Assembly (NCBI RefSeq): GCF_006974125.1
Contig: NZ_CP037858.1
Coordinates: 4,154,001 to 4,218,000, forward strand
Reading direction: 5' to 3'
Source: Stenotrophomonas maltophilia
GTDB taxonomy: Bacteria; Pseudomonadota; Gammaproteobacteria; Xanthomonadales; Xanthomonadaceae
Length of the DNA stretch: 64,000 bases
The translations under genes and the position numbers were made by a program. The notes under the pieces were generated by a model. That model was not told the origin of the DNA, did not search any database, and was given only the letters and a program-made list of their open reading frames with translations. How positions within the stretch are numbered: position 1 is the stretch's first letter; each line of letters opens with the position of its first letter. Below, one piece after another: positions 1 through 64,000 of the stretch.

Positions 1-695
1 CCGATCAGCGGCACTGCGGTCACTGCGCCACCGAAGATCAGCAGCAGGTCATTGCGCCAGCCCCAGCCGTGGAAGAACGCGCCGCCATGGCCATTCTCGG
101 CCCAGATCGCAAACGCCAGCGCCGGCAGGAACAGGTACATGCTCTCCACGCCCAGGCCGGCCACCGGGTCGACCGAGACCAGCTTGCGCAGCAGGCCATA
201 CAGGCCGAACGAACAGGCCAGGCCCAGCGCGATCCACGGTGGCGTACCCGCGTCGATGGTCAGCCAGGCCACGCCCACCGCTGCCATCGCCACCGCCACC
301 CACTGCAGGCGGCGCAGGCGCTCCTTCAGTACCAACACGCCCAGCAGCACGTTCACCAGCGGGTTGATGAAGTAGCCCAGGCTGGTTTCGATGACGTGGC
401 CTGCATTGACCGCCCAGATGTACAGGCCCCAGTTGAAGGCGATGGTCAGGCTCGACACCAGCAGGATCGGCAACGCGCGCGGCTGCGCGGCGATCTTCTG
501 CCACCACCCCAGGCGCGAGCTGATCAGCAGCCAGCCCAGCACCATCACGGTGCTCCAGATGATGCGGTGGGCGATGATCTGGAACGAGGGCACCTCGTTG
601 AGCAGGTGCCAGTACACCGGCACCAACCCCCAGATCACGAAGGTGGAGGCAGTGACCAGCAGGCCCCGGCGTTGGTCTTTCTCGTCCATGCTCAT
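1..695 (-). CDS. rarD: RarD-type EamA/DMT transporter, C-terminus cut off by window edge
   Basis: About 231 N-terminal residues are visible; the gene continues past base 1. The protein starts MSMDEKDQRRGLL and has the multi-helix pattern of the drug/metabolite transporter superfamily, with the RarD-like stretch VIWGLVPVYWHLL near residues 20-32 and YFINPLVNVLLGVLVLKERL further on. It is an inner-membrane carrier; RarD is named for chloramphenicol sensitivity, but the substrate here is unknown. The ATG at 695 overlaps the TGA of the upstream exporter by four bases (ATGA), so the two genes are probably translationally coupled. A second in-frame ATG lies at 689. Confidence 0.85.
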   Translation of the reverse strand, partial: MSMDEKDQRRGLLVTASTFVIWGLVPVYWHLLNEVPSFQIIAHRIIWSTVMVLGWLLISSRLGWWQKIAAQPRALPILLVSSLTIAFNWGLYIWAVNAGHVIETSLGYFINPLVNVLLGVLVLKERLRRLQWVAVAMAAVGVAWLTIDAGTPPWIALGLACSFGLYGLLRKLVSVDPVAGLGVESMYLFLPALAFAIWAENGHGGAFFHGWGWRNDLLLIFGGAVTAVPLI

Positions 696-1597
696 TTCTT
701 TCGTGTCCTTGCCATTGTCAGTACCACCACACCCAGAAGAATCACCGCCATGGCGAGGAAGTCCCGCCATCCAAAGCGTTCACCATTCAATGCAGCACCC
801 AGCAGCACGGCAATCACCGGATTGACGTACGCATAGCTGCCGGCCAGCGCCGGGCGCACGTTCTGCAACAGCCACACATAGGCGGTGAACGCGACGATGG
901 AACCGAACACGCACAGGTAGGCCATCGCCAGCAGGCCGCCGGCATCGGGCAGCGTGGTCGGGCGCTCGCCGACCGCCAGGCCGGTCAGCACCAGCAGCAC
1001 GCCACCGCAGATCATCTGCCCAGCGGCGGTCATGAACGGGCCCGGCAGGTCCAGGCCGCGTGACCACACCGAACCGAAGGCCCAGCCGATCGGCGCGATC
1101 AGCAGCAGCACCAGCCCGGTCGGTGAGGCGGTCAGGCTGCTGCCGGCATTGAGCCAGACCACGCCGGCAAAGCCGACCGCGATGCCCAGCCATTCACCCT
1201 TGCTGGCGTGCTGGCCGCGCAGCGCCGAGAACAGCGCCATCCACAGCGGCACCGAGGCCACCGCGGTGGCCGCCAGGCCCGAGGACACCTCACGCTCGGC
1301 CAGCACTACCATGCCGTTGCCCAGCACCAGCATGGTCACGCCCATCACCACCAGGTTGCGCCACTGCCGCAGGGTCGGGTTCGGCATCTTCCAGAACAGG
1401 CGCAAGGCCAGGAACATCAGGCCACCGGCAATGATGAACCGGCTGCCGGAAACCATCGTCAGCGGCAGCGCGCCACCGTGCAGGGCCTTGGCGATGCCCA
1501 GGTAGGTCGAGCCCCAGACCACATAGACCAGCAGCAATGCCAGCGCGACAAGGCCACCCCGGGGGGCAGCCGCAGACGAAGAAGGGGGAGCCGACAT
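692..1597 (-). CDS. yedA: EamA family transporter, YedA-like exporter
   Basis: A 301-residue inner-membrane protein with about ten hydrophobic helices in two EamA repeats. The sequence LVYVVWGSTYLGIAKALHGG near residues 18-37 and the conserved YVNPVIAVLLGA / GERFGWRDFLAMAVILLGVVVL end are typical of YedA-type drug/metabolite exporters. The real substrate cannot be read from sequence. It is the first gene of a two-gene operon with the RarD-like gene, overlapping it by ATGA. The MFS permease at 1821 is divergent. Confidence 0.85.
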   Translation of the reverse strand: MSAPPSSSAAAPRGGLVALALLLVYVVWGSTYLGIAKALHGGALPLTMVSGSRFIIAGGLMFLALRLFWKMPNPTLRQWRNLVVMGVTMLVLGNGMVVLAEREVSSGLAATAVASVPLWMALFSALRGQHASKGEWLGIAVGFAGVVWLNAGSSLTASPTGLVLLLIAPIGWAFGSVWSRGLDLPGPFMTAAGQMICGGVLLVLTGLAVGERPTTLPDAGGLLAMAYLCVFGSIVAFTAYVWLLQNVRPALAGSYAYVNPVIAVLLGAALNGERFGWRDFLAMAVILLGVVVLTMARTRKK

Positions 1598-1820
1598 GAC
1601 ACACCAGGGAGCCGGGGGAAGGCGGATTCTAGGACGTTTTGAGTATGGTCCGGGACCCCGGACGGTGGCACGCTGTCATCCATCCATGCACCCTGCTCTG
1701 GTCTGCTACCCCGTGTTGACGGCCGATGCAGTACCAAGAGGGCTGCCCGGCCGCGCCGCCCCAAGGCCGGGCGCCGTTTTCCCTGCGCACGGACGCGCCG
1801 CATCGAGGATTCCCACCCAG

Positions 1821-3155
1821 ATGAGCACCACGTCCCAACCTGCCGTACCCGCAAACGACCGCGCCGCCCTGCGGCGGTCGATCTCCAACACCCTCAAAGG
1901 CTCCGCCGGCAACCTGGTGGAGTGGTATGACGTCTACGTGTACTCGGTGTTCGCCGTGTACTTCGAATCGCAGTTCTTCTCGCCTGACGACAAGAACTCC
2001 ACCATGTACGTGTGGGCGATCTTCGCCGCGACCTTCCTGATGCGCCCGATCGGTGCCTGGTTCTTCGGCCGCTTCGCCGACCGCCACGGCCGCCGCCTGG
2101 CACTGACAGTCTCGGTCACGCTGATGGCGCTGTGCTCGTTCCTGATCGCCATCACCCCTACCGCCGCCAGCATCGGCATCTGGGCCGCCGTGATCCTGCT
2201 GTTCGCACGCCTGCTGCAGGGCTTCGCCACGGGCGGCGAGTACGGTGCCAGCGCCACCTACATGTCCGAGGCCGCCATTCCCGGCCGTCGCGGCTTCCTG
2301 TCTTCCTTCCACTACGTCACCCTGGTCGGCGGCCATGTGCTGGCCCAGCTGACCCTGCTGCTGATGCTGACCTTCTGGGGCAAGCCGGAGATCTCCGAGT
2401 GGGGCTGGCGCATCGCCTTCGGTATCGGTGGCATCGCCGCGGTGGTGGTGTTCTGGCTGCGCCGGGGCATGGACGAAACGATGGAAGAATCGTCGATCGA
2501 GGCCGCACGCGAGGGCAAGGCAAAGAAGTCCGGTTCGATGTACGAACTGTTCGTGCACCAGTGGCGTCCGCTGCTGCTGTGCTTCCTGATCACCGCCGGT
2601 GGCACCGTGGCCTTCTACACCTATTCGGTGAACGGCCCGAAGATGATCCAGAGCGCCTTCGCCGGCAACGACCCGATGACCGGCACCCTGATCAACCTGG
2701 GCGTGCTGGCGTTCCTGATGGTGCTGCAACCGGTGGGTGGCTGGCTGTCGGACATCATCGGCCGCAAGACTCTGCTGGTGTTCTTCGGCGTCGGCGGCGT
2801 GCTGTACAGCTGGTACCTGATCACCCAGCTGCCGCACCAGCATGACGCCACCCTGGCGTTCCTGACCCTGGCACTGGCCTTCGTCATCCTCACCGGCTAC
2901 ACCTCGATCAACGCGGTGGTGAAGGCCGAACTGTTCCCCACCCACGTGCGTGCACTGGGCGTGGGCCTGGGTTACGCACTGGCCAACTCGCTGTTCGGTG
3001 GCACCGCCCCGCTGCTGTACCAGGGCGCACTGAAGACCGGCCATGTCGACTGGTTCGCCATCTACGTCACCGCAACGATCGCGGTCTCGCTGGTGGTCTA
3101 CATCTTCTTCCTGACCAACAAGGGCCCGAACTGGCTCGACGGCACCCGCAAGTAA
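1821..3155 (+). CDS. MFS transporter of the metabolite:H+ symporter family (KgtP-like)
   Basis: A 444-residue, 12-helix inner-membrane symporter. The start region KGSAGNLVEWYDVYVYS (residues 26-42) and the loop 2-3 motif GRFADRHGRR (83-92) are signatures of the MHS family, which includes alpha-ketoglutarate permease KgtP and related dicarboxylate/osmolyte carriers. LPHQ..TLA and TSINAVVKAELFPTHVRALGVG in the C-terminal half also match this family. I place the start at ATG 1821 because the hydrophilic N-terminus then has the family's usual length; the frame is open 225 bases further upstream but that part is not protein-like. It stands alone. Confidence 0.88.
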   Translation: MSTTSQPAVPANDRAALRRSISNTLKGSAGNLVEWYDVYVYSVFAVYFESQFFSPDDKNSTMYVWAIFAATFLMRPIGAWFFGRFADRHGRRLALTVSVTLMALCSFLIAITPTAASIGIWAAVILLFARLLQGFATGGEYGASATYMSEAAIPGRRGFLSSFHYVTLVGGHVLAQLTLLLMLTFWGKPEISEWGWRIAFGIGGIAAVVVFWLRRGMDETMEESSIEAAREGKAKKSGSMYELFVHQWRPLLLCFLITAGGTVAFYTYSVNGPKMIQSAFAGNDPMTGTLINLGVLAFLMVLQPVGGWLSDIIGRKTLLVFFGVGGVLYSWYLITQLPHQHDATLAFLTLALAFVILTGYTSINAVVKAELFPTHVRALGVGLGYALANSLFGGTAPLLYQGALKTGHVDWFAIYVTATIAVSLVVYIFFLTNKGPNWLDGTRK

Positions 3156-3268
3156 GGGCGCTGCAGTGATCGCGGCCACCGGTGCAATGCCGGTGGCCGC
3201 TGCGTTTCCCGCCATCCCACGGATGTGGATCGCGGCAACGCTGGCCGCAGCCGAGCGGTAGTGCCCCG

Positions 3269-4930
3269 TCAGCGGCGGGCAGATTCGCTCTTGTCCCGCG
3301 TGCTGCGGAACTCCGATTCCTTTTCCCACGTCGGCCAGCGGCGGCTGTTGGCCAGCTCGGCACCGAGGTCGTAGACCAGCAGGGTGTCAGCGGCGTGGCC
3401 GCTCGGGTCCCAGCTCGGGGTCCAGGCATCGCAGGCCTGGTGGTAGCAGTCGGCGAAGTACTTCTCGCGCAGCGCGCGGCCGGCTTCAACACCGCCGTCC
3501 AGCTTGTCCAGGCCCGGGCCGATGGTGATCGCCGGCACGCCCAGACGGGCGAAGGCGAAGTGGTCGGCACGGTAGAAGAAGCCGGCCTCCAGGTTCGGGT
3601 CCGGGCTGTAGCTGCGGCCGCGGGCCTTGGCCACGCGTTCCAGATCGCCTTCCAGCGAGACCCGGCCCTTGCCCCACGAGGCGATGTCACGGGTCGCGCC
3701 ATCCGGGCTGAACATCTCGATGTTCAGCACCGCAGCGGTCTTGTCCAACGGCGCCAGCGGGTGCGCGGCGTAGTAGCTGGCGCCCAGCAGGCCCTTCTCT
3801 TCGGCGGTGAGGGCCACGAAGTACAGCGTGCGCTGCGGCTGCGGGCCGGCGGCGAATACGCGGCCCAGTTCCAGCACCGTGGCCACGCCGGTGGCGTTGT
3901 CGATCGCACCACGTCGGATGCGGTCGCCCTTGGCATCGGCCTGGCCGATACCGAACGCATCCCAGTGCGCGGAGAAGATCACGGCCTCGTCAGCATGTTC
4001 TCCACCGGGCAGCTTGGCCACCACGTTGCGGGTCACCACCTGCTCGCGCTTGAGCGCCAAATCCACGCTCAGCTTCGCGTTGTCCAGTGCCACCGGGCGG
4101 AAGTCGGCACGCATCGCCTTGCGCTTCTCGGCATCGAAGTCGAGGCCAGCGTCGGCGAAGATCGCCTCGGCCAGCTCGCGCTGCATCCAGCCGCGCAGCG
4201 GCGTGTGCTGGGCCATTGCTTCGGCCTGGCCGCGCTCGATGTCGAACAGCGGCGAGGTGCCCGAGCTCTTCACCGTGGCCCAGCCATACGCAGCCGGCGC
4301 GGTCTCGTGCACGATCAGCACGCCTTCGGCACCACGGCGTGCGGCTTCCTCGAATTTGTAGGTCCAGCGGCCGTAGTAGGTCACCGCCTTGCCATCGAAC
4401 GCGCCCGGTGTATCGGCCTCGAAATCGGCGTCATTGATCAGCACGACGGCGATCTTGCCGTGCAGGTCCACGTCCTTGTAGTCGTTCCAGTGGCGTTCCG
4501 GGGCGTCGATGCCATAGCCGACGAACACCAGCGGCGCATCCTTGATCTGCACGCGCTTGCGCGGCTGCAGGCTCTGCAGGGTCACGTCCACACCGTTGGC
4601 CAGCGCGCGCTTGCCCTGCTTCAGCGACAGGCTGGCCTTGGCCGCACCATCCAGCTGGGCGCGCACCAGCGGCACCGGCTGCACCCAGCTGCCGTCCACG
4701 CCGCCCGGTTGCAGGCCATAGCTGCGGAACTGCTCGATCAGGTACTGCACCGTGCGCTCTTCGCCCTCGGTGGCCGGCGCGCGGCCCTCGAATTCATCCG
4801 ACGCCAGTACACGCACGTGCCGCGACAGTGCCTGCGGATCGATGCCGCCACCCGGCAGGTCGTTGGCCGCATGGGCCAGGCCACCGACGAACAGGCAGGA
4901 CGACAGCAGCAACACGCGCATCGGATTCAC
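3269..4930 (-). CDS. Secreted M28 family zinc aminopeptidase with PA domain
   Basis: A 553-residue exported peptidase. Residues 1-21 form a signal peptide (hydrophobic LLLSSCLFVGGLAHAA). A protease-associated insert covers about residues 130-230 and the M28 catalytic domain about 300-520. Visible zinc ligands and catalytic residues are H322 and D324 (AHWDAFG), D344 (GAIDNATG) and E377/E378 (TAEEKGLLG). M28 enzymes remove N-terminal residues from peptides, so a periplasmic or extracellular peptide-scavenging role is likely. The start may be the second Met at 4921. It stands alone, between the permease and the MBL gene. Confidence 0.9.
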   Translation of the reverse strand: MNPMRVLLLSSCLFVGGLAHAANDLPGGGIDPQALSRHVRVLASDEFEGRAPATEGEERTVQYLIEQFRSYGLQPGGVDGSWVQPVPLVRAQLDGAAKASLSLKQGKRALANGVDVTLQSLQPRKRVQIKDAPLVFVGYGIDAPERHWNDYKDVDLHGKIAVVLINDADFEADTPGAFDGKAVTYYGRWTYKFEEAARRGAEGVLIVHETAPAAYGWATVKSSGTSPLFDIERGQAEAMAQHTPLRGWMQRELAEAIFADAGLDFDAEKRKAMRADFRPVALDNAKLSVDLALKREQVVTRNVVAKLPGGEHADEAVIFSAHWDAFGIGQADAKGDRIRRGAIDNATGVATVLELGRVFAAGPQPQRTLYFVALTAEEKGLLGASYYAAHPLAPLDKTAAVLNIEMFSPDGATRDIASWGKGRVSLEGDLERVAKARGRSYSPDPNLEAGFFYRADHFAFARLGVPAITIGPGLDKLDGGVEAGRALREKYFADCYHQACDAWTPSWDPSGHAADTLLVYDLGAELANSRRWPTWEKESEFRSTRDKSESARR

Positions 4931-5006
4931 GGCAGTACCACGGCAGGCTTGGAAGTCACCAGAGTGTAACGTGGTCGTGACATCGCGGTGCAGCGTGGAC
5001 TTGCGT

Positions 5007-5030
5007 CATCCACGCATGGCGTGGATCTAC
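5007..5030. repeat. Short hairpin repeat ending in CTAC (GTAG on the minus strand)
   Basis: An inverted repeat (atccacgc / gcgtggat) that recurs near 38943, 39008, 40117 and 42175 in this window. Its terminal CTAC supplies the TAG stop of the MBL-fold gene. Confidence 0.8.
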
Positions 5031-5959
5031 CGACGGATGCGGTCCAGCCAGCAGGCCAGGCCCTGTGCGTTCAGCTCGATGTCCATCGACAGCACGGCGG
5101 TCACCGCCGCCTGGTCCAGCGCACAGCCATGCTGTTGCGCACGCTCCAGGTACAGCGCCTGCAACGCGGCCAGCAAGCAGCGGTGGCGGTCCGGCCGACC
5201 ATCGCACTGGCGGCCGATGGTCGCCATCGCATCGATCTGTTCGAACAGGTCGTTGGCCAGTTTCTCCACTTGCTCCACACGTCCGTAGTGGGTCAGGTAC
5301 ATCGCCTGCGGCGTGTAATCGAGCATGCGCCGGATCGAGGCCTTCATCGCCTCCGGGTCGAACTGCACCGGCGACGAGGTCGGGAAGATGAAAGCGCCCT
5401 GCGCACTGTCCAGCTCGCGGTAGGAGATGCCAAACGTATCGCCAGTGAACCAGCTGCGGCTGCGCGCATCCCACACGCAGTAGTGGTGCAGCGCATGGCC
5501 CGGCGTGTGCAGCAGCAACAGCTCGCGGCCGGCCAGGTCGATGCGGTGGCCGTCTTCGGCCACCACCACGCGCTGCTCCGGAATCGCCTCGATGCGGCCA
5601 TAGCTGCGTGCGATTTCCTCGGCACCATAAACGGCGGTCGCACCGGCAATCAGCCGGGCCGGGTCGATCATGTGCGGCGCACCGCGCGGGTGCAGCACCG
5701 CCTTTGCGTTCGGCAGCTGCTGCATCAGCAGGCCAGCGCCGCCGGCGTGGTCCAGGTGCACGTGGGTCAGCAGCAGCCAGTCGACCGCGTCCACACCCAG
5801 GCCGGCGTCCGCCAGCGCCTGCAGCATGGCCGGCACTGACAGCCCGGTGCCGCAGTCGACGAAGGCCGCGCGACCGTTTTCAATGATCAGGTAGGCCGCG
5901 TCGAAATCAGGACGCTGGAAGCCGGTATCGATGGTGTGGATGCTGGGGTCGGCGGTCAT
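5027..5959 (-). CDS. MBL-fold metallo-hydrolase
   Basis: A 310-residue cytoplasmic metallo-beta-lactamase-fold enzyme. The HxHxDH zinc motif is clear in THVHLDHAGG (H66, H68, D70, H71), followed by LLHTPGHALHHYCVWD and the TGDTFG loop that supplies further ligands. I chose ATG 5959 because the open frame upstream to 6250 is translated from a palindromic repeat. The family includes glyoxalase II-like and other hydrolases; the substrate here is unknown. The TAG stop codon at 5027-5029 is part of a hairpin repeat ending in GTAG. Confidence 0.85.
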   Translation of the reverse strand: MTADPSIHTIDTGFQRPDFDAAYLIIENGRAAFVDCGTGLSVPAMLQALADAGLGVDAVDWLLLTHVHLDHAGGAGLLMQQLPNAKAVLHPRGAPHMIDPARLIAGATAVYGAEEIARSYGRIEAIPEQRVVVAEDGHRIDLAGRELLLLHTPGHALHHYCVWDARSRSWFTGDTFGISYRELDSAQGAFIFPTSSPVQFDPEAMKASIRRMLDYTPQAMYLTHYGRVEQVEKLANDLFEQIDAMATIGRQCDGRPDRHRCLLAALQALYLERAQQHGCALDQAAVTAVLSMDIELNAQGLACWLDRIRR

Positions 5960-6039
5960 CGGCACGCACCTGGCAGGATCGGGAACAGACCTCCATGGTA
6001 GGCGCGCGGGCGGCCCGGGTTCGATGCGGCTTTGGTCGG

Positions 6040-6112
6040 GTAGTGCCGGCCGCTGGCCGGCAACTGCATTCAACTGGCTACCCCGAGGTTGCCGGCCAGC
6101 GGCCGGCACTAC
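6040..6112. repeat. SMAG-type REP pair (GTAG ... CTAC)
   Basis: Two inverted copies of a GC-rich hairpin (gccggccgctggccggc) with terminal GTAG and CTAC tetranucleotides, spaced about 25 bases. This matches the known palindromic SMAG elements of Stenotrophomonas maltophilia, which are thought to be moved by a RAYT transposase. The left-facing CTAC provides the stop codon of the small membrane protein gene at 6109. Confidence 0.9.
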
Positions 6113-6417
6113 CGGTCCAACCAGCGCGGCCGCAGCAGCAACGCCAGCACCAGCACCGCCAGGAACGCGCCGTAGGCGTACAGCACCGCCAGCACCTGTG
6201 GCCAGATCGGGCCGGCGCCGGGCTGCACCACGCCGATGCGGAAGCCCCACAGCATCGACACGATGCTCAGGGCGAAGGCCAGCACCAAGGTGGTGGTATC
6301 GAACAGGCGCCGCCGCGCGGTGCGCGGCTGGCGCGGGAACAGCCAGTACAGGCTGCCCAGCAGCAGGAACCAGGGCAGGAACAGCAGCAGCGACAACCAG
6401 GCCATCGCAGACTCCAT
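6109..6417 (-). CDS. Small hypothetical inner-membrane protein
   Basis: A protein of about 102 residues starting MESAMAWLSLLLFLPWF. It has three predicted membrane segments (about residues 5-25, 40-60 and 75-95) joined by Arg-rich loops (FPRQPRTARRRL). No family is recognised. The start at 6417 is chosen over the longer frame to 6447 because the hydrophobic segment follows at once; 6405 is an alternative. It sits between two SMAG repeats, and its TAG stop lies inside one of them. Confidence 0.6.
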   Translation of the reverse strand: MESAMAWLSLLLFLPWFLLLGSLYWLFPRQPRTARRRLFDTTTLVLAFALSIVSMLWGFRIGVVQPGAGPIWPQVLAVLYAYGAFLAVLVLALLLRPRWLDR

Positions 6418-6467
6418 GTCATCGCGCCTGAGGCGCGTGGGCATCATGCCATGGGCGCAATGCCCTG

Positions 6468-6526
6468 GTAGTGCCGGCCGCTGGCCGGCATGTCCCGTGC
6501 CCTTGCCGGCCAGCGGCCGGCACTAC
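6468..6526. repeat. SMAG-type REP pair
   Basis: Inverted hairpin pair bounded by GTAG (6468) and CTAC (6526), with the same gccggccgctggccggc core as the copy at 6040. It fills the gap between trpS and the small membrane protein gene. Confidence 0.88.
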
Positions 6527-6529
6527 CCG

Positions 6530-7822
6530 TCATTCGGCGCGCAGCACCGCCAGGGCCGCCAGCACCGCGTCCACTTCGGCGTCCAGCTTGAACAGCTCGC
6601 TCTGCAGCTGGTCGCCCTGCTCGGCCTGCTTGATCACGGCAATCAACTGCCCCGCATCGCGCGGCGAATCGAAGCCTTCGCTCTGGATCAGCAGCGTGCC
6701 GTCGCCGGCCGTCAGCTTGAAGTAGAAGCGGCCGTCCTTTTCGCGGTACTGCTTGAACAGCGGCGGTGCCACGCGGGCCACGCCGGCATCCTCGCTGGCG
6801 ATATCGCCCGCAGTGGACAGGTCACGCAGGCCCACCGCATGGCGCAGCTCGTCCAGCAGCGGTGCCGCCAGCTGCTCGCGCAGCTGCTGGCCACGGCGCT
6901 TGAGCAGCGCCTCGATCTTCTCCGGCTCGGCCATCAGCGCGTTGTAGCGCTCGCGCAGCGGTGCAAGCTCGCTGTCGATGCGCTCGAACAGCTGCTGCTT
7001 GGCATCGCCCCAGCTGATGCCGGCGGCGAACGCCTTGGCGAATTCCGCGGTCTGTTCCGGGGTAGCGAAGGCCTGGTACATCTGGAACAGTGCCGAGCCC
7101 TCGGTGTCCTTCGGCTCGCCGGGTGCGCGCGAGTCGGTCAGGATCGAGAACACCAGTTTCTTCAGCTCCTCGCGCGGCACGAACAGCGGAATGGTGTTGT
7201 GGTAGCTCTTGCTCATCTTGCGGCCATCCAGGCCCGCCAGCGTCGCCACCTGCTCGTCGATCACCACGTCCGGCAGCGGGAAGTACTCCTTGCCGTACAC
7301 GTGGTTGAAGCGCTGGGCGAAATCGCGCGCCATCTCGATGTGCTGGATCTGGTCACGGCCCACCGGTACCTGGTTGGCCTTGAAGATGAGGATGTCGGCG
7401 GCCATCAGCACCGGATACATGAACAGGCCGGCGCTGACGCCTGCGTCCTCGTCCACGCCTTCCTCGCGGTTCTTGTCCACCGCCGCCTTGTAGGCGTGCG
7501 CGCGGTTGAGGATGCCCTTGCTGGCGATGGCGGTCAGGAACCACATCAGCTCGGTGGTCTCGCGGATGTCGCTCTGGCGGTAGAACCACACGTGTTCCGG
7601 GTCCAGGCCGCAGGCCAGCCAGCTGGCCGCGATCTCCAGGGTCGCGCGCTGGGTGCGCTGCGGGTCCTGGGACTTGATCAGGCTGTGCAGGTCGGCCAGG
7701 AAGAAGAAGCTCTCGATCCCCGGGGCGCGGCTGGCGGCGATGGCCGGACGGATGGCGCCAACGTAGTTGCCCAGGTGGGGCGTGCCGGAGGGGGTGATGC
7801 CGGTAAGGACTCGGGTCGTCAT
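6530..7822 (-). CDS. trpS: Tryptophan--tRNA ligase with C-terminal extension
   Basis: A 430-residue class I aminoacyl-tRNA synthetase that charges tRNA-Trp. The HIGH-type motif is TPHLGN (residues 14-19) and the KMSKS loop is exact, at about residue 200 (GLDGRKMSKSYHN). GRDQIQHIEMARD and FMYPVLMAADIL are TrpS hallmarks. Typical bacterial TrpS is about 330-340 residues; here roughly 90 extra residues follow, a compact domain (RFYFKLTAGDGTLLIQSEGF) also seen in Xanthomonadaceae TrpS. It is divergent from the secreted protein gene at 7931. Confidence 0.95.
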   Translation of the reverse strand: MTTRVLTGITPSGTPHLGNYVGAIRPAIAASRAPGIESFFFLADLHSLIKSQDPQRTQRATLEIAASWLACGLDPEHVWFYRQSDIRETTELMWFLTAIASKGILNRAHAYKAAVDKNREEGVDEDAGVSAGLFMYPVLMAADILIFKANQVPVGRDQIQHIEMARDFAQRFNHVYGKEYFPLPDVVIDEQVATLAGLDGRKMSKSYHNTIPLFVPREELKKLVFSILTDSRAPGEPKDTEGSALFQMYQAFATPEQTAEFAKAFAAGISWGDAKQQLFERIDSELAPLRERYNALMAEPEKIEALLKRRGQQLREQLAAPLLDELRHAVGLRDLSTAGDIASEDAGVARVAPPLFKQYREKDGRFYFKLTAGDGTLLIQSEGFDSPRDAGQLIAVIKQAEQGDQLQSELFKLDAEVDAVLAALAVLRAE

Positions 7823-7930
7823 GACTGCGTGGGGTAACCTTCGATGAACGGGGCCAGTTTACCTTGCACGCCACCAACCCCGTCAGGGCCTGCGGCGCGT
7901 TCATTCACGCAACCCCGCTGGAGACGCCCG

Positions 7931-8743
7931 ATGAAACGCCTGCTGCCCCTGCTGCTGATCCTGCCCCTGGCCGGTTTCCGCCCGGCCCCACCCCCGCCAC
8001 CGGTGTACACGGGCGGCCCGGTGCGCATGGCCCTGGTCGACCGCGACCGCGGCACCGAACTGCGCAGCTACCCCGCCGAGGGCCAGCGCTGGGTGGCCGG
8101 TGAGCGCGGCCACCGCTACGCCGTGCGCCTGTACAACGACAGCCCGCGCCGGGTGCTGGTGGTGCTGTCGGTGGACGGCATCAACGCCATCTCCGGCGAA
8201 GATGCCGATCCCTCGCAGACCGGCTACGTGCTCAACCCCGGCCAGCGCGCCGACATCACCGGCTGGCGCAAGAGCCAGGACGAAGTGGCGCAGTTCGTGT
8301 TCAGCAGCCCCAGCGGCAGCTATGCCAGCCGCACTGGTCGCCCGGACAACATCGGTGTGGTCGGCGTGGCGGTGTTCGAGGAAGCCCGCCGTTGGTACCC
8401 GCAGCCGATCCTGCGCCGTGGCCTGCCAGCACCCGCCCCGGCGGCCGAAGCAGCGGCCGATGCCAGTGCCAACGCCAGTGCCAGTGCCAGCCGCATCGAG
8501 GGTTACGCCAGCAAGTCGCAGGCGCCGGCGCTGGGTACCGGCCACGGCGCACGCGAGCAGTCCTCGGTGCGCGATACCGACTTCGAACGCGCCAGCCGCA
8601 GCCCGGCGCAGGTTCTGCAGCTGCGTTACGACAGCGCCCGCAACCTGCGCGCGCGCGGCATCCTGGTGGATTCGCCGTCGCGCCTGCCGCGCGAACCGCA
8701 GGCGTTCCCCAACCGCTACGTGCCGGACCCGCCAGCGCGCTGA
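7931..8743 (+). CDS. Hypothetical secreted protein, low-complexity C-terminus
   Basis: A 270-residue protein with a signal peptide (MKRLLPLLLILPLAGF), then a Pro-rich spacer (PAPPPPPVY). Residues about 25-150 form a compact domain with RYAVRLYNDSPRRVLVVLSVDGINAISG; the remainder has an Ala/Ser tract (ANASASAS) and looks disordered. The conserved part resembles uncharacterised exported proteins of Xanthomonadaceae; I cannot assign a function. The ATG at 7931 is preferred to the longer frame from 7844 because it begins the signal peptide. A strong hairpin follows the stop codon. Confidence 0.75.
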   Translation: MKRLLPLLLILPLAGFRPAPPPPPVYTGGPVRMALVDRDRGTELRSYPAEGQRWVAGERGHRYAVRLYNDSPRRVLVVLSVDGINAISGEDADPSQTGYVLNPGQRADITGWRKSQDEVAQFVFSSPSGSYASRTGRPDNIGVVGVAVFEEARRWYPQPILRRGLPAPAPAAEAAADASANASASASRIEGYASKSQAPALGTGHGAREQSSVRDTDFERASRSPAQVLQLRYDSARNLRARGILVDSPSRLPREPQAFPNRYVPDPPAR

Positions 8744-8757
8744 TCGCCCGTCCAGAC

Positions 8758-8796
8758 AGCACAACGCCCGCAACCTCACGGTGCGGGCGTTGTGCT
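8758..8796 (+). terminator. Hairpin between convergent genes
   Basis: A perfect 15-bp stem with a 9-base loop lies 14 bases after the stop at 8743 and 20 bases before the end of csbD. It has no long T tract, so termination could serve either strand. Confidence 0.65.
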
Positions 8797-8816
8797 GTGG
8801 GGGAAAACCGTAGCGC

Positions 8817-9038
8817 TTACTTGTAGTCCGGGTAGTCCTTGCTCACGCTGTCCTGGAACTCACGCACTTCCTTCTCGGCGCGGTCCTTGGCCCAGCCATA
8901 ACGTTCCTGCAGGCGACCGGCCAGATACTCGGCATTGCCTTCGGCCACATCGAAGTCGTCGTTGGTCAGATCGCCCCACTTGGCCTGGGCCTTGCCCTTC
9001 AGCTGCGACCACTTGCCGGAAATGATGTCTTTGTTCAT
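8817..9038 (-). CDS. CsbD family stress protein
   Basis: A 73-residue hydrophilic protein that matches the CsbD family along its whole length: [28 protein letters not shown], then the YAGRL-like segment [11 protein letters not shown] and a charged tail. CsbD proteins are small general-stress proteins of unknown biochemical role, often under sigma-B or RpoS-type control. It ends against a bidirectional hairpin. The entericidin gene lies upstream on the same strand but is separated by its own terminator, so csbD is probably transcribed alone. Confidence 0.9.
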
Positions 9039-9191
9039 TGCTGGGAGTCCTTGGTTGCAACGGCGTTCTTACCGTGGCTCCAGCTTCGCGCAGCGGCCGT
9101 TGAATACCGGTCAACCGGCAATGAAATAGATGCTCACCTGCTTGAATGGTTCACTACGCTTCGACACATGCGCTGCAGAAGACGCGCAACA

Positions 9192-9222
9192 AAAAAGGCC
9201 GGGGGAAGTCCCCGGCCTTTTT
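9192..9222 (-). terminator. Intrinsic terminator after the entericidin gene
   Basis: A stem of 13 bp with a 5-base loop, flanked by A and T runs on both sides, lies 23 bases past the entericidin stop codon. It could work in both directions. Confidence 0.85.
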
Positions 9223-9244
9223 CGCTTTCCGTTCCACTTCAGGC

Positions 9245-9382
9245 TCAACGGCCCTTGGCGGCATCCTCAACCTTCTCGCCAGCCTTCTGCACGTCCTTGC
9301 CGGCACCGGCAACGGTGTTGCAACCGGCCAGCAGGGCCACCGAGAACATCGACAACAGCATCAGGGCAACAACGCGCTTCAT
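9245..9382 (-). CDS. ecnB: Entericidin A/B family lipoprotein
   Basis: A 45-residue lipoprotein: MKRVVALMLLSMFSVALLAGC followed by NTVAGAGKDVQKAGEKVEDA. The lipobox LLAGC places lipidation at Cys21, and the short amphipathic KDVQKAGEKVEDAAK tail is the entericidin signature. Entericidins are envelope lipoproteins induced in stationary phase, described in E. coli as an antidote/toxin pair. Only one member is present here. A clear intrinsic terminator follows. Confidence 0.88.
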   Translation of the reverse strand: MKRVVALMLLSMFSVALLAGCNTVAGAGKDVQKAGEKVEDAAKGR

Positions 9383-9542
9383 GGGCTTCTCCTTGGGTTC
9401 GCCGCTATACCGCTTCATTCGCGGATGGGGTTCGGTCGCTCGGCGGAAGAAGCCAATGCCACTGCCGCCGCGTGAAGTGCAATCTGGCGGCAGGGGCGTG
9501 GAGCGGGCGTGAACGGATCACAGATCCGTTCAGGCGGAGCCG

Positions 9543-10463
9543 TCAATCGCGCATCAGGGTGGACTTGCCGAACAGGCTTTCGACCAGGTCCACGGCCAGT
9601 TCGGCGGTGGCATTCTGCTTGTCCAGCAAGGGGTTGAGTTCAACGATGTCCAGCGAGCCCATGCGCCCGGTGTCGGCGATCATCTCCATCACCAGCTGCG
9701 CCTCGCGGTAGTTCACCCCGCCCGGCACCGTGGTGCCGACGCCCGGCGCGATGCTCGGGTCGAGGAAGTCCACATCGAAGCTGACATGCAGGTGGGTGTT
9801 CTCGTCGATGCCGGCCAGCGCCGCCTCCACGGTGCGCTTCATGCCGTTCTCGTCGATGTAGCGCATGTCATAGACATCCACCTTGTGGGTCTTGATCAGG
9901 CGCTTCTCGTCCGGGTCCACCGAGCGGATGCCGATCTGGTGCATCTGCGCCGGGGTGATCGCAGGCACGGTGCCACCGAGGCGGGTCAACGCATCGGGGC
10001 CAAGGCCGCAAAGGCAAGCCACCGGCATGCCGTGGATGTTGCCCGACGGGGTCACGTCGCTGGTGTTGAAGTCCGAATGCGCATCCAGCCACAGCACGCG
10101 CAGGGTCTTGCCCTGCTCGCGGCACCAGCGTGCCACGGCAGTGATCGAACCGATGCCCAGGCAGTGGTCGCCACCGAGCATGATCGGCATGCGGCCGGCC
10201 TGCAGTTCGGCGTAGCTGGCTTCCATCAGCGCGTGGTTCCACGCCACCACTTCATCCAGGTGGCGGTAGCCTTCCACCGGCGCGGTCCACGGGTTACGCG
10301 GACCATCCAGGTTGCCCAGGTCGCGTACGTCCACCCCGCGCGCCTCCAGCGCCTCCGGCAGGCCGGCCACGCGCAGCGCTTCCGGCCCCAGCCGTGCACC
10401 GCGATGGCCCGCACCTACATCGGTGGGAACGCCAATCAGGGATACGGAGATGGGATGGGCCAT
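9543..10463 (-). CDS. rocF: Arginase
   Basis: A 306-residue ureohydrolase that converts arginine to ornithine and urea, with a Mn2+ pair. The manganese ligands are visible as H100 (GGDHCLGIGS), D127/H129/D131 (WLDAHSDFN) and D230/D232 (SFDVDFLDPSIAPG), with the family's GVGTTVPGG following. The start at 10463 is preferred over the frame to 10493 because AGGAGG sits just upstream of it. It is monocistronic; arginine catabolism is the likely role. Confidence 0.93.
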   Translation of the reverse strand: MAHPISVSLIGVPTDVGAGHRGARLGPEALRVAGLPEALEARGVDVRDLGNLDGPRNPWTAPVEGYRHLDEVVAWNHALMEASYAELQAGRMPIMLGGDHCLGIGSITAVARWCREQGKTLRVLWLDAHSDFNTSDVTPSGNIHGMPVACLCGLGPDALTRLGGTVPAITPAQMHQIGIRSVDPDEKRLIKTHKVDVYDMRYIDENGMKRTVEAALAGIDENTHLHVSFDVDFLDPSIAPGVGTTVPGGVNYREAQLVMEMIADTGRMGSLDIVELNPLLDKQNATAELAVDLVESLFGKSTLMRD

Positions 10464-10593
10464 GGGTGCCTCCTGCGGGGGAAAAAGAAGCACAGTCTAG
10501 CCAGAGCTGTGTGACACCACTCGCGGCGGTGCAGCAGGGCGTTGGCGTGGCATGATGCCGCGCGGACCCGACCGCCGTTCATGGAAGATTGCG

Positions 10594-10941
10594 ATGTCGC
10601 CCTTCATCAACACTGCCTGGCCGCGCTTTTTCATCGGGGCACTGCCCATCGCCCTGCTTGCGGTTTTTCTGAGCAGCTCAATCGATGCGTCGCCAAACGG
10701 CTGGCTGATGCAGGCGACGCTGCTGCTGGTGCCGTTCTCGACCCTGGTATTCCTCGGGTTGGGGTGGCAGCGTCTGCGCAAGGCACACGCCGAGTATCCG
10801 ATCCTTAAAAGCGAGCCGCAGCGGATGCTGACGGCGTTGATCGGCAACGTGAAGGTGGCCGCGCTGTGGTTCGGCCTGACCTTCGTCGGCATGTTCGCCC
10901 TGATGCTGGCGTGGGTGCTGCTGAACAGGTCCTGCGGCTGA
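10594..10941 (+). CDS. Hypothetical inner-membrane protein
   Basis: A 115-residue protein starting MSPFINTAWPRFF with three hydrophobic segments (about residues 10-28, 40-57 and 88-110) and a short charged loop (RLRKAHAEYPILKSEPQRM). No family is recognised. The ATG at 10594 is chosen instead of 10552 because the upstream residues are Arg/Pro-rich and unlike a membrane protein N-terminus. It is divergent from arginase and convergent with the DUF3011 gene. Confidence 0.6.
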   Translation: MSPFINTAWPRFFIGALPIALLAVFLSSSIDASPNGWLMQATLLLVPFSTLVFLGLGWQRLRKAHAEYPILKSEPQRMLTALIGNVKVAALWFGLTFVGMFALMLAWVLLNRSCG

Positions 10942-10965
10942 AGCCGGCCCCAGCCCGCTGCTCGC

Positions 10966-11736
10966 TCAGCTTCCGCGGCGGCGAACCGGCGTCACGCTCT
11001 GCACCTGGCCGTTGTTGCGCATCATGCACAGGAAGCGGCCATCGGGATAATCGATGATGAGTTCCTGGTAATCGCTGCCCACCGGCATCTGGGTCACCAG
11101 CGTGCCTTGCGCCCCCTTGCGCATGTTGCAGGAACCCAGCGCGGTATCGCCCGCCGGCGCGCTGTTGGCCGCCTTGGACACATTGCGGAACACCGCACGG
11201 CAGCCACCATTCACCCACACCGAATGCCGCCACAGGCCCCAGTTCTGGCCTTGTTCGCAGCGGGTGTGGCTGAGCTGGCGCACGATTTCCACGTTGCCAC
11301 GGGTATCCATGTCGCACGACACCTGCTGCTGGCCGGTGGATTCGCAGGTGACTTCGCGCGGTAGTGCCGTGTCGTTGTCGTCATCGTGGCGACGGTGGTC
11401 GCGATGCTCAGACGGTGCGGGCGTTCCGCTGGCACTGACCTGGCAGATGCCATTGGCGCCGCCTCGGCCGGTGTAGCTGATCTGCGGCGTGCCGTCCTCG
11501 TTGCTGCTGATCGACAGCGTGATGCCACTGTTGGCATCGCGTGCTTCGAAGTAGCGGTCGTTGAAGCGCTTCAGCGTGGCCTCGCGGCCCTGCACGTAGA
11601 CCGGCCCGCCATCGTCGGCGTGCACATCGATCCCGCCCGGGCAGCTGGCGTTGAAGAACGGCACGGCGGCCATGGCCGGGGTAACGAAGGCAGTGGACAA
11701 CAGTGCGACGGTGAGCGACAGGGCATGGCGACGCAT
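10966..11736 (-). CDS. Secreted DUF3011 domain protein
   Basis: A 256-residue exported protein with a signal peptide ending VTPAMAA (about residue 24). Its middle holds the Cys-rich DUF3011 pattern: VTCESTGQQQVSCDMDTRG, then LSHTRCEQGQNWG and VWVNGGCRAVF. DUF3011 is common in Xanthomonadaceae periplasmic proteins and has no assigned biochemical function. A short His/Asp run (HRDHRRHDDDND) precedes the domain. The longer frame to 11847 lacks a signal sequence at its N-terminus, so I use 11736. Confidence 0.8.
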   Translation of the reverse strand: MRRHALSLTVALLSTAFVTPAMAAVPFFNASCPGGIDVHADDGGPVYVQGREATLKRFNDRYFEARDANSGITLSISSNEDGTPQISYTGRGGANGICQVSASGTPAPSEHRDHRRHDDDNDTALPREVTCESTGQQQVSCDMDTRGNVEIVRQLSHTRCEQGQNWGLWRHSVWVNGGCRAVFRNVSKAANSAPAGDTALGSCNMRKGAQGTLVTQMPVGSDYQELIIDYPDGRFLCMMRNNGQVQSVTPVRRRGS

Positions 11737-11847
11737 GTGCGGATCCCGAAGGGGCCCAGGATGGGCGTGTGGCGGCAGTATGCGGTGGAGCGCTGCGGGC
11801 TGTCCGTGAGGAATATCAATTTCCGGGTAGCGCGCGTGGGGATTCAT

Positions 11848-12332
11848 GTCTGGTAGGGTGTTCTGGAAGCCCTGCCGGGGAAGTTAAGCCAGCTTTACTT
11901 CCTGGGCCATGAAGGGCCGTGCGACAGCAATGACGCACCAGGATTCATCGTTGGTTGCAGCCCCGCGCGAAATGTCGCTTCTGGCATTGCAATGCTCGAA
12001 ACGGGCCAAACGCGATAATTCATTTTTCCTTTCAGATCACCCGATGCCATCGAAACAATCGACTGGCAGACGGGGATTTCGCCTGCGCATGATGAATCGC
12101 CACCTGCAGAGGTGGCCGGGTCTTCCAAGCCCGTTTGATTGAAGCTGTATACGCTTGCCAGCCGGCGTCGTCCTCCCAGGAGCGGCGCCGGCTGGCAATT
12201 CGTTCGCCGGTCTACGGCGGGCGGTGCGTGGGGGCCCTGTGCCCGCCGGCTCATCGATCTCCGGTCTTGGAAGCCACGCATCGCCCGCCACCCTATCGTG
12301 GCGGCGCCTCTGTGCCTGACGAGGATGCCCGC
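11848..12332. other. Intergenic region with one hairpin, no convincing gene
   Basis: No frame here has a ribosome binding site plus protein-like composition. The only structure I see is a 13-bp inverted repeat with an 18-base loop at 12155-12198 (ttgccagccggcg and its complement). Confidence 0.6.
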
Positions 12333-12740
12333 ATGTCCAAGACGCTCTACCCCTATCTGACCGCCACGCTGGGCGACGCCGCCCTGCATCTGCCGCTCGA
12401 ACTGGCGCAGCCGTTGGAAGCCGCCTTTGCCGCCGCCAACGATGCGCCCGCGCCGATCAACCTGCCCGTCTGCCTGCGCCGCATCCAGGCCGGAGATGCC
12501 GCCGACGGACAGCCGTGGCAGGGGCCATCCAGCACGCCCGGCCACGCCGTGGCCGCCGCACGCAGGGATCGCGCCGCCGTGGGCTTGGTGTCGCTGCTGG
12601 AGCTGTACCACGCCAATGAGCGCGTGCGCGTGGATGGGGAAGAGAAGGACGATATCGGCGACGGCGTGCGCGAAGGGCTGATGCTGGCCTGCCGGGGACT
12701 GGCGGAGTATGTGGCGTTGCAGGTGCAGGGGGCTCAATAA
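12333..12740 (+). CDS. Unknown protein, first gene of a coupled pair
   Basis: A 135-residue acidic protein beginning MSKTLYPYLTATLGDAALHLPLELAQPLEAAF. No family is recognised. The C-terminal third (LLELYHANERVRVDGEEKDDIGDGVREGLMLACRGLAEYVAL) looks helical. I use ATG 12333; the open frame back to 12135 crosses an inverted repeat. Its TAA overlaps the ATG of the next gene by one base (TAATG), so the two are likely co-translated and functionally linked. It stands at the left edge of an accessory region. Confidence 0.55.
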   Translation: MSKTLYPYLTATLGDAALHLPLELAQPLEAAFAAANDAPAPINLPVCLRRIQAGDAADGQPWQGPSSTPGHAVAAARRDRAAVGLVSLLELYHANERVRVDGEEKDDIGDGVREGLMLACRGLAEYVALQVQGAQ

Positions 12741-13144
12741 TGCAGAACAGTGGGATTCCCAACGCACAGGTTCAACGCATCGCCACCCCAGCTATCGAAT
12801 CAGGCGGAACCGCTGCTGGCATGAGCACACCCTATCCAAACCTGAAACCTGTTCTCGTTGAGCTGCGGCTGGACGAAGTGGATTCGCGCGGCGGCGCTGT
12901 TGCCGAGATGATCGCCGCCACCGCGCGCCCCATGGCGCTTTCGATAAGCCCTGAACTCATGTGGTATAGCTTCGTGCTGAATGATCGCGCCATCACCCGC
13001 ATCGCGCCGGGCACGCGGGCACACTGCACGATCTCATTCGTCAACCATGACGGTGCGAAAGAGGTATTCCGCTGTGGCACAGTGGCCGCCTTCGGAGACG
13101 GATCGTCGACAAGAGGGTTGATCCGCATCATCCGGTTTGATTGA
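12740..13144 (+). CDS. Unknown protein, second gene of a coupled pair
   Basis: A 134-residue protein with no recognised family. The region from residue 28 (MSTPYPNLKPVLVELRLDEVDSRGG) to the end is the better-looking domain, so ATG 12821 is a possible alternative start. It contains LMWYSFVLNDRAITRIAPGTRAHCTISFVNHDGAKEVF, a beta-rich pattern. The start codon overlaps the upstream stop. An intrinsic terminator at 13294 follows about 150 bases later. Confidence 0.55.
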   Translation: MQNSGIPNAQVQRIATPAIESGGTAAGMSTPYPNLKPVLVELRLDEVDSRGGAVAEMIAATARPMALSISPELMWYSFVLNDRAITRIAPGTRAHCTISFVNHDGAKEVFRCGTVAAFGDGSSTRGLIRIIRFD

Positions 13145-13293
13145 ACCTGGTCGCGCCGGGCTACTTGAGGTGGCAGCGGCTGACGCGCAGTGCAGTGATA
13201 CGCCCCGTGCAGCGCAAGCTGCCTTGAACTGGAATTGCCAGACGACTCCTCCTTTGCTGCGTCATTGAGTTGACTCACCGGCTTGGGACGAAG

Positions 13294-13316
13294 AAACCGC
13301 CGAAAGGCGGTTTTTT
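13294..13316 (+). terminator. Intrinsic terminator
   Basis: An aaaccgcc stem, gaaa tetraloop and ggcggttt, followed directly by Ts: a textbook rho-independent terminator, probably ending the 12333-13144 pair. Confidence 0.85.
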
Positions 13317-13379
13317 CATGTTGATACCGCCGTCTTTACGGCCGGCACCGTGGCAACACGTCAAGGTCGGCGCATGTAC

Positions 13380-13682
13380 TTATGCTGCGCTGGCGTGCAG
13401 GCGCACACCCAGCGCGCGGGTCACCTTCAGGATGGTGGCGAAATCGGGGCTGCGCTCGCCGGACAGGGCGCGATACAGACTTTCCCTCGACAGCCCCGCC
13501 GCACGTGCAACCTTGCTCATGCCCTGGGCGCGGGCGATATCGCCCAGCGCCTTGGCGATGAAGGCAGAATCGCCATCGCTTTCCTCAATGCAGGCATCGA
13601 GATAGGCGGCCATTTCTTCGGGTGTCCGAAGATATTCGGCCACATCAAATGCTTTGAGTTCGACTTTTTTTTTGGTGGCCAT
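13380..13682 (-). CDS. HI1420-type addiction module antidote, helix-turn-helix protein
   Basis: A 100-residue DNA-binding antitoxin. It follows the HI1420 family pattern: FDVAEYLRTPEEMAAYLDACIEE, then IAKALGDIARAQGMSKVARAAGLSRESLYRALSGERSPDFATILKVTRALGVRL. The second stretch is a lambda-repressor-like HTH. Such genes normally follow a RelE/ParE-like toxin gene of about 95-100 codons. Here the upstream position (13741-13956) holds only a damaged toxin, so the antidote appears to be an orphan. The ATG at 13682 begins MATKKKVELKAF. Confidence 0.82.
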   Translation of the reverse strand: MATKKKVELKAFDVAEYLRTPEEMAAYLDACIEESDGDSAFIAKALGDIARAQGMSKVARAAGLSRESLYRALSGERSPDFATILKVTRALGVRLHASAA

Positions 13683-13740
13683 GATGGAACAGCTCCAGTA
13701 CTTCGGCATTGAGTCGTTTCGACTACAGCCGGTTCGACGC

Positions 13741-13956
13741 TCACAGGGCACGCGCAATCTCCCTGGCCTTTTCGATATCGCGTTGCTGTGAACCTTTTTC
13801 GCCTCCAGCCAGCAGAATCACTTTCAGCCACCCTGTCGGACGTAGCCTACAGGCTACAACTTCGAGCATCCAGTGCAGGAGTATCCCATCGTCAGGAATG
13901 CGCACAGGGAACGTCAGGCCCCGCCAATGCCTAGCAGTCTCGGAGAACGCATGCAC
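13741..13956 (-). pseudogene. Decayed HI1419/RelE-like toxin of the antidote at 13380
   Basis: The last 27 residues of this frame, LKVILLAGGEKGSQQRDIEKAREIARAL, match the conserved C-terminus of HI1419-type toxins. The part before it does not resemble the family. Just upstream of the conserved block another frame reads GYVRQGG, which fits the expected GYRVYYVRQG toxin segment, implying a frameshift near 13830. The first half of a normal toxin is not recognisable. The remnant lies 58 bases upstream of the antidote, in the expected toxin position. I infer an inactive toxin. Confidence 0.6.
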
Positions 13957-14080
13957 CTAGGGATTGGCCCTACTGCGGACAATGCAGAATAGGTACCCGA
14001 TAAAGCGCGCAGGCTTGGCGCGGAGCCGAATTCGAATTCGGACCCTTAGCCGGTATCCTGTAGATCGACCGGGGGGATTC

Positions 14081-14872
14081 ATGACTTCATTGGCCGACGC
14101 AATCGCTCGCAGCGTGGCACGACAGCGAGCAGCCGCGCCTAGCGCGATGCCCAGAGAAGAGCTCAAGGAATGTGCGCACCAAGCACGGCGCCTCATCACC
14201 TTGGCCCGCAGCGCTTTGGCAAAAGTCACGTTTCATGCGCATGACAGAGGCCGCACTGCCGTTCCACTGCTGCTTGCGGCCATGGATCAGGCGTGGGCCT
14301 TCAGCCACCTTCTGGCGACCGAGCCAGAGTTGGGGCAGTTCGGTGCCGTGTCGCTCTACAGATCGCTGACCGAGACACTGTTGCGTGGGGCGTTCTTCGC
14401 TAAGCCAGCTACTGATGAAGAGATCCAGTATTTCCGCACAAAAGACCTCATGCCACAGCGGGCGCCGATGCGCGCGAAGTTCGGTTCGAAGAAGACGAAG
14501 CTTTCCGCAGGCGAGCTCGCGGAAATCATTGACCATGCGTACGAGTTCGAACCTCGGGGGAGGCTAGTCGAGTCAGTGCAGACCGACTGGAACCAATGGA
14601 ACGGTATCGTCCATGGTGGAGTGAACGTGGTCGGTATGTACGGTGGCGCTAGGTTTCGAGGCTCCGATGGAATGCATCTACCGCTGGGATGGCACTCTCA
14701 GAACGAAGGCATGCAGGAGTTGGTAAGCCATGTCGCCGTTTTCGCATGGCTTGCTCTTCTTGCAGCAACAGAGGTAGCGCACACCCTCCCAGACGAGGCA
14801 AGGGATGCAATCAAGTACACAGAGCAACAGTACCAAGGCTTTGCCCTCCGATGGCCACCGCCTCTCGGGTAG
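14081..14872 (+). CDS. Unknown protein, accessory gene
   Basis: A 263-residue soluble, mostly helical protein. Features are AHDRGRTAVPLLLAAMDQAWAF (81-102 region), SLYRSLTETLLRGAFFA, and WNQWNGIVHGGVNVVG. This layout (a helical bundle, an R..ET..RG helix, then a W..VHGG turn) recalls uncharacterised DUF5677/DUF6988-type proteins found in mobile regions, but I cannot confirm a family. The start at 14081 has a G-rich Shine-Dalgarno (ggggggattc); the frame is open further upstream. The base composition is lower in GC than in neighbouring core genes, consistent with transfer. Confidence 0.6.
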   Translation: MTSLADAIARSVARQRAAAPSAMPREELKECAHQARRLITLARSALAKVTFHAHDRGRTAVPLLLAAMDQAWAFSHLLATEPELGQFGAVSLYRSLTETLLRGAFFAKPATDEEIQYFRTKDLMPQRAPMRAKFGSKKTKLSAGELAEIIDHAYEFEPRGRLVESVQTDWNQWNGIVHGGVNVVGMYGGARFRGSDGMHLPLGWHSQNEGMQELVSHVAVFAWLALLAATEVAHTLPDEARDAIKYTEQQYQGFALRWPPPLG

Positions 14873-15089
14873 CGCTACCGATAGCGAGGACAAGTCATCG
14901 GGCAGATGAGTGACTGCGGCCATGCGTCAGTCGCGCAACCATCCACGCCACTAGTCAGCGCAGCCGTGAAAGCAAGAAGGATCCGCCAATTTTCCCGGCA
15001 GGTCTCCCGGTAGACGAAAAAGACCGGCGCAGCTCGCTGGCCCTTGCTACTGAAACCCTTATTTTCAGGGCGTTTCGGTGATTCCCGAT

Positions 15090-15140
15090 TGGTGCTGCTT
15101 ATCCGAATCAAACGGATGACCTACTGCTTACAAGCTAGTT
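15090..15140 (-). repeat. Degenerate tRNA-Thr 3' half, candidate distal att site
   Basis: These 51 bases match the 3' end of the tRNA-Thr at 17600-17650 in the same orientation, with five mismatches. The match begins at the CCA end and covers the T arm, the variable loop and the anticodon loop, then stops. Direct repetition of a tRNA 3' part downstream of the intact gene is the classic scar of tRNA-targeted integration. The element side would be 15141-17599. Confidence 0.8.
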
Positions 15141-15549
15141 TGCCTGAGCAATGGAAACAGCCAGCAGGCGCTCGTACTGTTGCAAGCGCAAGAGACAACG
15201 GCCCAGGAGCCGTTGTACCTCACGTTGCGGCCCTGAGATGTCAGGTTGGTCCGGGGCAGCCATCAGGAATCCGAGCGAAAGTTCTAGAAGCGGCGAGGTA
15301 ACGATATCGCTTGAACTGAAAAATGTGGGACTGAGCTAAACGCCAAGCTATACCAAACGCTTTCGACCCACTTTGGCCGTTAAAGACAGCGTGATTTGAA
15401 CGGCAGTTATCCGAGTGGAGCGGCCACTTGGTGATTGGAGATATAGCAAGCGCATGCGGGATTCTGCATCGACAGGGAGTGCCACAGAGGCCGCAAGAAG
15501 CGATCGCTATCATAGTAAAATCGCGCAGCCTAGGCGATAAACCGGCTTT

Positions 15550-15578
15550 CGTATTTTTTAACCCGAATACTCTATAAT
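15550..15578 (+). promoter_or_regulatory. Candidate promoter of the protease-like gene
   Basis: A perfect -10 hexamer TATAAT lies at 15573-15578 within an AT-rich tract, 35 bases before the GTG start. The -35 position has only a weak match. Confidence 0.5.
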
Positions 15579-15612
15579 CTATATTTCTATATTCAAGGCC
15601 AAGGGGGAGAAA

Positions 15613-16407
15613 GTGACCTTGTTGTTCACCGAAAAAGAATGGTACGACGCGATACCTGACCTCACCAAGTCCATGACCAACTATTTGCGGCCGTACCGGA
15701 CTGGGGTCTTCGAGCATTTTACAAATGATGTTGACGAATGGGGGGCGGGATGGGGAAGCGGATCGTATCTTCGGTTAAGCGACAAAGTGTATGTCCTCAC
15801 CAATGAGCATGTCTCGTCAGTGATACGGGACGGTCGAAAGCTGGCCTATCAGTTCGATGGCCAAGACGATATCCGCCTTTTTGACGGAAATTCTCACGAT
15901 CTTTCTGCTCCGTTCGATCTCGGTCTGCTTCCTGTCGCTATGTCTGCCTGGAATGCTGTTGAGCACAATTCCAAGGCGATTACGTTGGATCTGATCGCCT
16001 TAGCTCACGAACCCGTCAATTCGGAAATTCTCGCTTTCTCTGGGTTCGCCGGCCAAAAGGTCAGTTTTAATTACAATCAGCTTAACAGCCAATGCATTTG
16101 CTATTTGTCGAAAGAAATCGACGTCCCTGAGCATCCTGACATTAATCCTCGCTTCCATTTTGCACTCGACTACAATCCGAATTTGGCGAAATCCGTTATA
16201 GGAGATACTGGCTTGCCAACTCCGCCCGGGTTTAGCGGATCGACTGTCTGGGATACAGGCTTTGTCAGGGCCAAGATGATGAATGAGCAATGGACGCCCG
16301 CAATGGCGAGGGTGACGGGCGTTGTTTGGGGCTGGCCTTCCGGCGCGGGCTCTATCATCGCCACACGCGCTGAACATGTGCGATCGTTCCTAGAAAATTG
16401 CTTCTAA
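15613..16407 (+). CDS. Trypsin-like serine protease domain protein
   Basis: A 264-residue cytosolic protein without a signal peptide. The order of motifs fits a chymotrypsin-fold protease: His66 in YVLTNEHVSSV, Asp102 in FDLGLLPV, and Ser208 in PPGFSGSTVW, with GVVWGWPSGAG near the substrate pocket. The start is GTG preceded by AGGGGGAGAA. Codon use and GC content are lower than in the core genes around it. It is convergent with the gene at 16409, with one base between the stop codons, and lies in the tRNA-Thr insert. Protease domains of this type occur as effectors in some prokaryotic defence modules; that role here is inference. Confidence 0.7.
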   Translation: MTLLFTEKEWYDAIPDLTKSMTNYLRPYRTGVFEHFTNDVDEWGAGWGSGSYLRLSDKVYVLTNEHVSSVIRDGRKLAYQFDGQDDIRLFDGNSHDLSAPFDLGLLPVAMSAWNAVEHNSKAITLDLIALAHEPVNSEILAFSGFAGQKVSFNYNQLNSQCICYLSKEIDVPEHPDINPRFHFALDYNPNLAKSVIGDTGLPTPPGFSGSTVWDTGFVRAKMMNEQWTPAMARVTGVVWGWPSGAGSIIATRAEHVRSFLENCF

Positions 16408-16408
16408 A

Positions 16409-17446
16409 TTAATACGCGCCCTGCGGCCTCAGAGACGCGCCATTGGTTTGCTGATCGTGCTCTTCGAGCAAAAAGGTGAGATAACTGCGCGCGAGGTTGC
16501 AGTACAGACGTGCCTCGTGCGGTTGGATCGCGATGCCATTTTTGAGATCGGTTCCGTGGCGCACCCCGCCTCCCGTAGGCGATGAAAGGTAGCCGTGCAA
16601 GGTCGTCATCCAAGTCAGAATGTTTTCCTGCGCCTTTCCCCGCTCCCGCTTTTTCATCTCGTTAATGATGGGCCCGAAATACTTCCCCTGAATCGTCACT
16701 GTGTCTTCGCCCATGCCCCGAAAGGCTGTAACGATCGATTCCAGAAGGAAAATAATTTCCTGAACCGCGCGCCGGCCCTGACCCGCATCAAGCAGCCGTT
16801 CAGATTCTTCCAGGCATTCGGCGATAAGCGCGCGGGCCTGTTCATCCAGCGAGGGCGCCAGATGCGGAACGATGATCGACCTATAGGCGCGCGTTGCGAT
16901 TAAATCAGGCAGTTGAATTTCATAGCCCGCATCATGTTCCGCCAGGACAGCATTGATAATTTGGACATCTGGCACGCCCAAGCCGGATTGTTCAAGATCT
17001 TCGCAGCAACTCCAAAAACTCTCGATAAACACAGGAGCATTCTCAGCCGAGGTATCCATGAACCGAGATAAGTCGCTCCACGCCCAGTCCAAGCTGCTGC
17101 TTCGGCCGGTCCCGCCGAAGCGTTTTTTGCATTGCTCAACTGCACGCCATACATCACCCTGCGCCGTGATTTTCTCGATCAGATCGTAAAAATCACGGAC
17201 AACGCCTTGCGGGATGGGACCCGGACTTTTGAAACGCCAAGATTTATCGAAATTAAGCAATTTGCTTGTCCTCGCAATCATCCAGAAAACTCTGCTTAAT
17301 ATCCGCTCCGAGGTGAAACGGTCACCTGAAAGTCCAAATTTCGGCACGTCCGGATGACTGTCCATGGTCGACAGCAGTCTCTGGGCAAGAGCTTGGGCAT
17401 ACTCTAGATTCCTGATAGGCGCAATGAAAAACAGTTGGCCTTCCAA
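16409..17446 (-). CDS. Unknown protein with Abi_C/HEPN-like C-terminus
   Basis: A 345-residue soluble protein, lower in GC than neighbours. Residues about 225-335 follow the layout of abortive-infection C-terminal (Abi_C) domains: RRAVQEIIFLLESIVTAFRG, then a spacer, GGVRHGTD, and PHEARLYCNLARSYLTFLLEEH. The RHG motif is compatible with a HEPN-like fold. The N-terminal 200 residues are not recognised. The apparent start is TTG at 17446 directly after an in-frame TGA. Another frame upstream looks coding and could join it through a one-base shift, so the true N-terminus may be longer or the gene may be broken. Confidence 0.6.
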   Translation of the reverse strand: MEGQLFFIAPIRNLEYAQALAQRLLSTMDSHPDVPKFGLSGDRFTSERILSRVFWMIARTSKLLNFDKSWRFKSPGPIPQGVVRDFYDLIEKITAQGDVWRAVEQCKKRFGGTGRSSSLDWAWSDLSRFMDTSAENAPVFIESFWSCCEDLEQSGLGVPDVQIINAVLAEHDAGYEIQLPDLIATRAYRSIIVPHLAPSLDEQARALIAECLEESERLLDAGQGRRAVQEIIFLLESIVTAFRGMGEDTVTIQGKYFGPIINEMKKRERGKAQENILTWMTTLHGYLSSPTGGGVRHGTDLKNGIAIQPHEARLYCNLARSYLTFLLEEHDQQTNGASLRPQGAY

Positions 17447-17599
17447 TCATCACAAGCGCCAAAGGCCTTGATGCTGCTAGCGTTCAGGGCTTTGTGGAAC
17501 ATGAACTCTTGAATTGTCTTTACCGGTATTTTTTACCGGCAAATCCTACTCTTTGGCGCCACCGCCTCGCCAGCAAATCATTTGAATTCAACGAGTTAC

Positions 17600-17675
17600 T
17601 GGTGCCGCTTATCCGAATCGAACGGATGACCTACTGTTTACAAGACAGTTGCTCTACCAACTGAGCTAAAGCGGC
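17600..17675 (-). tRNA. tRNA-Thr (anticodon TGT)
   Basis: A complete 76-nt cloverleaf with encoded CCA. The acceptor stem is GCCGCTT paired with AAGCGGC, the D-arm reads TAGCTCAGTTGGTAGAGC, the anticodon loop is CTTGTAA with anticodon TGT, and the T-loop is GTTCGATTC. Its 3' end points towards the accessory insert, as expected for an integration target. Confidence 0.96.
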
Positions 17676-17715
17676 ATGGGTGGTGCATCGGCGGCAGCGC
17701 CGCAGTCAGGGGATT

Positions 17716-18564
17716 CTAGCGCAATCGTGCGCATTCCAGCGACCGGCTCTGTGCCGCGCCGCTGCGCTGCTGGGCCTGGGCCGGCTGCGTGCCCGCCGCC
17801 AGCTGCCCTTCCAGCCACCACTGGCCGGCGTCGCCGCTGGCCACCAGGCGCGGCTGGAAGCCGGCGGCCTGCACGGCGGCCATGCGGCGCTCGGCGCCTT
17901 CGCGGTTGCGGTACTGGCCCAGCGCCACGGCGTTGGCGTCCTCGCCCTGGCTGATGATGTAGTAGTCGCTCAGGCCGGCGGCGACGATGCGCTTCACCGT
18001 GGCCTGGGCCTCTTCGCGGCTGGCGGCCGCCGGCAGCATCACCCGGTAACGGGCACTGCCGCTGGCAGCGGGCTGTTCGCGCAGGCGCACCTGGCTGAGC
18101 AGCGTGCTGGCCTTGCCCTGCGCGCTGGTCGCGGCGGCGCGGTCGGCAAATGGGCCCAGCGCGACGCAGCGCGGCGGTTCGGCAGCCACGGGCGGGGTTG
18201 CGGGTTTTTCCGGCGCCGGGGCGGCTGCAGGCGGTGTTACCGGCTTGGCAGCGGCAGCAACCAGCGTAGCCTCAGCCACCTGCGACTTGGCAATTTCCGG
18301 CTTTGCCGGCACAGCCGGCGCGGGCGTCGCAGCCACAGCCGTCTTCGCGGCCGGGTCGTGCTCCATCAGCGGCGCAGTCGGGGCAGCAGCAGTGGCTTCG
18401 GCGGCCGCAGCCGCATCAACACCACCGGGCACCCAGCGCAGCTCGGCCACACCGGCCGGTTGCGGCGGCGGCGCAGGCCTCTGCGGTGCATCGCGCAGCA
18501 GCCACCAGCAGGCGACGCCAAGATTGAGGATGGCCAGTACGACGATCAGGGCACGGGTCAGCAT
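17716..18564 (-). CDS. SPOR domain protein
   Basis: A 282-residue membrane-anchored protein. One N-terminal transmembrane helix (LTRALIVVLAILNLGVACWWLL) is followed by a long Ala/Pro/Thr-rich linker and a C-terminal SPOR domain (about residues 165-245: YRVMLPAAASREEAQATVKRI, YYIISQGEDANAVALGQYRN, AGFQPRLVA). SPOR domains bind glycan strands lacking peptide stems, usually at the septum. It is the last gene of the birA-coaX operon, starting 9 bases after coaX. A direct link to septal peptidoglycan is inferred from the domain. Confidence 0.85.
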   Translation of the reverse strand: MLTRALIVVLAILNLGVACWWLLRDAPQRPAPPPQPAGVAELRWVPGGVDAAAAAEATAAAPTAPLMEHDPAAKTAVAATPAPAVPAKPEIAKSQVAEATLVAAAAKPVTPPAAAPAPEKPATPPVAAEPPRCVALGPFADRAAATSAQGKASTLLSQVRLREQPAASGSARYRVMLPAAASREEAQATVKRIVAAGLSDYYIISQGEDANAVALGQYRNREGAERRMAAVQAAGFQPRLVASGDAGQWWLEGQLAAGTQPAQAQQRSGAAQSRSLECARLR

Positions 18565-18573
18565 GCGCGGATA

Positions 18574-19305
18574 CTAGCCTGCGGGCTGGTGCACCGCCCA
18601 GCGGGCGAGGCCATCCAGCACCAGCGACGGGTGGTAGTCGGCGCCGGGCAGCAGCGGCATCAGCGCCGGTGCGCCGCCGCCGTGCACAAGCAGTGACGGT
18701 GCTACGCCCAGCAGCGCGTGCGCCTGCTGTGCGCTGCGTTCGATCAGCGCCACCGCGGCACCATCACAGCCGGAGGCCAGCGCATCGGCAGTGTCGTTGG
18801 CGAACTCGCTGTAGTCGCCACCGCTCGCGGGCAGCTGCACCGCACGCGCGTGCAGTGCTTCGCGCATGGTGGTGGGCGATGCGGAAATGCGGCCACCGTG
18901 GTGCTGGCCGTCGGCGTCGAGCAGATCAATCGTCAGTGCGGTGCCCACGCCCACCACCAGCACCGGGCGCTGCGCCTTGGCAGCGGCCAGCAGGGCCAGG
19001 AAGCGGTCGACGCCGAACTTTTCCGGCCTGGCGTAGGCGATGCGCACACCGGCGCATTCGGCGCTGGTGCGTACCACGTGCACGTGCGCGAAGCGACGCT
19101 GCAGCTGGTCCAGCATGGCGCTGGTCAGCGACGGTGCGGCCACGCTGGCCACGAACGCGGTGGTGCCGCTGGGCAGGCTGTGCGGCGGCTGCCCGGCCAT
19201 GCCTTCGGCGCCATGTGCCCAGGCCTGCACGTCGCCGGCACGGTCACCCTGCAACGGCGCGAACTTGAAGCGCGAGTTGCCGAGGTCGAACAACCAATCG
19301 CTCAT
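18574..19305 (-). CDS. coaX: Type III pantothenate kinase
   Basis: A 243-residue ASKHA-fold kinase that phosphorylates pantothenate in the first step of coenzyme A synthesis. The phosphate-1 motif is DLGNSRFKF (residues 7-15), the conserved GVDRFLALLAA segment follows near residue 98, and VVGVGTALTIDLLDADG gives the phosphate-2 region. Type III enzymes are not feedback-inhibited by CoA and need a monovalent cation. The ATG overlaps the birA stop (ATGA). Confidence 0.93.
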   Translation of the reverse strand: MSDWLFDLGNSRFKFAPLQGDRAGDVQAWAHGAEGMAGQPPHSLPSGTTAFVASVAAPSLTSAMLDQLQRRFAHVHVVRTSAECAGVRIAYARPEKFGVDRFLALLAAAKAQRPVLVVGVGTALTIDLLDADGQHHGGRISASPTTMREALHARAVQLPASGGDYSEFANDTADALASGCDGAAVALIERSAQQAHALLGVAPSLLVHGGGAPALMPLLPGADYHPSLVLDGLARWAVHQPAG

Positions 19306-20282
19306 GCCGCCCTCACGCTGACTTCGCCGGCGTGCAGCAGGCGTTCCTGGCCATCGATGCGCACGCGCAGTGCGCCGTCATCGGCCAGGCCGAGTGCGGT
19401 GCCGTGCTGCCACTGTCCATCCAGTTCCACCCGTACTTCGCGGCCGGCCAGCATGTCGAAGGCGGCGTAGCGCGGCAGGAACGGCGCCAGCCCTTCGCGG
19501 TCGAACTCTTCCAACGCCGGCAGCAGGCGCGCCAGCACGGCAGCAACGACCACGTTGCGGTCCACCGGCTTGCCAGCCAGCGTGTCCAGATCCACCCATG
19601 GCTGGGTGATCTGCTCGGCGAACGACGGCGGCATGTGCGTGTTGATGCCGATGCCGATCACCGCGCGCGCCGGGCCGGCATATTCGCCACCGCCCTCGGC
19701 CAGCAGGCCGACCAGCTTGCGTCGGCCATCAACGATCAGATCATTCGGCCACTTCAGCTGCGCCTGGGTAAACCCCAGATCGTGCAGCGCTTCGGCCACG
19801 GCGATGCCGGCCACCAGGCTCAGCCCGGCCAGGCGGCCGAGGCCACCGGAGTAAAGGCGCAGCACCGACAGGTAGACGTGCGCTGCCAGCGGCGAGGCCC
19901 AGGTGCGGCCGCGGCGCCCCCGGCCACCGGTCTGGCGTTCGGCCAGCAGGACGCTCACCCCGCGCTGGGGCGCGCTGCAACGCAGCAATTCGGCGTTGGT
20001 CGAGTCCACTGTCCAGGCCACCTGCAGGTCATGCAGCAGGGCCTGGGCGTCGGCGGGAAGGCCGGCGCGGATCGCGGCCGGGTCCAGCAGATCGACCGGC
20101 CGGGTCAGGCCATAGCCCTCGCCAGCGCGGCCCTCGATGTCCACACCGGCGGCTCTAAGTCCTTGAATACGCTTCCAAATGGCCGCCCGGGTCTGGCCCA
20201 GCTCACGGGCCAGGGCGTCGCCGGAGAGGCGACCGGCAGCGAGTTTGGCCAGCAATTGGCGGTCGTCCACGGCAGCTTCCAC
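19302..20282 (-). CDS. birA: Bifunctional biotin ligase / biotin operon repressor
   Basis: A 326-residue protein with an N-terminal winged-helix domain (about 1-60, LSGDALARELGQTRAAIWKRIQGL) and a biotin protein ligase domain. The ATP/biotin loop is GGRGRRGRTWAS (residues 119-130), followed by KWPNDLIVDGRRKLVGLL and GIGINTH. It biotinylates acetyl-CoA carboxylase and, in BirA proteins with this HTH, represses biotin genes. It heads an operon with coaX and the SPOR gene. Confidence 0.94.
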   Translation of the reverse strand: MEAAVDDRQLLAKLAAGRLSGDALARELGQTRAAIWKRIQGLRAAGVDIEGRAGEGYGLTRPVDLLDPAAIRAGLPADAQALLHDLQVAWTVDSTNAELLRCSAPQRGVSVLLAERQTGGRGRRGRTWASPLAAHVYLSVLRLYSGGLGRLAGLSLVAGIAVAEALHDLGFTQAQLKWPNDLIVDGRRKLVGLLAEGGGEYAGPARAVIGIGINTHMPPSFAEQITQPWVDLDTLAGKPVDRNVVVAAVLARLLPALEEFDREGLAPFLPRYAAFDMLAGREVRVELDGQWQHGTALGLADDGALRVRIDGQERLLHAGEVSVRAA

Positions 20283-20405
20283 GAAGTCAGGACGGAATTA
20301 TGCGGGAAAGCTGCCAACGACGCCCGCCACGCTGGGTTCCGCGAGGGCTTCCAACGGGGCGCCGGGTTCGGGCTAGAATCGGGAACTCACCTTCCCTTAA
20401 CGTGG

Positions 20406-20693
20406 ATGTCGTCAATGCGCCGTTATGCCCATTGCCTGATCCTGCTGACGATGCCCTTCGCGGCGTCTGCGACGGCAGCGCTGGACGACAGCCGTGGGGC
20501 CTGCGTGTCCTCCAACGGCGATGCCGCCTCGCAGCGCGCACCCACCGCCAGCGCATCGGCCGCCAGCACCAAGGCGGCACCGGTACGCCCGGCGGCCAGC
20601 ACCACCACCGGCGGCGGTGGTAGCGACGACGACATGCTGCCGCGCATCCGCGCGCCGAAGTGGCACAGCTACCTGCCGGGAATGTTCCGCTGA
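20406..20693 (+). CDS. Small hypothetical secreted protein
   Basis: A 95-residue protein with a signal peptide (MSSMRRYAHCLILLTMPFAASATA) and a Ser/Ala/Thr-rich, low-complexity mature part ending PKWHSYLPGMFR. One Gly run (TTTGGGGSDDD) lies in the middle. No family is recognised. It overlaps the MtfA-like gene by 34 bases, or by a few bases if that gene uses a later start. It is divergent from birA. Confidence 0.6.
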   Translation: MSSMRRYAHCLILLTMPFAASATAALDDSRGACVSSNGDAASQRAPTASASAASTKAAPVRPAASTTTGGGGSDDDMLPRIRAPKWHSYLPGMFR

Positions 20694-21451
20694 TCAAGTC
20701 GTTGCTGCAGTGGCTGCGGCCTGCGCCGCGGCCGATCGACGATGCACTTTGGGAAGACGCCTGCCAACGCGCGGCGTGGCTGCGCGGCCTGGACGACGAA
20801 CGCCGCGCGCGCCTGCGCGAGCTGGCCACGCGCTTCCTGCACGAGAAGACCATCACCCCGATCGGTGATCTGCAGTTGCAGGCCGGCGATGGTGTGCTGC
20901 TGGCCGCGCTGTGCTGCCTGCCGCTGCTGGAGTTCGGCAAGGTGGGACTGGAGGGCTGGTCGCAACTGGTGATCTACCCCGACGCGTTCCGCGTGCACCG
21001 CAGCCACATGGATGCGGCCGGCGTGCTGCACGAGTGGGATGACGAGCTGATCGGCGAGTCGTGGGACAGCGGTCCGTTGATCCTGTCCTGGGCCGACGTG
21101 CAGGCCGACCTGGCCGCGCCGCACGAGGGCTACTGCGTGGCGGTGCACGAGATGGTGCACAAGCTGGATGCGCTGGATGACGCGATGGACGGCACGCCGC
21201 CGCTGCCGCGCGAATGGCAGCGCGAGTGGGCCGCCACCTTCCAGCGCGCCTACGACGCCTTCTGTGCGCAGGTGGACGCAGGCGAAGAAACGCTGATCGA
21301 TCCGTATGCGGCCGAAGCACCGGAAGAGTTCTTCGCGGTGGCCAGCGAGTATCACTTCTCGGCGCCGGATCTGCTGCAGCAGGCGTTGCCGGAGGTGGCC
21401 GCGCAACTGCGGCGGTTCTATGGCGAGCCGCCGAAGATCGAAATACGGTAG
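20660..21451 (+). CDS. mtfA: MtfA-like zinc metallopeptidase (M90)
   Basis: A protein of about 263 residues with the HExxH site in AVHEMVHKLDALDD (H163, E164, H167) and a downstream Glu ligand in EEFFAVASEYHFSAP. In E. coli MtfA binds the Mlc/DgsA repressor and so affects glucose PTS expression; a peptidase role is shown for the family. ATG 20660 overlaps the previous gene. A CTG at 20690, which would give IKSLLQWLRP as N-terminus and a CTGA overlap, is an attractive alternative. The TAG stop is part of a SMAG repeat. Confidence 0.88.
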   Translation: MAQLPAGNVPLIKSLLQWLRPAPRPIDDALWEDACQRAAWLRGLDDERRARLRELATRFLHEKTITPIGDLQLQAGDGVLLAALCCLPLLEFGKVGLEGWSQLVIYPDAFRVHRSHMDAAGVLHEWDDELIGESWDSGPLILSWADVQADLAAPHEGYCVAVHEMVHKLDALDDAMDGTPPLPREWQREWAATFQRAYDAFCAQVDAGEETLIDPYAAEAPEEFFAVASEYHFSAPDLLQQALPEVAAQLRRFYGEPPKIEIR

Positions 21452-21523
21452 TGCCGGCCGCTGGCCGGCACCCTGGCAATGCCACCGAAGATCATCAGGT
21501 TGCCGGCCAGCGGCCGGCACTAC
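21448..21523. repeat. SMAG-type REP pair
   Basis: Inverted hairpins between GTAG (21448) and CTAC (21523), core gccggccgctggccggc. The first TAG is the stop codon of the MtfA-like gene. Confidence 0.9.
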
Positions 21524-21578
21524 CGGAACAGCACGCGTTGTTGCGCCAGGCGATGCCCGGCGGACGGGAACGCGCGGC

Positions 21579-23006
21579 TCAAGGCCCCGGCGGCAGGCGC
21601 ACTTCGAAACGGGCGCCGCCCAGTTCGCTGGAACGGCCGACGGCCAGTTCGCCGCGGTAATCCTTGATCAGGTCCTGCACGATCGACAGGCCGATGCCGT
21701 GGCCCTGCACGCGCTCGTCGCCACGCACGCCACGCTGCAACACCTTGCCGATGTCGTCCGGGGCAATGCCCGGACCATCGTCGTCCACCGCCAGCAGCAG
21801 GCCCGCACGACGGGCGTTCGGTGCCGGCAGCGGCTGCGCGGTCAGCAGCACGCGGCGACTGGCCCACTTGAAGGCATTTTCCAGCAGGCTGCCGAGCAGT
21901 TCCTGCAGGTCGCCCGGTTCGCCATGGAAGCGCGCGGCCGGGTCGATGTCGAACTCGCACAGCACGCCCTTGGAGGCGTAGACCTTTTCCAGGCCACGTA
22001 CGATTTCCTCGGCGTTGGACTCGATCGGCAGCGGTGCGGAGAACAGCTTGTGGCCCGATGATGCGGCACGTGCCAGCTGGTAGGAGACCAGGTTGTTCAT
22101 GCGCTGCAGCTGTACGTCCAGTTCCTCGCGCAGCGCGCCATCGCCGGCGCCGCTGTCCATCTGCGTGCGCAGCACGGCGATGGGCGTCTTCAGGCTGTGT
22201 GCCAGGTCGGCCAGGGTGTTGCGCTGGCGCTCGAGGTTCTCGCGCTCGCTTTCAATGAAGGCGTTGATGCTGTCGGTCAGCGGTTCCAGCTCGCGCGGGT
22301 GGCGCTCGCTCATGCGCTCGGTCTCGCCGCGCTGCACCTTGGTGAGCTCGGTGATCACCCGACGCAGCGGGCGCAGGCTCCACTGCAGGATGACGGTCTG
22401 CAGCAGCAGCAGGATCAGGCCGATGCCGCCCAGGTAGAACCAGACACGGCCGCGGAACACGCGCAGCTGCGCGCCCAGTGCGCGCGAGTCTTCCATCACG
22501 TAGATGGTGTACGGGAATTCGGTGGCCGGGTCGGCGTCGGCGTCCCACACCAGGCCCAGGCCATAGCGGTACACCGAGCCCTGGCTGCCGTCGATCTGGA
22601 TCATCGGCAGCGGGCCTTCGAACACTTCCTGGCGCGGCGCCAGCAGGCCGCCGCCGACGGTGGGCAGCATCGGGCCTTCGGCGGACATCGAATTGCCCTT
22701 GCCGTGCGGCATCACCACCTGCAGGTACAGGCCACTGCCCGGCACGTCGAAGCGCGAATCCGGCGGCTGCTCGCGGATGTACAGCGAGCGGTCGCGGGTG
22801 AAGTCGATGCCGGCCGCGTAAGCGGTGGCGTAGTTCTTCAGGCGCTCACGCAGGTTTGCCTTCGCCGTATCGGCGAAGGCGGCGTCGAGCGCGTAACCGG
22901 CCAGCGCCAGGAACGCGACCAGGCCCACGGACGCGGCAAGCATCTGGCGCGCCTGCAGGGAGCGCGGCCGCCAGCGTCGGAAGAACCACAGACGGCCGGA
23001 CATCAT
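21579..23006 (-). CDS. phoQ: PhoQ-type sensor histidine kinase
   Basis: A 475-residue inner-membrane kinase. Two transmembrane helices (about 23-45 and 188-208) enclose a periplasmic sensor domain of about 140 residues; a HAMP-like region follows. The phosphoacceptor His is H270 in LADLAHSLKTPIAVLR. The ATPase part has LENAFKWAS (N box), DDDGPGI and GHGIGLSIVQDL. Its position right after phoP and its resemblance to the Xanthomonadaceae system support PhoQ, which responds to low Mg2+ and cationic peptides in related species. Confidence 0.88.
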   Translation of the reverse strand: MMSGRLWFFRRWRPRSLQARQMLAASVGLVAFLALAGYALDAAFADTAKANLRERLKNYATAYAAGIDFTRDRSLYIREQPPDSRFDVPGSGLYLQVVMPHGKGNSMSAEGPMLPTVGGGLLAPRQEVFEGPLPMIQIDGSQGSVYRYGLGLVWDADADPATEFPYTIYVMEDSRALGAQLRVFRGRVWFYLGGIGLILLLLQTVILQWSLRPLRRVITELTKVQRGETERMSERHPRELEPLTDSINAFIESERENLERQRNTLADLAHSLKTPIAVLRTQMDSGAGDGALREELDVQLQRMNNLVSYQLARAASSGHKLFSAPLPIESNAEEIVRGLEKVYASKGVLCEFDIDPAARFHGEPGDLQELLGSLLENAFKWASRRVLLTAQPLPAPNARRAGLLLAVDDDGPGIAPDDIGKVLQRGVRGDERVQGHGIGLSIVQDLIKDYRGELAVGRSSELGGARFEVRLPPGP

Positions 23007-23028
23007 GGTCTCGCCAGGCTGAGCCGGC

Positions 23029-23712
23029 TCAGCCCTCGTTGCGCGGAATCGCGAAACGGTAGCCGCGACCGCGCACGGTCTCGATCGGCTTCAGTTCGCC
23101 ATCCGGGTCCAGCTTCTTGCGCAGGCGACCGATGAACACTTCCAGCACGTTCGAGTCGCGGTCGAAGTCCTGCTGGTAGATGTGCTCGGTGAGGTCGGCC
23201 TTGGAGACCAGTTCACCGGCATGCATCATCAGGTACTCCAGCACCTTGTACTCGTAGCTGGTCAGGTCGACATTGCTGCCGGCCACGCTGACGGTCTGCG
23301 CGGCGAGGTCAAGGGCAACCGGGCCGCATTCCAGGGTCGGCTTGCTCCAGCCGGCGGCGCGGCGCAGCAGCGCATTGACGCGGGCCAGCAGCTCCTCCAC
23401 ATGGAACGGCTTGACCAGGTAGTCGTCGGCGCCCTGCTTCAGGCCCTCGACCTTGTCCTGCCAGCTCGAACGCGCGGTCAGGATCAGCACCGGGAACTTC
23501 TTGCCTTCGTCACGCAGGGCCTTGATCAGCTCCATGCCCGACATCTTGGGCAGGCCGAGGTCGATGATGCCGACATCGAACGGAACTTCGCGCCCCATGT
23601 AGAGGCCTTCCTCGCCGTCCTGCGCAGCATCGACGGCAAAGCCTTCGCGCTTGAGCCGGGCTGCCAGGGTCTCACGCAGCGGGGCTTCGTCTTCGACCAG
23701 AAGGATACGCAT
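23029..23712 (-). CDS. phoP: PhoP-type response regulator
   Basis: A 227-residue OmpR-family regulator. The receiver domain has the acidic pocket VEDE, the phosphorylated D51 (IIDLGLPKMSG), T/K residues LTAR and DDYLVKPF. The C-terminal winged helix ends NVLEVFIGRLRKKLD and TVRGRGYRFAIP. The sequence is close to Xanthomonas PhoP. It precedes phoQ by 22 bases in the same operon; the secreted protein gene at 23786-24160 may be the first gene of that operon. Confidence 0.92.
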   Translation of the reverse strand: MRILLVEDEAPLRETLAARLKREGFAVDAAQDGEEGLYMGREVPFDVGIIDLGLPKMSGMELIKALRDEGKKFPVLILTARSSWQDKVEGLKQGADDYLVKPFHVEELLARVNALLRRAAGWSKPTLECGPVALDLAAQTVSVAGSNVDLTSYEYKVLEYLMMHAGELVSKADLTEHIYQQDFDRDSNVLEVFIGRLRKKLDPDGELKPIETVRGRGYRFAIPRNEG

Positions 23713-23785
23713 GAACTCTCCCTAGTGTCCTGGGTGTGGCCCGGAGGCCTGTGGGGTACGGGTTGATAGCGACAACTATCCCTGT

Positions 23786-24160
23786 TCAGGGGTTATCGCC
23801 GCGTAGTGATGACATATCCGACCGCGGCGTGCGCGGCTGTGAACGCGACGGTGCAGGGTCGTCCATGTAGCGGACCCGGCCCCGGTCGTCCATGTACTTC
23901 ACCCGGTTGATGTCACGACCATCGAACGGCACGCGCTCGGCGCCGAGGATGTGGCCGCCGGTGGTGCGCTGCACGCGGCGCACGGCATCGGACAGCGAAC
24001 GCTCGTCGCCACGGTTGCCACGCTCGCCCCGCTCCATCATCTCCGCCCGCCCCTGGTCGCCGCGCGGCGGCTGTTGCGCCAGCGCCGACGACAGCGGCAC
24101 AGCCGACAGCACCACGCAGGTGGCGAAGGCAATGCGGCAATGGAAGGGAGCGGAAGACAT
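23786..24160 (-). CDS. Hypothetical secreted protein upstream of phoPQ
   Basis: A 124-residue exported protein. After a signal peptide (RIAFATCVVLSAVPLSSALAQ) comes a charged stretch, then LSDAVRRVQRTTGGHILGAERVPFDGRDINRVKYMDDRGRVRYMDDP. That core resembles a single PepSY-like repeat, a module often found next to two-component genes. ATG 24160 is preferred over 24196. It lies 73 bases upstream of phoP on the same strand, so it may be co-transcribed and tune the kinase; that is inference. Confidence 0.7.
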   Translation of the reverse strand: MSSAPFHCRIAFATCVVLSAVPLSSALAQQPPRGDQGRAEMMERGERGNRGDERSLSDAVRRVQRTTGGHILGAERVPFDGRDINRVKYMDDRGRVRYMDDPAPSRSQPRTPRSDMSSLRGDNP

Positions 24161-24308
24161 CGATGCGATCCTAGCCGAGCTCGGCGATTCGTTCAAAAGT
24201 CGTAAATCCGGGAGCCGGGTTCGGGACCCGGCGCTTTACAATTCCTTTGCAAATTCTTGGTTTGGGGCGGTGAATCCGGTCTGAACTTTTCCGGCCTCGC
24301 CCCTGCGT

Positions 24309-24326
24309 TGTTCAGCTAAGTGAACA
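24309..24326. promoter_or_regulatory. Palindrome upstream of the phoPQ operon
   Basis: The bases TGTTCA, six bases, TGAACA form an inverted repeat about 150 bases before the first gene of the operon. It could be an operator. No regulator can be assigned from sequence. Confidence 0.35.
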
Positions 24327-24373
24327 TTCGGGACGAATCGGCGCGCCTTGTCAAGCCAGGAGTGTGACCGTGA

Positions 24374-25405
24374 TCACGCTGCAGCACGATCCGCTTCGCG
24401 TTCGGTGACCGCCAGCGCCTGCTCGACCAGGGTCCAGTCGGCGCCTGGGCGGTGTGCACCCTCGCTCAGCACCTGGCGGAACGCGCGGCCACCAGGTTGG
24501 CCGTGGAACAGGCCGAGCAGGTGGCGGGTGATGTGCTTCAGCGCCAGGCCTTCGCCCAACCGCGCTTCCACGTAGGGGCGCAGCGCGCGCAGCAGATCGC
24601 CACGGGCCTGCAGCGGGGCGCCGGTGTGCAGCGCCTCCAGCTGATGCAGCAGGTAGGGGTCGTGGTAGGCCGCGCGGCCCAGCATCACGCCATCAACGTG
24701 CGCGGCCTGCGCCTGTACCGCCTCGATGCTGGCCAGGCCGCCGTTGATCACCACCGGCAGCGCCGGGCGCTCCTGCTTCAGGCGATGGGCCCAGTCGTAC
24801 TTCAGCGGCGGAACCTCGCGGTTCTCCTTGGGCGACAGGCCCTTCAGCCACGCGTTGCGCGCATGCACCACGACCATGCTGGCACCTGCGGCGACCTGGC
24901 GGTCGACGAAGGCGGCGAATACGTCGTAATCGTTGTCCTCGTCCACGCCGAGGCGGCACTTCACCGTCACCGGGATGTCGGCCGCATCGACCATGGCCGT
25001 CACGCACTCGGCCACCAGGGCCGGCTCGCGCATCAGGCAGGCGCCGAAGCGCCCGGCCTGCACGCGGTCGGACGGGCAGCCGCAGTTGAGGTTGACCTCG
25101 TCGTAACCCCACTCGGCGGCGATGCGCGCGGCCTGCGCGAGCAGGGCCGGATCGCTGCCGCCCAGCTGCAGGGCCAGCGGCTGTTCACTGGCATCGAAGC
25201 CGAGCAGGCGCTCGCGGTCGCCGTGGATGACTGCGTTGGCGTGCACCATCTCCGTGTACAGGCGCGCGCCCGGCGCCAGCACGCGATGGAACACGCGGCA
25301 ATGGCGGTCCGTCCAATCCATCATGGGGGCGACGGACAGGCGCAGGGAATCGGCGTAAAGGGCGGTGGCGGACGTCATCGGGGTGTTGATCGTGGAGACT
25401 GGCAT
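24374..25405 (-). CDS. dusA: tRNA-dihydrouridine(20/20a) synthase
   Basis: An FMN enzyme of about 343 residues that reduces uridines 20 and 20a in the tRNA D-loop. The TIM-barrel signature SVAPMMDWTDRHCR starts the domain, followed by YTEMVHANAVIHGD, VNLNCGCPSDRVQAGRFGACLM (active-site Cys) and the DusA-specific NAWLKGLSPKENREVPPLKYD. INGGLASIEAV and VDGVMLGRAAYHDPYLL bind FMN phosphate. I use ATG 25405; 25378 is another option. Confidence 0.92.
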   Translation of the reverse strand: MPVSTINTPMTSATALYADSLRLSVAPMMDWTDRHCRVFHRVLAPGARLYTEMVHANAVIHGDRERLLGFDASEQPLALQLGGSDPALLAQAARIAAEWGYDEVNLNCGCPSDRVQAGRFGACLMREPALVAECVTAMVDAADIPVTVKCRLGVDEDNDYDVFAAFVDRQVAAGASMVVVHARNAWLKGLSPKENREVPPLKYDWAHRLKQERPALPVVINGGLASIEAVQAQAAHVDGVMLGRAAYHDPYLLHQLEALHTGAPLQARGDLLRALRPYVEARLGEGLALKHITRHLLGLFHGQPGGRAFRQVLSEGAHRPGADWTLVEQALAVTEREADRAAA

Positions 25406-25623
25406 TGCCAGTGAGATCAATAGTTTACACCGGGTGGCTGAATGGCAGCGGGTGGCGCCCGGATACCGCTGCAGCGCCCCCGGCCCGAGGGCCGTACGCA
25501 GACCGGACGGCGCCCACCCGCAATGACGGGCAACCGGTCACAGTTGTCGCGATTCGTTGACGACGACGAAATATTGACGCCGTTATAGTCCAGCGCTCGC
25601 AATGGATTGGACGTGTGGAGCAG

Positions 25624-26046
25624 ATGATGCAGCACAAGCGTTTGAGCAGGACCCTCGCCACCGCGCTGGCCGTCGCCACCCTGGCCATCGGCACGGCAAC
25701 CGCAGCACCGGCGGCCACCGGGCTGAGCCCGACCTTCACCACCTGCCGTGACAAGGCGCAGGGTGCGGTCGAGCAGGCCGCCTGCCTTACCTCGGAAAGC
25801 GCGCGCCAGGACCAGCGCCTGAACCAGGCCTACCGCCAGCTGCAGGCAAAGCTGAGTGGCGCGAAGAAGACCAAGCTGGTGAATGCCCAGCGCGCGTGGC
25901 TGCAGTCGCGCAGCCGCGATGGAGAACTGGATACCGCGCTCTACGACGATTCGCAGCCCGGCAACCTGCAGGGCGAGCTGAACGATGTGATGCGCCTGAG
26001 CGCGCGTGCCGACCAGCTGCAGAAGTATCTCCAGCTGTTGGACTGA
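25624..26046 (+). CDS. LprI/DUF1311 family periplasmic protein, probable immunity protein
   Basis: A 140-residue exported protein. The signal peptide ends TATAAPA, and the mature part is a DUF1311/LprI domain with two Cys residues (FTTCRDKAQGAVEQAACLTSESARQDQRLNQAYRQL). LprI proteins inhibit lysozymes. It sits 42 bases upstream of a gene for an XVIPCD-tailed effector with peptidoglycan-binding repeats, the usual place for the cognate immunity protein of Xanthomonadales type IV secretion effectors. I infer that it protects the cell from that effector. Confidence 0.8.
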   Translation: MMQHKRLSRTLATALAVATLAIGTATAAPAATGLSPTFTTCRDKAQGAVEQAACLTSESARQDQRLNQAYRQLQAKLSGAKKTKLVNAQRAWLQSRSRDGELDTALYDDSQPGNLQGELNDVMRLSARADQLQKYLQLLD

Positions 26047-26088
26047 CCCATGAGGGGCACACCCTCTGACTGCACAAGGATGTAAGAC

Positions 26089-27870
26089 ATGCCAACCAAC
26101 ATCGATACCCACGATCTCGATGCCACCTCCGGCGCCGTGTATTTCGCCGTCGGCCGTGGCACCGAAGGTGGCCCCGCCTCCTACCATCTGGCCATCGCCG
26201 GCATCACCCAGGGCGTGACCGAACCGCACTGGGGCACGGTGAACAAAGTCGCGCAGAACAGCGGTTACAGCCTGGGCGCGATCCAGGTCGACTTCGGCCA
26301 GCGTGGCGAATGGGCGCTGGGCGCCATCGACGGCCATGCACTGAAGGCCGGCGAAACGACCTATGTCGACGCCGTGATCGATCAGGCCAGCAGCTATGCC
26401 AAGGCGCACAACCTGCCCTTCACCCAGGACCACGCCGACCTGCGCCGCGACCTGCTCAGCCACGGCAATGGCCTGAGCGGGCGCAGCTCGATCCAGTTCA
26501 TCGATACCAACACGCGCGACAGCATCAACGCCTGGGCCGGTTCGGCCGAGGGCAAGCAGTGGATCCACGCCAACATCGACTACCCGCAGGTGCGCAACGC
26601 CACCCGGATCGGCATGACGATGGTGGACGCGCACGGCAGCGGCATCGCCGAGGAAAACCGCTTCGAAGCCATCAGCCTGATCGCCAAGACCGCCAACCAG
26701 TTGCCCAGCCAGCTGCCCAAGCTGCAGAAAGTGCTGGAAGACGGCGGTGACTACGAGGCGCTGCGCGCCAAGGCCGGGCAGATCCGCGAAACCTACCAGT
26801 ACTTCGATGCGCCCAAGGCCGGCGACATCGCCGTGCGCTACGAGGACGCGTATGCCAACAACAAGGACGCAATGGACCGCGCCCATGCCAAGGTCAGCAG
26901 CCGCGACTACTCGCCTGCCGGTGAGCACAACGACGCCGATATCCAGGTGGCGCTGGGCCAGATCGGCGCACCGCGCCAGCAGGCCGGTTCGCAGACGTTG
27001 AAGGAAGGGTCCAGCGGCCGTGACGTGCTGAAGCTGGAAAGCAACCTGGTCACGCTGGGCCATGCCAGTGCTGACGGCCAGCAGACGCTGAATCCGGACC
27101 GGCGCTTCGATGCCACTACCCGCAAGGCGGTGGAAGACTTCCAGCGCGAGCACAATCTCGACCCGGTGGACGGCAAGGCGGGCCCAGCCACGCTGGCCGC
27201 GATCGACCGTGACGCGCGCGAACTGCAGGGCAACCTGGCCGCGCTGGGGCTGACCGACGCCAAGGGCCAGGCCATCAGCAGCGACGGCTATCTGGGCAGC
27301 GGCAGCCGCCACGCGATCAACACCTTCCAGCAGCAGCATGGCCTGCCTGCGACTGGCATCGCCGATGCGGAGACCCGCCAGGCGCTGGCCAATGAAGTGC
27401 AGCAGCGTGCGCAGGGACAGGGCAACACCCCGGAACAGCAGGCAGCGGCCGAGCCAGCGCGCGAGACGGTGTACCCGATGTCCGACCCGCGCAGCCCGCA
27501 GAACTGGCTGTACACCGAGACCCTGGTGCAGGTGAAGTTCGCCGAGGAAGCGCGTGGCCTGCCCTCCGGCGAGCACAGCGAGAAGCTGGCCGCTGCGCTT
27601 ACCGTGGAAGCTGCGCGCGCCGGCCTGTACCGGGTTGATCGCGTTGAGCTGAACCAGGATGGCTCGATGGCGCGCGCGGTGCAGGCCAATGCACTGCACG
27701 ACGAAAGCGCGTTGAACCGCAATACCGCGCCGGTATCGACCGCTGACGCGATGCGCCAGAGCGTGCAGGAGAACAGCGAGCGGGCCTTGCAGGTGAGCGA
27801 TCAGCAGCGCGAGCAGCAGAAGATCGACCAGCAGACCCAGCAGCATGGGCCGCGGGCCATGATGGCGTAA
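26089..27870 (+). CDS. Putative type IV secretion antibacterial effector (X-Tfe) with XVIPCD tail
   Basis: A 593-residue protein without a signal peptide. Residues 1-300 form an unknown, possibly peptidoglycan-cleaving domain (YSLGAIQVDFGQRGEWALGA). Two PG_binding_1-like repeats follow: about 304-372 (SSGRDVLKLESNL, FDATTRKAVEDFQREHNL) and 378-445 (LGSGSRHAINTFQQQHGLPATG). The C-terminus from residue 464 (MSDPRSPQNWLYTETL to the Gln-rich QQREQQKIDQQTQQ end) has the XVIPCD pattern recognised by VirD4 in Xanthomonas and Stenotrophomonas. Such effectors are injected into rival bacteria. The LprI-like gene upstream is the probable immunity partner. No VirB genes lie in this window. Confidence 0.82.
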   Translation: MPTNIDTHDLDATSGAVYFAVGRGTEGGPASYHLAIAGITQGVTEPHWGTVNKVAQNSGYSLGAIQVDFGQRGEWALGAIDGHALKAGETTYVDAVIDQASSYAKAHNLPFTQDHADLRRDLLSHGNGLSGRSSIQFIDTNTRDSINAWAGSAEGKQWIHANIDYPQVRNATRIGMTMVDAHGSGIAEENRFEAISLIAKTANQLPSQLPKLQKVLEDGGDYEALRAKAGQIRETYQYFDAPKAGDIAVRYEDAYANNKDAMDRAHAKVSSRDYSPAGEHNDADIQVALGQIGAPRQQAGSQTLKEGSSGRDVLKLESNLVTLGHASADGQQTLNPDRRFDATTRKAVEDFQREHNLDPVDGKAGPATLAAIDRDARELQGNLAALGLTDAKGQAISSDGYLGSGSRHAINTFQQQHGLPATGIADAETRQALANEVQQRAQGQGNTPEQQAAAEPARETVYPMSDPRSPQNWLYTETLVQVKFAEEARGLPSGEHSEKLAAALTVEAARAGLYRVDRVELNQDGSMARAVQANALHDESALNRNTAPVSTADAMRQSVQENSERALQVSDQQREQQKIDQQTQQHGPRAMMA

Positions 27871-27889
27871 GGAATACAGGCCCACGGGC

Positions 27890-28150
27890 CTGCTGTCGGC
27901 AGATGATGACATCGCAATCGCCACCTATCTGAGCGAGGCGTTGGCAGCTGGTGATGCGGGCCACTTCCAGGAGGCGCTCGGAACAGTGGCGCGCGCCCGC
28001 GGCATGGGCGGCGTTGCCGAGGCCTCCGGTCTTGGACGCGAGAGCCTGTACAAGGCGCTGCGCCCCGGAGCACACCCACGCTTCGATACCGTGCAACGTG
28101 TGCTGTCGGCGCTTGGGGTGCACCTGATCGTGCAGGCCGGCAAGGCCTGA
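27890..28150 (+). pseudogene. 5'-truncated HI1420-type antidote remnant
   Basis: The frame reads DDDIAIATYLSEALAAGDAGHFQEALGTVARARGMGGVAEASGLGRESLYKAL, then FDTVQRVLSALGVHL, an HI1420-like antitoxin helix-turn-helix. No ATG precedes the conserved block; CTG 27890/27893 or TTG 27941 are the only possible starts, and the usual N-terminal FDAAEYLD part is missing or altered. No toxin gene is adjacent: the effector gene ends 20 bases upstream. It is either a small orphan regulator or a decayed remnant. Confidence 0.6.
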
Positions 28151-28165
28151 CCGCGACCGCTTCAT

Positions 28166-28190
28166 TCGCCGGGCGTGGCCCGGCGCTACC
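28166..28190. repeat. GTAG-type hairpin (cgccgggcgtggcccggcg)
   Basis: A short inverted repeat ending in CTAC, of the second core type also seen at 48229 and 52016. It lies between the antidote remnant and the SulP gene. Confidence 0.7.
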
Positions 28191-28206
28191 GGGCCACATG
28201 GCCGGA

Positions 28207-29661
28207 TCAGTGAGCGCTGCGCGCGCCACCCACCTGCTCGATCAACGTCTTGCTGGCCGCATTGAGTCCGACCACCGTCACCTCGGCACCGTGCGCGGCC
28301 AGCTTTTCCTGCGCTCGCTCCAGCGCGGCCACGGCAGTCAGGTCCCACAGGTGGGCATCGCGCAGATCAATCTGCACCTTCGGCGCCACGTGCTGGTAGT
28401 CGAACGCCGCTCCCAGCTGCCCCGCCGAGGCAAAGAACACCTGTCCACGCACGCGGTAGACCTGCGTGTCACCAGCATCATCACGCTGCACGTCCAGCAT
28501 GCGGCCAACCTTGCGCGCGAAGAACAGGGCCGACAGCAGCACACCGCTGAGCACGCCCTTGGCCAGATCGTGGGTGGCCACGGTGACCACCACGGTCAGC
28601 AGCATCACCGCAGACGAGCTGCGCGGATGCGTGCGCAGGTCGCGCAGCGAGCGCCAGCTGAAGGTGCCGATGCTGACCATGATCATCACCGCCACCAGCG
28701 CGGCCATCGGGATCTGCCGCACCAGGTCGCTGCCATACACCACCAGTACCAGCAGGAACACGCCGGCCACCAGGCAGGACAGGCGGCCGCGGCCACCGGA
28801 GGTCACGTTGATCACCGACTGGCCAATCATCGCGCAGCCGGCCATGCCGCCGAGGAAGCCGGTGACCGTATTCGCCACGCCCTGGCCGACGCATTCGCGG
28901 TTGCGCTCGCTGGGCGTCTCGGTGATGTCCTCGACGATCTGCAGGGTCATCATCGATTCGAGCAGGCCGACCACCGCCAGCGTGGCCGACACCGGCAGCA
29001 GGATGCGCAGCGTCTCCCAGGTGAGCGGCACGTCGGGCAGCAGGAAATGCGGCAGGCTGTCGGGCAGCTGGCCCATGTCGCCGACGCTGCGCACCTCCAC
29101 GCCGAAGCCGATCACCACGGCAGTGAGTACGACGATGGCCACCAGCGGCGACGGCACCGCGCGGGTGATGCGTGGCAGCAGGTAGATGATCGCCAGCGCG
29201 GCGGCGCACAGTACGTACACCGTCGGGCCGCGGCCGATCAGCTCGGGCATCTGTGCCAGGAAGATCAGGATCGCCAGCGCGTTGACGAAGCCGGTGATGA
29301 CCGAGCGCGAGACGAAGCGCATCAACGAGCCCAGCTTGAACACGCCCGCGAGCACCTGCAGCAGGCCCGCCAGGATGCTGGCAGCGAACAGGTACTGCAG
29401 GCCATGGTCCTTGACCAGGTCGACCATCACCAGCGCCATTGCACCGGTGGCGGCGGAGATCATGCCGGGGCGGCCGCCAGCGATGGCGGTGATGACGGCA
29501 ATGGAGAACGCGGCATACAGGCCGACCTTGGGGTCGACGCCGGCGATGAGCGAGAACGCGATGGCCTCGGGAATCAGGGCCAGGGCGACGACGATGCCGG
29601 AGAGCAGGTCGCCACGGATGTTACCGAGCCATTGCTGGCGCAGGGGGTAGGACGTTTGCAT
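28207..29661 (-). CDS. SulP family anion transporter with STAS domain
   Basis: A 484-residue inner-membrane carrier for sulfate, bicarbonate or another small anion. The N-terminal half carries the SulP signature region ([34 protein letters not shown]), and a shortened STAS domain covers about residues 395-480 ([45 protein letters not shown]). The order and length fit bacterial SulP proteins. The substrate cannot be fixed from sequence. It stands alone. Confidence 0.9.
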
Positions 29662-29893
29662 GGGAAAACTCCGCGCGCAGGCGGGCGTGGCCGCATGGCG
29701 CTGCAGTGGAAAGACACGGGTTCCTGAGCCGGGCAGGCCGGCTGCCGATGTACGGCGAGGGTCAGGGTGGCGTGATCACTGCAGGCGGGCGTCGGTACGT
29801 GGGAGGGAGGCAGTCTACGGCACAGGGCTGCCCAGGGACAGCGTCGGCAGGCCGCAACGGCAGTGAAGCATGGCGCCGCTCTACAATCGGGCC

Positions 29894-30850
29894 ATGGCCA
29901 CCCACCGCCCGCAGTTCTTCGACCCCGCCACCGAACAGGGCGTGCTTCGCCTGTCGATCGCCGCTTCGCTGCTGCTGGCCGCGGCGGCCGTGGTGTTCGG
30001 CCTGCTCGCCAATTCGTCGTTGATCATCTTCGACGGCATCTATGGCCTGATCGACGTGGTGATGACCTGGCTGTCGCTGCTGGTGGCGCGGTTGATCGCG
30101 CTGTCCACGCAGACCGATGCGCTGCAATCGCGGCTCAACCAGCGCTTCACCATGGGCTTCTGGCATCTGGAGCCGATCGTGCTGGGGGTGAGCGGCACGC
30201 TGATGATCGGCGCGGCGCTGTATGCCCTGGTCAATGCGGTGGATGCGTTGATGTCCGGTGGCCGCCATATCGCGCTGGGCCCGGCCATTGCCTTCGCCGG
30301 GCTGTCGATCGTGGGCGAAGGTGCGCTGGCCTGGTTCATCCTGCGCGCCAACCGCCGCATCGGCTCGGAATTCATCGCGTTGGACGCGAAGAACTGGGTG
30401 ATCGCGGCCAGCATGTCGGCCTGCTACCTGCTGGCCTTCCTCGGCGGCGTGCTGGTGCAGGGCACCTCGCTGGCGTGGATCGGGCCGTACATCGACCCGG
30501 CCATCCTCGCCTTCGTCTGCGTGCTGGTGATGATCGCCCCGCTCGGTACCGTGCGCCGGGCGCTGGCCGGCATCCTGCTGGTCACCCCGCCGGAACTGCA
30601 GGCGCACGTGGATGCGGTGGCACGCGCGATCGTGGCCAAGCACGGCTTCGTCGAGCACCGCAGCTACGTGGCGCAGGTGGGGCGTGGCGAGCAGATCGAG
30701 CTGTTCTTCGTGGTGCCGGAAAACGACCCGCCGCGACCCTTGGTGGAATGGGATCAGCTGCGCGACGAGATCGGAGATGCGCTGGGCGAGGCCTCACCGG
30801 ACCGCTGGCTGACCATCATGTTCACCACCGACCGCGAATGGACGATCTAG
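29894..30850 (+). CDS. Cation diffusion facilitator family transporter
   Basis: A 318-residue inner-membrane efflux protein with about five to six helices and a C-terminal cytosolic domain (from about residue 225, TPPELQAHVDAVARAIVAKHGFVEHRSYV). Helix 2 holds SLIIFDGIYGLIDVVMTW and helix 5 EFIALDAKNWVIAAS, the positions where CDF proteins bind metal, here with Asp and no His in the helix 2 motif. That pattern suggests a divergent subgroup; zinc, iron and cobalt are all possible. ATG 29894 follows a short leader frame from 29870. Confidence 0.82.
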   Translation: MATHRPQFFDPATEQGVLRLSIAASLLLAAAAVVFGLLANSSLIIFDGIYGLIDVVMTWLSLLVARLIALSTQTDALQSRLNQRFTMGFWHLEPIVLGVSGTLMIGAALYALVNAVDALMSGGRHIALGPAIAFAGLSIVGEGALAWFILRANRRIGSEFIALDAKNWVIAASMSACYLLAFLGGVLVQGTSLAWIGPYIDPAILAFVCVLVMIAPLGTVRRALAGILLVTPPELQAHVDAVARAIVAKHGFVEHRSYVAQVGRGEQIELFFVVPENDPPRPLVEWDQLRDEIGDALGEASPDRWLTIMFTTDREWTI

Positions 30851-30877
30851 GTCGCCAGGACGATCGATCAAGTTTTT

Positions 30878-30902
30878 CGTACGCATTGCAACCCAACGTA
30901 CG
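30878..30902. promoter_or_regulatory. Repeated cgtacg motif upstream of ohr
   Basis: Two copies of the palindrome cgtacg, 13 bases apart, lie about 60 bases before the ohr start. Position fits an operator, but it does not match a consensus I can name. Confidence 0.3.
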
Positions 30903-30961
30903 CGGAAACCGGGCAAAGTAGGCTCCAACGCACCACCCACTCACCGACCAGGAGCATCCCG

Positions 30962-31387
30962 ATGTCCATCGAAAAGGTTCTGTACACCGCCCAGGCCACC
31001 TCCACCGGCGGCCGTGAAGGCCGTTCCGTCTCCTCCGACAACGTGCTGGACATCCAGCTGTCGACCCCGCGCGAGCTGGGCGGCGCCGGCGGCCCGGGCA
31101 CCAACCCGGAACAGCTGTTCGCGGCTGGCTACTCGGCCTGCTTCCTGGGCGCGCTGAAGTTCGTGGCCGGCCAGGCCAAGGTCGCGCTGCCGGCCGACAC
31201 CACCGTGACCGGCAAGGTCGGCATCGGCCAGATCCCGACCGGTTTCGGCATCGAAGCCGAGCTGACCATCAACGTGCCGGGCGTGCCGCGCGAGCAGGTG
31301 GAAGAACTGGTGCAGAAGGCGCACATCGTGTGCCCGTACTCGAATGCCACCCGCGGCAACATCGACGTGACGCTGATCGTTGCCTGA
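30962..31387 (+). CDS. ohr: Organic hydroperoxide resistance protein
   Basis: A 141-residue OsmC/Ohr-fold peroxidase that reduces organic and lipid hydroperoxides with lipoylated proteins as electron donor. Both redox cysteines are present: C60 in YSACFLGAL and C124 in [13 protein letters not shown]. The [10 protein letters not shown] motif carries the conserved Glu/Gly. The Shine-Dalgarno is AGGAG, 8 bases before ATG. No ohrR gene is adjacent, unlike in many Xanthomonas strains. Confidence 0.95.
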
Positions 31388-31395
31388 TGGGGTGA

Positions 31396-31418
31396 TGCCG
31401 GCCAGCGGCCGGCACTAC
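31396..31418. repeat. Single SMAG-type hairpin
   Basis: One copy of gccggccagcggccggc with terminal CTAC, just downstream of ohr. Confidence 0.75.
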
Positions 31419-31435
31419 CCGCGCGGGGCAAAAAA

Positions 31436-31473
31436 ATGGGCGGATGCCGGTCGAAACCGGGCATCCGCCCATC
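31436..31473 (-). terminator. Intrinsic terminator of the valine catabolism operon
   Basis: A long stem (gggcggatgcc with its complement, one bulge) followed on the minus strand by seven Ts. It lies about 165 bases past the mmsB stop codon. Confidence 0.75.
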
Positions 31474-31532
31474 CCACCTCGGGTGGGCCCCGGCACGTGG
31501 CCGGGGACGCATTCGCTGCGGCGCGCATCCAT

Positions 31533-31576
31533 CCTTCTGGAGAAGAGCCCCCTTCCTTCTGGAGAAGAGCCCCCTT
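31533..31576. repeat. Two perfect 22-bp tandem repeats
   Basis: Two exact head-to-tail copies (31533-31554 and 31555-31576), followed by a 9-bp hairpin at 31569-31591. They lie between mmsB and its terminator, in transcribed but untranslated sequence. Confidence 0.85.
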
Positions 31577-31638
31577 GTTGTTCAAGGGGGCGCGCCAACG
31601 GCGCGGGGATAAGGTGGAATGCGCGGACCAGCGACCAG

Positions 31639-32529
31639 TTACTGGTCGCTGGTGATCAGCTGCACGACGCTGGAGAAATCCAGCTTGCCGCGGCCGGCCT
31701 GGTGGTTCATCGAATACAGGTTGCGGGCCACTTCGCCCAGCGGGATCGAGGCACCGACACTCATCGCCGCTTCCACCGCCAGGCCCATGTCCTTCAGCAT
31801 CAGGTCGCTGCCGAAACCGCCGCTGTAGCCGCGCGACGCAGGCGCGTTCTCCAGCACGCCCGGCCACGGGTTGCACACTTCGGTGGCCCAGCTGCGGCCG
31901 GTGCTGACCGCCATCATCTGCGACAGCACCTTCGGGTCCAGCCCGTGCGCCACGCCGAGCGCGATGGCTTCGCCGGTCACCGCCATGATCACGCCCAGCG
32001 CCATGTTGTTGCACAGCTTGGCAACCTGGCCGGCACCACTGGCGCCCACGTGGAAGATGTTCTTGCCCATCGCCTGCAGCACCGGGCGCGCGCGTTCCAG
32101 CGCGTCCTTTTCACCACCGACGATGAAGGTCAGGGTGCCGGCCTGGGCACCGGCGGTACCGCCGGACACCGGCGCGTCGATCATCTGCAGGCCACGCGCG
32201 GCCGCGGCTTCGGAAACCTTGCGCGCGCTCGCCGGGGCAATGGTGCTGCAGTCGATGACCAGTGCACCGGCCGGAATCGCGGCGAGGATGCCGTCATCGC
32301 CCAGGTACACGCCTTCGACATGGCGGCTGGCCGGCAGCATCGAGATCACCACTTCGGCGTCGGCCAGGGTTTCACGCGCCGACGCAGCCGCGCTGGCGCC
32401 GGCATCGACGGCCGCCTGCACCGCGGCCGGGACCAGATCGAACACGCGCACGGTGTGGCCGTTCTTGACCAGATTGGCGGCCATCGGGCCACCCATGTTG
32501 CCCAACCCAATGAATGCAATGCGGCTCAT
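31639..32529 (-). CDS. mmsB: 3-hydroxyisobutyrate dehydrogenase
   Basis: A 296-residue NAD+-dependent enzyme that oxidises 3-hydroxyisobutyrate to methylmalonate semialdehyde in valine degradation. The Rossmann motif is GLGNMGGPMA (8-17), the substrate-binding signature APVSGGTAGAQAGTL lies near residue 118, and the catalytic Lys is in GAGQVAKLCNNM. It is the last gene of the operon and overlaps the hydrolase gene by ATGA. The next step, by MmsA, is encoded by the first gene. Confidence 0.94.
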   Translation of the reverse strand: MSRIAFIGLGNMGGPMAANLVKNGHTVRVFDLVPAAVQAAVDAGASAAASARETLADAEVVISMLPASRHVEGVYLGDDGILAAIPAGALVIDCSTIAPASARKVSEAAAARGLQMIDAPVSGGTAGAQAGTLTFIVGGEKDALERARPVLQAMGKNIFHVGASGAGQVAKLCNNMALGVIMAVTGEAIALGVAHGLDPKVLSQMMAVSTGRSWATEVCNPWPGVLENAPASRGYSGGFGSDLMLKDMGLAVEAAMSVGASIPLGEVARNLYSMNHQAGRGKLDFSSVVQLITSDQ

Positions 32530-33701
32530 GCCAGGCTCCTTTCAGCGACGGGGGTGCCCAGGTCGGCCAGCGGATGCGCGGCATCGGCCCAGGGCGAAGC
32601 GAAGAACGTATCGGCCCACTCGGCGGTGGCCTCGGCCAGCGTGGCCGGGTTCCACTGCGGGTTGCGGTCCTTGTCGATCAGCAGCGCGCGGATGCCTTCG
32701 GCGAAATCGCCGTGGGCGGCGCAGTGCAGCGCGGTGATGTACTCCAGCCGGTAGACGCTGGCCAGGTCCTGGCCGGCGCTGCGGCGCTGCAGTTCGAAGG
32801 CCAGCCGCGCCGAGCCGGGCGCACCGGCGGCGAGGGTCTTCTGTGCGGCCTGCAGCCAGGCATCGTCGGTCTGCAGGCCGGCAATGCGCGCCACGATGGC
32901 CTGCAGGTCATCGCCTTCGCACAGCGCCTCGACCTGCGCCGCATGGGCCAGCAACGGGCCGGTGGCGGCGTCGCTGGCGTGCGACTGCAGCAGATGGGTC
33001 AGGCGTTCGTGGTTGTGTGCGGCATCGCCCGACCAGGCCACCTGCAGCAGCGCGTCGAACACCGCGCTGCGGCGTTCTTCGGTCACGTGCACATCGGCCA
33101 GGCCGGCATAGATGGCATCGCCCGGGTTGAGCAGTGCGCCGGTCAGGGCCAGGAACAGGCCGCCCTTGCCCGGCACGCGCGGCAGCAGCCAGCTGCCACC
33201 GACATCGGGGAACAGGCCAACGGTGATTTCCGGGAAGGCCAGCTTGGAACGTTCGCTGACCACGCGGTGGCTGGCACCGGACATCAGGCCGATGCCGCCG
33301 CCCATCACGATGCCGTGACCCCAGCACAGGATCGGCTTGGCGTAGGTGTGGATGAGGTAGTCGACGCGGTACTCGACGTCGAAGAACTCCGCTGCGTAGT
33401 CGTTCTCGCGGATGTCGCGGCGGCCATCTTCGCGGAAGGCAACCATGCTCTTGTACAGGCTGTGCAGGTCACCGCCGGCACAGAATGCTTTTTCACCGGC
33501 GCCCTGCAGCACCACCATGGCGATGCCGTCGTCGTCGGCCCAGGCATTCAACTGCTTCAGCAGCAGGTGTGCCATCGGCAGCGAGAAACCGTTGAGCGTA
33601 CGCGGCGCGTTGAGCGTTGCGATGCCGATGCGCGCGCCGTTGCCGGCCACGCGCTCTTCGAACAGCACCGGTGCGTCGTCGGCAGCGGTGTCGGTGCTCA
33701 T
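32526..33701 (-). CDS. 3-hydroxyisobutyryl-CoA hydrolase (enoyl-CoA hydratase fold)
   Basis: A 391-residue crotonase-superfamily protein. The oxyanion-hole segments KAFCAGGDLHSLY and HGIVMGGGIGLMSG, and FPEITVGLFPDVGGSWLLPR, match HIBYL-CoA hydrolase, which is longer than hydratases (about 260 residues). It removes CoA from 3-hydroxyisobutyryl-CoA in valine breakdown. ATG 33701 overlaps the upstream stop codon (ATGA), which fixes the start better than the frame to 33713. Confidence 0.9.
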   Translation of the reverse strand: MSTDTAADDAPVLFEERVAGNGARIGIATLNAPRTLNGFSLPMAHLLLKQLNAWADDDGIAMVVLQGAGEKAFCAGGDLHSLYKSMVAFREDGRRDIRENDYAAEFFDVEYRVDYLIHTYAKPILCWGHGIVMGGGIGLMSGASHRVVSERSKLAFPEITVGLFPDVGGSWLLPRVPGKGGLFLALTGALLNPGDAIYAGLADVHVTEERRSAVFDALLQVAWSGDAAHNHERLTHLLQSHASDAATGPLLAHAAQVEALCEGDDLQAIVARIAGLQTDDAWLQAAQKTLAAGAPGSARLAFELQRRSAGQDLASVYRLEYITALHCAAHGDFAEGIRALLIDKDRNPQWNPATLAEATAEWADTFFASPWADAAHPLADLGTPVAERSLA

Positions 33702-34495
33702 GCGTTCTTCCACTGCGCGGCGCGCTTTTCCAGGAAGGCAGTCACGCCCTCGACCTGGTCGGCGGTGTCGAACAGGTCGACGAAGGCTTCACGCTCGGCC
33801 ACCAGTGCCGAGGCGTGGGTGCCGGTGCGGGTGGACTGCACCAGGGTCTTGCAGGCGGCGATGCTGGTCGGGCTCTGCTTGCCGGCCTTCTTCGCCCATT
33901 CCAGGGCCAGTGCCTTGGCTTCGCCCTTGCCGACCTTTTCTTCGGCCAGGCCAATGCGCAGCGCGGTCTCGGCGTTGATGCGCTCACCCAGCAGGATCAT
34001 GCGCTTGGCCCAGCCCTCACCGACCAGGCGCGGCAGGTTCTGGGTGCCACCGGCGCACGGCAGCAGGCCGACGGTGGCCTCCGGCAGCGCGACCTGGGCA
34101 TGGTCTTCGATGATCCGCAGGTCGCAGGCCAGTGCGCATTCCAGGCCACCGCCCATGGCGTAGCCGTTGATCGCAGCGATCGACACGCCACGGAAAGCGG
34201 ACAGCGCTTCGAAGGCTTCACCGAAGCGGCGTGCGGCTTCACGTGCAGCGGCCTTGTCGCCGGAGGCGAACTGGTTGAGGTCGGCACCGGCGGAGAAGAA
34301 CTTCTCGCCGTCACCGGTGATCACCAGCGCGTAGATCTCGCGGTCCGCGTTGAGCGCGCCCACCAGGTCGCGCAGCGCCGACAGGCTGTGCACGGTCCAG
34401 GTGTGCGCCGGCGGGTTGTGCAGGGTGACTACGGCGGTGTGGCCATCGACCTCGACCTTCAGACCCACGTGCTCCTGGGTACGCCAATCCTTCAT
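33698..34495 (-). CDS. Enoyl-CoA hydratase
   Basis: A 265-residue crotonase. The two oxyanion-hole motifs are KFFSAGADLNQFA and AINGYAMGGGLECALACD, and the catalytic Glu region is PEATVGLLPCAGGTQNLPR. In this operon it should hydrate methacrylyl-CoA to 3-hydroxyisobutyryl-CoA. The ATG at 34495 overlaps the acyl-CoA dehydrogenase stop, and the stop overlaps the hydrolase start, both by four bases. Confidence 0.9.
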   Translation of the reverse strand: MKDWRTQEHVGLKVEVDGHTAVVTLHNPPAHTWTVHSLSALRDLVGALNADREIYALVITGDGEKFFSAGADLNQFASGDKAAAREAARRFGEAFEALSAFRGVSIAAINGYAMGGGLECALACDLRIIEDHAQVALPEATVGLLPCAGGTQNLPRLVGEGWAKRMILLGERINAETALRIGLAEEKVGKGEAKALALEWAKKAGKQSPTSIAACKTLVQSTRTGTHASALVAEREAFVDLFDTADQVEGVTAFLEKRAAQWKNA

Positions 34496-35658
34496 CGCAG
34501 TTCCTCTTCGGTGTTGAGCAGGTGGCGGGCAACGATCACCCGCATGATCTCGTTGGTGCCTTCCAGGATCTGGTGCACGCGGCTGTCGCGCAGCAGGCGC
34601 TCGATCGGGTATTCGCGGATGTAGCCGTAGCCACCGTGGATCTGCAGCGCTTCGTTGCAGATCTTGAAGCCGGCATCGGTGGCGAAGCGCTTGGCCATCG
34701 CGCACCACACGTTGGCATCGCTGGCACCGGCGTCGAGCTTGCGCGCGGCCGAATGCACCATCTGCCGCGCGGCGACCAGTTCGATGGCCATGTCGGCCAG
34801 CTTGAACTGCAGCGCCTGGAATTCGGCCAGCGCCTTGCCGAACTGGCGGCGCTCGCCCATGTAGCGGCGTGCGGCATCCAGCGCGCCCTGCGCGGCACCC
34901 AGCGAGCAGGCAGCGATGTTGATGCGGCCGCCGTCCAGCCCCTTCATCGCCAGCTTGAAGCCGCCGCCTTCCTCTCCCAGAAGGTGGCTGACCGGCACGC
35001 GGACGTTTTCGAAGGTGATGCCGCGGGTGGGCTGGCTGTTCCAGCCCATCTTCTCTTCCTTGCGGCCGAAGCTGATGCCCGGCAGGTCCGACGGCACTGC
35101 AATGGCGCTGACACCACCGGCACCGGCACCGCCGGTACGTGCCATCACCACCAGCAGCTCGGTGGCACCGGCACCGGAGATGAAGGCCTTGGAGCCGTTC
35201 AGCACATAGAAATCGCCATCGCGCACGGCGGTGGTCTTCAGCGAGGCCGCATCGGAACCGGCACCCGGTTCGGTCAGGCAGTACGAGGCCAGCTTGTTGC
35301 CCGAGGACAGGTCAGTGCCCCACGCATCGCGCAGTGCCGGCTGGCCCCACTTGGACACCATCCACGAGGCCATGTTGTGGATGCTGATGTACGCCGCGGT
35401 CGACGGATCGACGTTGGCGAGCTCCTCGATGACGACGGCGGCGTCCAGTCGGCTCAGGCCGCTGCCGCCCACTTCCGGGTCCATGTACAGACCGCAGAAG
35501 CCCAGTTCACCGGCCTTGGCGATCGCCTCGCGCGGAAAGATGCCCTCCGCATCCCATCGCGCGGCGTGCGGCGCCAGTTCGGCCAGTGCGAAGTCGCGCG
35601 CCGCCTCGCGGTACGCCTGCTGTGCTTCGTCCAGTTCCGTCGTCATCGAGTGGCTCAT
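34492..35658 (-). CDS. Acyl-CoA dehydrogenase, probably isobutyryl-CoA dehydrogenase
   Basis: A 388-residue FAD flavoprotein. The acyl-CoA dehydrogenase signatures are CLTEPGAGSDAASLKTTA and QIHGGYGYIREYPIERLLRD, ending ILEGTNEIMRVIVAR, where the Glu is the usual catalytic base. Placement between mmsA and the hydratase implies isobutyryl-CoA or a short branched-chain acyl-CoA as substrate. It starts 14 bases after mmsA. Specificity is inferred from the operon. Confidence 0.9.
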   Translation of the reverse strand: MSHSMTTELDEAQQAYREAARDFALAELAPHAARWDAEGIFPREAIAKAGELGFCGLYMDPEVGGSGLSRLDAAVVIEELANVDPSTAAYISIHNMASWMVSKWGQPALRDAWGTDLSSGNKLASYCLTEPGAGSDAASLKTTAVRDGDFYVLNGSKAFISGAGATELLVVMARTGGAGAGGVSAIAVPSDLPGISFGRKEEKMGWNSQPTRGITFENVRVPVSHLLGEEGGGFKLAMKGLDGGRINIAACSLGAAQGALDAARRYMGERRQFGKALAEFQALQFKLADMAIELVAARQMVHSAARKLDAGASDANVWCAMAKRFATDAGFKICNEALQIHGGYGYIREYPIERLLRDSRVHQILEGTNEIMRVIVARHLLNTEEELR

Positions 35659-35672
35659 GGCTGCTCCTGCCG

Positions 35673-37178
35673 TTACTTCAGGCTGATCGTGGTGTTGACG
35701 CCGTGGCTCAGCGTCTCGTCATCGAACCAGCGTGCGGTGACCGTCTTGGTCTGGGTGTAGAACAGCACCACCTGCTTGCCGTACGGGCCCAGGTCGCCCA
35801 GCTTGGACGCGCGCGAGCCGGTGAACGAGAACAGCGGCACCGGCACCGGGATCGGCACGTTGATGCCGACCTGGCCGACGTCGATGTCTTCCTGGAACCT
35901 GCGCGCAGCCGCGCCGGACTGGGTGAACAGTGCGGTGCCGTTGCCGTTCGGGTTGCTGTTGACCATCGCAATGGCCTCTTCCAGCGTTTCCGCTTCGAGG
36001 ATGACCAGCACCGGTCCGAAGATTTCTTCCTGGTAGATGCGCATGTCGGTGGTGACACCCGCAAAGATGGTCGGGCCGACGAAGTTGCCCTTCTCGAAAC
36101 CATCCACCTGCGGCTTGCGGCCATCCAGCACCAGCTTGGCGCCCTGCTCCACGCCCGAGGCGATCAGGCCTTCCACGCGCTCGCGGGCGCTGCAGGAAAT
36201 GACCGGACCGACGTCGGTGCCGGACACGGTACCGCCGCTGACCTTGAGGGTCTTGGCCTTGGCCACCAGGTCCTGCACCCAGTTGCGTGCTTCACCGACC
36301 AGCACCAGCGTGGAGGCGGCCATGCAGCGCTGGCCCGCCGCACCGAAGGCGGCGCCGACCATCGCGTTGAGGGTCTGTTCCTTGTTGGCGTCCGGCAGCA
36401 CCACGGCGTGGTTCTTGGCGCCCATCATGCACTGCACGCGCTTGCCGGCCAGCGAGGCACGGTTGTAGACGTGGGTGCCGACGCGGGTGGAACCGACGAA
36501 CGACACAGCCTTGATGTCCGGGTGGTCGCAGATCGCGTTGACCACTTCCTCGCCACCATGGACGACGTTCAGCACGCCCTTCGGAATGCCGGCTTCCAGC
36601 GCCAGTTCGACCAGGCGCATGGTCACCATCGGGTCCTGCTCGGACGGCTTGAGGATGAAGGTGTTGCCGGTGGCAATGGCCATCGGGAACATCCACAGCG
36701 GGATCATCGCCGGGAAGTTGAACGGGGTGATGCCGGCGCACACGCCCAGCGGCTGCATGATCGTGTAGGTATCCACGCCATTGGCCACGTTGTTGGCCAG
36801 CTCGCCCAGCTGCAGGTTGCCGATGGCGGCAGCGTGCTCGACCACTTCCAGGCCGCGGAACACATCGCCTTCGGCATCCGGCAGGGTCTTGCCCTGTTCG
36901 GCGGTAAGGATATGGGCCAGCTCGCTCATGTTCTCGCGGATCAGCTGCTGGTACTTCAGGAAGATGCGCGCGCGGGTGCCGATCGGGGTCTTGCGCCAGG
37001 TCTTGAAAGCTTCCTTGGCGGCGGCGACGGCGGCGTCCACTTCGCCGGTGGTGGCGAACGGCACCTTGGCCAGCACGTCCTGGGTGGCCGGATTGATCAC
37101 GTCCTGCCAGTGGGAGGTGGCCGATTCGATGAACTGGCCATCGATCAGCATGCGGATACGGGGCGCTGCAACAGTCAT
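35673..37178 (-). CDS. mmsA: CoA-acylating methylmalonate-semialdehyde dehydrogenase
   Basis: A 501-residue aldehyde dehydrogenase that converts methylmalonate semialdehyde to propionyl-CoA, the final step of valine catabolism; it can also act on malonate semialdehyde. The catalytic Cys is in [15 protein letters not shown] (near residue 285), and [20 protein letters not shown] and [12 protein letters not shown] are family hallmarks. ATG 37178 is chosen over 37214. It heads the five-gene operon and is divergent from the regulator at 37293. Confidence 0.94.
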
Positions 37179-37212
37179 GACGACAATCCCACGGGCTCGA
37201 AAGATGCTTGGC

Positions 37213-37301
37213 ATTATTCACAGCACCCACCTCGATTTCCGGGCTGAATCCGCTTAATCTGGCCAACACGCCAGACGATTCATGTTAATTCTGTGAATTA
37301 T
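37213..37301. promoter_or_regulatory. Paired inverted half-sites between mmsA and the regulator gene
   Basis: An attattcacag motif (37213-37223) and its near-complement ctgtgaattat (37291-37301) face each other across the divergent intergenic region. The second overlaps the regulator's start codon, which suggests autoregulation. Confidence 0.45.
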
Positions 37302-38660
37302 TCAGCCACCCAGCGGCAACTTGGCCTCCGCCTGCTGCGCCTGCGCGAGCAGCGCGGCTACAGCCAGGCCGACCTGGCACGGGCGCTGGGGCTGTCGGCC
37401 AGCTACCTGAACCAGATCGAGCGCAACAAGCGCCCACTGACGCCGGCGGTGCAGAAAAAGCTGGGTGAGGTATTGGGCGATGTTTCCTCACTGTTCGACG
37501 AAGATGAGCCCGCCGCGCTGCAGGAGGCACTGGGCGAGACCCTCCGCGACCTGGGCCTGGCCGAGGTGAGCGCCATCGAGCTGCGCGCCCTGGCCGGCAA
37601 CCTGCCGCAGGTCAGCCGCGCCCTGCTGGACCTGCACCGCCGCCACCTGGCCCTGCGCGAACATGCCGCCGCCCTGGAATTCCAGCTGGGCGAGCCGGGT
37701 GCCGGCAGCACTCTGCCTGCCGGTGACCAGGTGCGCGAGTTCTTCAACCGCATGCACAACCACATCCCCGAGCTGGACGAACTGGCCGAGCGCCTGTTCG
37801 CCGAGTGGGGGTTGTCGCCCGGGCATGTGGCACCCCGGTTGCGCCAGCTGCTGGCCGACCGCCATGGCGTGCTGGTGGAAGTGGCCGCGCTGCAGGCCGG
37901 GCGCGAAAAGCGCCAGTACGACGCCGGCACGCGCCGGTTGTGGCTGCCGGACTACCTGGAGCCGGGCCAGCAGGCGTTCCAGATGGCGGCCGAGCTGGCC
38001 CTGCACGGCTACCTGCCGCAGATCGATGCGGTGGTGGCACGCGCCGGCTTCACCGATGAGGCACGCATCGCGCAGGCGCGGATTGGCTTGTCGAATTACT
38101 TCGCCGGTGCGTTGGTGATGCCGTACATGCGCTTCCTGCGGGCGGCCGAAGCCAGCAGCTACGACATCGAACTGCTGGCGCATCAGTTCGGTGTGGGCTT
38201 CGAAGCGGTCTGCCATCGGCTGAGCACGCTGGCACGGCGCAGCGCGCCCGGGCTGCCGTTCTTCTTCATCCGCGTGGACCGCGCCGGCAATGTGTCAAAG
38301 CGTCATTCGGCCACCGATTTCCATTTCTCGCAGGTGGGTGGTTCGTGCCCGCTGTGGATCGTCTACGAGGCGTTCAACCAGCCCGGCCGCATCCTGACCC
38401 AGACCGCGCGCATGCCCGACGGGCGACGCCATTTCTGGCTCGCGCGGCAGGTCAGCAGCGGGCCGGTCGGGCATGGGCAGCCGCGCAAGACCTTCGCCGT
38501 GGCGCTGGGCTGCGATCTGCAGCATGCCGAACGGCTGGTGTATTCACTGGGGTTGGACGTGCAGAGCCCGGGCAATTCGGTGTCGATCGGGCCAGGTTGC
38601 CGGGTGTGCCCGCGCGAGGACTGCATGCAGCGCGCGTTCGCGCAGTTGCCGGGGCGATAG
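37293..38660 (+). CDS. ScfR-type HTH regulator with ImmA/IrrE and DUF2083 domains
   Basis: A 455-residue regulator. An XRE helix-turn-helix (residues 8-65, GYSQADLARALGLSASYLNQIERNKRPLTP) is followed by an IrrE-like domain (about 150-260) and a C-terminal DUF2083 domain with a Cys pair (GPGCRVCPREDCMQRAFA). Proteins of this layout, such as RamB and MccR, sense short-chain acyl-CoAs. It is divergent from the valine operon, so it probably controls it. The start is GTG 37293. Confidence 0.86.
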   Translation: MNYSATQRQLGLRLLRLREQRGYSQADLARALGLSASYLNQIERNKRPLTPAVQKKLGEVLGDVSSLFDEDEPAALQEALGETLRDLGLAEVSAIELRALAGNLPQVSRALLDLHRRHLALREHAAALEFQLGEPGAGSTLPAGDQVREFFNRMHNHIPELDELAERLFAEWGLSPGHVAPRLRQLLADRHGVLVEVAALQAGREKRQYDAGTRRLWLPDYLEPGQQAFQMAAELALHGYLPQIDAVVARAGFTDEARIAQARIGLSNYFAGALVMPYMRFLRAAEASSYDIELLAHQFGVGFEAVCHRLSTLARRSAPGLPFFFIRVDRAGNVSKRHSATDFHFSQVGGSCPLWIVYEAFNQPGRILTQTARMPDGRRHFWLARQVSSGPVGHGQPRKTFAVALGCDLQHAERLVYSLGLDVQSPGNSVSIGPGCRVCPREDCMQRAFAQLPGR

Positions 38661-39087
38661 GGTTGGTTCGGCAGGGCTGCGCCCTGCACCCGTGGTAGTG
38701 CCGGCCGCTGGCCGGCAACAGCAACAACAAAGGCAAAAGCTGCCATTCCGTGGGATGCGGGGTGGGTCCGGTTGCGGGGGACGCCGTGAATACGTCCCTG
38801 TAGGCTCGGTCGCGCCATCCATGGCGCTCACGCCCCCGCAACCGGACCCACCCCGCCTTCGACAGTTTCCCGCTGCTGTTGGTGGGTGCTGACCATTGGT
38901 CGGCACGCTGCTGTTGGTGGGTGTCGACCTTGGTCGACACGGTAGTTCCACGCCATGCGTGGATGCTCTTCGATGAAGGTTCGAAATATTCGATTGCGAT
39001 GGGATTCCATCCACGCATGGCGTGGATCTACTAAACCTTTCGTGCGTAGGCTGCATCCCAATGCAATGCCTGCCCATGGAGACACCG
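38661..39087. other. Intergenic region packed with repeats
   Basis: No gene is visible. It contains a single SMAG half (38695-38717), a 24-bp inverted repeat with a 52-base spacer (38757-38856), two imperfect 35-base direct repeats (38872-38941) and two hairpins of the atccacgc family (about 38943-38964 and 39008-39031). Confidence 0.8.
38757..38856. repeat. Long hairpin element with 24-bp arms
   Basis: Perfect inverted arms at 38757-38780 and 38833-38856 enclose a 52-base spacer. It is much longer than the other hairpins in the window. Confidence 0.8.
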
Positions 39088-40041
39088 ATGTCCCTGTTGC
39101 GCTCTTGCCTGGCCCTGCTGCTCACTGCCACCGCCGCGCCGGCGTGGGCGACCTTTTCCATTGCGGCCTGCAATGAGGCCGGCGACTGCGGTGTGGCGGT
39201 GGCCACGCACAATCTCGGCGTCGGTGGCGTCGGGGTGCCGTGGGCACAGGCGAAGGTGGGGGCTGTCGCCAGCCAGTTCGAGACCAACCCGACCTACGGC
39301 TCGAAGGGGCTGGCGCTGCTGGCCAAGGGCCGCACACCCGTGCAGGTGCTGAAGCAGCTGCTGGACGAAGATGGCAACTTCGATGGCACCACGCTTGCCG
39401 AACGGCAGGTGGGATTGGTCAGTGCCCGTGGTGGCAATGCGCAGTACACCGGTGCTGCCGCGCAGCAGGCGGATTGGGCCGGCGCGCAGGGCGAGGGCAT
39501 GCTGAGCCTGCAGGGCAATGGGCTGGCCGGGCCGGAGGTGCTGGCCGCGATGCAACGGGCCTTCGGCGCATCACACGGAGAATTGGCTGCGCGCCTGCTG
39601 GCGGCACTGGAAGCGGGCCAGGCCGCAGGCGGCCAGCGCAGCGGGCAATGGTCGGCGGCGCTGCTGGTGCGCACGCCGGGGGGCGACTGGCAGGACACCG
39701 ACCTGCGCGTGGACGCTGATCCACGCGCGGTCGCGAAGCTGCGCGAGCTGTACGACATGCGTCTGTCCAACGAGGCGATCATCCGCGCGGAGGAGTATTG
39801 GGAGAAGGGTGATGTGGCAGCTGCGCGCGCGGCGCTGGCAACGTCGCTGTCACTGGCACACGGCTGGGACCGCACCTGGGCGCGCGCGGCGCGGCTGGCC
39901 ATGCAGCAGGGAGATACGGCGCTGGCACGCGAGTATCTGGCGGGCCTGCGTGCGCTCAATCCGGGCTGGGTGAAGCAGGAGCTGGCGTTGCCGCTGTATG
40001 CGCCGTTGCAGGGTGATGCGGTGGTGGAGGCGTGGCGCTGA
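39088..40041 (+). CDS. Secreted DUF1028 family protein
   Basis: A 317-residue exported protein. The signal peptide is LLRSCLALLLTATAAPAWA. The mature part begins TFSIAACNEAGDCGVAVATHNLGVGGVGVPWAQ, the DUF1028 signature, an Ntn-hydrolase-like domain with unknown activity (its first residue after cleavage, Thr, could be a nucleophile). GLVSARGGNAQYTG and GNGLAGPEVLAAM follow. The C-terminal 90 residues resemble tetratricopeptide-like helices (EYWEKGDVAAARAALATSL). ATG 39088 has GGAGA upstream. Confidence 0.84.
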   Translation: MSLLRSCLALLLTATAAPAWATFSIAACNEAGDCGVAVATHNLGVGGVGVPWAQAKVGAVASQFETNPTYGSKGLALLAKGRTPVQVLKQLLDEDGNFDGTTLAERQVGLVSARGGNAQYTGAAAQQADWAGAQGEGMLSLQGNGLAGPEVLAAMQRAFGASHGELAARLLAALEAGQAAGGQRSGQWSAALLVRTPGGDWQDTDLRVDADPRAVAKLRELYDMRLSNEAIIRAEEYWEKGDVAAARAALATSLSLAHGWDRTWARAARLAMQQGDTALAREYLAGLRALNPGWVKQELALPLYAPLQGDAVVEAWR

Positions 40042-40054
40042 GGCGCCCCGGGGA

Positions 40055-40095
40055 GGGGTCAGATCCGTTTTCCTGCGGAAAACGGATCTGACCCC
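40055..40095. repeat. 41-bp perfect palindrome, copy 1
   Basis: Arms of 19 bases around a 3-base loop. The ends ggggtcagatcc are shared with the copy at 61186, but the inner stem differs while still pairing. Confidence 0.85.
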
Positions 40096-40116
40096 GATTG
40101 CCCCCGATTGGAGATG

Positions 40117-40140
40117 CATCCACGCATGGCGTGGATCTAC
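40117..40140. repeat. atccacgc-type hairpin repeat
   Basis: Same short inverted repeat as at 5007, ending CTAC, located just before the patatin-like gene's 3' end. Confidence 0.75.
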
Positions 40141-40151
40141 CGGGGACCGGC

Positions 40152-42026
40152 TCAGTAGATCGGCGTCACCTTCATCTGCGGCAACGGTCGCGGTGCGCCG
40201 TCGGTAAGGTCCGGGCCGAGGTCATCCCAGCTACGGCCCTGCTCGACCATCAGCCCCCACAGCTGCTGGGAGGCCAGCCGCTTGTCCTCCGATCCCAGCT
40301 TGTACGAGGGCGGTGCCGGTTCACCACGGGCGACCATCGAATAGGCCGCACGGTAGGCCAGCACCTGCTGCGCCGGGTCATCGGTGCGCGCTACCTCCAG
40401 CGTGTAGCGCTGGTAGGCCGAGGCCAGGTTGCGCCAGCGGATCCAGTAGTGGTTCTCGAACGAGAACGAACAGAAGCGCGCACCGGCCAGGCTGCCCTTG
40501 TCGGCGATGCGGGAGAGCACCTCCTGTGGCATGTCCAGGTTCATGCCACCCTCGTCGCCCTGCAGGCTGACATGCACGATGCGGTCGCGATAGCCCGGCG
40601 CGCGCGCCTGCAGCAGGTCGCGCCAGTTCTGCATGGTCGCCACCACCGCGAACAGGAAACGACCCAGTTCGGCAGCGGCCAGCGGCGTGGCGATCGACTG
40701 GTAGGTGCGCTGCCAGCCATGCCGGTTCTCGGTCGGCAGGAACACCGCATGTTCCAGCGCCTGGCGGCCGCTGCTGCCATGACTCACGTCGTCGGCGTGC
40801 TGCGGGTAGACCAGGTTGATTGCAAAGGTCGGCCAACGCGGCAGGGCCGCGTCGAAGAGGTGGATCGGGAAGTTGCTGCTGATGCCGCCATCGGAGAACC
40901 AGCAGATGCGGAAGGCGGTGATCACCGGGCCGCAGGCCTGCCCGGCGCTGGTCAGCCCTTCCATGCTGTCGGCCACGTTGTGCTCGGGGTCGGCCGCCGG
41001 CGCAGTCGGCTCGCAGCGACGCTCGCGGCGCGAAGGTTCGTGCAGCGGCACGGCGCTGATCAGCAGCGGGAAGCTCAGGCTCATGCGCGTGGCCACCAGC
41101 ACCGGCAGCTGCGGGCCCGGCGGCAGGTGGTAGTACTGTCGTCCCTCCACGTCCAGCGGCGGTCCGGCCTGCGTCACCAGCCACTGCACCACGCTGGCCG
41201 GGAACAGCTGCTCGAACTCCTCGCGCAGGAACCAGAACTGCGCGCCACCCAGCGGCAGCGTGCGCGGCTCGTTGTGCGACACGCAGGTGGTGATCATCTG
41301 CAGGCTGATCGCATGCGGGCTGTCCGGTTCGCCGGCATAGCGCGGTGCGTCGTGCAGGTCCGCGAAGGTCAGCGGGGCATCCAGCGGCTTGCCGGACAAT
41401 TGCTGCAGGCACGTGTGCAACCACTCGGTCAATGCCGGCTTGCGCGCATCGCGGCCGAGACCGCTGCACAGGCCCAGCAGGTTGCGCCGTGCCACCCGCG
41501 CGACCCGCAGCGCGGCACCGGCAACGCCCGCACCGTAGGCGCACAGCAGCGACGGCAGCAACGTGGCGGCCACGCCGCTCCAGCCGCCGCCCCACCAGCC
41601 CAGGCCCAGCAGCAACGCCAGCGACACCAGCACCTCAAGCGGCGCGATCTCGAACACCGCGATGGCCAGGCACAGCAGCTTGTGCGGCAGGCTGGCATTG
41701 CCGGTCAGCACCACCAGCAGCCGATACGCCGCACGCGCACCGCGCGCCGGCTGGAACAGGCTGTAGATGAAACCGCGCCGCGACAGCTGCGCCGACACCG
41801 CCGACAAGCCGCCATAGCCCGCGTCGCCGGGCAGGCGCTCACCGGCCTGCTGGCGGCGATCACCGCAGGCCGCCGCAGCCGCCACCGCTGCGGCGATGGC
41901 GCCGGCCGAGGTGCCGCCGATGCTCTTGAAGCGATACTCGCGGGCCAGCGCCAGTACCGCATTGGGGTACACGATGCCGCTGGTGATGCCGCCTTTCATG
42001 ACCAGATCGCAGTACTTGTCCGCCAC
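40152..42026 (-). CDS. Patatin-like phospholipase family protein
   Basis: A protein of about 624 residues. The N-terminus DLVMKGGITSGIVYPN forms the oxyanion hole (GGITSG), GGTSAG (residues 37-42) holds the nucleophile Ser40, and the catalytic Asp is in SDGGISSNFPIHLFD near residue 377. Two hydrophobic stretches between (LVSLALLLGLGWWGGGW region) may bind membrane. Patatin enzymes hydrolyse acyl-lipid esters. The GTG start at 42026 has GGCAGGA upstream; the frame is open to 42260 but covers a repeat. Confidence 0.85.
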   Translation of the reverse strand: MADKYCDLVMKGGITSGIVYPNAVLALAREYRFKSIGGTSAGAIAAAVAAAAACGDRRQQAGERLPGDAGYGGLSAVSAQLSRRGFIYSLFQPARGARAAYRLLVVLTGNASLPHKLLCLAIAVFEIAPLEVLVSLALLLGLGWWGGGWSGVAATLLPSLLCAYGAGVAGAALRVARVARRNLLGLCSGLGRDARKPALTEWLHTCLQQLSGKPLDAPLTFADLHDAPRYAGEPDSPHAISLQMITTCVSHNEPRTLPLGGAQFWFLREEFEQLFPASVVQWLVTQAGPPLDVEGRQYYHLPPGPQLPVLVATRMSLSFPLLISAVPLHEPSRRERRCEPTAPAADPEHNVADSMEGLTSAGQACGPVITAFRICWFSDGGISSNFPIHLFDAALPRWPTFAINLVYPQHADDVSHGSSGRQALEHAVFLPTENRHGWQRTYQSIATPLAAAELGRFLFAVVATMQNWRDLLQARAPGYRDRIVHVSLQGDEGGMNLDMPQEVLSRIADKGSLAGARFCSFSFENHYWIRWRNLASAYQRYTLEVARTDDPAQQVLAYRAAYSMVARGEPAPPSYKLGSEDKRLASQQLWGLMVEQGRSWDDLGPDLTDGAPRPLPQMKVTPIY

Positions 42027-42174
42027 TATCCTGCCCCCGCTGACTGTGCCCGAGATGCCATCCGACGCTACGGGTGCAGTATGACGCGAAGCCTTCTCAC
42101 CGCCTGAGAACCCGCCCACGGAAGCGCCACTGGCCGCCTCCAGCGGTACATGGCGGCAGCATGAAACCGAGGCA

Positions 42175-42198
42175 TCCACGCACGGCGTGGATCCACCG
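42175..42198. repeat. atccacgc-type hairpin repeat
   Basis: A variant copy (catccacgcacggcgtggat) in the gap between the patatin-like and aspartyl protease genes. Confidence 0.65.
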
Positions 42199-42216
42199 CT
42201 CAGGCCCGGCCGGCAA

Positions 42217-43170
42217 TCAACGCTGCTGCGGACAGAGCGCCACGCGCTTGCTGCCCGCATCGATCAGCACCGCCGCGTCCTGCAGTGCGTGCGCGCCGAT
42301 CACCGCCTCCGGGTAGTGATCAGAGACGCGCACGTCGAGATTGCGAAGCGTCAGGCCACCGACCACCAGCGGCACGTCCAGCCGTGCCCGGCCGCTCTGG
42401 ATCCGGCCGTGGCTGAGGGCCAGTGGTTCGCCCGCGACAACCGTGCCGCTGGCTGCACGCTCATGGAGTGCAGCAGGCAGCACCAGCGCCACGTTTGCGC
42501 CGGTATCCAACTGTGCTTCGGTCGTAACCGTGCCGATCTGCACCGGAATGCGGAAGGCCCGCGTGTAGGCCAGCGTACCCGGCTGCCCCGGCAGCAATCG
42601 ATGGTCGCGGCGAAAGCGCAGCCGCTTGCGTGGGAAGTCGAGCACCAGCAGGCCATCGTCGAAGAAATCGCGCGCCAGGATCCCATCGAAGGCGGCGGCC
42701 TCGGACTGTCGGGCGTTGTAGTCGCGGGTGATCGCCACCACGTCCTGGCGGCGCACGCCACCAAGGGCGAGCGCATCGAAGCGGACCGTAGCGGCATCGG
42801 CGGTGCGCACGCCATCGGAATGAGAGGCGGTGCCCCCCATTGGCAGATTCAGCGCGCGCACCAGGCGGGTATCGGCACGTGCCACACCACTCGCACCGGT
42901 ATCGACGGCGAAGCGGAACGTACCTGCGTCATTGACCTGCACCTGCAGGTAGATGCGCCCATCGACAACCTCGAACGGAACATCGATGACGGTTTCACCG
43001 GGCGCAGTGGCCAATGCACATGCCGGGCCAGGTGAAGGCAGTGCATGGGCCCATCCGGAAAGGCAGAGCAGCCCCATCGCCCATACGGGCAGGCAGCGCC
43101 GCCTGGCACGGGTCGGGGCAGTTGGATGCCCGGTGCGGGCGTGTGGGGGCGTTGCGGCAAGACTGTCCAT
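42217..43170 (-). CDS. Exported aspartyl protease family protein
   Basis: A 317-residue protein with two retropepsin-like motifs, FAVDTGASG (Asp90) and AQLDTGANV (Asp near 221), each followed by a beta-rich lobe and IGAHALQDAAVLID near the end. Both lobes in one chain suggest an internally duplicated, monomeric aspartyl protease. A hydrophobic segment (LPVWAMGLLCLSGWAHA, 27-43) preceded by Arg residues looks like a signal peptide; Met32 (43077) is another possible start. The substrate is unknown. Confidence 0.78.
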   Translation of the reverse strand: MDSLAATPPHARTGHPTAPTRARRRCLPVWAMGLLCLSGWAHALPSPGPACALATAPGETVIDVPFEVVDGRIYLQVQVNDAGTFRFAVDTGASGVARADTRLVRALNLPMGGTASHSDGVRTADAATVRFDALALGGVRRQDVVAITRDYNARQSEAAAFDGILARDFFDDGLLVLDFPRKRLRFRRDHRLLPGQPGTLAYTRAFRIPVQIGTVTTEAQLDTGANVALVLPAALHERAASGTVVAGEPLALSHGRIQSGRARLDVPLVVGGLTLRNLDVRVSDHYPEAVIGAHALQDAAVLIDAGSKRVALCPQQR

Positions 43171-43284
43171 GGGCAGGGTTCCAAGCGGTCCTGCAGCATG
43201 GATGCGCCACGGGCCCGCACGGTTGCACCCTGCGGACCTTGACCATCGCCGCCAACGGGTCCACCGTGCACACGCCGAAGGTAT
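43171..43284. other. Upstream region of the riboswitch
   Basis: The gap between the divergent aspartyl protease gene and the cobalamin aptamer. It must hold the promoter of the queH transcript, but I see no clear -35/-10 pair. Confidence 0.4.
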
Positions 43285-43480
43285 CCTTCCCGACGTTTCG
43301 ATAACGGGATGGATTTAAACGGGAATCCGGTGAAGGCGCCTCGCGCGCCCATTCCGGAGCTGCCCCGCAGCGGTGAATGGAAACGAATCCTGCCAACAGC
43401 ACTGGGCACATGCCTGGGAAGCGGCAGGTAGTAGGTGGGCTGCGGCCCGTGTCCATCAGCCCGAATACCGGCCACGGCCG
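43285..43480 (+). ncRNA. Cobalamin (AdoCbl) riboswitch
   Basis: The conserved blocks are in order: aaacgggaatccggtga (43317 on), ccggagctgccccgcagcggtga (43354 on), cactgg, cctgggaagcggcagg with agtagg, and the B12 box region cagcccgaataccggcc (43457-43473). The edges are approximate. A GC-rich hairpin followed by Ts at about 43563-43584 could be the expression platform. Genes downstream of such riboswitches are switched off when cobalamin is high. The next gene is queH. Confidence 0.92.
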
Positions 43481-43667
43481 GGGGACACGACCGTCCCCTG
43501 ATTCGACCTGGACTCTCCGCGGGGAGGGTGCCGGGGCCGCCGTTGTCCTGCGCGTGCAGGCAGCGCGGCCGCGCGCGTCCTTTTCACGGTATCCGGCCCG
43601 CCCTGTTCCACCCACGCGCTGATGCATGGGCCACCGTCGCTGCCGGCGGTCCATGCGGTACCTGACG

Positions 43668-44339
43668 ATGACCGATCTCCAACGCCCCACCCTGACCCTG
43701 CCCGCCGACGGCAAGCGCCTGCTGCTGCATTCGTGCTGCGCGCCCTGTTCGGGCGAAGTGATGGAGGCGATCACCGCCTCCGGGATCGACTACGCGATCT
43801 TCTTCTACAACCCCAACATCCACCCGGTGAAGGAGTACGAGCTGCGCAAGCAGGAGAACATCCGCTTCGCCGAGCAGCACGGCATTCCCTTCATCGATTG
43901 CGACTACGACACCGACAACTGGTTCAGCCGTGCGCGTGGCATGGAGAACGAGCCCGAGCGCGGTATCCGCTGCACGATGTGCTTCGACATGCGTTTCGAG
44001 CGCACCGCGCTGTACGCGCATGAACACGGCTACGACACCATCAGCTCGTCGCTGGGCATCTCGCGCTGGAAGAACATGACGCAGATCAACGACTGCGGCA
44101 TCCGCGCCGCATCGCGCTATGAAGGCCTGCAGTACTGGGACTACAACTGGCGCAAGGGTGGCGGTGCCAGCCGCATGATCGAGATCAGCAAGCGCGAGCA
44201 GTTCTACCAGCAGGAATACTGCGGCTGCGTGTACTCGCTGCGCGATGCCAACCGCCATCGCCGCGAGAACGGCCGGGAGCGGATCAAGATCGGCCTGCTG
44301 TACTACGGGCAGGACGCTGAGACGCCGCAGGGCGATTGA
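43668..44339 (+). CDS. queH: Epoxyqueuosine reductase QueH, under a B12 riboswitch
   Basis: A 223-residue enzyme for the last step of queuosine synthesis in tRNA, the reduction of epoxyqueuosine. The QueH/DUF208 cysteine sites are present: [10 protein letters not shown] (C23, C24), RCTMCFDMR (C102, C105) and YCGCVYS. ATG 43668 begins near the conserved [10 protein letters not shown]; earlier in-frame ATGs lie at 43626 and 43653. QueH does not use cobalamin, while QueG does, so control by a B12 riboswitch would spare QueH when B12 is plentiful. Confidence 0.92.
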
Positions 44340-44395
44340 CCTGCGCCGCCGGGGCGGCCACGCTGGTCGCCCCCTTGTGATGTAGTGGATCTGCC

Positions 44396-45022
44396 ATGAC
44401 CGCCCTGCCCGCCGATGTCGCCCTGCTGGTGATCGACCTGCAGCCGGACTTCATGCCCGGTGGCGCGCTGGCCTGCGACCAGGGCGATGCGCTGGTGGCA
44501 CCGATTGCCGGACTGCTGGCACAGCGCCGCTACCGCACGGTGGTGGCCACCCAGGACTGGCACCCGGCCGGCCACGCCTCCTTCGCCAGCCAGCACCCCG
44601 GCAAGCGTCCGTTCGAGACCATCCTGCTGCACGCGCAGCCGCAGACGCTGTGGCCCGACCATTGCGTGCAGGGCAGCGATGGCGCCGCGCTGCACCCGGG
44701 CTTGGACTGGACCGTGGCCGACCTGATCCTGCGCAAGGGCACGCGCCAACAGGTGGATTCGTACAGCGCCTTCCGCGAGAACCACGGCCCCGATGGCGAG
44801 CGCCCGGCCACCGGCCTGGCCGGCTGGCTGCACGAGCGCCGCATCCGCGAAGTGCACGTGTGCGGCCTGGCCCGCGACTACTGCGTGCTGTGGAGCGCGC
44901 AGGACGCGGTGAAGTCTGGCTTCCGGGTGAAGTTCCTGTGGGAGCTGACCAAGCCGGTGACCGAGGCCAACGACGCAATGGTGCGCGAGGCGCTGGGGAA
45001 GGCGGGAATCGCGATCATCTGA
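44396..45022 (+). CDS. pncA: Nicotinamidase
   Basis: A 208-residue isochorismatase-fold hydrolase that converts nicotinamide to nicotinate for NAD recycling. The catalytic triad is D14 (VIDLQPDF), K114 (LILRKGT) and C163 (GLARDYCVLWS), and metal ligands are D54, H56 and H60 (QDWHPAGHASF). It lies 56 bases after queH on the same strand and may share its transcript. Confidence 0.94.
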   Translation: MTALPADVALLVIDLQPDFMPGGALACDQGDALVAPIAGLLAQRRYRTVVATQDWHPAGHASFASQHPGKRPFETILLHAQPQTLWPDHCVQGSDGAALHPGLDWTVADLILRKGTRQQVDSYSAFRENHGPDGERPATGLAGWLHERRIREVHVCGLARDYCVLWSAQDAVKSGFRVKFLWELTKPVTEANDAMVREALGKAGIAII

Positions 45023-45073
45023 TGGACGACCGCCGGGCATGATCCGGCGCCACCGGTAATCCGACCCGAAACG

Positions 45074-45138
45074 GTAGTGCCGGCCGCTGGCCGGCAACCC
45101 CGGGATCCCTGCTGTTGCCGGCCCGCGGCCGGCACTAC
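45074..45138. repeat. SMAG-type REP pair
   Basis: Inverted hairpins between GTAG (45074) and CTAC (45138). The CTAC supplies the TAG stop codon of purU. Confidence 0.9.
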
Positions 45139-45986
45139 CGGAACACCACCGTGCGGTGCCCGTTGAGCAGGATGCGGTGCTCGACATGCCGGCGCACGGC
45201 ACGCGCCAGCACCAGCGATTCGGTGTCACTGCCCAGCCGCACCAGTTCGCGCGGTGCCATCGCGTGGTCCACGCGAGCCACATCCTGTTCGATGATCGGG
45301 CCTTCGTCCAGATCCTCGGTGACGTAGTGCGCGGTGGCGCCGATGATCTTGACCCCGCGCGCGTGTGCCTGATGGTACGGCTGCGCGCCCTTGAAGCTGG
45401 GCAGGAAGCTGTGGTGGATGTTGATCGCGCGGCCCGCCAGCGCGCGGCACAGCGTGGGCGACAGGATCTGCATGTAGCGCGCCAGCACCACCAGGTCGAT
45501 GCGCTCGCGCTCGACCAGGTCGATGATCTGCTGCTCCTGCACCGCGCGCGTTTCCGCGTTCACCGGCAGATGATGGAACGGCACCTGGTAGGACGCGGCC
45601 AGCGGCGCGAAGTCGGCATGGTTGGACGCCACTGCGGCGATGTCCACCTTCAGCTGGCCGCTGTGGGCGCGGAACAGCAGATCGTTGAGGCAGTGCCCCT
45701 GCTTGCTGACCAGCACCAGCAGCCGCGCGCGGCGTCGGCCATCGTGCAGCTGCCAGTCCATGCCGAAGCCTTCGGCGAGCGTTGCCATGGCGGTGTGCAC
45801 GGTCTCCAGCGGCAAGCTGGCGTCGCGGTCGAAGTGCACGCGCAGGAAGAAGCGGCCGCTTTCCTCATCGCCGAACTGCTGCGCGTCGAGGATGTTGCAG
45901 CCGTGGTCGAACAGAAGGCCGGACACGCGGTAGACGATGCCGGTGCGGTCGGGGCAGGACAGGGTAAGAATGGAATCGGGGCGCAT
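45135..45986 (-). CDS. purU: Formyltetrahydrofolate deformylase
   Basis: A 283-residue enzyme that splits 10-formyl-THF into formate and THF. An N-terminal ACT domain (residues 1-85, ILTLSCPDRTGIVYRVSGLLFDHGCNI) precedes the formyltransferase-like domain with INIHHSFLPSFKGAQPYHQAHARGVKIIGATAHYV, which holds the conserved Asn-His. ATG 45986 is chosen; the open frame upstream to 46502 is antisense to the LysR gene. Its stop codon lies inside a SMAG repeat. Confidence 0.94.
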   Translation of the reverse strand: MRPDSILTLSCPDRTGIVYRVSGLLFDHGCNILDAQQFGDEESGRFFLRVHFDRDASLPLETVHTAMATLAEGFGMDWQLHDGRRRARLLVLVSKQGHCLNDLLFRAHSGQLKVDIAAVASNHADFAPLAASYQVPFHHLPVNAETRAVQEQQIIDLVERERIDLVVLARYMQILSPTLCRALAGRAINIHHSFLPSFKGAQPYHQAHARGVKIIGATAHYVTEDLDEGPIIEQDVARVDHAMAPRELVRLGSDTESLVLARAVRRHVEHRILLNGHRTVVFR

Positions 45987-46058
45987 CTTCCGAGTGTAGG
46001 GCAGCGACCTGCCTGCCGGATCGATGGTCTCCGATGCAACCGAACTGCTTGGTTCAGT

Positions 46059-46075
46059 CCCAAGCGATACTTGGG
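46059..46075. promoter_or_regulatory. Palindrome before the LysR gene
   Basis: Cccaag, five bases, cttggg: an inverted repeat 26 bases before the LysR ATG, in the divergent gap with purU. It fits a LysR-type autoregulatory site. Confidence 0.4.
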
Positions 46076-46100
46076 CGTCCCCATGGCAAGCTGGTCGGTC

Positions 46101-47012
46101 ATGAACCTGTTGCAACTGATCCGCAGCTTCACCCGCACCGCAGAGACCGGCAGCATTGCCGCCGCGGCCCGCATCCTTGGCATCAGCGCCACCGCAGTCG
46201 GCCAGAACATCAACCGTCTGGAGGCCCATCTGGGCGTACGGTTGCTGAACCGAAGCACGCGCCAGCTGGCCCTCAGCGAGGCCGGTGCGCTGTACCTGGC
46301 CCAGGTGCGCCACATCGAAGCCGACCTGGCACGCGCGCAGGCCATGGTCACCGCCGGCGACATCGAACCGGCCGGGCCACTGCGCATCGCCAGCAGCAGC
46401 GCGTTCGGTCGCCACGTGCTGGCACCGTTGCTGCCGTCGCTGCAGCAGCGCTATCCACAACTGCAGCTGGAGCTTCGCCTGACCGACCGCGCCGTGCAGC
46501 ACGGGCCGGAAGCGGTGGATGCCAGCATCCGCATCGGTGCGCAGCTGGAGGACGGCGTAGTCGCACGGCAGCTGGCGCGCGTGCCCTTCGTGTTCTGTGC
46601 CTCACCGGCCTACCTGACGGCACACGGCACCCCGCAGCAACCCTCCGACCTGGGCAGCCATCGTGGTCTGCTGCACCGCTTCCCCACCGATGGCCGACCA
46701 TTGCGCTGGGGCCTGCTGAAGGACGGCCAGCGCGTGGACGCCGCGCTGCCACCGAGCATGGTCTGTGATGACATCGATGCGCTGGCGACGCTGGCGGCGG
46801 CCGGTGCCGGCATTACCCGGCTGGCCGCATTCGTGGCCGAGCCGTACCTGCGCGATGGCCGCCTGCAGGCGGTGTTCGGCGCCAACACCGCGTGGCGCCC
46901 GGAACCGATGGAGGTCTACTTCTGCGTCAGCGACCGCCGCGACTTCACCGCCAAGATCCGCGCGCTGTTCGAGCACCTGCAGGCCGGCATCACGCCGGCC
47001 TGGCGGGTGTGA
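46101..47012 (+). CDS. LysR family transcriptional regulator
   Basis: A 303-residue regulator. The winged helix-turn-helix is MNLLQLIRSFTRTAETGSIAAAARILGISATAVGQNINRLEAHLGVRLLNRSTRQL (residues 1-56), and the rest is the LysR substrate-binding domain. The motif GHEDGV-like LEDGVVARQLARVP sits in the effector domain. ATG 46101 is preferred; ATG 46083 is in frame. It is divergent from purU and convergent with the flavin oxidoreductase gene; the target is unknown. Confidence 0.9.
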   Translation: MNLLQLIRSFTRTAETGSIAAAARILGISATAVGQNINRLEAHLGVRLLNRSTRQLALSEAGALYLAQVRHIEADLARAQAMVTAGDIEPAGPLRIASSSAFGRHVLAPLLPSLQQRYPQLQLELRLTDRAVQHGPEAVDASIRIGAQLEDGVVARQLARVPFVFCASPAYLTAHGTPQQPSDLGSHRGLLHRFPTDGRPLRWGLLKDGQRVDAALPPSMVCDDIDALATLAAAGAGITRLAAFVAEPYLRDGRLQAVFGANTAWRPEPMEVYFCVSDRRDFTAKIRALFEHLQAGITPAWRV

Positions 47013-47030
47013 GCCTCAGCGTGCCTTGAA

Positions 47031-48167
47031 TCAGCGTGCCTTGAACACGCCACGCGCGTCGCGCGGCTCACAGCGCAGGTACTGCGGCGCCGGTTCCACG
47101 CTGTCGCGCAATGCAGCAGCAGCGTGCCACGGCCAGCGCGGGTCGTAGAGGATGCCGCGTGCCAGCGCGACCGCATCGGCGTGGCGATGGCGCAGGATCG
47201 ATTCGGCCTGCTCCGGTTCGGTGATCATGCCCACGGCGATGACCGGCATGCGCACCTTGGCCTTGATCGCCGCCGCGAACGGCACCTGGTAACCCGGACC
47301 GACGGTGATCTTCTGGCGCTCGTCCAGGCCACCGCTGGAAACGTGCAGGAAGTTGCAGCCGCGCGCATCCATCACCTGCGCCAGCGCTTCGCTCTGCACC
47401 AGATCCCAACCACCGTCGACCCAGTCGCTGGCGGAAATGCGCACGCCCACAGCGACCTTGTCGGACACTGCCGCACGCACGGCATCGAACACTTCCACCA
47501 GCAGACGCAGGCGGTTCGGCAACGAGCCACCGTAGCCGTCGGTGCGGCGGTTGCTGAGTGGGGACAGGAACTGGTGCAGCAGGTAACCGTGGGCCGCATG
47601 CAGCTCGATCAGCTCGAAGCCCAGGCGCTCGGCACGCACGGCGCTGGCGGCGAAGGCAGCGACGACTTCGGCAATGCCGGCCTCATCCAGTTCCTGCGGC
47701 GCCGGATCGGCTGCGTGGAACGGCAGCGGCGACGGCGCCACGGTGGCCCAGCCACGCGCATCATCGGCCGGCAGCTGGCCGCCGCCATCCCACGGGCGCT
47801 TCACCGACGCCTTGCGACCGGCGTGGCCGAGCTGGATACCCAGCGGCATCGGCGACCAGCGGCGGACGCTGGCCAGTACCTGTGCCAGTGCCGCTTCGGT
47901 GCCGTCATCCCACAGGCCCAGGTCGGCCCAGCTGATGCGGCCACGCGGCTCGACCGCGGTGGCTTCCAGGATCAGCAGGCCGGCGCCGGACTGCGCCAGG
48001 TTGCCCAGGTGCATGGCATGCCAGTCGCTGGCGCGGCCATCTTCGGCGGAGTACTGGCACATCGGCGCGATGACGATGCGGTTGGACAGGGTCAGGGGGC
48101 CGAACGAGATCGGCGAAAACAGCTGGCTCAAGACGGTGATGAACGACGAAGGGGGGGCGTATTGCAC
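47031..48167 (-). CDS. Old yellow enzyme family NADH:flavin oxidoreductase
   Basis: A 378-residue FMN enzyme of the YqjM-type (namA-like) subgroup. The FMN-binding start is SPISFGPLTLSNRIVIAPMCQYSAEDG, with catalytic and ring-binding residues in IELHAAHGYLLHQFLSPLSNRRTDGYGGSLPNR. These enzymes reduce alpha,beta-unsaturated carbonyls, nitro compounds and similar electrophiles. The start is GTG 48167. The stop codon is duplicated by a 15-bp tandem repeat. Confidence 0.9.
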   Translation of the reverse strand: MQYAPPSSFITVLSQLFSPISFGPLTLSNRIVIAPMCQYSAEDGRASDWHAMHLGNLAQSGAGLLILEATAVEPRGRISWADLGLWDDGTEAALAQVLASVRRWSPMPLGIQLGHAGRKASVKRPWDGGGQLPADDARGWATVAPSPLPFHAADPAPQELDEAGIAEVVAAFAASAVRAERLGFELIELHAAHGYLLHQFLSPLSNRRTDGYGGSLPNRLRLLVEVFDAVRAAVSDKVAVGVRISASDWVDGGWDLVQSEALAQVMDARGCNFLHVSSGGLDERQKITVGPGYQVPFAAAIKAKVRMPVIAVGMITEPEQAESILRHRHADAVALARGILYDPRWPWHAAAALRDSVEPAPQYLRCEPRDARGVFKAR

Positions 48168-48228
48168 CGCCGCACGGCCTGCGAATCAACCGTCTGGATG
48201 GATCGCTGTTTCGCGGGGGCGGGTCACC

Positions 48229-48257
48229 GGTAGCGCCGGGCATGGCCCGGCGCTACC
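48229..48257. repeat. GTAG-type hairpin (gtagcgccgggcatggcccggcgctac)
   Basis: A compact palindrome ending in GTAG/CTAC, of the second core type. It provides the stop codon of the sirtuin gene at 48253. Confidence 0.88.
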
Positions 48258-49059
48258 GGGTCGCAAAACCCGCCAACGCCTCGGCGCAGTCCCGCTCATC
48301 CTTGAACTGCAGCAGGTCGTCGGCGCGGGTGCGGCCACGGTTCAGCGCCGCCACCGGCAGTCCTGCCCTGGCCGCTGCCTGCACGAAGCGGAAGCCGGAA
48401 TAGACCATCAGCGACGAGCCCACCACCAGCACGGCGTCTGCCTGCTGCAGGTGCCCATGCACCGCCTCCACGCGCTCCCGCGGCACGTTTTCACCGAAGA
48501 ACACCACGTCCGGCTTCAGCAGGCCGCCACAGTACGGGCAACCGGGCACCACGAAGCTGGAGAAATCGGTCTCCAGATCGGCATCGCCGTCGGGGGCGAT
48601 GCCAGCCTCCAGGGCATCCCAGCCGGGATTGGCGTCCAGCAGGCGCTGCTGGAAGTCCTCGCGGCCGCTACGGCGCTCGCAGCCCATGCAGCGCACCAGG
48701 TCCAGGCGGCCATGCAGGTCGATCACGTTGCGGCTGCCGGCGCGCTGGTGCAGGCCGTCCACGTTCTGGGTCAGCAGTACCTGCAGCTTGCCGCTGTTTT
48801 CCAGTGCGGCCAGGGCCTGGTGGGTACCATTGGGCCGTGCCAGGCCGAACCGCGGCCAGCCCAGCAGGCTGCGCGCCCAGTAGCGCTGGCGGGTGGCCGC
48901 TTCGCCCATGAACGCCTGGTAGGTCACCGGTGGCGTACGTTTCCACTGGCCGTCGGTATCGCGGTAATCGGGAATGCCCGAGGCGGTGCTGCAACCGGCA
49001 CCGGTCAGCACGAACAGGCGCTGGGCGCGGTCGATGAAGTCGGTCAGCGGCAGGGTCAT
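48253..49059 (-). CDS. cobB: Sirtuin family NAD+-dependent protein deacylase
   Basis: A 268-residue Sir2 enzyme. The NAD+ motif is LTGAGCSTASGIPDYRD (18-34), TQNVDGLHQRAGS (97-109) leads to the catalytic His116 (DLHGRLD), and four zinc Cys are present (CMGC at 124-127 and CPYC near 182). GSSLMVYSGF follows. ATG 49059 fits the family N-terminus; 49080 is in frame. It deacetylates or deacylates lysines, often acyl-CoA synthetases. Its stop codon is inside a hairpin repeat. Confidence 0.92.
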   Translation of the reverse strand: MTLPLTDFIDRAQRLFVLTGAGCSTASGIPDYRDTDGQWKRTPPVTYQAFMGEAATRQRYWARSLLGWPRFGLARPNGTHQALAALENSGKLQVLLTQNVDGLHQRAGSRNVIDLHGRLDLVRCMGCERRSGREDFQQRLLDANPGWDALEAGIAPDGDADLETDFSSFVVPGCPYCGGLLKPDVVFFGENVPRERVEAVHGHLQQADAVLVVGSSLMVYSGFRFVQAAARAGLPVAALNRGRTRADDLLQFKDERDCAEALAGFATR

Positions 49060-49115
49060 GGGTACCAGATGGGGGCGCATGCGCGCCCCGGCAAGCGCCG
49101 GTCCAGTCGGCCGGG

Positions 49116-49517
49116 TCAGGCCACCGGCAGGGGCGGCACTGCGATCGGATGGCCTTCCTCGTCCAGCGCGATCATCACAAAGTGGCCGCGGGTACACAGC
49201 TTGCGCTCGCCGCTGTGCAGGTCTTCGGCGACCAGCTCCACCTCGACCTTCATCGAGCTGCGGCCGACTTCGACGATGCGGCCGATGGTTTCCACCATCT
49301 GGCCGATGCGGATCGGCAGCTTGAAGTCGACCTGGTCGCTGCGCGCGGTCACCACGGTGCGGCGCGAGTAGCGCGCAGCGGCCAGGAAGGCGGCCTTGTC
49401 CATCCACGCCAGCGCCTGGCCACCGAACAGGGTGCCGAGGTGGTTGGTGTGGTTCGGGAAGACGATTTCGGCCATGCGCACTTCGGTGGGCGGCACGGTC
49501 TCGGGGATCGGGGTCAT
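49116..49517 (-). CDS. Acyl-CoA thioesterase of the YciA hotdog family
   Basis: A 133-residue hotdog-fold thioesterase. The motif PNHTNHLGTLFGGQALAWMDKAAFLAA carries the catalytic region, followed by TARSDQVDFKLPIRIGQMVETIGRIVEVGRSSMKVEVELVAEDL. It cleaves acyl-CoAs, recycling CoA. ATG 49517 is chosen. It lies 56 bases upstream of the sirtuin gene on the same strand, and may be co-transcribed. Confidence 0.9.
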   Translation of the reverse strand: MTPIPETVPPTEVRMAEIVFPNHTNHLGTLFGGQALAWMDKAAFLAAARYSRRTVVTARSDQVDFKLPIRIGQMVETIGRIVEVGRSSMKVEVELVAEDLHSGERKLCTRGHFVMIALDEEGHPIAVPPLPVA

Positions 49518-49670
49518 GGGGGTGCTTCGGTGTGTGGGGTCCGGTAATTTTATGCGACCGGCGTGACGGCCATCGGAACGCATGTGCAATGGCCACCTGG
49601 CAGCGGTGCTTGCGCAGGCACCGCCCGTGGCAGGCGCTACACTGCGCCACGCCCACCGCCAGGACCGCCC

Positions 49671-50306
49671 ATGCCCGCCACTTCCGACCTTCTGGCTTTT
49701 GCACTGGTCTCGCTGGCCATGGTGATCACGCCCGGGCCGAACATGATCTACGTCATCTCGCGCTCGATCTGCCAGGGGCCCATGGCGGGACTGATCTCGC
49801 TGGGCGGGGTGGCGCTGGGCTTCGTGTTCTACATGCTGTGTGCGGCGCTGGGCATTACCGCCCTGTTGATGACGGTACCGTTTGCCTACGACGCGCTGCG
49901 CATCGGCGGCGCGCTGTACCTGCTGTACCTGGCGTGGCAGGCGCTCAAGCCGGGTGGCCGTTCGCCGTTCGCGGTGCGCGACCTGCCGCAGGACAGCCCG
50001 CGCAAGCTGTTCACGATGGGCTTTCTGACCAATCTGCTGAACCCGAAGGTGGCCGTGATGTACCTGTCGCTGCTGCCGCAGTTCCTGCATCCCGACGGCG
50101 AAGGCAGTGTGCTGATGCAGTCGATCGTGCTGGGCTCCACCCAGATCCTGGTCAGCGTCAGCGTGAACGGCATGATCGCGCTGACTGCAGGCAGCATCGC
50201 CGGCTTCCTGGCTGCGCGCCCGACCTGGCAGGTGGTGCAGCGCTGGCTGATGGGCACGGTGCTGGCCGGGCTGGCGGTACGCATGGCGGTGGAAGGACGG
50301 CGCTGA
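49671..50306 (+). CDS. LysE/RhtB family translocator
   Basis: A 211-residue inner-membrane exporter with about six helices. The N-terminal LLAFALVSLAMVITPGPNMIYVISRSICQGPMAGLISLGGVALGF and the GFLTNLLNPKVAVMYLSLLPQF segment are RhtB-family signatures. Members export amino acids such as lysine, threonine or homoserine lactone; substrate is unknown here. ATG 49671 starts the hydrophobic part. Confidence 0.9.
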   Translation: MPATSDLLAFALVSLAMVITPGPNMIYVISRSICQGPMAGLISLGGVALGFVFYMLCAALGITALLMTVPFAYDALRIGGALYLLYLAWQALKPGGRSPFAVRDLPQDSPRKLFTMGFLTNLLNPKVAVMYLSLLPQFLHPDGEGSVLMQSIVLGSTQILVSVSVNGMIALTAGSIAGFLAARPTWQVVQRWLMGTVLAGLAVRMAVEGRR

Positions 50307-50345
50307 TCGCGGCGTGCCCTCCAGGCGATACGCCCAGCCCCGTGA

Positions 50346-50726
50346 TCAGAACAGTTCGGCGTGGTAGAAGCTCGGTTGTGCCGACCAGGCCTTGATATCG
50401 CCACATTGCGGCACGCTGGTGTAGTACAGGCGGATGGGAATGGCGGAGACCTTCGCACTCATCAGCATGGCGTAGGTTGCCTTGCAGACCTCCGGCGGCA
50501 TGCTGAAATCGCCTTTGCTGACGATGTTGCAGACCGCGTGGATGGGCGAGGCGGTGGTTGCCACGAACACCTTGCCGCTGGCATCGATGGAAACGTTGGC
50601 CACCTTGGAATCGCAGTTCGTGCCATGGGCCAGTGACGGACAGGCGACCAGGACGGCGAACAGTCCTCCCATCCATCCACGAAACACGGTCTTGCGGGTT
50701 GCTGTTCCAGGCACTGCAGTCTCCAT
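50346..50726 (-). CDS. Hypothetical secreted protein with four cysteines
   Basis: A 126-residue protein with a signal peptide (WMGGLFAVLVACPSLAHG) and a mature domain with four Cys residues (TNCDSK, HAVCNIV, PEVCKATY, PQCGDI) that could form two disulfides. No family is recognised. ATG 50726 has GGAGGT seven bases upstream, so it is well supported. Confidence 0.65.
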   Translation of the reverse strand: METAVPGTATRKTVFRGWMGGLFAVLVACPSLAHGTNCDSKVANVSIDASGKVFVATTASPIHAVCNIVSKGDFSMPPEVCKATYAMLMSAKVSAIPIRLYYTSVPQCGDIKAWSAQPSFYHAELF

Positions 50727-50917
50727 TGCGACCTCCAGGGTCCATTCAATTCCACCACCATGGTGGGAACACGCGTACGGGAACGCGGCGCTGGGATTGT
50801 CCGCGCGTCATTCCTGCCGTGGCGTCCCCTCTTCCTGTCCAGGCACGGCATGGGTACGACGTACCGCCGCCGCCGGAGTCCAGCGAGAATAGCCCATCTT
50901 GTTGATGCGCAACAAAA

Positions 50918-50939
50918 AACCCCGGCATTGGCCGGGGTT
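50918..50939 (-). terminator. Intrinsic terminator of nrdB
   Basis: A 9-bp stem with an attg loop, followed on the minus strand by a T-run, 30 bases past the nrdB stop codon. Confidence 0.85.
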
Positions 50940-50968
50940 CTTCGTTGCGACAGGCCTGACCGGTCCGA

Positions 50969-51988
50969 TCAGAAGTTCATGTCGAAGGCCACTTCGCCCT
51001 GCACGCCGACCTGGTAGGCCGAGACGCGGCGTTCGAAGAAGTTGGTCAGTTCCTGCACGTCCTGCAGTTCCATGAACGGCAGCGGGTTGCGCACGTTGTA
51101 CTTCTTTTCCATGCCCAGCTTGGCGAAATGCTGGTCGGCGCAGTGCTGCAGGTACTGGCGCATGTCGCGGGTCGAGATACCGGCCACGCCGCCGGACAGC
51201 ACGTCCTCGGCGAACTGCACTTCGCATTCGATGGCTTCGGCCAGCATGTCGTAGACCTGCTGCTTCATCTCTTCGTCGAACAGGTCCGGCTCTTCCTCGC
51301 GGACAACACGCACCGACTCGAACGCGAACTCCATGTGCGCGCTCTCGTCGCGGAACACCCAGTTGGTGCCCGAGGCCAGGCCCGGCAGCAGGCCGCGCGA
51401 ACGGAAGTAGTACACGTAGGCGAACGCGGCGAAGAAGAACAGGCCTTCGATGCAGGCAGCGAAGCAGATCTGGTTGAGCAGGAACTGGCGGCGCTCGGCG
51501 CGGGTCTCGATGCGCTTCAGGTCCTGGATCGAATCGATCCACTTGAAGCAGAAGTCGGCCTTCTTCTTGATCGAGTCGATGTTCTCCACCGCGGCGAAGG
51601 CTTTGACGCGCTCCTCCGGATCCGGCAGGTAGTTGTCGAGCAGGGTCAGGTAGAACTGCACGTGCAGCGCTTCTTCGTACAGCTGGCGCGACAGGTACAT
51701 GCGCGCTTCCGGCGCATTGAGGTGCTGGTACAGGTTCAGCACCAGGTTGTTGGACACGATCGAGTCGCCGGTGGCGAAGAACGCGACCAGGCGGTGGATC
51801 AGGTGGCGCTCACCCGGCGACATCTTGCTGTGCAGGTCGGTGATGTCGATCTGGAAGTTGATCTCTTCCACCGTCCAGGTGTTCTTGATCGCGTTCCGGT
51901 ACATGTCATAGAACTGCGGGTAGCGCATCGGGCGCAGGGTCAGTTCAAAACCGGGATCGAGCAGCATCTGCTTGGGCTTGTCGGCCAT
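50969..51988 (-). CDS. nrdB: Ribonucleoside-diphosphate reductase beta subunit, class Ia
   Basis: A 339-residue R2 subunit that houses the di-iron/tyrosyl radical cofactor. By alignment with E. coli R2, the ligand Asp is D75 (ATGDSIVSN), E106 and H109 lie in YEEALHVQFY, and the radical Tyr is Y113. A second pair is in CIEGLFFFAAFAYVYYF and RDESAHMEFAFE. It lies 127 bases after nrdA. ATG 51988 is chosen because the frame upstream crosses hairpin repeats. Confidence 0.95.
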   Translation of the reverse strand: MADKPKQMLLDPGFELTLRPMRYPQFYDMYRNAIKNTWTVEEINFQIDITDLHSKMSPGERHLIHRLVAFFATGDSIVSNNLVLNLYQHLNAPEARMYLSRQLYEEALHVQFYLTLLDNYLPDPEERVKAFAAVENIDSIKKKADFCFKWIDSIQDLKRIETRAERRQFLLNQICFAACIEGLFFFAAFAYVYYFRSRGLLPGLASGTNWVFRDESAHMEFAFESVRVVREEEPDLFDEEMKQQVYDMLAEAIECEVQFAEDVLSGGVAGISTRDMRQYLQHCADQHFAKLGMEKKYNVRNPLPFMELQDVQELTNFFERRVSAYQVGVQGEVAFDMNF

Positions 51989-52015
51989 GGGTGTTTCCTT
52001 GAATTCCTGGGTGAG

Positions 52016-52107
52016 CCGCCGGGCATGGCCCGGCGCTACCGTGGGTGTTTTTTCGCAGCCGAGCATGGCTCGGCTCTACAGGTGCGAGGTGCCGGCGGGG
52101 CCGGCAC
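52016..52107. repeat. Three hairpins in the nrdA-nrdB spacer
   Basis: Tandem short palindromes: about 52016-52040 (ccgggc/gcccgg core with CTAC end), 52055-52079 (agccgagc/gctcggct, CTAC end) and 52089-52107 (gtgccgg/ccggcac). They fill most of the intercistronic gap. Confidence 0.75.
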
Positions 52108-52115
52108 AGCGCGTT

Positions 52116-54518
52116 TTACTGGCAGGCCTCGCAGGCTTCCGGGTTTTCCAGCGAGCAGGCGATGGCTTCGTCCGGGCTGAACACCTTGGCCGGGGCTGCG
52201 CTGCTCACCGTGGTCTTGGCGATCTTGGTGGCCGGGCGCGAACGCAGGTAGTAGGTGGTCTTGATGCCCTGCTTCCAGGCGTACATGTACATGGAAGACA
52301 TCGCGCCGATGTTCGGGCTTTCCATGAACAGGTTGAGCGAGGCCGACTGGTCGATGAAGGCGCCACGCTCGGCGGCCATGTCGATCAGCGAGCGCATCGG
52401 CAGTTCCCACGCGGTGCGGTAGACCTCGCGCAGCGTTTCCGGAATCTGCGCCACGCCGGCGATGGAACCTTCGGCCAGCTTGATGGCATCGCGCATGTCG
52501 GCGGTCCACAGGCCCAGCTTCTTCAGCTCGTTCACCAGGTAGCGGTTGACCTGCAGGAAGTCACCGGACAGGGTCTCGCGCTTGAACAGGTTGGACACCT
52601 GCGGCTCGACGCACTCGTAGCAGCCGGCGATCGAGGCGATGGTCGCGGTCGGGGCGATCGCGATCATCAGCGAGTTGCGCAGGCCGTGTTCCTTGATGCG
52701 CTCACGCAGGGCATCCCAGCGTGCGGTGTCTTCCGGCACCACGTTCCAGGCGTCGAACTGCAGTTCACCACCGGCGGCACGGGTGTCGTTGAACGACGGG
52801 TGCTTGCCACGTTCCTGGGCCAGCTCGCAGGAGGTTTCCAGCGCGTGGAAGTAGATCGCTTCGGCAATCTTCTTCGACAGGGCGCGGGCTTCGGCGCTGT
52901 CGAACGGCAGGCGCTTGCGGAAGAACACGTCCTGCAGGCCCATGCAGCCCAGGCCGACCGGACGCCAGCGCAGGTTGGCGCGGCGGGCGGTTTCGATCGG
53001 GTAGAAGTTCAGGTCGATGACGCGGTCGAGCTGGCGCACGGCCAGGCGCACGGTCTCGGCCAGCTTCTCGAAGTCGAACTCGTTGTGCTCGTCGAAGTGG
53101 TTGCCCAGGTTGATCGAACCCAGGTTGCACACGGCGGTTTCATCGTTGGAAGTGACTTCCAGGATTTCGGTGCACAGGTTGGACAGGTGGATCACGTTGC
53201 CCGGACGCAGGGTCTGGTTGCTGGCGCGGTTGCACTTGTCCTTGAAGGTCATCCAGCCGTTGCCGGTCTCGGCCAGCGTACGCATCATGCGGGCATACAG
53301 CTTGCGCGCGGAGATGGTGCGGTTGGCCTTGCCCTGGGCTTCGGCCTGCAGGTAGGCGGCCTCGAAGGCTTCGCCGAACAGGTCGGTGAACTCCGGCACG
53401 ACGCGCGGATCGAACAGCGACCATTCCTGGTCGGCTTCGACGCGCTTCATGAACAGGTCCGGCACCCAGTTGGCCAGGTTCAGGTTGTGCGCACGGCGGG
53501 CTTCGTCACCGGTGTTGTCACGCAGCTCGAGGAAGTCCTCGATGTCGGCATGCCAGGTTTCCAGGTACACGCAGGCCGCGCCCTTGCGCTTGCCGCCCTG
53601 GTTCACCGCGGCCACGGACGAATCCATGGTCTTCAGCCACGGCACGATGCCGTTGGAGTGGCCGTTGGTCGACTTGATCAGCGAACCACGCGAGCGCACG
53701 CGGGTGTAGCTGACGCCGATGCCGCCGGAGAACTTCGACAGCTGGGCGATATCGCCGTACTTGGAATAGATCGACTCCAGCGAGTCCTGCGGCGAGTCCA
53801 GCAGGAAGCACGAGGACAGCTGCTCGTGGGTGGTGCCGGAATTGAACAGGGTCGGGCTGGACGGCAGGTAGTCCAGGTTGCCCATGCGCTTGTACAGCGC
53901 CAGGGTCTCGGACACGTCCTCGCTCAGCGCGCTGGCGATGCGCAGGAAGAACTGCTGCGGGGTCTCGATCACCTTGCGGGTGTGCGGGTGGCGCAGCAGG
54001 TAACGGTCGTACAGGGTACGCAGGCCGAAGTAATCGAAGTTCAGGTCCAGCGAGATGTCGATGGCATCGTTGAGCTTGCGCGCGTTGGTCTGCACGAAGT
54101 TCAACAGGCGGTCGTTGATCAGGCCGACTTCATGGCCACGGCTGACCGACTGCGAGAACGCGTAGATTTCCTGGCCCGAGACTTCCTTGGCGATGTAGTT
54201 GGCCAGCAGGCGCGCAGCCAGGCGGCCGTACTCGGGCTCTTCACCGATCAGCAGGGCGGCGGTGCGGATGGACAGTTCGTCCAGCTCGCGGGTGGTGGCG
54301 CCGTTGTACAGGCCGGAAATGGTGCGGGTGGCCACGCGCATCGGATCGACAGCGTGCAGGCCTTCGGAGGAACGCTGCACCGCGCGCACGATCTTGTTCA
54401 GGTCCACCAGTTCGGTCGTGCCATTGCGCTTGGTCACACTCATCGCGTTGGCCGTCGGCGGCGACGTCAACAGGAATTCGCTTTCCTTCTCGATGGTGGC
54501 GCTGGATTCGGTGGTCAC
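52116..54518 (-). CDS. nrdA: Ribonucleoside-diphosphate reductase alpha subunit, class Ia
   Basis: An 800-residue R1 subunit that reduces ribonucleotides for DNA synthesis. It has an N-terminal ATP-cone (about 30-120), the active-site region SSCFLLDSPQDSLESIY, the catalytic NLCTEI loop (Asn, Cys, Glu), FYPIETARRANLRWRPVGLG, and a C-terminal CEACQ pair for re-reduction by thioredoxin. The GTG start at 54518 has AGAGGA upstream; ATG 54560 is an alternative. The upstream region has NrdR-like boxes. Confidence 0.95.
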   Translation of the reverse strand: MTTESSATIEKESEFLLTSPPTANAMSVTKRNGTTELVDLNKIVRAVQRSSEGLHAVDPMRVATRTISGLYNGATTRELDELSIRTAALLIGEEPEYGRLAARLLANYIAKEVSGQEIYAFSQSVSRGHEVGLINDRLLNFVQTNARKLNDAIDISLDLNFDYFGLRTLYDRYLLRHPHTRKVIETPQQFFLRIASALSEDVSETLALYKRMGNLDYLPSSPTLFNSGTTHEQLSSCFLLDSPQDSLESIYSKYGDIAQLSKFSGGIGVSYTRVRSRGSLIKSTNGHSNGIVPWLKTMDSSVAAVNQGGKRKGAACVYLETWHADIEDFLELRDNTGDEARRAHNLNLANWVPDLFMKRVEADQEWSLFDPRVVPEFTDLFGEAFEAAYLQAEAQGKANRTISARKLYARMMRTLAETGNGWMTFKDKCNRASNQTLRPGNVIHLSNLCTEILEVTSNDETAVCNLGSINLGNHFDEHNEFDFEKLAETVRLAVRQLDRVIDLNFYPIETARRANLRWRPVGLGCMGLQDVFFRKRLPFDSAEARALSKKIAEAIYFHALETSCELAQERGKHPSFNDTRAAGGELQFDAWNVVPEDTARWDALRERIKEHGLRNSLMIAIAPTATIASIAGCYECVEPQVSNLFKRETLSGDFLQVNRYLVNELKKLGLWTADMRDAIKLAEGSIAGVAQIPETLREVYRTAWELPMRSLIDMAAERGAFIDQSASLNLFMESPNIGAMSSMYMYAWKQGIKTTYYLRSRPATKIAKTTVSSAAPAKVFSPDEAIACSLENPEACEACQ

Positions 54519-54702
54519 GGCGGGTGTCCTCTTGGCGTGATTGGTGGGTGCTCGATGCATCGGGTGACGCAGCCCGGGACATGACAGCCCAGGATGGCAG
54601 GACGGCGTCGCAGGGGATGAGACCCTGCGCCTGCCACTGCCGTTGACGATCGCGGATGGGTACCCCGGGCACCCCTGGAATTGGGGTTGCTGCGACCGAC
54701 GG

Positions 54703-54750
54703 CCACAAGATAGTGGGGGTAATGGGGTCCGTCAACGCCAAATGTAGTGA
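54703..54750. promoter_or_regulatory. Pair of NrdR-box-like sites upstream of nrdA
   Basis: Ccacaagatagtgg (54703-54716) resembles the NrdR consensus acaCwAtATaTwgtgt. A weaker similar site lies 34 bases away (gccaaatgtagtga, 54737-54750). NrdR, a nucleotide-sensing repressor, normally binds two boxes about three helix turns apart. Confidence 0.6.
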
Positions 54751-54932
54751 AATTCGGCAATCCCTTGCGCCGCAAGGATCGTGCCATCGGCGCCCGGATC
54801 AGACGCTTCAGACCTGCCGGAACGGGCTGCGCAGTCAAGCCCGAAAGGCGTCATTGCGGTGGTACAACGCACCGCGAAAACGGAACAATGACAGCTTCAC
54901 ATGACAGTGATGAAACTGGCTAGGGACAACCC

Positions 54933-54941
54933 TGTGGATAG
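54933..54941. promoter_or_regulatory. DnaA-box-like site
   Basis: Tgtggatag differs by one base from the DnaA box complement tgtggataa. DnaA controls nrdAB in E. coli. A single site is weak evidence. Confidence 0.3.
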
Positions 54942-55069
54942 ATGGTGGGCAGCCGGTGGGAAAGCCGGTATGGCCGGTTGGATGCCATCGGGCAGTGACT
55001 TCCGGCCGGTGACGGCACCGTGCGGGCGCGGGATGCTGGGGCCCTGCACCGACCGGAAAGGATTCCACC

Positions 55070-55876
55070 ATGCGCCCGCCCCTGCCCGCCTTGGCCCTGC
55101 TGGCCTGCCTGGCCACCGCCCCGGTGATGGCCGGCGACGCCCCGAAGCTGCGCTCGGACCAGTGCGGCATGCGCACCGACTACGACGTGCTGGTGGACAG
55201 CGGCGGCATCTGGCTGCGGCATGGCCCGCAGGCGCCGCACGAGGTGGTGTTCCACGATGGCGTGCTGAGCCTGGACGACACGGTCGTGCCGGTCAGCGAG
55301 GCCGACGCCGCCCGCCTGCGGCAGATGGAGGCGGGGGCGCGGCAGCTGATGCCGGCAGCCACGGCGTTGGCCCAGGAAGTGAGCGGGCTGAGCTTTGACG
55401 TGCTCGACGGGGTCTATGAGAGCCTCACCGGCACCGCCAACAGCCGCAAGGTCCGGCGCCTGCGCCGGCAGGCCGATGACTGGATCGGCGGCACGCTGGG
55501 CAAGGGCTACTGGGAACAGGCGGTGTTCGGGCCGGGCTTCGAGGCCAAGGTGCAGGACATGGCCGAGTCGCTGTCCGCATCCATCGCCCGCAGCATGCTG
55601 TGGCAGATGGTCACCGGCCGCAGCGAGGCGATGGAGGAGCGCGCCGACCGCCTGGACGCGCAGATGGAACAGCAGCTGGAAGGCCGCGCCGAGCGCATCG
55701 AGGCCCGCGCGCAGGCGCTGTGCCCGCTGGTGGCCGCCGTGGCCGAGGCCCACGACGCGCTCGAGGTCCGCTATCAGGGGCAGCCGCTGCGGCTGATCCA
55801 GCGCAGTGAGGGCGTGCAAGTGGCGGCCAGCGTGCGCGAGCAGCCGCAGGATGATGCGGTGGCGCCGAGTCGATAG
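55070..55876 (+). CDS. DUF2884 (YggN-like) secreted protein
   Basis: A 268-residue exported protein. The signal peptide ends TAPVMAG; the rest carries the DUF2884 layout, with YDVLVDSGGIWLRH, EVSGLSFDVLDGVYESLTGTAN and a helical, Glu/Arg-rich C-terminus (EAMEERADRLDAQMEQQLEGRAERIEARAQAL). Function of the family is unknown. The GGAAAGGA before ATG is a good ribosome binding site. Confidence 0.82.
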   Translation: MRPPLPALALLACLATAPVMAGDAPKLRSDQCGMRTDYDVLVDSGGIWLRHGPQAPHEVVFHDGVLSLDDTVVPVSEADAARLRQMEAGARQLMPAATALAQEVSGLSFDVLDGVYESLTGTANSRKVRRLRRQADDWIGGTLGKGYWEQAVFGPGFEAKVQDMAESLSASIARSMLWQMVTGRSEAMEERADRLDAQMEQQLEGRAERIEARAQALCPLVAAVAEAHDALEVRYQGQPLRLIQRSEGVQVAASVREQPQDDAVAPSR

Positions 55877-55888
55877 GCCCGCCGCGCT

Positions 55889-55967
55889 GTTGTAGAGCCG
55901 AGCCCACGCTCGGCTGCCTTTCGGCACGTCATTCAGAAGCAGCCGAGCATGGGCTCGGCTCTACAAC
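55889..55967. repeat. GTAG-type inverted pair (gtagagccgagc core)
   Basis: Two inverted hairpins with agccgagc arms, bounded by gtag and ctac, between the DUF2884 gene and zapE. The core differs from SMAG copies at 6040, but the ends are the same. Confidence 0.8.
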
Positions 55968-55978
55968 CAGCGGCCCCC

Positions 55979-57079
55979 TCACGCCCGGTGCGGGGTACCC
56001 AGGTACTCGGCGCTCTGCATCTCGATCAGGCGCGAGGCGGTACGCTCGAACGCGCCCTGCAGGCGCTGCCCGGTGTACAGCTCGATCGGCGAGGTGCTGG
56101 CGGTGCAGACCAGGTTGACGTGGCGGTCGTACAGTTCGTCGATCAGGTTGACGAAGCGGCGCGCGGCATCCTCGTTCAAACGGTCGAAGGCGGGGATGCC
56201 ACCCAGCAGCACGGTGTTGAACTCGTGCGCGATCTCGATGTAGTCCGAGGGCCCGCGTGGGCCCTCGCACAGCGCGGCGAAGTCGAACCAGGCGATGCTC
56301 TTGCCGCGGCCGCGGACCGGGATCTTGCGGCCCTCGATCTCGATGTTGCCGGGCTTGGCCGGCTGGCCGCCGCTCAGCTCGTTCCAGCGGGTGGCCAGCC
56401 AGTCGTCACTGTCGGCCGCCAGCGGTGCGCGGTACACCGGCGAGCGGGTCAGCGCGCGCATCCGATAATCCTCGGTGCCCTCGGCGTACAGTTCGACGCA
56501 GAAGCGCTGCAGCAGGCCGATGGCCGGCAGGAAGCTCTCGCGCTGCAGGCCGTTCAGATACAGGTTCTCCACCGCGGTGTTGGAGGTGGTGACCAGGGTC
56601 ACGCCTTCGGCGAACAGGCGCTCCAGCAGCCGCGCCAGCAGCATCGCATCGCCGATGTCGGTAACGAAGAATTCGTCCAGCACCAGCACGCGCAGGTTGC
56701 TGCGCCATTCCTGGGCGATCTTCGCCAGCGGGTCGCTCTGGCCCTGGTGCTCGCGCAGGCGCTCATGGACGCTGCGCATGAAGCGATGGAAATGGGTGCG
56801 GTACTTCTGCTTGATCGGCAGCCCGTCGTAGAACAGATCAACCAGGAAGGTCTTGCCGCGGCCGACGCCGCCCCAGAAGTACAGGCCCTTCACCGGCTCG
56901 GGCTTCTTCCAGAACGAGGACAGGCGGTCCAGCCAACCGTCCTCGGCACTGTCCAGCAGGCCCAGGTGGATGCGGTCCAGCTCGGCCAGCGCCGCATGCT
57001 GGGCCGGGTCGTTCTGCCAGTCGCCACGGGCAACCCCTTCCGCGTACCGCTGCGACGGGGTCAACTCCGTTGCACTCAT
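55979..57079 (-). CDS. zapE: Cell division ATPase ZapE (AFG1-like)
   Basis: A 366-residue AAA-type ATPase that affects the Z ring during constriction in E. coli. The Walker A is FWGGVGRGKTFLVDLF (69-84), the Walker B is LRVLVLDEFFVTDIGDAM, and VTTSNTAVENLYLNGLQRESFLPAIGLL is a family hallmark. Its ATG overlaps the stop codon of the hydrolase gene (ATGA), so the two form an operon. Confidence 0.93.
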   Translation of the reverse strand: MSATELTPSQRYAEGVARGDWQNDPAQHAALAELDRIHLGLLDSAEDGWLDRLSSFWKKPEPVKGLYFWGGVGRGKTFLVDLFYDGLPIKQKYRTHFHRFMRSVHERLREHQGQSDPLAKIAQEWRSNLRVLVLDEFFVTDIGDAMLLARLLERLFAEGVTLVTTSNTAVENLYLNGLQRESFLPAIGLLQRFCVELYAEGTEDYRMRALTRSPVYRAPLAADSDDWLATRWNELSGGQPAKPGNIEIEGRKIPVRGRGKSIAWFDFAALCEGPRGPSDYIEIAHEFNTVLLGGIPAFDRLNEDAARRFVNLIDELYDRHVNLVCTASTSPIELYTGQRLQGAFERTASRLIEMQSAEYLGTPHRA

Positions 57080-57747
57080 GCCGCTGCGCCCAGCCAGTGC
57101 TTGACGCCGTGGGTCAGCGCGCCGCGCAGATCGATCAGCTTGCGGTGGAAGAAGTGGCTGGTCTCGGGCATGCGCACCAGCTCATGCGGGGCGTCCAGCG
57201 TGTCCAGCCACTGGTAGACGGCCTGCGGGTCGACGATCTCGTCCTGCTCGCCCTGGATCACCAGCCAGCGGGCCGGCGGTGCAATGCCATCGAAGTCCCA
57301 GCGACCGGCCGGCGGCGCGATCGAGATCAGCGCTTCCGGCTGCAGTTCGCCGGCGGCCTTCAGCGACACGAACGAGCCGAAGCTGAAACCGGCCAGCCAC
57401 AGGCGGTCGTCCGGACGCTGGCTGCGCACCCAGGCGGCGACGGCCTTCAGGTCATCCTGCTCGCCCACGCCGTGGTCGAACTCACCGGCCGAACCACCCA
57501 CGCTGCGGAAGTTGAAGCGCACCGTGGTAATGCCCAGCTCGCGCAGGGTGGTGGCGGTCATGGTGACCACCTTGTTGTGCAGGGTGCCACCCTCGGTGGA
57601 CAGCGGATGGCAGACGATGGCCACGATCGGCTGCACCGGCACATCGGCCTTGGGCAGGTCGACGACCACTTCCAGCGGGCCGGCCGGGCCGTCCAGTTCG
57701 AGGCAGGCGGTTTCGCCGGGGGCGACGGGGAACGAAGGCTTGTGCAT
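57076..57747 (-). CDS. Alpha/beta hydrolase
   Basis: A 223-residue serine hydrolase-fold protein. The nucleophile elbow is LAGFSFGSFVSL, the HPLSTEGGTLHNKVVTM loop forms the oxyanion site, and the C-terminal catalytic Asp and His are in QGEQDEIVDP and PETSHFFHRKL. It resembles YcjY/DLH-like esterases. Substrate unknown. It heads a two-gene operon with zapE. Confidence 0.88.
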   Translation of the reverse strand: MHKPSFPVAPGETACLELDGPAGPLEVVVDLPKADVPVQPIVAIVCHPLSTEGGTLHNKVVTMTATTLRELGITTVRFNFRSVGGSAGEFDHGVGEQDDLKAVAAWVRSQRPDDRLWLAGFSFGSFVSLKAAGELQPEALISIAPPAGRWDFDGIAPPARWLVIQGEQDEIVDPQAVYQWLDTLDAPHELVRMPETSHFFHRKLIDLRGALTHGVKHWLGAAA

Positions 57748-57791
57748 GGCACCATGATACCGTCCCCTGCCCCTGCCCTGTGCCCCGCCCC

Positions 57792-58649
57792 ATGCTCTAC
57801 CTGTCCCTGGCCGTGATCTGCAGTGTGCTGGTTTCGGTGTTGTTGAAGCTGGCCAACCGCCGCGCGCTGGACGTGCCGCAGATGGTGACGTGGAACTACC
57901 TGGTGGCCGCCACCCTCACTGCCGTGGTGCTGCAGCCGCCGCTGGAGGCGCTGCGCGCGCCGCATGCGCCGTGGGTGTCGCTGCTGGCGCTGGCGGTGGT
58001 GCTGCCGTCGATCTTCCTGGTGCTGGGCCGCGCGGTGGCGGTGGCCGGCATCGTCCGCAGCGACGTGGCGCAGCGGCTGTCGCTGCTGCTGTCATTGGCC
58101 GCCGCCTTCCTGTTCTTCGGCCAGACCGCCACGCCATGGAAGCTGGCCGGGCTTGGCCTGGGCCTGCTGGCGATGGTAGCCATCAGCCTGCGCCCGCGCG
58201 GCCCGGCGGTGGCGTCCTCGCCCGGTGGCTGGGGCTGGCTGCTGGGCGTCTGGGCCGGGTTCGCGGTGGTCGACGTGCTGCTCAAGCAGGTGGCACTGTC
58301 CGGCACGCCGTCGATGGCGGCGGTGCTGGCCAGCTTCAGCGTGGCCTTCGTGCTGATGCTGGCGCTGCAGCTATGGCGGCATTTCAGCGGCCGCAGCCGG
58401 CTGGCCTGGCGCAACCTCGGCGCGGGTGCGCTGCTGGGCCTGCTCAATGGCGGCAACATTCTTTTCTATGTGCATGCGCATCAGTCGATGCCGGAGAGCC
58501 CGGCCACCGTGTTCGCCGGCATGAACATCGGCGTGGTGGTGCTGGGTGCACTGGTGGGCGTGTTCGCCTTCGGCGAGGCCACCACGAAGTGGAACCGCGC
58601 CGGCCTGGCGCTGGCGGTGCTGGCGATCGGATTGATCGCCTGGGGGTGA
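57792..58649 (+). CDS. EamA/DMT family transporter
   Basis: A 285-residue inner-membrane protein with about ten helices in two EamA-like halves. LSLAVICSVLVSVLLKLANRRALDVPQMVTWNYLVAATLTAVVL starts the first half, and TVFAGMNIGVVVLGALVGVFAFGEATTKWNRAGLALAVLAIGLI ends the second, as in DMT carriers. Substrate unknown. ATG 57792 is chosen over the in-frame GTG 57780. It is divergent from the hydrolase-zapE operon. Confidence 0.85.
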   Translation: MLYLSLAVICSVLVSVLLKLANRRALDVPQMVTWNYLVAATLTAVVLQPPLEALRAPHAPWVSLLALAVVLPSIFLVLGRAVAVAGIVRSDVAQRLSLLLSLAAAFLFFGQTATPWKLAGLGLGLLAMVAISLRPRGPAVASSPGGWGWLLGVWAGFAVVDVLLKQVALSGTPSMAAVLASFSVAFVLMLALQLWRHFSGRSRLAWRNLGAGALLGLLNGGNILFYVHAHQSMPESPATVFAGMNIGVVVLGALVGVFAFGEATTKWNRAGLALAVLAIGLIAWG

Positions 58650-58957
58650 GCGTTGGTTGCGGCGGGCCATTTCCGCGCCCGCGGTGGGATGTCACTTTTC
58701 TTTTCGCGCGAAAAGAAAAGTAACCAAAAGAAACGCGCCGCCAGCCGCGAGCCGGTGCTGTGCACCGGTACCCTGCGCTTCTCGATGAACCAGGGGACGG
58801 CGCCGAACTCGCTGCGCTCAGACATCGGCGCCTCTTCGCCCCTGATTCACCTGCGATGCTCGGCTCGCTTGAAGACGGACTGGAAGATCAAAAGCAACAG
58901 CAGGATCAGTGCCGCCCCATGTGCACGCCACACCCCAGCGGATGCACAACCGCTGGG
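58650..58957. other. Intergenic region with a long A/T-rich palindrome
   Basis: No gene seen. A 26-bp palindrome of cttttcttttcg and its complement lies at 58695-58720. A second hairpin (ccccagcgg/ccgctggg, 58934-58957) abuts the nuclease stop codon. Confidence 0.65.
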
Positions 58958-60403
58958 TTATTCATCGAAACCCAGCAACAGCGGGTCGTGGTCGGAGCTG
59001 CGCCACGGGCCCTGTACGTTGCGGCCCTGGTAGCCGCTGGCGTCCTGCTCGTCGGCATTGCTGTGCCATTCGGCGGCCCCGCGCAGGCGCTTGGCCATGC
59101 CCGGGCTCAGCAGTGCATGGTCGAGGCGGCCGGTGTAGCCGTTGTAGACGTAGCTGTAGGGATGCTCGACCTTGGCGACCTTGAACGCGTCCTGCCAGCC
59201 CAGCTCATGCAGGGTGCGGATCGGGTCTTCCATCGCGTAGGCATTGAAATCGCCCAGCAGCACCGCGTCCTTGGCACCGGTACCGGTCGGGTCGGTCTGC
59301 AGCCAGGCGTGCAGCTGCTGCGCCGAGGTCACGCGGGTGGCGTTCCAGCAGCCCTGGTTGTCGTTGCGGTCGGCGTCGGCACCGCTCGCATCGCGACAGC
59401 CCTTCGACTTGAAATGGTTGGCGACCACCACGAACGGCGCGCCCTGCTTGCCCTGGAAGGCCTGCGCCAACGGCACGCGGCTGTGCTCGACGAACGGGCC
59501 GCCGGTCAGCGTGGCCGGCGCGCCCACCGGCTGCAGGCGTGAGCTGCGGTAGATGATGCCGACCCGGATCGGGTTGTCGCCGGGGCCGTTGCCCGCGTCG
59601 ACAAAGCGCCAGTCGCCCTGCGCGCCACGGTCGCGGTTGAGCGCATCGACCAGTTCGGCAATGGCCGACTGCGGACCGTAGCCATCGTTCTCCAGTTCCA
59701 TCAGCGCGGCGACGTCGGCCCCCAGCGCGTTGACCGTGGTGACCAGCTTGGCCACCTGCGCCTTGTGCTCGTCCAGCGTGCGCGCGCCGCGCAGGGTCGG
59801 GAAGCCACCGCCCTGGCCGTCACCATTGAAGAAGTTCTCCAGGTTGAAGGCCGCCACGTGCAGGCTGCCCGGCACCGTCGGCACCGCCGGACGCTTCAGC
59901 TCCGGCAGCTTCAGCGCGCCTTCGACCTGCAGCCGCGGACGGCCCTGTGCGTCCACACGCACGATACCCTCCACATTGCGCAGCTGCATGCCGGTACGCA
60001 GCACCGGGTTGGCCGGCAGGTACGGCACGCTGGCCGGGTCGCGCGCATCACTGCCGTCGTCCAGCACCAGGCGGCGGCGCAGGTTGTCGGCCATCACCTG
60101 CTCGTAGCCGGCAGTACCCGGCGCGGCCACTTCGGTCGGCTGCCAAAGGCGGCCATCGAAGGCGACGGTGAGCTGGCCGAAGCGCTCCAGGCCGTCGGTA
60201 CCGGCCAGGGTGAGCGGTGCGGCGATGCGCACACGCTGGCCATCCAGCGCGCGCCAGTCGGCCGGTGCGGCGGTCAGCACCACGGTGCCGCTGCTGCGCG
60301 CGGCGGAGGGCGACGCGACCGGTGCGGCCTGCGGCTGGGCCTGGGCAAAGGCGCCGGCCGGCAGCAGCAGGGACAGGGCAAGGGCGAGGGAACGGCGGCG
60401 CAT
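58958..60403 (-). CDS. Secreted endonuclease/exonuclease/phosphatase family nuclease
   Basis: A 481-residue exported protein. The signal peptide is [19 protein letters not shown]; an OB-fold-like part (about 40-170) precedes the EEP nuclease domain. Catalytic motifs are [35 protein letters not shown] and [12 protein letters not shown]. It resembles ExeM-type extracellular DNases that attack extracellular DNA and biofilm. The active site looks intact. Confidence 0.9.
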
Positions 60404-60454
60404 CGACGGGCGACTCCATGGAAGAGGCGCACAGACTAACCCTGAAATGCGAAA

Positions 60455-60473
60455 CCCCGCCTGCGCAGCGGGG
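60455..60473 (-). terminator. Candidate terminator after cytochrome c5
   Basis: A ccccgc/gcgggg stem followed on the minus strand by TTTC, located about 67 bases past the cytochrome stop codon. Confidence 0.5.
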
Positions 60474-60511
60474 GCATATGAGCGATCAGGCCTCGGTGGG
60501 CAAAGCCGGGT

Positions 60512-60534
60512 CGTGCCGGCCGCTGGCCGGCACG
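60512..60534. repeat. Single SMAG-like hairpin
   Basis: A near-perfect palindrome of cgtgccggccgctggccggcacg directly before the cytochrome gene's 3' end. Confidence 0.7.
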
Positions 60535-60539
60535 ATCGT

Positions 60540-61058
60540 CTACTTCAGGTTGCCCAGCATCCAGTCCACGGTGGCGTGGATCTGCTCCTCGGTCAGCGCC
60601 GGGTTGCCGCCCTTGGGTGGCATGATGCCGCCGTCCGGGCCGGTGTAACCCTCGATGGCGTGCTTGTAGAGCGTGTCCTTGCCCTGCGCGATGCGCTTGT
60701 CCCAGTGCGAATGGTCCAGCGTTGGCGCCATGCCCACACCCGTGGTGTGGCAGGCAGTGCACAGGTTGTCGAAGATGACCTTGCCGTCCTTGGTGCCGCC
60801 ATAGGCCACCTGCGACGCCGCCTTGGCCAGCGCGGCGGCCTTGGCCGCTGCCTGCGCGGCGGCGCCGGTACTGCCGGCATAGACCGCACCGGTGGGCGAG
60901 ATGCGCTGTTCGGTGCGCTTGGCCGCGGTCGGCGACACCTCGGGCGGAATCCGGGTGTGGATGTAGGCGGCAAGGAGGATGAGGCCGAGGGTGATGGTCG
61001 CCAGCAGCGCGATCACCATGGAGAAGCGTTTCAGGAACTCCAGATCGTAATTCCGCAC
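60540..61058 (-). CDS. Membrane-anchored cytochrome c5
   Basis: A 172-residue c-type cytochrome. One N-terminal transmembrane helix ([22 protein letters not shown], 12-33), an Ala-rich linker, and a heme domain with CTACH (C100, C103, H104) and the distal ligand M146 in [11 protein letters not shown]. It belongs to the cytochrome c5 family that passes electrons from the bc1 complex to terminal oxidases. It is transcribed alone. Confidence 0.92.
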
Positions 61059-61185
61059 TCTTCGTTACCCCTGGCTGATAGTCGTTGGACCACGGCTGAG
61101 CGACTGCGTGATGGGCCGAGTATAGAACGCGCCTTGCGTGCGACAACAGGCGTCACTGCTGGTGCGGCGCAACATGCCGGGGGAT

Positions 61186-61226
61186 GGGGTCAGATCCCTT
61201 TTGCGCCGCAAAAGGGATCTGACCCC
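61186..61226. repeat. 41-bp perfect palindrome, copy 2
   Basis: Same length and same ends (ggggtcagatcc) as the copy at 40055, with different but still complementary inner bases. Confidence 0.85.
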
Positions 61227-61235
61227 AGCAACAGA

Positions 61236-61258
61236 AGCCGGCCAGCGGCCGGCTCTAC
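61236..61258. repeat. Single SMAG-like hairpin
   Basis: One agccggccagcggccggctctac copy, next to the 41-bp palindrome and the TetR gene's end. Confidence 0.7.
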
Positions 61259-61262
61259 CGGA

Positions 61263-61871
61263 TTACCGGGCGCCGATCGCGCGCAGGCAGAAGCTGCAGA
61301 TCGCATCCACCAGCGCGTCTTCGTCGCGGTGCGCTTCGCGGCTGGGCGCGGTGGGGCCGACCATCGCTTCGGTGAAGGCACCGACCAGGCACGCGGCCGT
61401 GGCGTGCGCGTCCTGCGCCGGCAGTTCACCGGCGGCCACGCCCTCTTCCACCAGCCGCAGGAAGACATCCCCAAAGGCACGACGGCCGCGCATGCGCTCG
61501 GCTTCCACATCCGGGTCGACCGGCTCAACGATGAAGGCATGGGCCAGCCCCGGCCCAGCCAGCGCACGGCGGACGAAGGCGGTGATCGCCAGCCGCAGAC
61601 GCTCGCTGGCCACTTCCGGGCCACTGGCGATGCGCTCCATGATCGCGACCTCGTGGGCCACGGCGGCGTTGAGCACCTCCACGAACAGTTCGGCCTTGGA
61701 CGGGAAGTGGCGGTAGATCAGGCCGGTGGATACCCCGGCCTGGGTCGCTACGGCCGTCACCGGGGCGTTGCGCCAGCCGCCGGTGGCGACCAGCTCACGG
61801 GTGGCCAGCAGGATCCTTTCACGGGCCCCGGCCAGGCGTTCTTCCATCAATGCAGAGCGTTTATAGGCCAT
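61263..61871 (-). CDS. TetR/AcrR family regulator of the leucine catabolism genes
   Basis: A 202-residue repressor. The N-terminal HTH is [50 protein letters not shown] (18-68), followed by a helical ligand domain. It is divergent from isovaleryl-CoA dehydrogenase and only 159 bases away, so it likely controls the liu genes. A palindrome at 61886-61898 in the gap may be its operator. Confidence 0.88.
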
Positions 61872-61885
61872 GTTCTGATTCTAGT

Positions 61886-61898
61886 TTCAATTTTTGAA
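61886..61898. promoter_or_regulatory. Palindrome between the TetR gene and liuA
   Basis: Ttcaa, three Ts, ttgaa lies in the AT-rich part of the divergent gap. It fits a TetR operator. Confidence 0.4.
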
Positions 61899-62030
61899 TT
61901 CGTATTCACTTCTTGCCCGAACCCCGCTACGCTGGGGCCATCGCCCGTACGGGTGGCGGTCCTGTACACCGCCGCCCGCTCCCCCGTCGGGTGCGTCCAT
62001 TTCCTGCCATCCCGCCGTGGAGCCACCACA

Positions 62031-63194
62031 ATGCACGTGCCATCCCTGAACTTCGATCTTGGCGAAGACATCGACCTGCTGCGCCAGAGCGTGGCCCATT
62101 TTGCCGCCGCCGAGGTCGCACCGCTGGCCGCCGAGGCCGATGCCACCAATCAGTTCCCGCTGGCCCTGTGGCCGAAGCTGGGCGAACAGGGCCTGCTCGG
62201 CCTCACCGTGGAAGAAGAATACGGCGGCACCGGCATGGGCTACCTGGCCCACGTGGTGGCGATGGAAGAGATCTCGCGTGCTTCCGGCGGCATCGGCCTG
62301 TCCTACGGCGCGCACTCCAACCTGTGCGTGAACCAGCTGCGCAAGAACGGCAACGAAGAACAGAAGCAGCGCTTCCTGCCGGGCCTGTGCAACGGCAGCC
62401 TGATCGGCGCACTGGCGATGAGCGAGCCGGGTGCCGGTTCGGACGTGGTGTCGATGAAGCTGCGCGCCGACAAGCGCGGTGACCGCTACGTGCTCAACGG
62501 CAACAAGATGTGGATCACCAACGGCCCGGACGCCGACGTGCTGGTGGTCTATGCCAAGACCGACATGGACGCTGGCGCCAAGGGCATCACCGCGTTCCTG
62601 GTCGAAAAGGGCATGAAGGGCTTTTCCACCGCGCAGAAGCTGGACAAGCTGGGCATGCGTTCCTCGCCCACCTGCGAGCTGGTGTTCCAGGACTGCGAAG
62701 TACCGGAAGAAAACGTGCTGGGCCAGATCGGTGGCGGCGTGCGCGTGCTGATGTCCGGCCTGGACTACGAGCGCGTGGTGCTCTCTGGTGGTCCGCTGGG
62801 CCTGATGGCCGCGGCGATGGACGTGGTGATGCCGTACGTGCACGAGCGCCACCAGTTCGGTGAAGCGATCGGCAGCTTCCAGCTGATCCAGGGCAAGATC
62901 GCCGACATGTACGTGGGCCTGGGCGCCTGCCGCGCCTATGTCTATGCCGTGGCGCGCGCCTGCGACCAGGGCCGCACCACCCGCCAGGACGCCGCCGGTG
63001 CCATCCTGTATGCCGCCGAGAAGGCCACCTGGCTGACCGGCCAGGCGATCCAGATCCTGGGCGGCAACGGCTACATCAACGAGTACCCGACCGGCCGTTT
63101 GTGGCGCGACGCCAAGCTGTATGAAATCGGCGCCGGCACTTCGGAGATCCGCCGCATGCTGATCGGCCGTGAACTGTTCCAGCGCACCCTGTAA
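62031..63194 (+). CDS. liuA: Isovaleryl-CoA dehydrogenase
   Basis: A 387-residue FAD acyl-CoA dehydrogenase, third step of leucine catabolism. The signatures are [21 protein letters not shown] and [35 protein letters not shown]. The catalytic Glu is in [14 protein letters not shown], the position used by isovaleryl-CoA dehydrogenase rather than the C-terminal one of other family members. The next gene, methylcrotonyl-CoA carboxylase beta, takes the next step. ATG 62031 is chosen. Confidence 0.94.
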
Positions 63195-63204
63195 GGCCAC
63201 CGCG

Positions 63205-64000
63205 ATGACCGTCCTGAACAGCCAGCTGCAACCGGGCAGCGAAACGTTTGAAAGCAACCGCGCGGCCATGCAGGCCGTGGTCGACGACCTGCATGCCACC
63301 TTGGCGCGCACCGCGCTGGGTGGCAGCGAAGCCGCACGCGCCAAGCACACCGCACGCGGCAAGCTGCTGGTGCGCGACCGCATTGATGCCCTGCTCGACC
63401 CCGGCAGCGCCTTCCTGGAAATCGCGCCGCTGGCCGCGCATGGCATGTACGAAGACGCCGTGCCTGCCGCCGGTGTGGTGGCCGGCATCGGCCGCGTGAG
63501 CGGCGTGGAATGCGTGATCGTGGCCAACGACGCCACGGTCAAGGGCGGCACCTACTACCCGATGACGGTGAAGAAACACCTGCGCGCGCAGGAGATCGCC
63601 GAGCAGAACCACCTGCCGTGCATCTACCTGGTCGATTCCGGTGGCGCGTTCCTGCCGCTGCAGGACGAGGTGTTCCCCGACCGCGACCATTTCGGCCGCA
63701 TCTTCTTCAACCAGGCCAACCTGTCGGCGCAGGGCATTCCGCAGATCGCCTGCGTGATGGGCAGCTGCACCGCCGGTGGCGCCTACGTGCCGGCGATGAG
63801 CGACGAGACCGTGATCGTGCGCGAGCAGGGCACGATCTTCCTGGGCGGCCCACCGCTGGTGAAGGCGGCCACCGGCGAAGTGGTGACGGCCGAGGAACTG
63901 GGCGGTGCCGACGTGCACACGCGCATTTCCGGCGTGGCCGACCACATGGCCGACAACGACCTGCAGGCACTTGCACGGGTGCGTGCGATCATCGCCCAGC
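63205..64000 (+). CDS. liuB: Methylcrotonyl-CoA carboxylase beta subunit, C-terminus beyond window
   Basis: At least 265 residues are visible and the frame stays open at base 64000. The sequence [21 protein letters not shown] is followed by the carboxyltransferase part, with [66 protein letters not shown] and [17 protein letters not shown]. It transfers CO2 from biotin to 3-methylcrotonyl-CoA. It starts 10 bases after liuA, in the same operon. Confidence 0.93.

Follow-up and report, generated by a model that had tools for sequence, protein, structure and literature searches.

A cobalamin riboswitch ahead of queH in Stenotrophomonas maltophilia, probably governing a choice between two queuosine enzymes

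Why should a cobalamin (B12) riboswitch stand ahead of a gene whose product can do without cobalamin? The QueH family carries out epoxyqueuosine reduction without cobalamin, and in a stretch of 64,000 nucleotides of the Stenotrophomonas maltophilia genome, the whole of which is called the window here, queH follows such an RNA directly. The features of the locus are as follows.

43276..43490, plus strand: cobalamin riboswitch aptamer (RF00174), 91.5 bits; pi of the core 0.028 (39 genomes)
43479..43500, plus strand: first conserved hairpin behind the aptamer, 8 pairs, loop ACGACC
43508..43534, plus strand: second conserved hairpin, loop GCGG, GGGGAGG on the 3' side
43604..43620, plus strand: junction where metE is missing, 17 nt versus 2420 nt in the sister-genome stretch L290 (blastn)
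43668..44339, plus strand: queH, epoxyqueuosine reductase family QueH, PF02677 218.5 bits (cut-off 23.5)
44396..45022, plus strand: pncA, nicotinamidase family, NF008623 181 bits (cut-off 174)

The original prediction had placed an AdoCbl riboswitch ahead of queH, and the check with the Rfam model has borne this out: RF00174 matches in full length at 43276-43490 (+) with 91.5 bits (cut-off 31.5, E 2.3e-21, model positions 1-189 of 189), and this is the sole riboswitch reaching the Rfam cut-off within the 64-kb window. Our own covariance model R1, which has 31 rows, gives 134.4 bits at 43314-43476 and 10.6 bits or less at any other site of the window; because the window sequence is among the rows used for training, only this contrast within the window counts. 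The whole 4.55-Mb genome has two RF00174 matches, and the second copy (C1:2639418-2639640, minus strand) lies upstream of btuB, encoding the TonB-dependent B12 receptor, on the same strand; this btuB is cut by the end of the locus and obtains 462.2 bits with TIGR01779, below the full-length cut-off of 599.7. Another structured RNA, the C4 antisense RNA (RF01695), is found at 12210-12295 (+) of the window with 58.5 bits (cut-off 45).

The aptamer is situated on the same strand (+) in the predicted 5' leader of queH, 177 nt upstream, so that the predicted order of the two elements stands while their distance, given earlier as about 190 bases, is revised. The likely start of queH is ATG 43668 and not the upstream in-frame ATG 43626, because the former is conserved in 39 of 39 leaders of the metE-less form described below, the short ones included. 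The gap of 56 nt between queH and pncA is as predicted, and from this spacing on one strand pncA may share a transcript with queH. We have detected pncA also in 52 of 52 other Stenotrophomonas genomes searched; of the 39 genomes with the metE-less form, only the window was checked for pncA behind queH.

According to the available part of PMC5372724, QueH replaces QueG, and the prediction that a queG should be present elsewhere in the same genome was confirmed by a genome search: a full queG is found at C1:1008129-1009139 (TIGR00276, 497.3 bits, cut-off 200), which carries the QueG_DUF1730 domain too. The riboswitch therefore stands ahead of the predicted B12-free member of the pair, and the predicted B12-using member is encoded in the same genome. 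As for methionine synthesis, a metH profile match exceeds its cut-off, and no full-length metE was found in the window genome. The best TIGR01371 match there (111.6 bits, model positions 404-754 of 754) was rejected as metE, the gene being a short methionine synthase of the PRK09121 type (703.1 bits) that adjoins mesX (PF08908, 603.6 bits). This mesX-mesD pair (L196:526-2577) represents another B12-free methionine route. Among 91 genomes of the genus, metH matches are found in 89 and queG likewise in 89, its absences being in G559 and G579, of which the latter assembly is 76% complete; 63 of the 64 genus genomes with queH in a riboswitch operon also hold queG, and the exception is a 76% complete assembly.

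On the basis of these sequences, we consider it quite probable that the intact aptamer binds AdoCbl and lowers queH expression, perhaps together with that of pncA, when B12 is plentiful. Queuosine would then be made by the predicted B12-using QueG, and under B12 shortage this step would fall to QueH, the predicted B12-free enzyme. By analogy with metE, repression of queH by AdoCbl is the most likely direction, and the part of the leader remaining in the window would suffice to act on queH.

The analogy with metE is more literal than the original prediction, which had proposed a logic of the metE/metH type, could know, because the same riboswitch heads metE in sister genomes. Among the 91 genus genomes, 39 have the riboswitch-queH form, the riboswitch being less than 180 nt upstream of queH; 25 have the order riboswitch-metE-queH-pncA (in one of these, L292, the riboswitch is interrupted by a contig end); and 12 have riboswitch-metE-pncA and lack queH anywhere in the genome. 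One further genome (L305) has the riboswitch and metE remnants. In the other 14, the riboswitch, metE and queH are all absent directly before pncA, when searched with R1 and with the metE and queH proteins; L311 among these has a metE end about 3.7 kb away, and the stretches L313 and L322 are shortened. For the 52 genomes other than the 39, up to 4.2 kb upstream of pncA was searched. Altogether queH is found in 67 of the 91, and 64 of these genes are inside the riboswitch operon; the remaining three are a partial match in G525 and, judged by eye from ORF lists, genes behind mmsB-like genes in G556 (L078) and G559 (L092). The two genomes with this mmsB-like arrangement show no metH match (G556) and no queG match (G559), respectively. 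In a stretch of G029, a genus member without queH, that is syntenic with the window, the order is riboswitch, metE, pncA and purU (purU assigned by eye).

The site where the two forms part can be located precisely with the aid of L290. Window positions 43233-43603 align with L290 636-1006 at 88.4% identity and positions 43621-43760 with L290 3427-3566 at 92.1% (blastn), and metE of L290 spans 1113-3398. Since only 17 nt replace 2420 nt, metE is wholly missing from the window together with 106 nt of its leader, and queH thus comes directly behind the switch that is metE's in L290. We infer that the metE-less form has arisen through loss of metE and not through gain of metE elsewhere. In the queH tree, the 39 genomes fall within a clade of 40 that includes one metE-bearing genome (support 0.81, with weak inner support), which is compatible with a single metE loss without proving one.

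The main rival explanation starts from this very loss: the riboswitch may be a relic of metE control without effect on queH, its expression platform having gone with metE and queH having signals of its own. What speaks for it is that the missing segment, metE and the roughly 106 nt of leader ahead of the L290 metE start, contains in metE-bearing genomes, as judged by eye, two hairpins that are missing in the window, one placed around the ribosome-binding site of metE and the other likewise conserved. A strongly conserved hairpin of the metE leader, TTCGCCC-GCG-GGGGCGAA, is seen at about 1000-1110 of L290 and in other metE leaders, and is missing in the window. No Rfam family exceeded its cut-off for this hairpin (cmscan, E up to 1, L290 600-1160), and the idea that the metE leader houses a second RNA of a known family was rejected because cmscan gave RF00174 and one match far below cut-off.

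A relic should drift, however, and in the 39 genomes it is the flanks that vary, the core of the aptamer and the first hairpin being nearly constant. In these metE-less genomes, pi falls from 0.376 upstream of the riboswitch to 0.236 in its 5' outer part and to 0.028 in the aptamer core. It amounts to 0.020 for the first hairpin and to 0.050 for the linker with the second hairpin, then rises to 0.133 over the remaining leader before reaching 0.061 immediately ahead of queH; third codon positions of queH itself show 0.140, and its first and second ones 0.019. The value for the core lies far below those for queH third positions and for the upstream region, which indicates that the aptamer is still under selection. 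Thus, on sequence grounds, constraint on the riboswitch RNA persists in the form that has queH in first place. Of 44 columns invariant in the model alignment, two vary among the 39. R1 scores in the metE-less form (123.9-137.0) are as high as in the metE-bearing form, which also counts against a relic. We therefore regard this explanation as unlikely.

Pairing has been examined separately for the aptamer and the hairpins behind it. In the 39 metE-less leaders, 96.2% of the cells of the aptamer pairing are paired and no pair has changed on both sides, there being too little variation. For the hairpins, the alignment comprised 62 leaders out of 75 from the two forms, after removal of near-duplicates and of a single shortened leader, and had 43 distinct rows. 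In the first hairpin, 100% of cells are paired and both-side changes occur at 4 of 8 pairs, all of them coming from metE-bearing rows; in the second, 94.9% of cells are paired, with a both-side change at 1 of 11 pairs. An intrinsic terminator was also considered as the switch, the region having two terminator-like sites where shuffled sequence has 0.4, and was rejected: 12 or more of the 39 genomes have a broken T run behind the stem at 43563-43576 (+), so that this stem is no shared platform. Neither a shared terminator nor another expression platform for queH was identified in the leaders compared. A scan of 43100-44500 gave no match to a sigma-70-type promoter, and such scans tell little here.

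We have also investigated the arrangement of queH in 149 genomes sampled from the family (Xanthomonadaceae), where queG occurs in 143 and queH in 14. The riboswitch lies directly upstream of queH in four of the 14, and in G001 a B12-independent methionine synthase of the PRK06520 type (415.2 bits) stands between the two, in the order riboswitch, methionine synthase, queH. Five others have the riboswitch about 5.7 kb upstream of queH on the same strand; in one of these, G048, the queH match is split in two pieces. In L060, belonging to the same five, the genes between run from mmsA to mmsB (methylmalonate-semialdehyde dehydrogenase, acyl-CoA dehydrogenase, enoyl-CoA hydratase, 3-hydroxyisobutyryl-CoA hydrolase and 3-hydroxyisobutyrate dehydrogenase), and queH follows. 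The cobalamin riboswitch thus heads a valine-pathway operon ending in queH (L060:1869-8438), and it is similarly distant in L052, L055, L059 and L061. Other genera of the family also have queH as the last gene of operons led by this kind of riboswitch. By analogy, enzymes of these types could form a B12-free propionate shunt; no literature on a propionate shunt with a riboswitch was found. The window has its own valine-pathway cluster at about 31654-36354 (-), some 7 kb from queH, without a riboswitch.

G017 and G092 have both queH and queG (the queG match of G092 in two pieces) and show no riboswitch in the fetched stretch; their queH has a metR-like gene beside it and a mesX/mesD pair nearby, the profiles having been run on G017 only, where MetR obtains 220.5 bits, below the cut-off of 382. 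G018 lacks queG, and the one RF00174 in its 11-kb stretch is downstream of queH, ahead of a btuB-like gene. A contig end truncates the queH stretch of G030. In a further 48 stretches of the family that carry the riboswitch, it precedes the gene for the ribonucleotide reductase large subunit (27), btuB (17), metE (2), mmsA (1) or an unassigned gene (1); the genes behind family riboswitches are uptake genes and enzymes having B12-dependent counterparts. The window nrdA at 52119-54623 (-), with 85.8% identity to the G029 nrdA in tblastn, has no riboswitch ahead, while the G029 nrdA does have one (L064:2378-2595), and this comparison suggests that the window genome has lost the switch of its ribonucleotide reductase.

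Of 369 genomes sampled from the class, 58 have queH and five of these have full queG too (G000, G071, G370, G438 and G482), as counted by eye and with G390 (E 8.8e-14) left out. RF00174 was found in none of 56 queH loci outside the family, within the fetched stretches, several of which are shortened by contig ends; G370, G438 and G482, with both enzymes, show no riboswitch in the fetched stretch either, and three AdoCbl-II matches lie about 5.7 kb from queH loci on the opposite strand. The link of queH to the riboswitch is confined to the Xanthomonadaceae in the samples examined, a contrast that follows family lines and is therefore not treated as a statistical test. Among the best 80 of 585 named QueH loci, R1 is strong in 20 (18 Stenotrophomonas, one [Pseudomonas] hibiscicola and one Bacillus by title), and RF00174 occurs in none of 20 loci tested from the other 60; because these loci carry 3 kb or less upstream, an operon head 5-6 kb off would be missed. 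The record titled Bacillus subtilis (L210, JAHREJ010000013.1) has a Stenotrophomonas-type riboswitch and queH, and looks mislabelled.

Since 53 of the 58 class genomes with queH lack full queG, having both enzymes is unusual, and it may be asked whether QueH here, although regulated by B12, serves another substrate or purpose and is no stand-in for QueG. Against this, the window protein is an ordinary QueH by its PF02677 profile, and G018 and G559 have queH without full queG, as if QueH alone sufficed; we hold this explanation to be very improbable. The reverse direction, in which B12 would raise queH, is scarcely credible, because the same kind of riboswitch precedes metE, btuB and nrdA in the family and repression is the logic stated for such genes, isozymes included, in the available parts of PMC9600662 and PMC3766115.

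Repression of queH by B12 would resemble known systems and differ from each of them, as far as the available parts of the papers describe these. The control of metE where metH is present (PMC9600662) has the same riboswitch class and a B12-free enzyme with a B12-using counterpart, and sister genomes carry metE at the very site of the window queH; unlike in that system, the first gene here belongs to tRNA modification and metE is absent. The case also fits the category of isozymes of B12-dependent enzymes in cobalamin riboswitch regulons (PMC3766115), although queH was not found among the members named there, supplements aside. Queuosine synthesis or salvage is likewise under riboswitch control through preQ1 riboswitches (PMC5372724), but these read a precursor of the pathway, whereas what the queH switch would sense is the cofactor needed by the competing enzyme. 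The link is absent from the available parts of PMC11071462, PMC6461909 (a survey that leaves QueH out), PMC9600662, PMC6593275, PMC10570037, PMC5372724, PMC3766115 and PMC12452182, and a literature search, with supplements and RegPrecise outside its scope, found no report tying queH to a cobalamin riboswitch.

A wider reading can be put forward tentatively. The riboswitch may have switched its target in the Stenotrophomonas maltophilia group when metE was lost from a B12-run metE-queH operon, making queuosine synthesis the enzyme choice that B12 is read for; throughout the family, B12-free stand-ins (metE, queH and, as a possible shunt, the Lysobacter-like valine/propionate pathway) may be bundled behind one kind of B12 switch, which would tie tRNA wobble modification to vitamin supply. 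These genomes would then constitute a natural series in which a riboswitch came to precede a new first gene. A swap by vitamin supply, like that of MetH and MetE, could explain the retention of both QueG and QueH in some bacteria for one and the same step. If this is true, the wobble modification of tRNA is tied to B12, with the prediction that queuosine stays and the enzyme making it changes.
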